A stretch of 64,000 nucleotides of DNA from Owenia fusiformis. Its lineage: Eukaryota; Annelida; Polychaeta; Sabellida; Oweniidae. The notes under the pieces are model-generated. The model had not been told where the DNA came from. It searched no databases and was given only the letters and a program-made list of their open reading frames with translations. The position numbers were made by a program, and so were the translations under genes. The DNA lies in NCBI GenBank assembly GCA_903813345.2, contig CAIIXF020000002.1:10040650-10104649 (forward strand), written 5' to 3'. Shown here in pieces: positions 1 to 64,000 of this stretch (the first letter of the stretch is position 1; each line of letters opens with the position of its first letter).

Positions 1-2339
1 TGGATATCAACATTTAGAAAAAAGTGTAAGATACCATTCTATATGTTTATCTTAGTGTTTAGCATAGGTAAGAATGGGGGATGGGCTGGCGGGGGTCCGT
101 CTTTGAATAATTCCAAGGGGTTCATATATTATCACAATTTTGCTACAAAATCACTTGAAATCAAAATCAAAATCGAAGAATTCCTTGCCCCGTGTGTTCA
201 CCATTCACCCGGGGGTTCACACTCGGCTCAGGTGGGGTACCTTTTTTACATTTGGTATGTCAAGCCAATGGACCCACATTTTAAGACAGATGTTTCCATT
301 TTCAGGTATAAGAATCGGTGTGGAAAATATGTTACCCCTCAATTGTGGTACGGCATTGGTCCCGGGGCATTGGTCTAGTTGTTACACATATCCTTCATTT
401 GAGGTTGTTTTATGATCATTTTACTCAAAGATCTGCCTTCTTCTCGGGGCATTCGATATTTCGAATGGCCTTGGTCTTATATTCTGGATATTTGGTACCC
501 GGGGGTATGGCATTGGTTCTATATTTGGATGTTTGACATGGCATTGGTCTTGTGTTTGGACATTTGATATGGCTTTTTGGGGTTTATTTTAGTTTGTATG
601 AGAACACATTTAATGCCACCCCCCCCCCCCCAAATTACAAATCTACATCTATTCTCTCTATCCCAAAGGTGGATCGGAAGCATGAAAAACAGATGCAGAC
701 TCGGGACAGTTGCAAGGGGGGCTATAATGGAGAAATTCGTTTTGATTTTGAGTCTAACTGAAATATTTTGTCACAAATATTAATTAAATACGCAAATAGC
801 CTGTTTTATTAAATGAGACTAGGGCAAAAAATCTATTCATTAAATCTAAAGCCTAGACGATATCTTCTGTAATCAAGGTGGTTTTGGTACACTTCCGCAA
901 TTATAAAAACAAAAACATAGACTAAGTTATTAATCTTTTGTTATCATATCAGATTAAGTCAGTTTTGTCTCCGATTGTTATGCAGGTGTGTGTATCGACT
1001 CCAGTGAACAACATTAAGTGAATCAATCCTTGAAATTCCCAAATTCATTCCAAATTCTGGCCGTTAACCCCCCCCCCTCCCCCATGTCTCTTAATTACAT
1101 TTATTTTGCAAATGGTATATAAATTATAGATTAAAATATTTCATTTTCGAATTGCACAAAGGGCAACATGTGAAGATAAAACCGCGATCCTAAAGCTACT
1201 TGCGAAACAAAGTGGTTTATGGTCCCCAATATCATTATTATATTAATACCAATACAATGTACCTCTATCAATATCATAAATTCACTCCTTTTTAATATCA
1301 ATAGTCAAACAAATTAAGCAGTATGCTACAGTTGGTTATCAATCGGAGTTCACGACCTATTGATTACTCTTTAATACAAAATTTAACCATTTTAGAATGG
1401 GTAACTCACCCCCCCCCCCCCGTCCATGTCCATGAAGTGCGTAGACTGACATAATAGTGTCATTTATTAATTAAACATCACTGATTTATGTTGAGACATT
1501 CAGTGCGATTATTTCATTTCTTTGTTCAAAAAGTTAAAGCACCATTTAAATACATATTTTTATCACACAAAAGGGGCAGAATACTTGACCTTGTATCAAT
1601 TCATATCCCGATAATTCTTTACAAGGGAATGTTTCTTATTAAAACATAAGCAGCGCCTAGGCGTCGATTGGGGGGGGGGGTCAATCCAGTGTTCTCAGGC
1701 TATGTACAGCCAAGTATCCTATTTATGTAAAAACCCTACATACCCGAATCACAATCAGACAATTAATTAGTATATTTGCTGTGTCTAGCAATTGATCATA
1801 GAATTAGATGTTGCGAAAACTATGGGAACTTGTACCTGTCTGTTTATGGATAGGCTGGGAAAGAACAGCAGAGAGAATGGTACATTCAATTGAATATGCT
1901 TGTTTTGCCCAATTGTGTATTAAAATGCCCCTCATTTATCATATGTATGGTCACAAGTTAAGTCGGCGATAATTTGTATTGACTTAACTTGAAACAAATT
2001 ACTCCGAAATCCAAATACTCATCGAAAAGCAAGGTTATCTTTATATTAAGCTAATACAAAATAAATATATAAATAGGCCTGGTGTATCAGTGTTTTCAAA
2101 GTTTATTGCACGTTTTATCCTTGAAATTGCCAAAATGTTTAAATAAGTCAATGTGTCAGCGTACATACAAAATAGTCTGTTTAATATTTGCTACATGTAC
2201 TTGTTCCAAACAGTCTGCGAAAGAATGATTAAAAAATATATCAATTAAAAGTATCAGAGAAAATACTTGCAATCGTTAAAATACTGTATGTATTGCTATT
2301 GGTAATTAGGTTAGTTGTTTACACATAATTATGTTGTTC
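1..2339. other. Gene-free AT-rich stretch with a degenerate minisatellite
   Basis: I see no gene here. Positions about 350-580 hold a degenerate minisatellite in which GGCATTGGTC-like cores recur with intervening TTTGGA/ATTTGG-type spacers. Several mononucleotide C or G runs of 9-12 bases occur near 620, 1,070, 1,411 and 1,671, typical of short repeats in this window. The short open frames overlapping the minisatellite have no recognisable protein features. Confidence 0.5.
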
Positions 2340-2560
2340 AGTGTGCCAAGAGAGTGTCAAGAGATTCCATTAATTGTCACAGGGTGTGTAAAGACTTTTT
2401 GACATGGTCTTTACACGTCTTTGCACTGCATGTGCCAAGAAGTGCAAAGAGGTGTAAAGAGTTGAATTCATCGCGTGTCAAGAGGTGTAAATAATTGGCA
2501 CGTCTAGAAACCCGGCGTGTAAAGACCAGTTTCTAGACGTGTCAAGAGTTGGAATCCCAT
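2340..2560. repeat. Cluster of short GTGTMAAGA-type motifs on both strands
   Basis: About ten copies of a 9-10-base motif (GTGTCAAGAG, GTGTAAAGAC, GTGCAAAGAG and reverse complements such as GTCTTTACAC) are packed into about 220 bp, some as adjacent pairs. Spacing is irregular and both orientations occur, so it is not a simple tandem repeat. It may be the inside of a small inverted-repeat element or a protein-binding cluster. Confidence 0.6.
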
Positions 2561-4130
2561 ATTTCACGCAGTGTGGTAAGATGATGCTAAAATCTTGATA
2601 TGCTATCATCTCCACAGGCACTTTTCACCAGGCACTGTGCTTAGTAGGACCATGGAGTGTGCCTACTTTGCGCCCAGATGACGACTTGGGCCTAGATGAA
2701 AACCTCTGTCCACCCTACACAAATGATTTCGAACCTTGGCCTGAAAAACTTGTCTACTCTTAGATCCAGCCATTGGATGATTTGAGGCAATTTTCATCAA
2801 GTTTAAAAGGGTATTCTAATCTAAGTGTGACATATGTAAAACCAAATAAATGTGAATCTTCTAAATAATTCTAAAATGTACCTTTATGCAGCCAGTAAAA
2901 AAACCCATATAATCTCTTCGCCTGCCCTATCAAGAGTGCCACTACATATATGTAGCTGTAGCAAAGAAAAGATAATTGGCTTGATTGCCTTGAATTCACT
3001 GTGGGCTATTTGACTGTACAATTAAGTTGACTGGCTTGCCTCTAAAGCATTTAAAGGCTAATGTCCAATTAAATGGTGATTTTATTAAAAACATGGGTTA
3101 CATAAGCACGGCTCAGTTTAAATGAGAACATAATTTGGCCCAAAGTCTGTATAAAATTTCAAATCCCTTTACAAAGTTCGATTTCTATGAGAGTACATAA
3201 GGCCATGTACATGTATAAATCGATTTTCCTTATTAACTTGTGTAAGCAAAATTGGAAGTAACCCCAGAGTTATTGATGCACAGATATCATGCATACATCA
3301 TTTTGATTGGTAGAAGGTATTCTAGGATATCACATCTTCTTTCTCCAAGCATGACAAATCTGAACTGAGTATTCATTCCCACTTGCATTGGAGAGTCTAA
3401 GAAATGAGAGCACTGCTACGGAGTATGAGACCTGTCAATCATTGTAATTATAAAGGAGCACGTCAAAAGTTCAATGTAGCCAAAAAAGCCATATATTATC
3501 ACCAGTCACCCCCTCCTCTCGTTGAAGATCTAATAGCAAAGGTATCGCCAAAATGAATCAATGTAGAATAAAACAAATGTATGTATAATGAAGAAATAAA
3601 TATAGAATAAAAAATCGATATGTTTTTGTAATATTGTGTTCACTTAAGATTAAAAATCCAATTGTCACTATCACTTTCATTTTTCAACAAATATAGTGTC
3701 ACGTGACATGTGACGCGGGGTAGTCAATTTAGCTGCCCTGTCAACCCTCACGCATTAGGCGTGATTGTCAGGCATTTGCTGAAAAAATATAAATCACGCA
3801 TCAATTTAGCGTGTATGATCAAATATCACGCAAATCACGCATTTTGTTGATATTTTTAAAAATCTTTTTTGTGAAATGCCGACACGGTAAAATACCAACG
3901 GCGAAAAACTGACCAATGAATGTATATCAACATATGCACCTGTTCTAACCTCAGAAAATAGCCAAAATCCACCATATGATTGTCTGAAATCTACCAATCC
4001 GACTTTATCCCTATAAGTATATAATTATACAATGTACATGTATTTAACTCCTTCGGAACTGGTCACTTTTTGAAAAAACGAAAAAATAAAATGTAAATTA
4101 ATCGAGAAGCAAGAAAAGTTAGCAAGACAT
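2561..4130. other. Gene-free stretch
   Basis: No coding region, RNA gene or clear transposon ends were recognised. Near 3,690-3,840 the sequence carries several CACGCAT/ATCACGC words and a GTCACGTGAC palindrome. Confidence 0.4.
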
Positions 4131-4137
4131 AGTAAGT

Positions 4138-4540
4138 TACAGTAAAATTTTAAATGTTTGTGACTACTTTGAATTTAAAAAATAAGCAATCAAATGACCA
4201 AATTGAAACAGTTTATGTATAAGTAGAAACATTTATATTTATCCTAACTTTTGTATATTTTAGTTTGTTTTGTAGTTTAGCTATCATATCTGTGTCCTCT
4301 TATATTTTTTATACTTCTCTGCCATGTTATTTTCGGAAAAATTAACATGGCTGAAACTCCCTAAATTACAAAAGGCCACAGCTTTGCTGCACATTATACA
4401 TAACTATCTGAAATATACAAAAGTAAGGATAAATATAAATGTTTCTATTTTTACATGAACTGTTTCAATTTGGTCATTTGATTGCTTATTTTTTAAAATT
4501 CAAAGTAGTTCCTAACATATAAAATTTTACTGTATATATC
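4138..4540. repeat. Foldback element (large imperfect palindrome)
   Basis: A left arm at about 4,138-4,262 and a right arm at about 4,405-4,535 are inverted copies of each other. For example, GCAATCAAATGACCAAATTG on the left is matched by CAATTTGGTCATTTGATTGC on the right. The loop near 4,310-4,380 contains CTTCTCTGCCATGTTA. The same loop sequence lies inside a second palindrome at 19.77-20.07 kb, so this is a repeat family. Confidence 0.7.
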
Positions 4541-5130
4541 ATTTTGAAAGGGAAGACCCATAATTTATGTTTTTTGCTAGAAGGCCATATGCGGGGCCAT
4601 ATGCTACTGGAGAAAACTGATCCACTTCTTACATGTATAAAAAGATTACAGAGAACAGCAATGAACAAAGTTTGTTTTGTTGTTGGTTAGGTAACATGTT
4701 AATGACGTCACATGTTAATATAGAATCAACAGAGATGTGTGACGTTACAATTATTTGTTTGTTTATAGTTGCTCGATGGAGTAAATATGTGACTGATGTC
4801 ATAGTTTATGTCATACGTCATATCTCGAATCACATCATTTGAATACTTGGCAGTTGCCTTGATGATTTTTACAAAATGGAATTATTTTAGCATTTAATTT
4901 TTCATTAGGGCTTCAATTCAAAAATCTGAATTGACAGAATTATATCTAGGCCTAGATCTTTTTATGCCACAGACACAGGAACAAGACAGAGTTCATCCCC
5001 CTCCCACTCACTTTGTATTACTAAGAACAAGGCACAGGATGTGAACGAGATCACACCATCAAATAGGCAGACACTATGAAACAGGAAAACTGTTCTCCTG
5101 TTATGAATACAAACTTCAAGAACAAGAAAA

Positions 5131-5990
5131 CAAGATGGCCGCCCAAAAGTTAATCAGCTCTAGTACTTGATATCCTCTATCATTTGTGTAAATTTGAAGG
5201 AAATCCGATGAGCAGTTTTCCTGAAATGGCGATGACAAGATTTTTCGAAAAACCTTCAAAATGGCCACCAGAAAACAAGATGGCCGCCCAAAAGTTAATC
5301 AGCTCTAGTACTTGATATCCTCTATCATGTGTGTAAATTTGAAGGAAATCCGATGAGCGGATTTTCTGAAATGGCGATGACAAGATTTTTCGAAAAATCT
5401 TCAAAATGGCTGCCAGAAAACAAGATGGCCACCAAGGAGGATTGGCTCCCAGAGTGCAACATCGATATTCTGTCCCATATATGGAAATGTCGTGATTCAA
5501 AATTTGAATTCAGACAGCCGTCATTTTGTTCACTTCAACATTTGAATGGTGAATTTTGGTCTTATTCCTAAACGTAAAATTCCAAAACTCACAAGAAATG
5601 ATCGAGATATTGGTTCGAATCTTTTGGACTGTTTATTTTGAACTTATAGTCGGTAATAATTTCCGAAAATAACGACATTTCGACGTTTTCATTGTTGGAA
5701 AATATCGATTGTCGATCCTGGGAGCCAATCCTCCTTGATGGCCACCCAAAAGTTAATCAGCTCTAGTACTTGATATCCTCTATCATTTGTGTAAATTTGA
5801 AGGAAATCCAATGAGCGGTTTTCCTGAAATGGTGATGACAAGATTTTTCGAAAAACCTTCAAAATGGCCGCCAGAAAACAAGATGGCCACCCAAAAGTTA
5901 ATCAGCTCTAGTACTTCATATGCTCTATCATCTCTGCGAATTTGGAGAAAATCTGATGAGCAGTTTTCCTTAAACGGCGATGACAAAAAT
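5131..5990. repeat. 145-bp tandem repeat, about four copies, split by a MITE
   Basis: The unit begins CAAGATGGCCGCCCAAAAGT and recurs at 5,131, 5,276 and 5,421 (exactly 145 bp apart). It resumes after an inserted element at 5,434-5,736 and continues to about 5,990. Short open frames on both strands follow the periodicity and are not genes. Confidence 0.8.
5434..5736. mobile_element. 303-bp MITE with about 36-bp inverted ends and 10-bp target duplication
   Basis: The ends read AAGGAGGATTGGCTCCCAG and its reverse complement, with matching to about 36 bp. It is flanked on both sides by GATGGCCACC (5,424-5,433 and 5,737-5,746), which I read as a 10-bp target duplication created inside one 145-bp repeat unit. 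A 9-10-bp duplication points to a Mutator-like element. Because the target is itself repetitive, the exact duplication length is slightly uncertain. Confidence 0.7.
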
Positions 5991-6754
5991 GCGGGACGAT
6001 CACGACCACGACCAATATGACGACTATATCCCATAGATGGTGTGATAAAAAAGATTACATTATGGCCAGGGTGCATGTTTGAAATGTTTCTGCATTTCCT
6101 CAATGTGCCTAGAAAAGACTGGTGAGAAGATTTGTTTTGTAAAATGTATAAAAAACGAGAAAATTCAGTGATAAAAAATTCCTGAAAATTATCTGAATTT
6201 TTCCACTGAAGTTTCTTGTTTTTTATACATTTAATCAAAATGTTCCTAGTAGTTTTACTCTGACCAGTACCAGTCTGGGTTTTGCTTTTCCATTGTAATT
6301 TAGTTAGGCTGTAAGTTTATCTTTTTTCTTTAGTCAGTCTAGTGAATGTTTTTTCTGCCAAATTCCAATATGGCATTTTCTGCTCAGACATTTTACAAGT
6401 CTTGATCGAAAAAGAAGTATTTCAGCGCTCCAATAGTTGCATGGATTGATGATACTGATGTAAGACACAGTTAGAGACGGCTTTGTATAAAAAACCTACC
6501 TCATACCCACCTACGTGGGACATGATACAGTCATTTAAGGGTTAAATTTTAAAGATTTTTAAATCTCAAAATAGCTCTAATTGTAACAATTCCGGCTTTA
6601 TTTTATGAGTAGACGGATGACAGATCCATAAATAAAGGCATATGGGTGCATTGTAATGTGTAATGACCCGAGGGCGCCCCAGGGGAATAACAAACTAAAG
6701 ACCGCGAGCATAGGTCCAACAAGCCAGATAAAGAAATTGAAAGAAAGTTTGCTA

Positions 6755-6845
6755 AATTCGATGCCCCGAGTGGGAATCGAACCCAGCTGGGCTGTAGCAA
6801 CCTGCTATCAAGGGTGTTACAAATGCATCTATAATTCATCATGAG
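6755..6845 (-). repeat. tRNA-like segment (SINE or tRNA remnant) inside the MITE
   Basis: On the minus strand the sequence contains GGTTCGATTCCCACTCGGGG, which fits an RNA polymerase III B box plus the 3' side of a tRNA acceptor stem. A matching 5' acceptor strand (GCCCCGA) is absent upstream, so this is not an intact tRNA gene. A tRNA-derived SINE fragment carried in the MITE is the likeliest reading. Confidence 0.45.
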
Positions 6846-6910
6846 CTAAGAGTTAATAAAATAAGATCTTTAAAATTTAACACTTCAAAGACTGTATCAT
6901 GTCCAATGTA

Positions 6911-6966
6911 CGTGGGTACTTGGGTAGGTGGGTAGGTGGGTAGGTGGGTAGGTGGGTAGGTGGGTA
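6911..6966. repeat. TAGGTGGG microsatellite
   Basis: GTAGGTGG-type octamers repeat about six times within one arm of the surrounding MITE; the opposite arm has the equivalent sequence without expansion. Confidence 0.8.
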
Positions 6967-7003
6967 TGAGGTAGGAGGTTTTTTATACAAAGCCGTTAGA
7001 GAC

Positions 7004-8940
7004 CAAAAGTAATCAACAGATCTCATCATTCATGTTTTAAAGGTCACTATTATTCAGCTGTCCAAGTGCGCCGTAGGAAAGCTATTATATCAAAATCCAC
7101 ATAGCTTTCGCAGGAAGTAAGGGAAGGATAGTTCAACAAGTTAAACCCAATACCACTGGTTTTATTCATTAATCTAAATGTTCTTGTTGCCATGATTGGG
7201 TGTAAAGTCCGTACTATGCTTTCATTGGTTGCAAATTCTCACTATCACTTATTAATAAAACGCGCATAGAATTCCATGCGCTGCCATATGCCACCATTAA
7301 ATTTTTTGCATCAAGGGCCGAATAGGCACGGATGTTAAACCTAGGGCGGGCCACAAGATATGTCAGATAAGAAATATGCCCCAGACTAGGTTTAACTTAC
7401 TCACTTCGAGAGCCATGTTAGATTTTGAAACTTATGGCTCTCAAATGGGGAAGTGGACAGCTGATTATAGTGACCTTTGAAATCGAATTAAGTCGATCAG
7501 CGGCCTACTTTTGTTCTCTAACTATGTTATACATCATTATTATCCTTCCTTGCAAGTATTGGAGCGCTGAAGTACTTCCTTTTCGATCAAGACTTGTAAT
7601 TGTTAGTCGAGTGAATGTTTTTACTGCCAAATTCCAATATGGCGTTTTCTGCTCGGACATTTTCGTAAATCTCCGGAGGTTGTCCGAACTTAACTAATTC
7701 TCAAAATTCATTTCGTTCATTGCGTATCTCGCTCCTAGCAAACCGCCATATTGGAAATAGGTCTAATGAACATTCATTCGATGGACAATTTACAAGTCTT
7801 GATTGGAAAAGAAGTATTTCAGCACTCTAATACTAATATATCAAAATCCAAATAGCTTTCGCAGGAAGTAAGGTTTAACTTGTTGAACTAGGGAAGGAGT
7901 GATCAAATTTGAAATGTGACCCTATTGAGTTACTCTACCGAGCTGACAGAAGTCAGCTCTGGGAAGTTGGATGTATGTGAACTTGAAAAGAATAAATCGA
8001 GCCCATTTTGACTAAACGCTGTACTGAGTAGCGTTTATAATACGCTATATATTTGAATCAATACATAATTTATTTGTTGTTACCTTATTTTGTTCCTTCA
8101 ACAGTCTGTTGTTGTAGTAAATCAATGTTCTTGTAGACAACAAAACTTTTGAATTTAGATTCCAGCCATTTTAGGTCACGCGAGATCTCGTGACTTTCGA
8201 AAGTAAAAATTTGCTACAAAATAACTCGCGCTAGCTAAATATGATATAGTCACGTGATCTCTCAGCGGTAATACCCATGCGCGTAAAAGTACAATGCGCA
8301 TGTGCACGCATGCGTAAAAAGTTAAAAAATGGTGCGCGCCAGATTTGGAATTTCTCCATTTTAACTGCAATTACACAAGAAGTAGGACTTATTGTCACCA
8401 CGCGTGATGAAAAGGGCAAGTTACATTCAATTATCTTCTTAAATACCGTTTCTTATTCCAGCGCGCCTGCTGGAAGTTGGAGAAAACCGCTTCACAGGAC
8501 GGTATATTCTAACGGTGCTTCAGCTGGCTTTTGAGCCAGCTGTGTTCAGTAACTATTGAGGGTTGCAGCAAAATTCAGAACATGCACCATGACCTTATTC
8601 AGTGACTGGGGGGGAATTATAAATCTTCTTCCTGGACATGGGCCTGTATTTTTACATTATGTACTAACAGTTACTGAGGGGATTTAGATCTAAATTTTAG
8701 TTTTATGCTGATTTCAGAGGTATTTCTGTGCTTCCCTACATTGGAATTACTGAGGCGCTGCGCCTCCAAACAATTGCAATCAAAGAAATGCGCCTCTTGG
8801 TTATTGCTTGCGCTACTAATAAACCCTACACGTTGTTTCTCCGCTTCAAAAGATTAAAAATAACAAAAAAATCTTACCGAGAAGTCTAAGTTTTGCTTGT
8901 CAGTACAAGTATGCAGTGTTTTATCGAACGCATACTTCCT
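7004..8940. repeat. Repeat mosaic without recognisable gene
   Basis: Blocks recur here and just upstream. The text around GCCAAATTCCAATATGGC occurs near 6,357 and 7,626. TAGCTTTCGCAGGAAGTAAG occurs near 7,101 and 7,852. An inverted pair built around CAAGTCTTGATCGAAAA lies at about 7,548-7,600 and 7,790-7,835. The ATTCCAATATGGC-containing open frame at 7,425-7,697 falls in this mosaic and shows no protein domain. A CpG-richer patch lies at about 8,160-8,300. Confidence 0.5.
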
Positions 8941-8950
8941 TGCTTCAATT

Positions 8951-9190
8951 ACAGATTAATATGGAAGAAAAGCGAACGTTCGCTATTTCAGTTGACCGAT
9001 CGCAAATCATGTCGTTCGTATCGTATATGCACAACTTTACCGAACGCACATTTATGTGGTTCAAAGACGAACTCCCATGCAGTGTCACTGCACGGGAGTT
9101 CGGTTCAAAGACAGATTAAAATGGAAGAAACGAATTGTTCGCTATTTCAAACGACCGAACGCAAATTTGTGCCGTTCGTATTCACTCCAC
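8951..9190. repeat. Two direct repeats 160 bp apart with a hairpin between
   Basis: About 75 bp starting ACAGATTAATATGGAAGAAA at 8,951 recurs diverged at 9,111 and is rich in CGAACG/CGTTCG words. Between the copies, 9,069-9,101 forms a hairpin with arms GAACTCCC and GGGAGTTC and an inner GCAGTG/CACTGC stem. Open frames across it are not supported as genes. Confidence 0.6.
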
Positions 9191-9299
9191 TACTTTCCCC
9201 CCATTCGCTTCGGACTCTTGCTTCGGACCAAGGAAAATGCACACCACAATTCTCCATTTCGCTGTTCGCTCTTTGAATCAGAACGTTCGCATATATGGT

Positions 9300-10228
9300 G
9301 CATATATGTACTCAAAAAGGACAAAATTTGATTGGTCAATATTTTTCAACGATGCATTTCGTGTAGCTATTTGTGAGACCCGAAAGTTCTAAATCAAATT
9401 AATTACGCAATTTTGTTTTTACACCCGCAAGCTAAATAAAAAAATGACACCATCGGAATTCTTCTTCTTTGTCATTGAATTAATAGTCAGTATACCAGAT
9501 TTAATCAATAAAAGATTATACAATTAACAACAAAATTCGGAAACGAGTATGTAAGATTTGCTTTCGAACCACTAAACTTGACCTAGATAATAGCGACGTG
9601 TCTTCTTTGGTCAAATGCTCAGTTGTTTGTGGGTTTTCAACGTAACTCTATAATGTAATATGAAGATGAGTACTTTTATTCAGTTGTTGCATCGATGTTA
9701 CAGTTTGTAGTGCGGTAATATTGGCATGAACGTGTTGAAAGTCGAATGGAATTGCTTTTTCCAATATGGCGACTAGTCACGTGACTTCTTCTCTTCCGGA
9801 ATATACTCCCATTTTCAATCATTGTTTTCACCCCGTTAGGAGCCAATAAAATGAAAAAAAATATATGTTATATAAAGATTATTAAAAGACTAATTGTTTC
9901 TGATAGTTTGTTTTCTCCGATCGCATGGAGATTCGATCGAAAATATCGCTTGAAAAATGGGTATGAAAATCCCCATGTTAAACCAACGGGGAAAAACAAG
10001 GTAGAAAAATTTTGTTCCCCCGCGAACTGCATCATGGGAAATATTTTGACCTTATAAGGAAAAACTTTCGCGCCATCTTTATTAGAGATTCAATACTACC
10101 GAATCCGCGATTTTAAGAATTATTTTGCCATAGGCCGACATGTTAACTTATTATAGTGTCCTCAAGAAAAAACAGATCGAATTTGTGCACAATTATCACC
10201 CTTACATCAAAGCACAATGTCTTATGTA
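9300..10228. other. Gene-free stretch
   Basis: AT-rich sequence with no supported gene, RNA or transposon ends. Confidence 0.35.
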
Positions 10229-10872
10229 CCAACCAGGTCCGCCCCCCCCCCTTAAATGCCCCACCTTAGTGGGCCCAGAATTTGGGTTTCGTTTTTTGGC
10301 CCCAAAATTCTGTAAGGCCTCAAAAATGGGCCTTTTTGTTCCCAAAAATTTTGTAGTGCCTCAGAAATTGGGTCATTTAGGGCATAATTTGGCATTTTAG
10401 TCCTTTTTAGCCCGAAAGATTGAGCGTTTTGCTCAATATTGTATTCAATTTTGAACGAAATACTCAATCGGCCGGGCGCCGTAGTGAAAATCGGGGCAAA
10501 TGTGACCAAGGCATTGCGCATTTTTATTATCAGGGCTCCCTTTAAGACCCCTTAGAACTGTGCTTTATTGCTATTCTAAGGGGTCTCCATTGGTCCCATT
10601 TTGATCATTTGCATATTCACATTTTCAAAAAAAATATGGTTCTCGGGGGCGGATCTGGGAACCAATCTGGACTGAGAAAAAAATGTTGGGCCCCTTAAAC
10701 CAAAGAGTGGGCCCAAATTTTGAAATTTGAGGCCCATTTTCTTCAAAATTTGGCTTCAAATTAAAAAGGCCCATTTGTGACCAAAAAGGCCCACTTTTTG
10801 GGGTCTTAAAGCCTTTTATGGCTCAACATTTTTAGGGCCCTTTTTTCTGGGCCCACCCAAGGGGGGCCGGGT
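10229..10872. mobile_element. Diverged inverted-repeat element rich in GGCCC words
   Basis: The left end (GGTCCGCCCCCCCCCC followed by GTGGGCCCAG) and the right end (CTGGGCCCACCCAAGGGGGG) are inverted. The interior repeats GGGCC(C/T) and AAAATT words symmetrically. Shorter relatives occur at about 22,305-22,460 and 37,375-37,460. Confidence 0.55.
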
Positions 10873-11119
10873 TCTATCAGAAACCTCCTTTTAATTGTAA
10901 GTGTTTCCAAAGTCTTAGAAGTAGGGCAAAAGGGCCACATTTTACCCCGCTGTCCCCTACATTGAATAAAATAAACATTACAAAATTTCAATTAAATAGT
11001 AAGGTACAATTAAATGCAATAAAAAGTAACACAGCTTATTGTCAAGTAGAAATAAAGCTAGTTGAAGTAACAAATGCGCAAATAAATTTTACCGAATCGG
11101 CCATTTTGAATAGCACTTC

Positions 11120-11325
11120 CAGGCCCGTAGCCAGGATTTGCCAAGGGGGGGTTCAATTTTCAAAAATTTCTAGGGGGGGGTTCACATTTGACAATTTTGC
11201 CCCAAATATGGCTAAAATCACTTGAAAAGTGCTCAAAATGGTAAAAAACTGCATGAGTTTGAAAGAATTTTTGGCCAGGGGGGGGTTCGCCCGAACCCTG
11301 CGAACCCCCCCTGGCTACGGGCCTG
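11120..11325. mobile_element. 206-bp MITE with CAGGCCCGTAGCCAG ends
   Basis: The ends CAGGCCCGTAGCCAGG and CTGGCTACGGGCCTG are inverted and are followed inward by G- and C-runs. ACTTC flanks both sides as a possible short target duplication. No coding capacity. Confidence 0.7.
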
Positions 11326-11399
11326 ACTTCCTATGTAAACAAATATATAGAATTGCCAAACTTTAACATTTGTGCCTTATAGTCTGAATATAATTCAGA

Positions 11400-12620
11400 C
11401 TAAATAGGATATAGTCTAGTATATGTCGGGGTAGTTATCATAAATTTACACTAAACAGGAAATGAAAAAACCATGTGGATTTTAGAATTTTTTGAAATTT
11501 TGAATTGTCTGAAACCAAAATTGTGGTCTTAAAAAGTAAAAATATAGCTTTTCAAATTAGTTTTTTCATTTTTTCTCGGTTTCTGGGAATGAATTAAAAT
11601 TTTCAAATCTCCTATCATTTAAAGCAATATATTGGGCCCGGGCACGTTTTCTGAAAAATTCAAAATGTTTTGTTAAGTGACCCTTCCAAAACCTTTAACT
11701 TTAAGGTGCAGTGGTCCTTAAGGTGACTGTTATAGTCATTTTCCAGCACTTGACTGCAAAATTTATTGTATCAATACAGTTTATTTATGTTTGCATGCAT
11801 ATTCATTTATTGTGATAATGGCCACTAATAGAAAATATTTGTCAAAGCATTTAAAGATGGCAGCACTTGAATACTACTCTATCTAAGAGTGCTCTATTAA
11901 TTATTTATTAACTTTTTCTAGTCAATACTCAATTACAATTAGATATACATTTAATGGTGTCTCCTAAGCCGATGCCGGCTGGTGGTTTTTTTAAAAAAAA
12001 GTATTTATTATATGATATTGAATGTAGTTTTTAAACCTGTGACACAGAAATAAAATCTTGAAATTTTCAAACTCTTCCTGAGAAGTCGTTTTTATTATTC
12101 CACATATGCTTGTGCACTATAACCATTACAAAGACATCAAAGAACAACAAAAAACTTTAGTTTGAGAAAAAAGTGCCGTTTAAAGAATTTGAGAAGATTT
12201 TTTTCTAGGAGTAGCCCGTGAAAAACCGCTGATTCAAAATATCTGAACATTTCAGAAAATATACTTCAAACATATATCAAAAACGAAGGAGCAACGGAAA
12301 TTTGAAAAATTACCCGATAAAAAAATTGGGATCAAAATAAGGAAAAAAGTACACTTCTCAAATTGCTTTTTTCTATTTTTTTTAATTTGTATGAGAGATT
12401 TCAAAATTCTTAAGCTCCTTCCATTTTGGGCTATATTAAAGGGATGTTTCAGAGAAATTAGAAAAAAAAATGTTCAGGGACCTTTGCCGTGCTACTCTTT
12501 TTGTCAATTTTTCTGTCACATTTTCAGAGGACTCAAATTCCCATTCCAAAATGTTTACTGTTTCTACAACGAGCCTGGTTATATAAATGATAAGTGGAAC
12601 TAAAAAATTGAAAGAAAATC
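11400..12620. repeat. AT-rich interspersed repeat, related to 19.3-19.8 kb
   Basis: About 11,480-11,710 (containing AAGCAATATATTGGG and TTTTCTGAAAAATTCAAAA) closely resembles about 19,510-19,720 on the far side of the Polinton-like element. A further diverged copy lies at about 12,290-12,550. Open frames here are short and lack domains. Confidence 0.55.
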
Positions 12621-13195
12621 CAACCAAAAGACAGTTAAAGTGGGAGTATCGATTGCCGAGTCGTATCCAATGATCCTGGGCCTATCGTAAAATGAAAGCT
12701 TTGAATATGTTGTTGCCTTTAAAAATGTATCTATTTTCCATGTATGCTACTAGAATTTGTGCACATACCTTATAACGATCGATAATGGCAAAGGAAAATC
12801 CTCTAATTCTTCGTCATAATTTCTCCTTCGACGTCCGCCATTTTTTATTAAACCGGAAGTTTTTCTCTGACGTCCGCGCAATGTTTTTTCACTTTTATTT
12901 CAGATTACGCTTCGGATTCAACATTTAATGCTTTCTAATATTAATTAAGTGTTTTCTATCAGAAAGATTTCATAAAAAGACTCACACTATCAGAGATTTT
13001 ATCGATTCGAGCAGCCAGAAAAATTAGTTTCAATTTCACCCGCTAGGTGTTTCGACGTCGACTTGGAAAGAATTTGAAAAATCTATGAGTGGGACTCCTT
13101 GTATGGAATTGTAGATTCTAAACGATTTGCCAGTTCTACTGGTTGATGAATATTGCCATATGCATACATTTTTATAAAATAGGAATAAGGAAGAA
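12621..13195. other. Gene-free stretch before the Polinton-like element
   Basis: No gene recognised. The 6-bp target duplication of the next element begins at 13,196. Confidence 0.4.
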
Positions 13196-13201
13196 GATGT
13201 T
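13196..13201. repeat. 6-bp target-site duplication, left (GATGTT)
   Basis: GATGTT immediately precedes the terminal AGTAGTATAC and is repeated exactly after the right end at 18,884-18,889. Confidence 0.85.
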
Positions 13202-13352
13202 AGTAGTATACGGCGGGCCTTTCGACCCCCTACCGGCACCGGTACTTACACTTACACCGGAAGTTACACTTACACCGGAAGTGACGTCATAGGTCATGTG
13301 TTGGAAGTGACGTCATAGGTCACGTGTTCCTTACACTTACACCTGGTGACAT
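13202..13352. promoter_or_regulatory. Terminal motif cluster: ETS-like, CRE-like, E-box
   Basis: Within about 150 bp of the tip, CACTTACACC occurs three times, twice extended to CACTTACACCGGAAGT (GGAAGT is an ETS-type core). GAAGTGACGTCATAGGTCA occurs twice (TGACGTCA is the CRE/ATF palindrome), and CACGTG once. The mirrored cluster lies at about 18,733-18,883. Binding is inferred from motif match only; such motifs at viral-type termini could act in replication as well as transcription. Confidence 0.55.
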
Positions 13353-13360
13353 AACTGGCT

Positions 13361-14040
13361 CAAAGGTTACTGATAATTGATAAGAGAGTGGTTAAGTGAT
13401 GATAAGCTATCTGTCTACTTCATGGATGTTTCATTGTTATAGGTCAAAGGTTGATAACAAACTGATAAAACAGTGAAAAAGATAACTGCACAACAATTTC
13501 GACCAATCACATGGCTGTAATATATCAATTTGACCAATTATATTTGACACATACTTCATAGGTTGTATAAGCTGTAGAACCATCATGCCACTTTATATCA
13601 CTGGTCAAAGGTTACTGATAATTGATAAGAGAGTGGTTAAGTGATGATAAGCTATCTGTCTACTTCATGGATGTTTCATTGTTATAGGTCAAAGGTTGAT
13701 AACAAACTGATAAAACAGTGAAAAAGATAACTGCACAACAATTTCGACCAATCACATGGCTGTAATATATCAATTTGACCAATTATATTTGACACATACT
13801 TCATAGGTTGTATAAGCTGTAGAACCATCATGCCACTTTATATCACTGGTCAAAGGTTACTGATAATTGGTGCAAGATCAAGGGTTTCTGATAACTGATA
13901 AGATATTCAAACAAACACTGTTAAGGTAACCTGGTGACTATGTGATAAGCTATCTTGTCTACTTCATGGATGTTTCATTGTTATAGGTCAAAGGTGGATA
14001 ACAAACTGATAAAACAGTAAAAAAGATAACTGCAGAACCA
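13361..14040. repeat. 245-bp tandem repeat in the left arm
   Basis: CAAAGGTTACTGATAATTGA starts at 13,361, 13,606 and 13,851, exactly 245 bp apart. The third copy is degenerate. Each unit carries several TGATAA (GATA-type) words and AGGTCAAAGGTTGA, which resembles a DR1 nuclear-receptor site. Confidence 0.85.
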
Positions 14041-14079
14041 TTTCATTCAAACAGGTTTTAACTTGCAGAATTATGTTAA

Positions 14080-14290
14080 CCAGTCAGAGATAAGTATATT
14101 TAACCAATCAGGTTTGAGATGCAGAATCATTTTAACCAATCAGGAAACGGTATGTTTGGACTATTTTAACCAATCGCAGATCCATTTCAACCAATCGGGG
14201 TACAGTATGTTTGGATCATTTTAAACAACCGAGATGCAGTATATTCTCATCCAATCAGATATAAGAAAATCACCCAATAGCAGCATTTTT
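14080..14290. repeat. Spaced array of ACCAATC motifs (left arm)
   Basis: ACCAATC or close variants recur about every 28-35 bp through this stretch, often as TTTAACCAATC. The same array is mirrored in the right arm at about 17,795-18,005. The pattern suits NF-Y-type CCAAT boxes or iteron-like sites. Confidence 0.6.
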
Positions 14291-14805
14291 GCATCATTTC
14301 ACCAGTTCAGACCGGTATGGAAGTTTTATAACCAACAAGTCTCCTGACATTTTTTCACCAAACGGTCACTGTATTCTTACTCCCGAGTCATTTTAGAGCA
14401 TTTCTACAATCTTCACGCTTGAGTGATTTTGGGTGATTTCTGGAGTTTGAGGCATTATTTCACCAAACGATCACTTGATTCTTTCTCCTAAGTCATTTAA
14501 GAGTATTTTTTCAGTCATCATGGTTGAGTGATTTCGGTTACGCTTGATCAATTTCTGCTAATTTATGGAGTTTAAGGCATTTTCACAAAAAAAGACACCC
14601 ACCCACTTTACAAAATAACACGCGTTAATAGGCATCTGTTAATTTAACATGCCACTGATAAAAATACAAACCCCTACAAGATAGATAAAAAATGCTAACA
14701 TTAACAGTTTTAACAGCGAAACATTTTCGACCAATCAAAGTGTATATTCAAACGAACAGCTGAACCATTTCAATCAATAAGATCAGATTATTGCACTCTT
14801 TGACC

Positions 14806-14989
14806 CCGCCGCCACCACCACCGCCGCCACCACCACCGCCGCCACCACCACCACCGCCGCCGCCGCCGCCACCACCACCGCCACCACCGCCGCCGCCACC
14901 ACCACCGCCACCACCACCGCCACCACCACCGCCGCCACCACCACCGCCACCGCCGCCGCCACCACCACCGCCGCCACCACCACCACCGC
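14806..14989. repeat. CCG/CCA triplet repeat at the inner edge of the left arm
   Basis: About 180 bp of mixed CCG and CCA triplets. Translated long poly-Pro, poly-Val or poly-Arg/Trp frames are artefacts of the repeat. The inverted repeat similarity ends in it. Confidence 0.9.
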
Positions 14990-15004
14990 ATATTAATGTT
15001 TTGA

Positions 15005-15012
15005 TATAAAAG
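15005..15012 (+). promoter_or_regulatory. TATA box of the ATPase gene
   Basis: TATAAAAG lies 60 nt before the ATG at 15,065. A TTCAGT initiator-like sequence is about 30 nt downstream (about 15,037-15,042), the usual TATA-to-start spacing. The promoter sits just inside the left inverted repeat. Confidence 0.6.
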
Positions 15013-15064
15013 TGAAAAGCAGACTTGATTCATTCATTCAGTGCAACCTCATCTACGTGGCAAC

Positions 15065-16495
15065 ATGGATTACATTTGCTCTTTGTGTTCTGGTACATTT
15101 GCCAGGAAGGATAGTCTTCTGAGACATATGAAAAACATGCACAAAAAAGATGAGACTAATTTTGATCTTGACTCACCTATACAGTTCAGGCATCCCTTTA
15201 CTAAAATTGTCGCAGGTCCGACTGGATGTGGAAAGACAACCTATGTTGTCAACCTTATTGATAGAGCTGAACAATTTATCAAACCACGGCCACAAAGGAT
15301 AGTATGGTTCTTCAAACAATGGCAGCCTTTGTATGCAGAAATAAAGAGAAAACAGCCTCATATCGAGTTTGTTATGGGTCTTTGTGATGACTTGATGAAC
15401 CCGGATTACTTCGATGAGAATGTGACCAATTTGGTTGTGATAGATGACCTAATGGCGGACTTAAGCAAGGCAGTTACATTGCTATACACAGCTGGTTCTC
15501 ATCACAAAAATATATCCATTATCACGCTACAACAAAATATTTTCCCACCCAATGGAGAAAGCAGGACAATGAGCTTAAACAGCCATTACTTGGTATTATT
15601 CAAGAACCCGAGGGATCAAAGACAGATAAGTGTTTTGGCATCTCAAATGTATCCTGGAAAGACATATACTTTGCTCGACATTTACAGACAAGCTACGGAA
15701 AATCCATTTGGTTACTTAGTGGTGGATCTGAAGCAAGAAACTGAAGATGGTTCGAGGCTGAAGCCTAATGCATTGCAGCAAGTTGTAGAAAGTGATCCAT
15801 ATACATCATTTCAACATTTTTATAACACGGCAGGAAGCTCAACTGCTCAACAAAGGCAAGATATGACGGAATTCCGACCAAATACCATTGTTCAACCAAG
15901 TCAGATGGTGGCTACATATCCAGGTCCAATGGATGATATTACTCTAAGAAACCCCTCCATTTTGCATCTCCCCCATTGTAAAGACTGTGGCACAGTGTTG
16001 ATTACCACAAAACATACAGACATTCATCAAAAATATTGCCAATATGGAGATACTGATAAGAATAAACCCCATGCTGAAGATTTGAAGGAAAATTATACAT
16101 TTTCTACTCTGAAGCAGAATGTGATCGGTGTATTGAAAAATGAAGCTGACACTTTATATGAAAAATACACTAACAAGGGATTACCGGAGAAAGAAATCAC
16201 CCAAAAGCTTAAAGCAAAACTTTATCCCAAAGCAAAATCTGAGTTTTTAAATGATTATGGTGAAATTCTGAGGTTATTCATTGAAGTCAAAGATGCTGAT
16301 TTACATCGAGAAATTGTAGAAGAAATTGAATTCTTAGTTGATCAAGACATATCTCTGTCGAGAGCCATCAGAAAAACTTTGGCCAAATATTCTTATATCG
16401 CTGATGAAATGTTTAACGATGAAGAGTCTATTGACGGAAGTGATTTAGAAGATGCAGATACATCTAGTGAGATGGAAGAAGACGAACGTAGTTAG
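15065..16495 (+). CDS. Packaging-type P-loop ATPase with N-terminal C2H2 zinc finger (476 aa)
   Basis: Predicted function: NTPase of the HerA/FtsK-like type that pumps viral or Polinton DNA into capsids. Seen: an N-terminal C2H2 finger (C5-x2-C8-x12-H21-x4-H26); the HPFTKIVAGPTGCGKT block with Walker A at 51-58; Walker B LVVIDDL at 123-129; GSHHKNISIITLQQN and LVLFKNPRDQ blocks typical of this family; a second zinc-binding-like motif C305-x2-C308 with H321-x3-C325; and an acidic C-terminal tail (EEDERS). Start choice: the frame opens upstream at a GTG, but the first ATG (15,065) begins directly with the finger and follows a TATA/initiator. The gene is intact and single-exon, and is the larger of only two genes in the element. 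The P-loop family call is firm. The packaging role rests on family resemblance and the Polinton-like ends, not on a search. Confidence 0.85.
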   Translation: MDYICSLCSGTFARKDSLLRHMKNMHKKDETNFDLDSPIQFRHPFTKIVAGPTGCGKTTYVVNLIDRAEQFIKPRPQRIVWFFKQWQPLYAEIKRKQPHIEFVMGLCDDLMNPDYFDENVTNLVVIDDLMADLSKAVTLLYTAGSHHKNISIITLQQNIFPPNGESRTMSLNSHYLVLFKNPRDQRQISVLASQMYPGKTYTLLDIYRQATENPFGYLVVDLKQETEDGSRLKPNALQQVVESDPYTSFQHFYNTAGSSTAQQRQDMTEFRPNTIVQPSQMVATYPGPMDDITLRNPSILHLPHCKDCGTVLITTKHTDIHQKYCQYGDTDKNKPHAEDLKENYTFSTLKQNVIGVLKNEADTLYEKYTNKGLPEKEITQKLKAKLYPKAKSEFLNDYGEILRLFIEVKDADLHREIVEEIEFLVDQDISLSRAIRKTLAKYSYIADEMFNDEESIDGSDLEDADTSSEMEEDERS

Positions 16496-16520
16496 ATTTC
16501 ATGAATGAATGTTTGATGAG

Positions 16521-16530
16521 TATATAAAGG
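16521..16530 (+). promoter_or_regulatory. TATA box of the 131-aa gene
   Basis: TATATAAAGG lies 61 nt before the ATG at 16,582. An initiator-like TCAGAT is at about 16,550, again about 30 nt downstream. The layout copies that of the ATPase promoter. Confidence 0.6.
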
Positions 16531-16581
16531 GAAACCTTGGACATTAGCATCAGATAATTAATAGAAGAGGAAGAAGCAACA

Positions 16582-16977
16582 ATGCCTAAGATAGTGCCTT
16601 ATGTGGACAACCCAGAAGTGTGGAAGAAGTTTATACGAGCCCAAGTAGAAGGCAGAGTCATCGAACATGCTGGATATGGTAAACGAGGAAAACTCAAGTG
16701 GATACCAGTGTCATCAGTCCATGAACCGATTGTTCAACATATCAGTCCCACTGAAGCTGTTTATCAGAGAGCCAAGGCAGAAATTGACAAGCAGCAGAAA
16801 GAAATAGGCGAACGGGATAGGCCACCCAAGAGAGTTTACAGACAAATGAGTGACAATGATTCCTTTGACCACACCTCCAATGGAAGTGTGATGAATAGAC
16901 TTTTTAAAAAACCTAAGAAAAAGAGGGATGTTATGGTGTATTCTGGCCCTCCTGGAAAACGTCAACACAGACAGTGA
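16582..16977 (+). CDS. Small basic protein of the Polinton-like element (131 aa), unknown function
   Basis: I do not recognise the family. The protein starts MPKIVPYVDNPEVWKKFIRA and contains a Gly/Lys-rich turn (GYGKRGKLKW) near residue 32. It ends in a strongly basic tail with a nuclear-localisation-like PKKKRD near residues 112-117 and GKRQHRQ at the C-terminus. It has its own TATA box 86 bp after the ATPase stop and a poly(A) signal downstream. Small size, basic tail and position beside a packaging ATPase suggest a DNA-binding or core-like protein, but this is inference. The frame is intact and codon use looks ordinary. Confidence 0.75.
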   Translation: MPKIVPYVDNPEVWKKFIRAQVEGRVIEHAGYGKRGKLKWIPVSSVHEPIVQHISPTEAVYQRAKAEIDKQQKEIGERDRPPKRVYRQMSDNDSFDHTSNGSVMNRLFKKPKKKRDVMVYSGPPGKRQHRQ

Positions 16978-17033
16978 ATCCCTCATCCACAAGGGACTAT
17001 GAAATAATTTGTATAAATGAAAATATGTGTATT

Positions 17034-17039
17034 AATAAA
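17034..17039 (+). terminator. Poly(A) signal AATAAA
   Basis: AATAAA lies 57 nt after the stop of the 131-aa gene and just before the right inverted repeat. No AATAAA lies between the ATPase stop and the second gene, so both transcripts may share this site. Confidence 0.6.
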
Positions 17040-17106
17040 CTACTATAGCACTAAAATACATTTTTATTGTTGTTGGGGTTGTTGTTGTCGATAGTTGTGG
17101 CACCGA

Positions 17107-17281
17107 GGCGGCGGTGGTGGCGGCGGTGGTGGTGGTGGCAGTGGTGGTGGTGGCGGTGGTGGTGGCGGCGGTGGTGGCGGCGGTGGTGGCGGTGGTGGTG
17201 GCGGCGGCGGTGGTGGCGGTGGTGGTGGCGGTGGTGGTGGTGGCGGCGGTGGTGGTGGCGGCGGTGGTGGTGGCGGCGGGG
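17107..17281. repeat. CGG/TGG triplet repeat at the inner edge of the right arm
   Basis: Inverted counterpart of 14,806-14,989, G-rich on the plus strand. The two arrays differ slightly in length and triplet order, as expected of microsatellites. Confidence 0.9.
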
Positions 17282-18044
17282 TCAAAGAGTGCAATAATCT
17301 GATCTTATTGATTGAAATGGTTCAGCTGCTCATTTGAATATACACTTTGATTGGTCGAAAATGTTTCGCTGTTAAAACTGTTAATGTTAGCATTTTTTCA
17401 TCTATCTTGTAGGGGTTTGTATTTTTATCAGTGGCATGTTAAATTAACAGATGCCTATTAACGCGTGTTATTTTGTAAAGTGGGTGGGTGTCTTTTTTGT
17501 GAAAATGCCTTAAACTCCATAAATTAGCAGAAATTGATCAAGCGTAACCGAAATCACTCAACCATGATGACTGAAAAAATACTCTTAAATGACTTAGGAG
17601 AAAGAATCAAGTGATCGTTTGGTGAAATAATGCCTCAAACTCCAGAAATCACCCAAAATCACTCAAGCGTGAAGATTGTAGAAATGCTCTAAAATGACTC
17701 GGGAGTAAGAATACAGTGACCGTTTGGTGAAAAAATGTCAGGAGACTTGTTGGTTATAAAACTTCCATACCGGTCTGAACTGGTGAAATGATGCAAAAAT
17801 GCTGCTATTGGGTGATTTTCTTATATCTGATTGGATGAGAATATACTGCATCTCGGTTGTTTAAAATGATCCAAACATACTGTACCCCGATTGGTTGAAA
17901 TGGATCTGCGATTGGTTAAAATAGTCCAAACATACCATTTCCTGATTGGTTAAAATGATTCTGCATCTCAAACCTGATTGGTTAAATATACTTATCTCTG
18001 ACTGGTTAACATAATTCTGCAAGTTAAAACCTGTTTGAATGAAA

Positions 18045-18724
18045 TGGTTCTGCAGTTATCTTTTTTACTGTTTTATCAGTTTGTTATCCACCTTTGACCT
18101 ATAACAATGAAACATCCATGAAGTAGACAAGATAGCTTATCACATAGTCACCAGGTTACCTTAACAGTGTTTGTTTGAATATCTTATCAGTTATCAGAAA
18201 CCCTTGATCTTGCACCAATTATCAGTAACCTTTGACCAGTGATATAAAGTGGCATGATGGTTCTACAGCTTATACAACCTATGAAGTATGTGTCAAATAT
18301 AATTGGTCAAATTGATATATTACAGCCATGTGATTGGTCGAAATTGTTGTGCAGTTATCTTTTTCACTGTTTTATCAGTTTGTTATCAACCTTTGACCTA
18401 TAACAATGAAACATCCATGAAGTAGACAGATAGCTTATCATCACTTAACCACTCTCTTATCAATTATCAGTAACCTTTGACCAGTGATATAAAGTGGCAT
18501 GATGGTTCTACAGCTTATACAACCTATGAAGTATGTGTCAAATATAATTGGTCAAATTGATATATTACAGCCATGTGATTGGTCGAAATTGTTGTGCAGT
18601 TATCTTTTTCACTGTTTTATCAGTTTGTTATCAACCTTTGACCTATAACAATGAAACATCCATGAAGTAGACAGATAGCTTATCATCACTTAACCACTCT
18701 CTTATCAATTATCAGTAACCTTTG
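18045..18724. repeat. 245-bp tandem repeat in the right arm
   Basis: Mirror image of the left array: boundaries at 18,234, 18,479 and 18,724 are 245 bp apart, with the degenerate copy innermost. Confidence 0.85.
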
Positions 18725-18883
18725 AGCCAGTTATGTCACCAGGTGTAAGTGTAAGGAACACGTGACCTATGACGTCACTTCAAACACATGACCTATGACG
18801 TCACTTCCGGTGTAAGTGTAACTTCCGGTGTAAGTGTAAGTACCGGTGCCGGTAGGGGGTCGAAAGGCCCGCCGTATACTACT

Positions 18884-18889
18884 GATGTT
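18884..18889. repeat. 6-bp target-site duplication, right (GATGTT)
   Basis: Exact partner of the left copy at 13,196-13,201; it directly follows the terminal GTATACTACT. Confidence 0.85.
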
Positions 18890-19350
18890 GGACCAAACTT
18901 CACCCCGATAGCTCAGAAAAGGTAAAATTTCTCCATTTTTCTCTCCACAGACCTTAGAGCCGCTTTAATTTTGATGGTCAGATTATACTCAAATGCCATG
19001 TGCTTCCTGGTTTCGGCCATCTTGGATTTTTTTATTAAGTTATAAGTTACCTTAAGGTACAGCTGGAAAGTAACATTTTGGTAAAAAATTGCTATACCTG
19101 CACATGTTATTTTCTGGTACAAAATAAAGTATGAATGCATGTGTCAATTTCCTTGCTTTTTTCAGGAAAGTATCATTACATTGTCTTCTTTTAACAGGAA
19201 ATGACAAAACAGGAAGTGACAATACCATGCTTGATTTCAAAATTGTTTTGAACCAAGATAACAGAGTTCTGTTTTGACCTCCAGTCAATTGAACTGTAGT
19301 TGCACATATCATTTACATGACCAGAATCACAATGTAAATGGTCAGCGAAT
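18890..19350. other. Gene-free stretch after the Polinton-like element
   Basis: No gene supported; short minus-strand frames run into the palindromic repeat that follows. Confidence 0.35.
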
Positions 19351-19354
19351 AACC

Positions 19355-19765
19355 CTAAATATGATGAAATAACTTTTTCAGCCCTCTGAAAATGTGACCG
19401 AAAAATAGCTAAAAGTAGGCGGTTAGGAAAGGTCACTGAACAGAATCTTTTGAATTTTTCAGAAAATGTCCCCAATAAATTGCTCTATAAATGATACAAT
19501 CTTTGAAATTTTAGAAAATTGTCTGAAACAAGAATGGCAGTCATAAAAGGGAAACTAGATCGCTTTTCAATTCAGTTTTCTCATTTTTTTCTTTTTCTAT
19601 GAATGACATCAAATTTTCAAAGATTGTATCATTTAGAGCAATATATTGGGAACATTTTCTGAAAAATTCAAAAGATTCTGCTCAGTGACCTTTCCTCAGC
19701 GCCTACTTTTAGCTATTTTTCAGTCACATTTTCAGAGGGCTGAAAAAGTATTCCATCATCACCTG
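19355..19765. repeat. Imperfect palindrome (foldback), related to 11.5 kb
   Basis: A left arm at about 19,355-19,510 (with AGCCCTCTGAAAATGTGAC and TGAATTTTTCAGAAAATG) and a right arm at about 19,605-19,765 (CATTTTCTGAAAAATTCA and GTCACATTTTCAGAGGGCT) are inverted copies. Confidence 0.7.
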
Positions 19766-20068
19766 AAAAATAAGAAATCTAAAGACTATTGTGCAATATT
19801 ATAAAAAAATATTTATATTGCACATGAATGACATTTGTATATCTTGGATTGCTTGTAGATTGGCTCATAAAGTCTGTAACCTCTTATCTTATAAATATGA
19901 TGCTTCTCTGCCATGTTAGTTTTGAAAAAAAATTACAAGAGGACACGGGCTTATTGCACTAAACACTAAAAATCCGAAATAAACAAATGCCATTCATGTG
20001 AAAAATGAATATATTTTTCTATATTATTGTACAATAGTCTTTTGATTTCTTATTTCTCAGGTTCAGCC
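19765..20068. repeat. Second foldback, same family as 4.1-4.5 kb
   Basis: Inverted arms at about 19,765-19,865 and 19,985-20,065 contain CTATTGTGCAATATTAT and its diverged complement. The loop carries GCTTCTCTGCCATGTTAG, shared with the element at 4.1-4.5 kb. Confidence 0.65.
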
Positions 20069-20457
20069 CCTTGCGTTTGAAGCATCGTAATACACAATGA
20101 GGCATCAAAATTTCAATCGTATACTCACCTCAAACTTGTACGATAGACTCGTGTTTTCCGCTGTTCATCAAGTCGTTGTTATCGTTACTGTCGGGTAGGC
20201 ACAACGTTTCTCGACATTTTGAAATTTCTTACTTACTAAAATAAACTATATTGACCCACACGTGGCAAAGCTCAGAGCGAATGTACGTATTCATGGGCCC
20301 TTGTAAACTGCAGTCAGATTCCAGTTGTTGCTACACTTAATTAGCTACATTATGATGAATTTTATCCAATAAGAGGCAAGGTAACTCGGAGCCTTGTTGC
20401 AGTTTGCACACTTCGTTTTTTCATCACTGCTGGGGATCAACTGAAAACGAAGACACC

Positions 20458-21121
20458 ATGTTTTGGTTCAACATGGCCGGACGTCCAGAAACAGAATTTG
20501 GTAATCTCTTTTGTTTTAACTAAGACGAGGGAAACCCCAGAGTTTAAGAGTTAACAGACACAATTACGTCTCTTGCGTACCCCCTTCGTTTGCACGAATT
20601 CTCAACAGTTAGTTTTCGAATATAAAACGTCGTTGTGATGTTCTAAACGATATAAAACTATTTCTTACGCTTGTCTTCATCTTGATGTGAAAAACAAGCT
20701 ATGATATTTGTTAACGCGACAGAAATGGACACAATATTATTCGAAGTGTATTTCGAAAATTTGAGGCCACCAAAAGTTGTCGATTTTGACCAATCAGAGA
20801 CGTGGGTCATCTAAATACCGTATAGATTTACATTATAAGCGTAGGTCATCATTGAACTCTGGGATTATTCCCCCTATTGTTTTAACTGATTTGAAATCAT
20901 ATTTCGAAACCTGAATCTACGCACTAAATACGTGCCAACTATTGTAACTTGAGTGATTAAATCTTATCGTGAAAACAAAAAATCTTATCAAATTCTGATT
21001 CCGGGAAATTCGGCCATTTTGCAACGAACACATCATCCCTTCCTTTTCAGTTCCAGGAGTTCTTGCAACAACAACAACTCAGCATCCACTCATATCGCCT
21101 GTTCCATTTAAGCCTACATGA
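20458..21121 (+). CDS. Candidate two-exon micropeptide gene (37 aa)
   Basis: Exon 1 (20,458-20,500) begins at an ATG in a good context (GACACCATG) and ends at a G|GTAATC donor. Exon 2 (21,051-21,121) follows a pyrimidine-rich acceptor (CCCTTCCTTTTCAG). Splicing keeps frame and gives a peptide starting MFWFNMAGRPETEFVPG and ending PVPFKPT before TGA. The 550-bp intron hosts a MITE. The peptide has no signal sequence or membrane segment, and I do not recognise it. Alternatively exon 1 is the start of a longer gene joined to exons elsewhere. Transcript evidence is needed to settle it. Confidence 0.4.
20525..20878. mobile_element. MITE with GGGGAAT/CCCAGAG ends (copy 1)
   Basis: It begins near GAGGGAAACCCCAGAG and ends near CTCTGGGATTATTCCCCCT. 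The interior (AATTACGT, ACCAATCAG, TTTACATTATAA) matches about 31,826-32,124, establishing a family. It lies inside the intron of the candidate micropeptide gene. Confidence 0.65.
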
Positions 21122-21434
21122 CGCTTAAGCAATAATTTGTGAGCTTATAAATACGCCAAAACATCAAACGCACTTAAATCTAAATTATGCGAAGTGAACT
21201 GAACATGAATAATAGATGGCATATGTATATAAATCTCTTTGAAAACAAAATATATATCATTTTTACATATCACAAATACACTGATCCCCACCTGGTTATA
21301 AAGACGTGACTACAACTGGAGCCAGGGTCTCAAAAGTGACATAATACAATAGTTCTTGTCTAGACATTTTACACAGGTTTTTGTGAAGAACAGAGTGTTG
21401 AGGAATAGAAAAATCCTATTGAACGAAAATGTAT

Positions 21435-21505
21435 AAGCACGGACTATATAGGTCCGTGGTCTAAGCTTATGTTTAAACACGGACTTTCAGGTCCGTGGTT
21501 TAAAG
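21435..21505. repeat. Two tandem hairpins around CACGGAC/GTCCGTG
   Basis: CACGGAC-TATATAG-GTCCGTG and CACGGAC-TTTCAG-GTCCGTG lie about 40 bp apart, each a perfect 7-bp stem with a short loop. No gene context explains them. Confidence 0.7.
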
Positions 21506-22889
21506 GATAGATATATAACTATCAGGGGCCTAGAAAACAATAAAAATGAGTTTATTGATGAACATCAATTTGATTCATTTTCATTAATTAAATGCATTGG
21601 CTTTCTTATCAAATTTGAAAGTACTCTAATAACGAAAGTGAAAGTATTTGGCCGTTGTTAGGAATTCCCCAAAACAAGTGTCACAATGAATGTCACCATA
21701 CCATCCAATCCCATAGTGATGTTATTACGCTTACAGCGATAGCTTTGGAGAAACCCCCAAACTGTTAGTGGATATCCCAAATAATTTCACATACCAAATT
21801 AACTCTAACTAATGTAAAATAAGCGTTCTTTCATATTGCAATCGATTCCTCATATTAATACAAATATATTAGCGTATAATACTGTCAAGAAATAAGTCCA
21901 AAACGGCAATGGTATATGTATTGCCTCTTATTAAATACACAGGACGAAACGTTCTGAAAATTGCTAAAAGTAGGGGTCATTGTAACAGCTCCCACTCCGT
22001 CAATATTTTATCAATTTACATTTTCCTCACATTGATTGAAAGAATATCCAATCTAAATGCAGATATGAAGCACTGTTTCCCAGCAGTAATCAATCTCTTA
22101 TTACATTGAAAGTGTTTTGTCAAAGAAAACAAGAGAATAGGTAAGGAAACTGCTGACATAATCCTGCTTTTCATCTTCAATTCATCAAGGTATCCAACAA
22201 CACAATTTTGAATAGGTTTCAGCTGTGGGTGAGGTTTGCTTTATCGAAATCAAAATTAAAAAAAGCAAACCGAACCCACATTTATTGAGGTACAGAGAAA
22301 GCTGTGGCGGGTCCAGGGTGGGGTAAACCTTTTTAGAGCCTCAAAAGTTTTGGGCCCAGAAATTTTGTAGGGCCTTAAAAATTAAATGGGAAAGTTTTTT
22401 CCTGACTCACAATTTGCCCCCCCCCCTCCCCCCTAGTCAACTTCTGGATCCTCCACTGATAAGCATCTAATGTGAGAATAATCAGTGTCCAGCAGCCTTC
22501 CCCTTCTTCCCCACATGGTTGAAGGACCAATTCCGCATCAAAGACCAGAACTCCAAGGGACATTTCATTCAGACTGAAGTCATTAAAGTCATTAATAAAA
22601 ATTGAAAAGATTGATAGCCTATCCAATACTCATAACATCAAAAATGTTATAGACACTTGTACTCATAAAAAGAGCAGATAAAGTTTGTTCATCGGGAAAG
22701 CAAGCTGTCTCGTAGCCAGATATGAATCAAGGTATGAGGATATAATTGGCTCTGTAACCACAATGTTGCGAGTTCGAGACACGTGTGCGCTTTGTGTTTA
22801 TCCAAGACTGCACTAGTGTAGTGTCAAATCGATATAATTGGGGGTTTTGGCTGACTCTACCAACAAAAAGAACTTAAAAGACACTGCTA
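21506..22889. other. Gene-free stretch
   Basis: No gene supported. A GGGCCC-rich fragment related to the 10.2-10.9 kb element lies at about 22,305-22,460. Confidence 0.35.
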
Positions 22890-22892
22890 AAA

Positions 22893-23388
22893 TCACTGTT
22901 CCACAACTAGTTACTTTGATATAACGTCAATGTAACAAAATGGATGAACTTTATGGTTACGACTTTTCTTGTTTTCTCGATTTAAACCTACTTATAAGTC
23001 AAGTTGCAGATTATAATTTGGCACAAAGCATGAGCCAATGCACAAAGCTAGAAAATATAGTCTAGGTTTAATATGTTTCTTCGATTTGGAATTTATTTCG
23101 TAAATGGAGTTGCAATTCATATATTTAGTCCCTCGCTTTTGTTATATTGACGAAACTCGGTTATATTGCTAATGGAGCTGAGGTTACTTTGACAACTTAC
23201 GTCAATGTAAGCAAGTGAGGGTCTAAATGCATGAACTACAGCTGTAATAAAAATCAAATTCCAAACCGAGAGCATTTCTAAAAGCCAGACTATATTGTCT
23301 AACTTTGTGCCAAATGATAATCCGCAACATGACTCATACATAAGTTTAAATCGAGAAAAAAGTAACTAGTTGCGAAACAGTGACAATA
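22893..23388. mobile_element. MITE with CACTGTT(C/T)CNCAACTAGTTACT ends
   Basis: The left end CACTGTTCCACAACTAGTTA at about 22,893 is inverted at the right end (AGTAACTAGTTGCGAAACAG, about 23,363-23,383). Arms match further inward around TTTGGCACAAA / TTTGTGCCAAA. The CACTGTTCC tip is shared with the 44.75-kb element. Confidence 0.65.
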
Positions 23389-23519
23389 TCAACATAAACT
23401 TCCAATCATGAATTGTGGGAAGTCCTACTAGATTGTATTCCATACCTGATGAGGTTTCAGGGACGTATCAACCGGTAATATATTCGATAGCCGGGCAAAT
23501 ATATCAAAAATTCATCAAA

Positions 23520-23722
23520 GTTTTCATCAATTTTCGATGTATTGTAATCGAGGAAACATTGGAAAAATTTGAAGGTATTTGAAATAAAATCAAGTTACGT
23601 TTCCATCAATATAATAAGTTATTTCATTGCAGGTTAAGTGAATAAAAATTCAAACGTAAAGAGGCTTTAACACGTAGTTCAATGGGGGAGCTAAGGTTGC
23701 CAAACTTATGGAAGGGAGTGTA
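23520..23722. mobile_element. Truncated MITE, relative of 32,125-32,492
   Basis: It carries one intact end, GGGGGAGCTAAGGTTGCCAA to GGGAGTGTA, plus internal sequence that matches the reverse complement of about 32,130-32,340. The other end is missing. Confidence 0.6.
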
Positions 23723-24454
23723 TTACTTTGAGGAACCCAAAGCGAGTTACGTTAACAGATCCGTTTTCGTACCAAAGTGGCGCAAACGATTTCGAATCGT
23801 TTTTGTTTTTCCATGATTTCACGAGATATAAGTAGAATCACCTTACCTTCTTCTAAGGCCAAGAATTGGCTAGAGCCTCGGATAAGAATCACCGCGCGCT
23901 ACCCTTTTTGCACAAACGTGTATTATGCTTCAGAAAATCCAAGCTTTGCGAACGTATTTTCTTGTAAAACTACAAAATCATCAATATTCTTCCTCACTTA
24001 CATGTTCAAGGTTCAATAGGCGACTTTGAATGGTCGACCTTCATGCATAATTTGAAAATAGAATCATCAGATAAGGTTTAAACATGGAATTGACTCTAAA
24101 GCCTCAAAAGAATTCTGAACCAAATTTATCGGCTCTGTTACAATGTGCCTTTAAGGAGTTTTGCTGTAGAGGGGGTGCCGTTGTTTTTTGACAACCGATT
24201 TGTGACATAAATTGTAATTATGGTACCTTTGTATTGATATTTTGGACGTCTACAGGGAACTACTGTTAATGGAATGCTTATCATAATGTGGACAGAACAA
24301 TTCACTCAATTGCTATGTCAACTTGGGGTGCTTTGGCTTAAATTATAACATAATGAACATAATATGTTTACCTACAATAACATATTTACAGATGTATACA
24401 GTATTTCTATGTCAGACTAGATCTAAAATTAAAAAATAGTACCGTGGGTACTGG
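23723..24454. other. Gene-free stretch
   Basis: No gene supported. An 80-codon open frame at 23,777-24,019 has no recognisable domain. Confidence 0.3.
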
Positions 24455-25606
24455 GCTCACATGGTGTTGCTCAAAAGTGAATCATGGCTAAAATGGCGTA
24501 AAATAAAAAAAAATTGATGTAATTTTTGCCAATTTTTTGTAACAAAATTATTTCATACAACTACTCTTTACGGTGACATGACTTTTTACAATGCAGGACA
24601 CCTGAAATTATTTGTAAAGCTAGGAAATGGGCCACAAGTGAATTTCGCAAGACAAAAATGGCGACTATTTTGAAAATAGGCAAGCTTTTGAACCAGGAGT
24701 CATAGGGGAGTTTTCTGTATTGATGTTGAACAAAAATAACTTAAAACGGGAATCCTATCGACAGAGGTTTTAAGGCAAATGGTCCAAAAGTGGATTTCGC
24801 GAGATATATGGACAAATCAATGTTAACTAAAATGGCTGAAAGTAGGAAAACGGATTTAACTTTTTGCCGATTTTTGTAACAAAATTATTTCATACAACTA
24901 CTCTTTACAGTGACATGGATTTTTACAATGCAGAACACCTGAAATTATATGTAAAGCTAGGAAATGGGCCAAAAGTGAATTCTGCGAGACAAAAATGGCG
25001 ACAATTTTGAAAATAGGCGAGCTTTTGACAGTTTGAACCAGGAGTCATAGAGGAGTTTTCTACATTGACGTTGAACAAAAATAACTTAAAACGGGAATCC
25101 TATTGAACAGAGGTTTTAAGGCAAATGGTCCAAAAGTGGATTTCGCGAGATAAATGGACAAATCAATGTTAACTAAAATGGCTGAAAATAAAAAACAGAT
25201 AAATTTTTTTGCCGATTTTTTGTAACAAAATTATTTCATACAACTACTCTTAACAGTAACATGGCTTTTTACAATACAGGACACCTGAAATTATTTGTAA
25301 AGCTAGGAAATGGGCCAAAATTGAATTTCGCGAGACAAAAATGGCGACCATTTTGAAAATAGGCAAGCTTTTGAACCAGAAGTCATAAGGGAGTTTTCTG
25401 TATTGATGTTGAACAAATATAACTTAATACGGGAATCCTATCGACACAGGTTTTAAAGCCAATGGTCCAAAAGTGAATTTCGCGAGACAAAAATGGCGGC
25501 CATTTTGAAAATAGGCGAGCTTTTGAACCAGGATTCATAGTTTTTTTTTATATTGATGTTGACAGAGGTTTTAAAACTGGCCAATTGTTGACAGACGGAC
25601 AGACGG

Positions 25607-25641
<35 letters not shown>

Positions 25642-25678
25642 GACAAGTGAGTGATTGCAAAAGCTCACCATGTGAGCT
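24455..25678. mobile_element. Inverted-repeat element with about three 340-bp internal repeats
   Basis: The ends GCTCACATGGTG (24,455) and CACCATGTGAGC (25,678) are inverted. Inside, a unit containing TTTCATACAACTACTCTT recurs at 24,551, 24,888 and 25,234 (337 and 346 bp apart). A (GACA/GACG)n microsatellite occupies about 25,590-25,644. Fragments of the same family lie at 35,221-35,271, 35,846-35,884 and 36,430-36,640. Confidence 0.75.
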
Positions 25679-25734
25679 AAAAAACGCTTGCATTTTACTG
25701 AATTTCAAGATTACCGTTTCTCCACAAGCTCAAA

Positions 25735-26130
25735 TGCGTAACGAATTATAAGGATGAATCATATGACTGATTTGGATCTTGAGCTTCATTGCCTCTAAAT
25801 GTACAATCTGTTGAAGAGAGTTAGATCACAAAAGTACTCACAAACTTCAGAGAAAAAGTACTTTATGCATCAAACTTTCTGATTTGTGTAGTTTCTCGCA
25901 GTGCTATTCTACTATTATGAAAATAAAAATACAATTGCGTAAAGGAGGGATAGAACCAAATTTGTCACGGAATACAGCAAGAAAAAACCACCAAAGAGTA
26001 CAACAGTTATAAAGAACATATTGTAAATATACTTGTATCCTGATGGATATGGCGCACATATCGTCCATCGACTGAATTTCCCCATTTTTCATTGGCCGAT
26101 ACTTTTTCTATAATCCACTCCAGAAATTGT
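25735..26130 (-). pseudogene. Decayed copy of the serine protease exon 4 end and following intron
   Basis: This segment matches 51,281-51,690, including flanking intron text such as CACAAAAGTACTCACAAACT. In the coding part the peptide FLEWI-EKVS can be read. One G is then lost relative to the source exon (AAATGGGGAAATTC against AAATGGGGGAAATTC), which shifts the frame. Homology stops before the GDSGGP-coding part. It is a non-functional fragment in the same orientation as both protease genes. Confidence 0.75.
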
Positions 26131-26811
26131 GTAACATCTCCTCAACTCATTGTGGTAGCGTGGTTAAAAGAGAGGGAGGTGTTATTGATTAATTATGAAT
26201 TTCATATTCTAAGTGAATTATGGGGGGTGTAAAACAATGAGTCTTATAGAAAATAAACTTTTATGTCGAAAGAAAGATGGCGTTCTGGTAAAAATCTCTA
26301 CCTTATACTTGGAATTGTCTCATGAAAGAGGGAGGGGGGATAATATCACCTTAAGAAATATAACACGACAAAAGTTTTAAATATTAAACATATTTACATG
26401 TGTATATTTTATGATATAAAAACATATAACAGTACAGTAACAATTAGTTATGAATATTCAAACTGTGTTCCGAGTGAAGTTTCTCTATAAAGTGACTAAC
26501 ATGGACTAACATTGACTAGTACGAATTATAACAAGTGACTAACACGAGCTCACAAGTGACTAGAAAGTGACTAGAAAGTGACTAGCAAGTGACTATCAAG
26601 TGACTTACACGAGTTTCATGGTTGGAAATTTGCAATATAAGTGCCGGAATTGCCAGAGACTGGGAAAGCTGGACTTTGGGGGACTTTGGGAAGGGGATAC
26701 ATGGTCCTGGGACTAGAGTAAGATGTAAAAGGGATCCTGTACAACTTTTGGGCCGGAGCATTATATACATTTCAAGGAATCGAAACTTTCATGTCAAATC
26801 TCGTAACAGAA

Positions 26812-26936
26812 TTGGTTCTTCAATATTCGCCACGCAATGCGCCGCAGTAAGAATATGTATAGTGCTAATAACAGATCCAGCGCAAACCCCATTCACATCA
26901 GCAAACCATGGCCATTTGTTTTCTAGTTTAACTAAT
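26812..26936 (-). pseudogene. Decayed copy of the serine protease TAAHC exon segment
   Basis: About 125 bp match 53,400-53,525 and encode the block ENKWPWFADVNG...TAAHCVANIEEP. In-frame stops follow within a few codons downstream, and TGA lies upstream; the IIGG activation site is missing. With 25,735-26,130 it forms a shortened ghost of the S1 protease gene lying directly after the ADAMTS-like gene. Confidence 0.75.
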
Positions 26937-27073
26937 CATTTTCTGACAAAACATTATACTTGGCTCAAGGAGAAGGTTTCAGAATGGAAAGTTCAAACTA
27001 TAAAGACGGGTGTTGATTTAACGCATGCCATTAGTAACATGGCATTAGCATGTAAAATGTCGCCACTTGCCAT

Positions 27074-27160
27074 TTGTTACAGACGCCGAACAGCACCCAC
27101 CTTCCACATAGAAGTAAGAGACTCTAACAATATGTCACCACGTGGGGTGGTGACATAAGA
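27074..27160. repeat. Short repeat ending in a hairpin, copy 1
   Basis: It starts TGTTACAGACGCCG and ends in a hairpin TGTCACCACGTGGGGTGGTGACA followed by TAA, with a clear relative at 56,515-56,606. It could be the end of a transposon family; other parts were not recognised. Confidence 0.5.
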
Positions 27161-27713
27161 AAGGTAAGTAATTGGAGAAACTCAATTGCTATGCGCTTAA
27201 AAAGGAACTTTATTCAATATTTTTACATCCAATATTGTTTAAGCTTTGTTTCCTTCGCATCTAACAAGCGCTTTCGGCGACTCGTTCCTATGGCAAAGTA
27301 AACGCCTGGAAATAAAACTTGAGAGTCATTATAACCAATTAAAATACCTATATATATATACTGAACTCCAACTTATATTTGACGCTATTTTATTTGACGT
27401 TTTTGCGATTTTGAAATTTCGCAGCTATTAAATTTCGCTACTTTTCAATTTTTGGAAATTTTGCGGCTATTAATTTTCGCAGATTTGTGACTTCTCAAAT
27501 TTTTTTCAGCTTCTTTTTCTAATTCCTCTGATTAAATGTTTTTTAAATCCGAAATAAATGAAGAAAATAGTAACAGTATTTTTCGCCTAGCACTGAACGA
27601 AAGTTCAAATTTTTGTGAAGATTCGCGGATTAGATCTATGGGAATTTGACGGCTATTATATTTACGAATTCTTGAAAGCTCGCGAAAAGAGCGAAATATA
27701 GTGGCACGCAAAA
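27161..27713. other. Gene-free stretch below the last recognised ADAMTS-like exon
   Basis: No further exon with a protease, spacer or TSP1 signature is visible. Several TTTTCGC/GCGAAAA words recur. If the ADAMTS-like gene continues past exon 25, its exons were not found here. Confidence 0.3.
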
Positions 27714-27767
27714 TTACCAAGAGTACAGAAAGCCAAGAAAGCCAAGTTGAATATGGTTATACCATAC

Positions 27768-47578
<19,811 letters not shown>

Positions 47579-47940
47579 CGCGATGCCGAAGAAGCTGAAT
47601 TCAAATCTAAAATACTGTCAATTTGATATTCAATAAATAGATAAAAAAATAATAAAATATAAATTAGTACCAGTAGCTTCCACATAAAATAAAATCAGCA
47701 CTTACACATGTATTATTTTCAGTTATTTCAGGAAATTAAGGTTTGTTATGTATTAATTGACTTCCTGGTATTTTCACCGACGATTATCCAACTCTATTTC
47801 CTAAATAATAAAACAAAGATATTGCCAGTGGTTACTATATCGTAACGAACCCAAAATACTTTTCAAAGTGAAACTTGAAAATTGGTTATCTGTTTTTATT
47901 TTTTGTGGAAATAACGAACAAATACCAAAACCATCACCTT

Positions 47941-48185
47941 GATCCAGTGTAGTTTTACATTTAGAGTAGATTCTCGCGACACACCAAATAGGCTTTCTTT
48001 ATCAAGTTATCAGGTTCGTTATATGTCACTTGTCATACCACATATTCCGCAGAGGAGTAAGACATACATTGATTTTAGTAGATGCCCAATACTCACCTGT
48101 TGCATATGTCATACTGGCCTGCGGAATATGAGATAAGTCACAACTACCGCAGTACGATGGATAAATGCCATTTTGCGCGTAACAT
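47941..48185. repeat. Fragment of the 44.75-kb element
   Basis: It shares GTAGTTTTACATTTAGAGT and CCTGCGGAATATG words with 45,230-45,450. No intact ends are present. Confidence 0.6.
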
Positions 48186-49711
48186 CAATCACCAAATATA
48201 TGATTATATATACATGTACCTTCTGCCTTAACAAAAATTTGCTTAACAAAAAGTTGCTGTTTCGATGAAAGTTTAACGTCTTTATCGTCAATAATTGCTC
48301 TAAGAAAGTACTATCTTTTTTTCACTCGCCTTATATAAATGTCACGGATCTCATTATTTCCATGTCGTGATACTCATTCTCTCATTGGTCAATTAGATAC
48401 CATGTGACTAAAATATATTGAGGTATTCCATGTCTCCCTGGTATTGATGAATTTCTCTCTTTTGGTGAGGAAATAATGACTTTTGTTTTGTGCAGGTTTA
48501 ATGACAGTTCTAAGCTCAACTTCAAACAACCAGGGTGGTTACTTTATTGTTAATGGTTTGATTCTGTTCATGGTGGAGATCATTGTCAGACCATAAAGGT
48601 TTTTATCGACTCCATTAATAAAAGCCGTCACAGATGTGACCCATTGAATAATATTTATGATGTGATGATAATGCCACTTAAATTATTATTAAAACATTTA
48701 TCATTTGATTTCGTGTTAAGTATAAATAAGGGAGCACTGAGCACTGGATGTTTTAATTAAAACCCCAAAAAGTAATAAATATGCTACCATAGTAGATAAA
48801 TAAAATATTGTGACTCTGAAATAAAGAAAGAAAAAGAAAAAAGAAAATGCTTGCCATGGCCGGGACCATCAGAAGTGTGTTTCGAAGTCTGATGCCTTAA
48901 TTGACCATTTGGTCATAGCTTCTGCTCCTGAGAGTTAGGTCTATACGCAACGCAAGTCCCCTACCATCGTGAAAAGCAAGTACACGACCATCTAAACCGG
49001 TTGCCTAATTATCGTCTCGCATAAGTTTGATTATTTTTCAATTTTGTAAAGACATTTTACATTTCTGCAGTTGTAGATTAACTAGTAGCATTATAATCTA
49101 CATGTATATCTTCCTGGTGTGTATGATTGGAATGTTTCATGACTGTTTGGGTTTGGATTGATGGTTATGAAACTGTTAAAGAAGAAAAGGAGGCTAATTT
49201 GGCCATATTTTCTAGTGCTTTAGATCAAGATTTTGGAAATCTGGGGGGCGCTCCAAATAAGGAATTTCTCCACAGATGTCGCGGTTGAAAAAGTAGAAGA
49301 CAAAAAATCTACGTGTAAAAATCGGTATAATTGTTGATGGAAATCCATTTTTATTTTGTTTATCTCGTGTGTTTATAATTTTATAAAAAGTATTACGAAA
49401 TTATTTGTTCACTACAAATATTTGACTTTTTGTGACAGTGGTCTTGAGTTTGAAATCTGTTGAAGTGTTGAAAATTCGAAAAGATGGCGGAAAAAGCGGT
49501 CAGGTCTTTTTATTTTGGTGGCTCTTTTTTCTAGAGACATTTCGAGTTCCAAGGGGGAAATATGGAGCTATAACATGGTATATGTGGTTTGGTAACTGAA
49601 ATCTTAGTTTTTTCTTAATTGATCCGAAGATTTGCATGTTTTTCAATTGAATTGTATGGGGGCATTTAATAGTGGAGTTATCCCTAACTGTCTAGGCGGT
49701 TGCATCACTAA
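48186..49711. other. Intergenic stretch upstream of the ADAMTS-like gene
   Basis: No exon, promoter element or RNA gene could be supported. It separates the 3' end of the serine protease gene (50,600) from the start of the ADAMTS-like gene (47,578) together with the Harbinger-like MITE. Confidence 0.4.
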
Positions 49712-50490
49712 CCCCCCTATCACACCAAACTAGTTCTTACCCGTTCTTGCCAGTCCTACGAAAACGTCGTAAAACGGGCTCAATCGATCTGGCCGGTAAA
49801 TATGTCTAAAATAATTAGCTACTTCGTTCATAAACAGTCTTCAATACGTCAAACTCATTCGCAGTTCATTCAGGCCGCACCACGTCGGTGTGCAACTTCG
49901 TATAACGCGACCCCTAGTCTAGAAATTACAGAACGGTATGGTCGCCATCGAATTTTGAATCGATTCAAAATTCTAAATCACGTTCCCCGTCCGGGAAAGT
50001 TCATGAAGTTCGTAAACAGACCGTAGAACGTTGTAGCTACGTTCATTCCGTTCGCACACAGTAAAACCAGTTTTGAAGAACGCAGTGGCAACTTGCTTGG
50101 TGTGATAGCTATATTTTTGCTGACTCGTTGATAGATACGTTCTTAATCAGTTTTAACCCGTTTGCAATTAGTTCTACCTCGCTCTCAATACGTCCTCAGA
50201 CAGTTCAACTCGTTGTAAAATCGTCCCTAGTAGGATTTAAGTACGACGGTTCCGTTCGTAGTACGTCCAGCTCGTCGTTAGTAGGTTGTCACTCGTTCTA
50301 ATTGTAGAACCTGACGACCAATAGAACATTTTGAGCATGTTCTAAGTTCTAGAGGACCTACATGTTCGAGTACGTTCGATGAAGTTTGTAAATAGACCCC
50401 AAACGGTTCTAAGTACGTCCAGTCCGTTCGTACACAGTTGAAGCCCGTTTTCGAGAACGTAGTGAGAACTAGTTTGGTGTGATAGTAGGG
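49712..50490. mobile_element. 779-bp Harbinger-like MITE, TAA target duplication
   Basis: Same ends as 35,272-35,842 (CCCCCCTATCACACC ... GGTGTGATAGTAGGG), flanked by TAA on both sides. A partial internal end (GCTTGGTGTGATAG near 50,096) shows it is a composite of two copies. Its edge lies about 110 bp past the serine protease stop codon, so it may fall in the 3' UTR. Confidence 0.75.
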
Positions 50491-50599
50491 TAATATCAAC
50501 AGTAGATGGCAGCGGAGAATAACAAAACACAGCTTATTATTATTCGTGTATAAGCAATAATGCACCACTCATTACATATTCAGATCTTTTTGTAATCGA

Positions 50600-50732
50600 T
50601 TAACATTTGCAAGACTTTGTGACAATGTCCGCTATGTAGCCCGTCGCATTGTCCTTGTATAGAAGTCCTTTTGGCATCAGACATGTACCGTTTCCTATAG
50701 GTTCAGGATTCGTACACACTCTGACCTTTGAC
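50600..50732 (-). CDS. Serine protease gene: last exon, end of TSP1
   Basis: The exon encodes SKVRVCTNPEPIGNGTCLMP and ends IVTKSCKC-TAA, completing the C-terminal TSP1. CTNPEP and GTC match the last TSP1 strand. A clear AATAAA is not visible within about 100 nt downstream on the minus strand. Confidence 0.8.
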
Positions 50733-53647
50733 CTGTAGATGATAAAAAGTGAATATTAGCAAAGGACTATGCATGGAATGAATGTGGAAATAATGTACAA
50801 ATATTTAATTCCATTTTGTGCATCTTTCACAAGTGATATTCTACAAATCCCGAATGGCCAGCGGAATGTCCTCATGAAAATGTCATAGATAATGAGTTAG
50901 CATCGTAATACCATCATGTAATTATAAGTCACCATGGGGATAGATTCAAATCCTATTTTCTCAGAAGAACTCAAGCTGATCGAGTCTCAACAAGTCCATT
51001 GCATACATCTTAAACAGGACCTTCAAGGTTTACTGGGATCTATAAAAACTCTGAGTTGGTAATAATATAAGTATGGCACTTCAATGAAATATTGAAAATA
51101 AAACGACGGCCTTTTTGAAATTTTTAGTTGGTTTAAAATGAAACTGCACTAATATAACAGCTACACAATGTCTGACCATGACCACCGCAAATGAAGTTAA
51201 ATTTAAAAAGGTGTTTTTCGCCAGCTTGCATTTTACCGGATTTCAAGATCACCATTTCCCCACCACCAGCTAAAATGCATAATGGCAATGATGAAACATC
51301 TGATTTGGATCTTGAGGCTTCATTGCCTCTAAATGTACAATCTCTCGAAGAGAGTTAGATCACAAAAGTACTCACAAACTTCAGAGTAAAAGTACTTTGT
51401 GATACATCATTCTCATATCATCTGTGTAGATTCGCACTGTGCTCTTTGACTACTATATATGAAAACATATATGCACAATTGCAAGTGCGTAGGGTATAGA
51501 AGCAAAACTTGTCACGGAACACAGCAGCAAGAAAAAACACATAAAAGTTTACACCAGTCATAAGGAACATATTTTAAACATACTTGTATCCCGATGGACA
51601 TGGCGCACATTCCGTCCATCGACTGAATTTCCCCCATTTTCCATTGGTCGATACTTTTTCTTTAATCCACTCCAGGAATTTGACAATGTTCGTATAGACG
51701 TCTGGACGTGAACAATATGGTGTCTTTGGTTGGCCTGCTCCAAAGGTACTGATGCCATATTGCGTCCACTTCCCTCCCTCGTCACTGCACATTAAAGGTC
51801 CACCCGAGTCGCCTATACAACTCGCTCTAATGGTAATGAAATTTTGATTATTCAATGACGATGGGGGTGGGGTCAGTATATTGTTTCTTTGTGAATTTGA
51901 TAGCCGTTTTTTGCTTGTTTATGCCACAATCACACCCCCCGGACTGAAAGCCAAAATATTTTGGCGATCGCACCCTCCTCCCCCTTGACTGGCTACGCCC
52001 CTGTACTATGTTTGGTTATTAACCTAGATGTTATTTTGCTGTGTTTTGTAGTCATCTTTGGTCTTTTCCAGTATAATCTGCCCTTTCGCTTCTTTTATAG
52101 AAAGCAACATATGCAATCATACGCAAATGATTCAAGTGGTAACATGTCATGGTTTATACAAGAAAAGTAAATAATAGTCACCCATTGGCGCCATCTATAC
52201 AGAATCCATTTATATACTCTATATCCTCGAGCCTGTATATACCACAATCGCTCAGAATTGACACATTCGCCTCAAGCAGCGTTTTAGGATACCTGAAAAT
52301 CGTACATTATTATTCAATTCATAATAATAGTATTAATCAACTAGCTTTTGTACCTAGGGAAACAAATCTCCCATATATCTATCCATATATATATCTGATA
52401 AAGAAATGTTAAATTTTTAATTAAAATTTGCATACACAAGGAGCTTAAGTCAGTTTCACTGTGTGTCACGGTTTAATCTCACACTGTAGTACTCGACATA
52501 TCATCTGTGCATAAAAATGATATTTTTATTTCGTATGAGTACTTTGGCTTTGAACAGCGATAGAAGCATGTACAGTATTTTTTTTTTAAATATACACTAT
52601 TTGCGAGATATGTGGACGCTAACTGTTGATGATAAAAATATTATTACCTCCTTGCCAGGCCAGTTCTAGGGGTTTTGGTGCTAGTTTAGAAGGCTTTCAT
52701 AGTGGCGGTCCATATTGCCAGTCAAGAATGCAATTAATGACCGGCAATTTTCCCCGGGAAATTAGATATCGTTCAGTGCGTAAGATTTTCTTGATGTTTC
52801 AGTCCTAGTCATTAACGGTGGTAATAATACTAATAACGACATTTCTGCGGGCAACATAGTGAACTATTGGACCTTGGATTCCTTCGGCCCTCGGTCTAAT
52901 ATTTCATATAGCCCTTCGAAATGACGGCATTGTACTATTATTTTCTTTTGTGTTTAACAATTATAAACATATTACGTTGTTTTATCAATGACATATGATT
53001 CGATTGTAGTGCGGATACCTACTTTATACCTACGGTAAAATATTCAGAATATTCTAGCATGTAATCAGGAATATCTTTTAATTCTTCTTCGGTCATTTCA
53101 GTAGCTCCCCAACCGGTTATCATACACAGTTTATCATTGGATGTGTCTCTGTCAAACGTATTTGTGATTGGTAAAGCCACAGGCTGGGTGGCTTTGTTAA
53201 ATTCAAGAGGATCGACCTTCACGATAGCAATGTCATTCTTTAATGGAATAGTCCTATGTTGTAACCGTCTGAATCCATCATAAACGAATACTTTATTTGC
53301 TGTTCTTTTCTGTTCTAAAGGTTCATCATCTAAACGATGATATTTCCCTGTAACTATTGTGATATTTTCTCGGATGAGGTACTTCCCATCGGCGCCTATT
53401 GGTTCTTCAATATTCGCCACGCAATGTGCCGCAGTTAGAATATGTACAGGGCTAATAACAGATCCAGCGCAAAACCCATTAACATCAGCAAACCATGGCC
53501 ATTTGTTTTCTAGTTTAACTTTAGTGCCACCGATTATTCTTTTAATTCTCTTGTCCACCCATTGTTTCCCATAAGTTGGGCAGGCATTTATATTACACTG
53601 TCTGAAATCGATTACATTTCCTACACATGTACTGAATTCGTTTTTTG

Positions 53648-53731
<84 letters not shown>

Positions 53732-54814
53732 CCAAGCATCTACTTATTTTTGCTTGTATACTGCACTTTCGTTCATCCAAGCCACAGGGGGAGTATTCCG
53801 TAGCCACGCCTAACATATTAGAAACAATAAATCTCAAATAAGATATATACCGATTTAAAGGCAAGGTCTGGTATAAAGTGCGATGACAAAATTACATGTA
53901 CAATAGACCGACCAGCAATGTATAACTTGTATTCCTTACAATCTCAAATATAATGTTATTGAATTATATATTTATATATGAATTATCAATTCCAAGTACA
54001 AAAACGAAAAAAAGTTTAAATTATCCCAAATAAAAATGTAGGAGAAGAAATCTTCAATCTCAAATTCCTCATATAGAGCAATTTTAGCGTTTTTCCTATT
54101 CCAAATCATATTCCGACCTTAATAATCGTTCTATTTTGATTATGATTAAAAGGTAATTTAATGAAAGACTACTAGAATAAAATAACAACGTCGTTTAAGA
54201 GGGTCATAACGTTGTTTATTTTTACATGGAGTTACTCAGTAAGATTACGATTTCTCTGCACCATGATGTCCAATAAATATTTAACTGAGTGGCCCACGGA
54301 AAATTAAAAAAAGGTTATGAGCCCCTACCTGTCTCTCCACTACAATTGTTGATGCATGATTTTTTCCTACATACTACAATAAAAAACAGTTTATATTCTA
54401 ATGTCAAATGGATAAGGCATGTCTTTTTTATTCGATATACGTTTTCATACGTTGTATTAATTGTTATTTCTGAAATAGATTTAATCATGACCAGATCTCC
54501 GGGGCAATGCTCGTTATACACATTATAAAATTGAATTAATATTAAACTCACGTGTACTTGCTTGTTCAGTACAATTTATACTTCCTGATGTATCACAGAA
54601 GCACCAGTTACATTCATCGTCACTGTGCCACTTTGGACTACTGGGATGATACGTCTTTCCATCCTTGCCCGTGCATGTAACATTTGATTCTGGGCAGCAA
54701 ATACTATATTTCTTTTCAACTATACACTGGTGTCCACCTGGACATGGCGAAGCGTCCTTTCCAACGCAAGGTAATGGTTCAACATCATCCTTCATCAGCG
54801 GATTACATGGAAAA
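50600..54814 (-). CDS. Secreted TSP1/S1 serine protease (five 3' exons; 5' end not found)
   Basis: Exons in order: 54552-54814, 53023-53809, 52182-52292, 51584-51826, 50600-50732, with TAA at 50,600-50,602. All junctions are AG/GT and in phase, giving about 511 residues. Modules: two small cysteine-rich domains; a TSP1 broken by a poly-Asn run; activation site RIKR-IIGG; S1 domain with TAAHC, DIAIVKV and GDSGGP (complete H-D-S triad); a C-terminal TSP1 (WGKFSRWTECAPCPSG ... SCKC-stop). By alignment, residue 189 is Ala and 226 is Asp, so classical trypsin specificity is not expected; a brachyurin-like pocket is one possibility. The first exon here begins in mid-codon, so upstream exon(s) with the signal peptide are missing. 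Likely an extracellular protease zymogen. Confidence 0.85.
51584..52292 (-). CDS. Serine protease gene: exons with Ser active site and start of last TSP1
   Basis: Exon 52182-52292 reads YPKTLLEANVSILSDCG and ends GFCIDGANG. Exon 51584-51826 continues ASCIGDSGGPLMC, ISTFGAGQPKTPYC, SRPDVYTNIVKFLEWIKEKV and opens a TSP1 (WGKFSRWTECAPCPSG). The joining codons GG|A and AA|G agree in phase. Confidence 0.85.
53023..53809 (-). CDS. Serine protease gene: TSP1 plus N-terminal S1 exon
   Basis: A 787-nt exon. It starts VATEYSPCGLDERKCS, passes through about 27 Asn codons, then FSTCVGNVIDFRQCNINACP finishes the TSP1. KRIIGGTKV is the activation cleavage site. LTAAHC holds the catalytic His and NDIAIVKVDP the catalytic Asp; MITGWGATE is a typical S1 block. 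The exon ends with AA|GTAGGT. An N-glycosylation-like NIT lies between His and Asp. Confidence 0.85.
53649..53730. repeat. GTT/AAC microsatellite encoding poly-Asn
   Basis: About 27 GTT units on the plus strand read as AAC (Asn) in the serine protease exon. The reading frame stays open through it. The same repeat gives spurious poly-Leu and poly-Val frames on the opposite strand. Confidence 0.9.
54552..54814 (-). CDS. Serine protease gene: cysteine-rich exon (lustrin/WAP-like plus VWC-like)
   Basis: The exon encodes FPCNPLMKDDVEPLPC, then GKDASPCPGGHQC...YSICCPES, a lustrin/WAP-like C-x-PC-x-G-x-C...CC pattern. It continues with TCTGKDGKTYHPSSPKWHSD and ECNWCFCDTSGSINC, a single-VWC-like module. 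It is preceded by a strong pyrimidine-rich acceptor (AACATTTTCAG). Module names are by pattern only. Confidence 0.65.
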
Positions 54815-57253
54815 CTGAAAATGTTAAAATTCAACAGAATTGAAAAACAATGATAAACTGACGGCAATGCCAGTATTACTAGTGAACTATCTGGGTTTCT
54901 ACCAGTTATGGAAATTATTAACCGGCTACCAAAGCTCATCGCAGGAGAAACAAATACATCAATTATTTTGATTTTCCTAGACTGTATTTTTGTATGCCCG
55001 CGGTGCTAGTGAATTGTGTATTATTTTAATGAGGTTTCTGCCCAGATATCACTAAAACAACAATAAGCCATACAATGCATTTGCTATTATAATCATTTAT
55101 TATACTTTCTAGCTCAAAACTATGCTTTGGATCTAACTAAAACTATAAACCAAATATAGAATTTGACTTCAATTCATTCAGATATACTACCTCTGCTTCC
55201 TGAAACTTGGTATGATAATAACAATGACATACATGAATTTTAAGAAATAGATCCCAAACTGTAGAATAAGGGAATATCAGAAACGCATCAATGATTGTTT
55301 AATATGTTTCACATCAAAAGTCATGCTGTTCTTAAAACTTTTAAAAAGCTTGAAAATGTTTCCATCTTAGTTCTTTTCTACAACAAATCCAAATATACCA
55401 CCATAACGGGAACACTAGAGGAACCATAAAGGCTTCGCTAAAGGAATTGAAAGGCGTCGTTTTTTCTTAGTCATCCTTAACACAAAAACTTCTATTCTTC
55501 TACTATGTCACTCCAAAAAGCTTACCGTAAATGTGACTGATAAATCTTTGACAAACTTCAATGGTAAAATCATTCAAACTTATTTAACATGATTTCTCTA
55601 TCGCCTCCACTCAGGAGATTATCTACGTAATACGCATGCGCTAGGATCGTAATAAAGGATGGATTCGCTCTTACTCATTAAAATTGTTGCGCGTGCGCTA
55701 ATTTCCTTGTTGTTGATTGGACATTTATATTAGATTAACTTTGTATTTCATGATTAGATGTCGCTGGAGTTAATTGACTTATTTGTAAGATACTGGAGAC
55801 GATCGATGAGTACTCGGATTCAAGTTAAAAATCGGGAGGTATGAGGAAAAAACGGGAGGACACAGGCAAAATCGGGGGATTTTTACCTAAAACATGTTTT
55901 TTGTAGAAATCGCGGGAAATCGGGAGATGATGAAAAATTACAAAATTAGAAAATTGGGAGATGGCAAAATTGCGCAGGAGATGGGTTAAAAACAGGAATC
56001 TCCCGATTTAAATCGGGAGTTGGCAACTGTGGAACCCTTCCTTCCTACTACTTAACAATAGTATTATTTCATTGTGCGTTGTTCAATCAATATCGAAAAC
56101 TAAACATACGTTACCAGGGCCCAGATAATGGTCTGCATGTTAAGTAAATCGTTAAAGAAAATGTATGATTAGATTTCGTGTTTCGTAAATGCAGAAATAA
56201 AAATGTACCTTGAAATACAAAACGCTGACACCAATATAAACGTTTTATGACGTGTTGAATGCTTAATGACAACTCAAAACTGTGCAACTTTTATGATAGC
56301 GAAAAGTCATATCAAATCTAACAGAACATGCACATTATGAATTCAACAATATCAAAACTATCGGTGAATGCTATCACTATCGCAACAGATAGTGCTCCAA
56401 GTACGGTCGGAAATAGCGGAAATACAAACGAAAACTGATTAAATGTTGATTGTTTTGAAAAGATTTGGAGCCAGTCTATCCCGTATGTGTTAAGTTATTT
56501 TACGCTGTAAGAATTTGTTACAGACGCCGATCGCCGACCGCCGATCGCCGTCACAGAAAACGGAGATCATAACAACATGTCACTATACTTTTTAGTGGTG
56601 ACATAAAAATCATAGAATACTTAAAATTAACTAAACACTTATAATAACATTAATTTTCCATACCGTGCACTTTTTAATTTGGCAATAAACTTTCTAATGA
56701 AAGGATTTTGTTGAGTATTTAATTGTCTTGTAGAAATCGCCTCCTCTCCCGTCACTTGAGTTATTTGATTTACGGTTGTGATTATAATTTTGTCACCCAT
56801 GTAGCATTTTTTACTGCTTAATAAAGTGAATAACAGTCATATTTAGTTCTCTGGGTAGGAGTATGAGAACAACATAGCCTTTTGATATATCAAGGAAACT
56901 CATTTGAAAAGTGATCTAGACGTGATTGGAAATACGTTATGAAAATTTTGTTTGTTTTATTATGTCATAAAATTAATATTTATACCACATACTATTATTC
57001 AAACTTATAATCGGACAAATGCATGATGTTAGTTTATTACCTTGAAGTACACATTGTACTTATGTCCGATCAAAAGTTCGAATAATAGTTGTGTTTCGAA
57101 TATTAATTGTACGACTTATACGAGATCAATGTTAATGCTACCAAAGGGAATCGGACCTACAGGCCTTACTATTTAAACATGTTTTTCTGTTATAAAAACT
57201 CGATATGTGATGTACATGTATATTTCTTTGTTTTTCAAATAAATCTACAAATA
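54815..57253. other. Upstream of the recognised serine protease exons; no exon found
   Basis: The missing 5' exon(s) should lie here or further right on the minus strand, but none with a convincing signal peptide and phase-2 donor was identified. At 55,790-56,030, CGGGAG(G/A)T and CGGGAAATCGGGAG words recur on both strands. At 56,515-56,606 a TGTTACAGACGCCG...GTGGTGACATAA repeat matches 27,074-27,160. Confidence 0.35.
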
Positions 57254-58318
57254 CAGGGTGATCACTAAGTTCTGGGAATTTATCTGTCATTTCATTATTT
57301 TTCAACCAATCTACTTGAAATTTTCAAGGTAAATGGAGAATATAGTTTTGGGTTGGATAAAACAGTTTCATTGTCATATGATGTCACAATGGATAATTAT
57401 TGTTACTATAGCAACATGACAAATGGCGTAGCGGGTCAAGAAAAAGTTGAATTCATTTTTATTTTACTTGATCCAAAAGTATGGTTAATTAATACCTATT
57501 TGGTAGAGAAATTTCTGTGATTTTTTATGTTTTCAAATATTTCTAAGTTTAGTTTTTAAAGTAACATCTGTATTGTGATATAAGAGTCCACTTTGCTCAA
57601 TTTTCTTATCATTGGTCAGACTCTCAAAGTCACAATCATGACTCAAAATAGCGAGGAGTTATCTTCTATTGTGACTATGCTTCTTCCCATTCCTCAAATT
57701 GCCCATACTAGTCTTGAAGAATTAAGGTTCACACAAGTTGTTCATGCCCCATATTCACCATATAATGTTCACCAGATGAACCACCATTAGGTTCACTAAA
57801 TTTGACTGTTGAAGCTTCATATAGAGATCATCATAAGTTTGGTTCCAATGAGGGGCTGATCTCAACAGCTTGAGCAAATTTTAAAGGGATACCAAGGGGA
57901 GGACTGGAAAGCAACTTTATGGACTACAGTAGGTTTGACAACAATACATAGGCATTCAGGCCTATGGAAATCATTATAAATGAAATGATCCTTCCAGCAA
58001 TGAAGAATACTTCTGAATAAATGACTTCAAGAGTACTGTTCTGCCTCTAGTACAATAAGTTTGAACCAACGATCTAGGCAAGATGAATATGTTTTAGCAG
58101 GATATTTTTCAAATTAATGTCAGTCAAAATTTGCTGACCCGCTGACCACTTTTACTTTTTTTATAATTGCAATAAAATAAATTGTAAAAGTGATATATAT
58201 ATGAAACATTGTCTGTCAATTCAGAATTATACAATGTACATTTGCTAAAAGTTTCAACTGAATTGGTTGAAAAATATTGAAATGACAGACCAATTCCCAG
58301 AACTTAGTGATCACCCTG
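57254..58318. mobile_element. Mariner-like element, about 1,065 bp, TA target
   Basis: CAGGGTGATCACTAAGTTCT and its complement end the element, flanked by TA on both sides. The size and ends fit Tc1/mariner (irritans-type CAGGGTG tips). Its short open frames do not show a DDE transposase, so it is non-autonomous or decayed. It shares a TTATTGTT(A/G)CTAT(A/G)G block with the element at 62.5 kb. Confidence 0.75.
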
Positions 58319-58944
58319 TATTTCGTAAATTAATATTTACACCGTCACCATCATTTTGTAAACGACTAACTTTGAAATAGCATCTTTCTACTATCCTGCT
58401 TATTGTCGAGTCTCACCTCATCTAATCATGAGATCGTAATTTTATGCAATCTGTCGGGATGATATTTACAAAGTATTATAGAGAGAGACCGATATTTAAC
58501 GTAGTTATGGGTATATGAAAATACGGATTAATAATTAAACACCAGAGTATAATGTCGCTTTTATCACCTTTTTGTATATTTGCACATGTTACTTCGTTAA
58601 AGTAGGTAATTTAGGAGACAAATCGATGTGTTAATGTTACGAAAATCACAGGTACCTACCAGACCGTGAGCAAAGGGATGCACTTTGAGCTGAACATACC
58701 GCCGAGTTGCAAATAGATACCGTAAAACCCGTGGCTTAGCCATGATATCGCCGAGCAAGATCATGAAATGACGTGGTCTGGTTGATACCCGTGAAAACGC
58801 TCTTTATAGACTAAGAGAATAAAATATAATGTGTGATGTTTTTTGGCAAATACAATCATCCAATCATGTGTCAATGTCACAATTTATTCGTGACTCAATG
58901 TCTAATTAATTTTTTATTAAATAATACCTTTATTTAGCTATATA

Positions 58945-59620
58945 GAGGGTGTTCCAAAAGTAACAGGACTGGTGCTGGCATTTTGTTAAATATGCACCAA
59001 TCGTCTTTAAAATTTGACATAATGTACTTTCATGTATCGTGACTAAAACTGCAAAGTTCCAACAAAAAATATGTAACTCGGGTAGAGTTATGGTTGCTAT
59101 GGTAACATGACATCACAATACCCGGGGCAACATTCCACGCAGAAAGTTACATTAAGAAAGAAAAAGACATTAAGCAGTTTGTACATCCCATATCAAAGTT
59201 AAAATGCAACAACTGGTGGGAATTACATTTGTTTTACATAATTTGATATTCCTATGTATCCTATGTACTTCGAAAAATAGGCTCCTCTTTGGTCAGTAGA
59301 AGAGTAGCACTCTGCATACATGACTCAAACACATGAGTGAACCAATTTGAGGACATGTCACGCATGGTCGATTGAACAACTTGGAGAAGGTCATTCTCAT
59401 CTTTAACGATCTTACAGCACTGATTAGCGTTCCATTCTCCATGTAAGTAAAAATTGGATGTTGCATGATCAGAAGAGTATGGTGCATGGTTTTAGAACTC
59501 AAGACCTAGCTCCTCTATAGCTGCATGGTCTTTAATGGTGACCTGCTGGCAGGAGCGTTATAAAGGTGGATGACTGGCTTCAAATTGGGTCTTTCAAAAA
59601 CTTAACCATGAATTATTCAG
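58945..59620 (-). pseudogene. Truncated mariner-like element with transposase remnant
   Basis: One end, GAGGGTGTTCCAAAAGTAAC at 58,945, is preceded by TA; the other end is missing. On the minus strand a broken frame contains VIHLYNAPASRSPLKTM (compare the mariner DNAPAH block, with the catalytic Asp replaced by Tyr) followed by frameshifted C-terminal sequence. It is non-functional. Confidence 0.65.
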
Positions 59621-59784
59621 ACTGTAATCCATAGTGATATTCCAGGAAATTGAATAAATATTATCATAATGAAATTATACTTGAATCTGAGCTTTATAGC
59701 AACACCTTTACAACAAAGCAACTAATTAAATAAACAAGAAATGTTGTATTATAATAGGTGTATTAGATACTTCCTTCAGTTAAG

Positions 59785-60830
59785 CTACGTTCACACCAAC
59801 GGCGAATGCCACGCTTTAAATCGGCGAGCAAAGCGCCGTCATTTTTGTCATTTTTCTTCATACCAACGGCGCTTTGATGGCGCTTTAAAGCGGCTTGTAA
59901 AGCGGCACCAAAGCGTAACAAAGCTTGATTAAAGCGTCGGGGTCGTAATAGGTCGTAGAAAAGCTCAGAGTAAAGCGGGATATTCGGCAAGAGCGCCAAA
60001 AATTTTTAAACTTTTTAAAAATATTGGGCGCTCTGTTACGAATCGATTAAGCGCCGAGAGCGTATCAAAGCTTAACAAAGCTCAGAAAAGCTTGATCCAA
60101 AACGTAGGAAAGCTTAACATAGCTCTAAAAGGTTCCCCATGCTTTGATCAGGCTTTGTTACGCTTGAAATCACGCTTTGATAAGCTTTGATAAGCATTAT
60201 TACGCTTTGATGCGATTATGACGCTTTAAATCAGGCTCTGATACGATTGCAAAACTCTGTTGTGCATTGTTACGCTCTGTTAAGCTCTGTCACGCATTGG
60301 AAAATGTCGAGATCGCCGATTCCATGCCGCTTTTGATCCAATGACTATATAAAGATGCAGTAGATCCATAAAACCATTGCATCTTTGACTCGAGAACACG
60401 ATGGCAGAACAACGAGATCCAGACATTCCAGATGGACCAGAGCATGACCTATCTGAAGAAGACATGACGTTTGTCGCACGGCGTGATATAGCGTGTGGAA
60501 ACTTGTCAAGCGTACAGCAAAGCGTTTCAATCCTTGATTAAAGCGTCTCAATTCGTTGGAAAGCTTGAGAGTCCTTCATGAAAGTGTAACAAAGAGTGTC
60601 AGATATTGATGATCTAGCGTCTGACCTCGTGTCAGATCTTCATGCCAGATCGTAGCAAATCTTGAGACATCTTAACGAAGCGTGTCAAGTGGTAATAGAC
60701 CGTGAACAGACTGGGGTCCCCGCTTTGAACCAAGCTCTGTTAAGCTTTCCTACGCTTTGAGTCAAGCTTCGTTGAGCTTTGTTACGCTCTCGGCGCTTCA
60801 CACTGAAAACGGCTTAAGTGTGAAACAAAT
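59785..60830. repeat. Region packed with AAAGC(G/T)/(A/C)GCTTT words
   Basis: Dozens of AAAGCG, AAAGCTTAACAAAGC and ACGCTTTGAT words alternate over about 1 kb. The borders GTTCACACCAACGGCG (about 59,790) and CTTCACACTGAAAACGGC (about 60,797) may be the ends of a repeat-expanded element. Open frames are repeat artefacts. Confidence 0.65.
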
Positions 60831-62517
60831 TTCGTTAAAAATTAAAAAAAGCATTAAAATTATTTTTTCAAATAGACATGTAGTATGTATCTATATACAT
60901 TTATACACACGTTACCAAAAGCATTGAAGTAAACTCCGAGGAACAATAGGTGGAATTTCAAATTGAAATTAGGGCCCGTCTCAAACGTGACGATTTTCAC
61001 ATTTTCAGTCCGTGATTAATATGCCAAGATATTCACATTAGAATGCAGCATTTTCAAAAAGCCAATGGCTTTCCTTATGCTACTCTACTGTCCTTTAAAA
61101 TCATAAATGAATTTGGACTATCAGTATTTCCCTTTTGATGTGCATCACTTGTCAACATGAAACATCCGAATCCATCATTTTTCTCGATTTTTTTCATACG
61201 TTGTGTTTTTTATCTGGGTAAAATTAAAAGGGGTCAACCCTATTGGAACATGAATCGATTCGATCATGAAAAATGATGCTTTAGACGAATAGAAAAATGA
61301 TAAAAAATTTATTTGGGAAGCATTGATCATTAGGCTGGTTCACCCTTTTCAGCGTGTCGATTTTCACAAGAAAATTGGAAACAAATGACAATGAGTTATA
61401 TGTTCACTTAAGAGAAGTGTTAATTCACGAATGGGCATTTTCGATGACTATAGCTAGCTGAATTGAGAAACAAGTTTGTATTTGTGTCTTATATTATCAC
61501 ATTTATGTTTAATTTTCCGTCAAAACTCGACATAAACCGTGAATCAGTGAATAGCAGAATCGTGCCGTGTTTCACTATCTCCAAGGAAAAAGCAGTTACG
61601 TACGTGTGACATATGTGGACTCATATGCAATCATAGTTTACATGTACCGAGCACATCTTTTCTATTTTCAATAACTATGTGCACACCACATTATCTTTTT
61701 TAAATCAACTTAACCCAAACCTTTAACTGATTCAAGAAACCAGCAATTTTACATTTTATATCGATGGTGCAAATGCCATGTTGTCAAGCACCCAATTGCA
61801 ATCACCCTAGTTCTCTTTTAAAGTGTGCGCCTGACCCGGCTACGTATAGCACAGAGTTTATACTGGCGGATTAGACTAGTTCATTTTTTATATGTGTGTG
61901 AAAGCTTTCTCTTATTTGCGTTTTTTCGTTTAGTACGGTTTTGTTATAATTGCCGAGGTCATATAACCGGGATAAAACAATGATTATCGTTGACTGCCCA
62001 CACACAAAACATACGTTGAGTGAACAGTGTTATTACAAACAACAGGCTTTAGAATACAAAGCGTAGTGTGATAATAAGCTGTACACTACACTACCACTGC
62101 TGCATGTCCATATTACTAATTTACTAGGGCTCCCAAAGAGTGGATAGGGAGGTTGTGTTTGTCACTTTTAAATTTTACATTTCAAAATTGTCATTTTACA
62201 TGTCATAATTTGTTGGTTTCATTCGTTTAGCCAATCAAAACATTGTAAAACAATACATTGTCTTTCTATGTAAGTTCATCTCTCTGGTTAATATATCAGA
62301 AACAAGTCAAATTCTTTACTTCAGAGAATATATATATATATTTTTTTTTATGACAGTGTTTAATACATTGTCTGTTACGTACAATCAATTTTGTTCAGTT
62401 TTGATTAGTTGTCAGAATAAAGTTACGTTCATCTGAATCCATGTATCAAAACAAAAATCCTATTTTCACTTCAAAATACTTCAGTGAGATGAAGGCTCGG
62501 AATTGTCACATGCAATA
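60831..62517. other. Gene-free stretch
   Basis: AT-rich DNA with no supported gene or transposon end. One pair of similar words, GATTTTCACA and CGATTTTCACAAGAAAATTG, lies near 60,993 and 61,361. Confidence 0.35.
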
Positions 62518-63578
62518 CGAGGGTTGTCCCAGAAGTCTTGAAATTTTTATTCTAATTCAAAAAGGTTTTAATGAATTTGGCTGAAAATTGGTATGTATCA
62601 AGATCAATCAATTATCTTCAACATGTGATAGTTTCATAACAAAATTATAAACTTGAGTAACTATTATTGTTGCTATGGTAACCGGGGGAGTCGGGGGGTG
62701 GGGCAGTAATGAAATATAGTAAAAATGTAAAATGGAGCCATGGGAGTATTAAGGATTTTAAAGGATGGTATGCATCTTAAATTGTAAATCACCTGTCAAG
62801 ATTGACAAAAACACTGTATTCTTGGTAAAATCTTATGAAATACCTCTGTGATGTCATAATAAACTAGCACAATTGCTCAATTTTGGTACAGAGCCACAGC
62901 ATTTTGAAAATCAAAATGGCAGTGATTTTGTCACCAGATGTTAAATGTTTGCGTGCAGTTTTGCAATACCACGCCTTCGTAGGGCATACACCTACACAAA
63001 CAAGAACAGCCATGGAAAAAGTATATAGACAGTAAACTCCGAGTGCACCTACAATATGGAGCTGGTAGAAGAAGTTAAAAACTGGAGATACCAGCCTGGA
63101 GGATGCTCCTATAAGTGGAAGGCCAAAATCCAGTGACGATCTCATATCCCATATTGCAGAGAGTATAAGGGCTGAAAGGAGAACTGCTTAGTGTAGAAAT
63201 ATCGCCCTAGACTTTGATATTAGTAAGAGTACTGCTCACAGAGTGATGAAGAAAGACCTTGGGATGTCAAAGGACCTAAATTACTTCCACATAGTCTGAC
63301 AGAGGAGCAGAAAAGGCAACGTGTTGAGCTGAGCCAGGGGTTCCCAAATCCTTAATTTTTACGTCATATTTATATCTTTTATCCTGTTTTCTGCCCCAGG
63401 TACCCCCAACATTCCATTTTAAATCATCTGTAAAATTGCTAAATGATCTTATTATGGTATGAAACTTGCAGAGATAGTAGAAATATATCTAAGTTACAAA
63501 ATGTGAAATTTTTATCATTGTATCTCAAATATTCTATGAATTAGAATAAAAATTTCAAGACTTATGGGACAACCCTCG
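62518..63578. mobile_element. Mariner-like element, about 1,061 bp, 41-bp inverted ends, TA target
   Basis: CGAGGGTTGTCCCAGAAGTC and its near-complement, continuing over about 41 bp, end the element. TA flanks it at 62,516-62,517 and 63,579-63,580. It contains a broken N-terminal transposase domain. Confidence 0.85.
62920..63340 (+). pseudogene. Mariner transposase pseudogene (N-terminal DNA-binding part)
   Basis: The plus strand reads CLRAVLQYHAFVGHTPTQTR, SLEDAPISGRPKS, IAESIRAERRTA, NIALDFDISKSTAHRVMKK and SLTEEQKRQRVELSQ. This is the helix-turn-helix half of a mariner transposase with its SGRP hook. Stop codons interrupt it at least twice, and the catalytic DDE half is deleted. Confidence 0.8.
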
Positions 63579-63580
63579 TA

Positions 63581-64000
63581 ACTTATTGTCGTATTCGTTA
63601 TTTTATCTTCTCGATAGTAGCATTTAGTCGCACATTTGATGCCAGGTCACGTTGTCGCGTACCTCTTGGGGAACCCCACATTTATGTGTGTACTCATGGA
63701 AGTAAATTCCCCGGTGTAGCCGAGAGCCACAAACTTTTCAACAGGTTCGAAATGACCAATTTCTCTCATATATACTCTAAATATTTTATTATTTAGCACC
63801 TACAAAGTATTGCTAATAACCATATGTAATTCCAATAAGGAAACTTATCTGGCTACATATAAATTCAATATCAACACTAGCTGTTCTCTCAACACGTCCT
63901 GGCTTACCTTGTGGTGACAAACCCTGGATTTTCGCTATTTATAGTTTATCAACACCTGGACGCATGCGCATTTTATAGTTTATCGGGCACTTTAATCTCT
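63581..64000. other. Gene-free end of window
   Basis: No gene supported. ATTTTATAGTTTATC-like words repeat near 63,940-63,985. Confidence 0.35.

What the first reader, a model, noticed from the sequence alone, without database searches (positions are those of the whole stretch)
13202..18883. Miniature Polinton-like element that keeps only a packaging ATPase and one small basic protein
The element is complete: ends beginning AG, 6-bp target duplication GATGTT, and 1.78-kb inverted repeats with only scattered differences in the stretches compared. Its two genes are intact. Yet polymerase, integrase, protease and capsid genes are absent. Retaining the ATPase in an otherwise stripped element is unexpected for a simple deletion derivative. 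It suggests a satellite or parasite that supplies its own packaging motor while borrowing replication, integration and capsid from a helper.
Basis: partly seen in the sequence, partly recalled or inferred. Interest (0 to 1): 0.9.

Follow-up and report, generated by a model that had tools for sequence, protein, structure and literature searches.

The report
Polinton satellite with own packaging motor
In what appears to be the genome of a marine worm, a small jumping element lacks every gene for copying, inserting and wrapping itself, yet keeps working genes for a virus-type DNA-packaging motor and a small basic protein, which suggests that it lives as a satellite of larger virus-like elements with matching ends.

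Summary
Confirmed and extended. Window 13202-18883 is a complete 5,682-bp element: 6-bp target duplication, long inverted repeats (outer 1,391 nt identical), two intact genes. The host is probably the annelid Owenia fusiformis. It is not a stray deletion: 19 loci carry this ATPase at 87% identity or more, all with the small gene beside it (partial in two) and none with a capsid-gene match within 12 kb. Ten of ten further elements checked have their own 6-bp duplication. Both genes show purifying selection (median dN/dS 0.22 and 0.15). A full-length Polinton shares the ends (repeat 95% over 534 nt) and the small gene, which there sits beside the capsid gene; it and three loci of the same capsid type carry a different, short ATPase. 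So the mini-element is a mosaic. Genome-wide, 45 of 47 short-type ATPase matches lie near a capsid match, but only 22 of 87 zinc-finger-type loci do. The modelled fold best matches viral packaging ATPases. Best reading: a satellite of Polintons that brings its own motor and a capsid-associated basic protein and borrows polymerase, integrase and capsid. Expression, particles and helper dependence are untested.

The parts
13196..13201 (.). left copy of the 6-bp target duplication GATGTT
   Evidence: read directly
13202..14978 (+). left terminal inverted repeat, about 1.78 kb; outer 1,391 nt identical to the right arm; holds two tandem 245-bp units and a CCN array at its inner end
   Evidence: homologous to termini of the full-length Polinton C12:33251975-33267133
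15065..16495 (+). 476-aa ATPase: N-terminal C2H2 finger, FtsK/HerA-type packaging ATPase core (P-loop GPTGCGKT, Walker B IDD), second CxxC-type finger, helical C-terminal domain
   Evidence: conserved columns in 49 sequences: the window's and 48 relatives; model; fold matches to adenovirus IVa2, A32-like, adintovirus and virophage ATPases
16582..16977 (+). 131-aa basic protein; the first ~75 residues are conserved with a protein encoded beside the capsid gene of Polintons in this genome, the tail is its own
17107..18883 (-). right terminal inverted repeat
18884..18889 (.). right copy of the 6-bp target duplication GATGTT
   Evidence: read directly

Best explanation
A transmissible satellite of Polintons (Maverick viruses/transposons). 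It keeps the terminal repeats that a Polinton polymerase and integrase act on, so it can be copied and inserted in trans. It encodes two virion-related proteins of its own: a zinc-finger packaging ATPase and a small basic protein related to one encoded beside the capsid gene of full-length Polintons. Inferred mechanism: when a Polinton is active in the same cell, its polymerase copies the satellite from the shared repeats. The satellite's ATPase, perhaps choosing the DNA through its zinc finger, loads satellite DNA into helper capsids, with the basic protein joining DNA to capsid through its conserved N-terminal part. The helper's integrase (or one carried in the particle) inserts it with a 6-bp duplication. 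Shown: complete mobile element, multicopy family, purifying selection on both genes, ends homologous to and recombining with those of Polintons, packaging-ATPase-like fold. Inferred: helper dependence, packaging, particles.
For: Mobility: perfect 6-bp duplications at the window element, at one full-length Polinton (ATTTGG) and at 10 of 10 other paired-repeat elements, all with AGTAGTAT...ATACTACT ends; the ten were chosen because one search matched both their ends from the first base. Gene retention: 19 of 19 family ATPase loci have a match to the basic gene within 4 kb (two of them partial) and none has a capsid match within 12 kb. Selection: ATPase median dN/dS 0.22 in the 74 of 105 pairs with dS above 0.02, from 15 of the 19 loci; basic protein 0.149 in 121 of 153 pairs, from 18 copies; fixed ATPase codon differences between two subfamilies 28 synonymous to 22 nonsynonymous, p 2.7e-8 against neutral. 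Helper candidates: four loci with 97-100% identical capsid protein and a relative of the basic protein; the one read in full has a capsid-size protein, a weakly matched adenain-like protease, an integrase with rve and chromo domains above cut-off, an ATPase, and interrupted polymerase-like frames. Repeat exchange: 95% over 534 nt with C12 and 97% over about 580 nt with C138, while the basic gene is only 84% identical over 221 nt. Motor not from these: all four carry the short ATPase at 94-100%, 35% identical in the core to the window's and outside the zinc-finger clade in the tree. Genome-wide 45 of 47 short-type matches lie within 12 kb of a capsid match against 22 of 87 zinc-finger-type loci. 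Packaging fold.
Against: No expression, virion or excision data. The one helper candidate read in full has its polymerase split into several frames, and none of the pieces tested matched a PolB profile; the other three were not read in full and their repeats were seen for C138 only, at one side. Only four loci have this capsid type against 19 gene-bearing minis, so the present helper may be another Polinton. It is not obvious that an ATPase of another lineage fits this capsid. The model's pTM is 0.54; PDB fold matches are generic RecA/FtsK-like with low TM-scores, and the viral matches have query TM-scores of about 0.3. Among nearly identical copies nonsynonymous changes are often as many as or more than synonymous ones, and singletons run 31 synonymous to 46 nonsynonymous, so many copies are probably inert after insertion. 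Six of the 19 ATPase loci are damaged or partial: two with one stop, one matching 1-391 only, one 26-473 only, two split. The tree does not rule out a single origin of the mini-elements.
Confidence: 0.62

Rival explanations
1. Ordinary non-autonomous deletion derivative: a Polinton lost most genes by chance and the two genes remain by accident, spread in trans through the repeats.
For: Some family elements look gene-less: 4 of the 10 whose ends were read show no listed ATPase or basic-gene match between their ends. Capsid-bearing elements with zinc-finger ATPases exist (22 of 87 loci), so an ancestor with that ATPase is possible.
Against: Purifying selection on both genes; 19 of 19 ATPase loci have the pair; all four loci with the matching capsid type carry a different ATPase, so the mini is not a deletion of them; the same two genes recur in another capsid-less family (L091) and in a tandem pair on C139 (L031).
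Confidence: 0.12
2. The ATPase serves a step other than packaging, for example recognising the element ends, target choice, replication or partition, and the element never enters a capsid.
For: N-terminal C2H2 finger and a helical C-terminal domain beyond the minimal motor; FtsK/HerA relatives also serve partition and defence (recalled); no capsid or protease gene is kept.
Against: Most of the best named viral fold matches are packaging ATPases; the partner protein is related to one found within 0.7 kb of the capsid gene at 37 of 81 capsid loci; zinc-finger ATPases also occur in capsid-bearing elements, and with one exception not together with a short one.
Confidence: 0.16
3. An interfering element kept because it blocks Polinton packaging to the host's benefit, as proposed for virophages and Polinton-like viruses against giant viruses.
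For: Virion-type genes without a replication module; near-identical copies with intact genes; repeats shared with putative helpers.
Against: Many copies at different insertion sites fit selfish spread; fixation and host regulation were not tested.
Confidence: 0.07

Closest known systems
Polintons / Mavericks (polintoviruses, adintoviruses)
   Same: 6-bp target duplication, long terminal inverted repeats, packaging-type ATPase, homologous ends, and a basic protein found beside the capsid gene in members of the same genome
   Different: 5.7 kb instead of 15-20 kb; no PolB, integrase, protease or capsid gene; another ATPase type than the Polintons that match its ends. Krupovic et al. 2014 (PMC4028283, passages) report that nine Polintons without capsid genes lacked ATPase and protease too, which they read as concerted loss, the opposite of this pattern
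Virophages and Polinton-like viruses acting as satellites of giant viruses
   Same: small, integrating, with a packaging ATPase of the same broad family, dependent on a larger virus
   Different: they encode their own capsid; this element has none and its presumed helper is a Polinton (virophage features recalled)
Phage satellites that redirect packaging (PICI, P4-like; recalled)
   Same: works-like: satellite brings a packaging-specificity component and uses helper capsids
   Different: bacterial, unrelated proteins; hijacking shown there, only inferred here
MITEs / non-autonomous deletion derivatives
   Same: short, repeats shared with a full-length element, mobilised in trans; apparently gene-less relatives occur in the same family
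   Different: two intact genes under purifying selection, one of them absent from the matching full-length element

Membership tests
Polinton / Maverick (autonomous) | long terminal inverted repeats with 6-bp target duplication | tested here: met
   10 of 10 further elements
Polinton / Maverick (autonomous) | protein-primed PolB | tested here: not met
   no such frame in the element; PF03175 gives 11 matches in the genome, none here (that profile misses other polymerases of this genome)
Polinton / Maverick (autonomous) | RVE integrase | tested here: not met
   no such frame among those listed in the element; the genome was not searched with an integrase profile
Polinton / Maverick (autonomous) | double jelly-roll capsid protein and adenain-like protease | tested here: not met
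   no capsid match within the element; no protease frame among those listed
Polinton / Maverick (autonomous) | FtsK/A32-like packaging ATPase | tested here: met
   fold and relatives with Pox_A32 domains; the Pfam matches of the window protein itself are just below cut-off
Satellite of a Polinton | larger element with homologous ends in the same genome | tested here: met
   C12:33251975-33267133, read in two parts; three more loci with the same capsid type and short ATPase, of which C138 showed a matching repeat
Satellite of a Polinton | own genes maintained by selection | tested here: met
Satellite of a Polinton | needs the helper to replicate and to form particles | not testable with these tools
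   no expression, particle or mobilisation data
Simple deletion derivative (MITE-like) | internal sequence contained in the matching full-length element | tested here: not met
   the four loci with the matching capsid type carry a short ATPase at 94-100%; no zinc-finger ATPase match is listed in the C12 element
Virophage | encodes its own major capsid protein | tested here: not met

The most novel reading that the evidence does not exclude
A class of animal virus satellites: elements without capsid, polymerase or integrase that parasitise Polintons by carrying a packaging motor of a different lineage plus a capsid-associated basic protein. They occur as several families in one worm genome and exchange terminal repeats with their helpers, and the zinc-finger ATPase lineage is the satellite-prone motor (45 of 47 short-type matches lie near a capsid match, only 22 of 87 zinc-finger loci do).
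Probability: 0.5. Interest if true: 0.93.

Novelty: new variant of a known kind. Interest (0 to 1): 0.82.

Why it matters
Polinton particles have long been inferred from their genes, with little direct proof. A satellite under selection to keep a packaging ATPase, but nothing for replication or integration, is hard to explain unless DNA packaging by Polintons really matters for their spread in an animal. It makes that question testable: look for mini-element DNA in particles. It also extends packaging-hijacking satellites, well known in phages, to virus-like elements of animals, and identifies an ATPase lineage found both in full-length elements and in satellites.

Tried and rejected
Led nowhere: two viral-contig scans, one with the ATPase and one with a 49-sequence profile, gave no confirmed relative. 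The basic protein has no significant Pfam or PHROGs match and no homolog beyond Owenia-named proteins and one unnamed protein on a 1,475-base contig; its model is poor (mean pLDDT 58.5). PF03175 detects only some polymerases here, and six polymerase-like pieces gave no PolB match in Pfam, so polymerase naming at C12 and L032 rests on position and recalled motifs. The capsid protein has no Pfam family and no significant PDB sequence match; its naming rests on gene order, size and recalled motifs. Two planned searches did not complete: whether the second mini family (L091) shares repeats with a full-length Polinton, and where else the C12 polymerase piece occurs.

Considered and rejected: that C2:22071649-22094653 is a full-length element. 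It is a mini-element whose basic gene is split (residues 1-85 and 87-131 about 17.5 kb apart) by other DNA. That the zinc-finger ATPase is unique to satellites: no, 22 of 87 loci have a capsid match within 12 kb, some with integrase or polymerase-like frames alongside. That L091 is a complete element with a target duplication: its right end lacks the last bases of the presumed left end, so that is unproven.

Limits: 20 of the 65 zinc-finger loci without a capsid match also lack a basic-gene match within 4 kb; they may be Polintons with a capsid too diverged to detect. Leaving them out, 22 of 67 have a capsid match. The 87 loci come from 89 rows (of 120 matches); the other 31 rows, second halves of matches listed lower down, were left out by hand. 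One search shows further ATPases that one search did not list. Counts are lower bounds because the search scores only its best candidates. The 47 short-type matches were picked by hand from the 150 by open-frame length and identity, and include a 71-residue fragment (C8:1039515). In one search, 31 of 105 ATPase pairs and 32 of 153 basic-gene pairs with dS below 0.02 were left out of the medians, and the split basic gene L057 was not used. The tree tool warned of a long branch for the short ATPase: it falls outside the zinc-finger clade but its exact place is unsure. The host name is inferred from proteins named Owenia fusiformis whose contigs have the lengths of C5, C2 and C138; no call names the genome.
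Full report
What is there. The window holds a complete 5,682-bp element at 13202-18883. Its ends read AGTAGTATAC...GTATACTACT and it is flanked by GATGTT on both sides. The outer 1,391 nt of the arms are 100% complementary, and a further inner stretch, largely CCN/GGN arrays, is 93% complementary. Between the arms lie two uninterrupted frames: a 476-aa ATPase (15065-16495) and a 131-aa basic protein (16582-16977). No polymerase, integrase, protease or capsid gene was found.

Where. The window is G000:C2:10040650-10104649 of a 498-Mb assembly. Relatives of the 131-aa protein are named Owenia fusiformis, with longest contigs of 42,456,855, 35,751,742 and 25,000 bases, the lengths of C5, C2 and C138. 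The host is therefore very probably this annelid; no call names the genome.

A family, not a freak. A search of the genome with the left repeat gave 218 matches, many as inverted pairs a few kb apart. Ten further elements, chosen because both ends matched from the first base, were read at both ends: all ten begin AGTAGTAT, end ATACTACT and have a perfect and different 6-bp duplication. By the coordinates, six of them carry both genes (the ATPase match is partial in two) and four show no listed match to either. Nineteen ATPase loci of this family were found at 87% identity or more. All 19 have a basic-gene match within 4 kb, partial at C2:22090835 (residues 1-85) and C10:21852795 (1-119), and none has a capsid match within 12 kb. 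Thirteen of the 19 match over residues 1-474 or more without a stop; the other six are interrupted, partial or split.

Selection. Among 15 near-complete ATPase copies, the 74 of 105 pairs with dS above 0.02 have median dN/dS 0.22 (range 0.115-0.428). Among 18 basic-gene copies, 121 of 153 pairs have median 0.149 (range 0.051-0.914). Between the two ATPase subfamilies, 28 fixed codon differences are synonymous and 22 nonsynonymous, against about 1:4 in sites (p 2.7e-8). Singletons within subfamilies are 31:46, nearer neutral but still below expectation (p 4.5e-5); the difference between the two ratios is not significant (p 0.10). Among nearly identical copies nonsynonymous changes are often as many as or more than synonymous ones, as expected if single copies decay while the lineage is selected. 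Both genes have therefore been needed while the family spread.

A Polinton with matching ends. C12:33251975-33267133 is a 15.2-kb Polinton with ends AGTAGTAT...ATACTACT and duplication ATTTGG. It encodes, in order, several small proteins, a 116-aa relative of the window's basic protein, a 447-aa capsid protein, a 149-aa protease (adenain match below the Pfam cut-off), a 381-aa integrase (rve and chromo above cut-off), a 220-aa ATPase, and on the other strand interrupted polymerase-like frames. Capsid and polymerase naming rests on gene order, size and recalled motifs. Its repeat matches the window's at 95% over 534 nt and about 75% over the stretch nearest the end. Three more loci have the same capsid type at 97-99% with a relative of the basic protein beside it; they were not read in full. 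One of them, C138, matches the window's repeat at 97% over about 580 nt. The basic gene is only 84% identical to that of C12 over 221 nt. Non-coding repeats that are more alike than a conserved gene point to recent exchange of ends between mini-element and Polinton. Exchange also shows among minis: one copy (C2:584657-591253) matches the window's outer 423 nt at 99-100% and much of the inner repeat at 69%, with an ATPase 98% identical.

A mosaic with another motor. All four loci with the matching capsid type carry the short ATPase (94-100%), which is 35% identical in the core to the window's ATPase. In the tree it lies outside the zinc-finger clade, on a long branch whose exact place is unsure. 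The window's type has a C2H2 finger before and a second finger and helical domain after the motor, and has relatives in other animals, named ones from Pinctada, Mytilus and Actinostola. The nine zinc-finger families sampled from this genome, with two unnamed database proteins, form one clade (100/98) that mixes capsid-bearing and capsid-less elements; one or several origins of the minis cannot be told. So the mini-element joins ends and a basic gene like those of one Polinton type to a motor of another lineage.

A genome-wide pattern. Of 47 short-type ATPase matches, 45 have a capsid match within 12 kb; of 87 zinc-finger loci only 22 do (Fisher p 3e-16, copies not independent). Of the 65 without, 45 have a basic-gene match within 4 kb (19 of this family, 26 of others) and 20 do not. 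Of the 22 zinc-finger loci with a capsid match, one also has a short ATPase within 15 kb, at C5:15554141, where a second Polinton lies close by. A second mini family was read (L091): one basic gene and one zinc-finger ATPase, convergent, between long inverted repeats; its exact right end is not settled. A further pair, intact on C139 and broken on C3, has ATPase and basic gene in tandem as in the window.

What the proteins are. The ATPase model (mean pLDDT 81, pTM 0.54) has adenovirus IVa2, A32-like packaging ATPases, an adintovirus FtsK-like protein and Sputnik V3 among its best named matches in the viral library (E about 1e-8 to 1e-7, query TM-score about 0.3). PDB matches are generic RecA/FtsK/HerA folds with low TM-scores. 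Pfam gives Adeno_IVa2 and Pox_A32 just below cut-off. The Walker residues are invariant or nearly so in 49 sequences. The basic protein's first ~75 residues are conserved with those of Polintons while its tail is different. At 37 of 81 capsid loci a relative lies within 0.7 kb of the capsid gene. In adenovirus (recalled) the small core proteins X and VI sit just before hexon and protease, so a core or capsid-associated role is likely but unproven; the model is poor.

How it most likely works. Shared repeats allow a Polinton's polymerase and integrase to act on it. Its own ATPase and basic protein then bias packaging of its DNA into Polinton capsids. Replication in trans, packaging and particles are inferred. 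That the best-matching Polinton copy has interrupted polymerase frames shows that the present helper is not settled; polymerase frames of 1,475 and 1,485 aa without stops exist near other capsid loci (C8, C9).

Novelty. Eight literature searches listed no paper whose title or abstract opening describes satellites or gene-bearing non-autonomous forms of Polintons; the last, for six exact phrases, found no paper. I saw listings and abstract openings, plus passages of PMC11071296, PMC6431247 and PMC4028283. Krupovic et al. 2014 report nine Polintons without capsid genes that also lacked ATPase and protease; the retained ATPase here is the reverse. Repbase and subscription papers were not searched, so non-autonomous Polintons may be described there.

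Noticed in passing
G000:C10:22415978-22424082 (L015, L016, L047, L048): Two mini-elements lie in opposite orientation with adjoining ends and identical ATPase and basic genes: an inverted dimer, perhaps a replication intermediate that was inserted, or an assembly artefact.
   Followed up: partly
G000:C2:22071649-22094653 (L006, L019, L057): A mini-element whose basic gene is split by about 17.5 kb of unidentified DNA.
   Followed up: partly
G000: C1:21999400, C6:19982928, C12:24101715, C10:14050110, C9:20776860, C7:2566029, C2:22060012: Seven pairs of basic-protein genes in inverted orientation 1.7-3.0 kb apart without a listed ATPase match: possibly even smaller elements with the gene inside both repeats.
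   Followed up: no
P0088 (Mytilus), P0108: Zinc-finger ATPases whose C-terminus looks like an adenain-type protease (by eye), i.e. a motor-protease fusion.
   Followed up: no
window 13277-13328 and L069:1448-1467: TGACGTCA (CRE-like, recalled) in GGAAGTGACGTCATAGGTCA just inside the ends of both mini-element and full-length Polinton; tandem in the mini-element.
   Followed up: no
window 14806-14989 and 17107-17279: CCN/GGN arrays at the inner ends of the repeats, the left one upstream of the ATPase start; several ATPases of other animals have proline runs between finger and motor (P0015, P0021, P0054).
   Followed up: no
G000: 20 loci such as C3:13028496, C2:31065316, C10:15008576: Zinc-finger ATPases with neither a capsid nor a basic-gene match nearby; either further mini families or Polintons with very diverged capsids.
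   Followed up: partly
P0004, P0010, P0018 and others: Zinc-finger ATPase clusters with up to 113 member sequences from unnamed sources: the family seems highly amplified elsewhere too.
   Followed up: no
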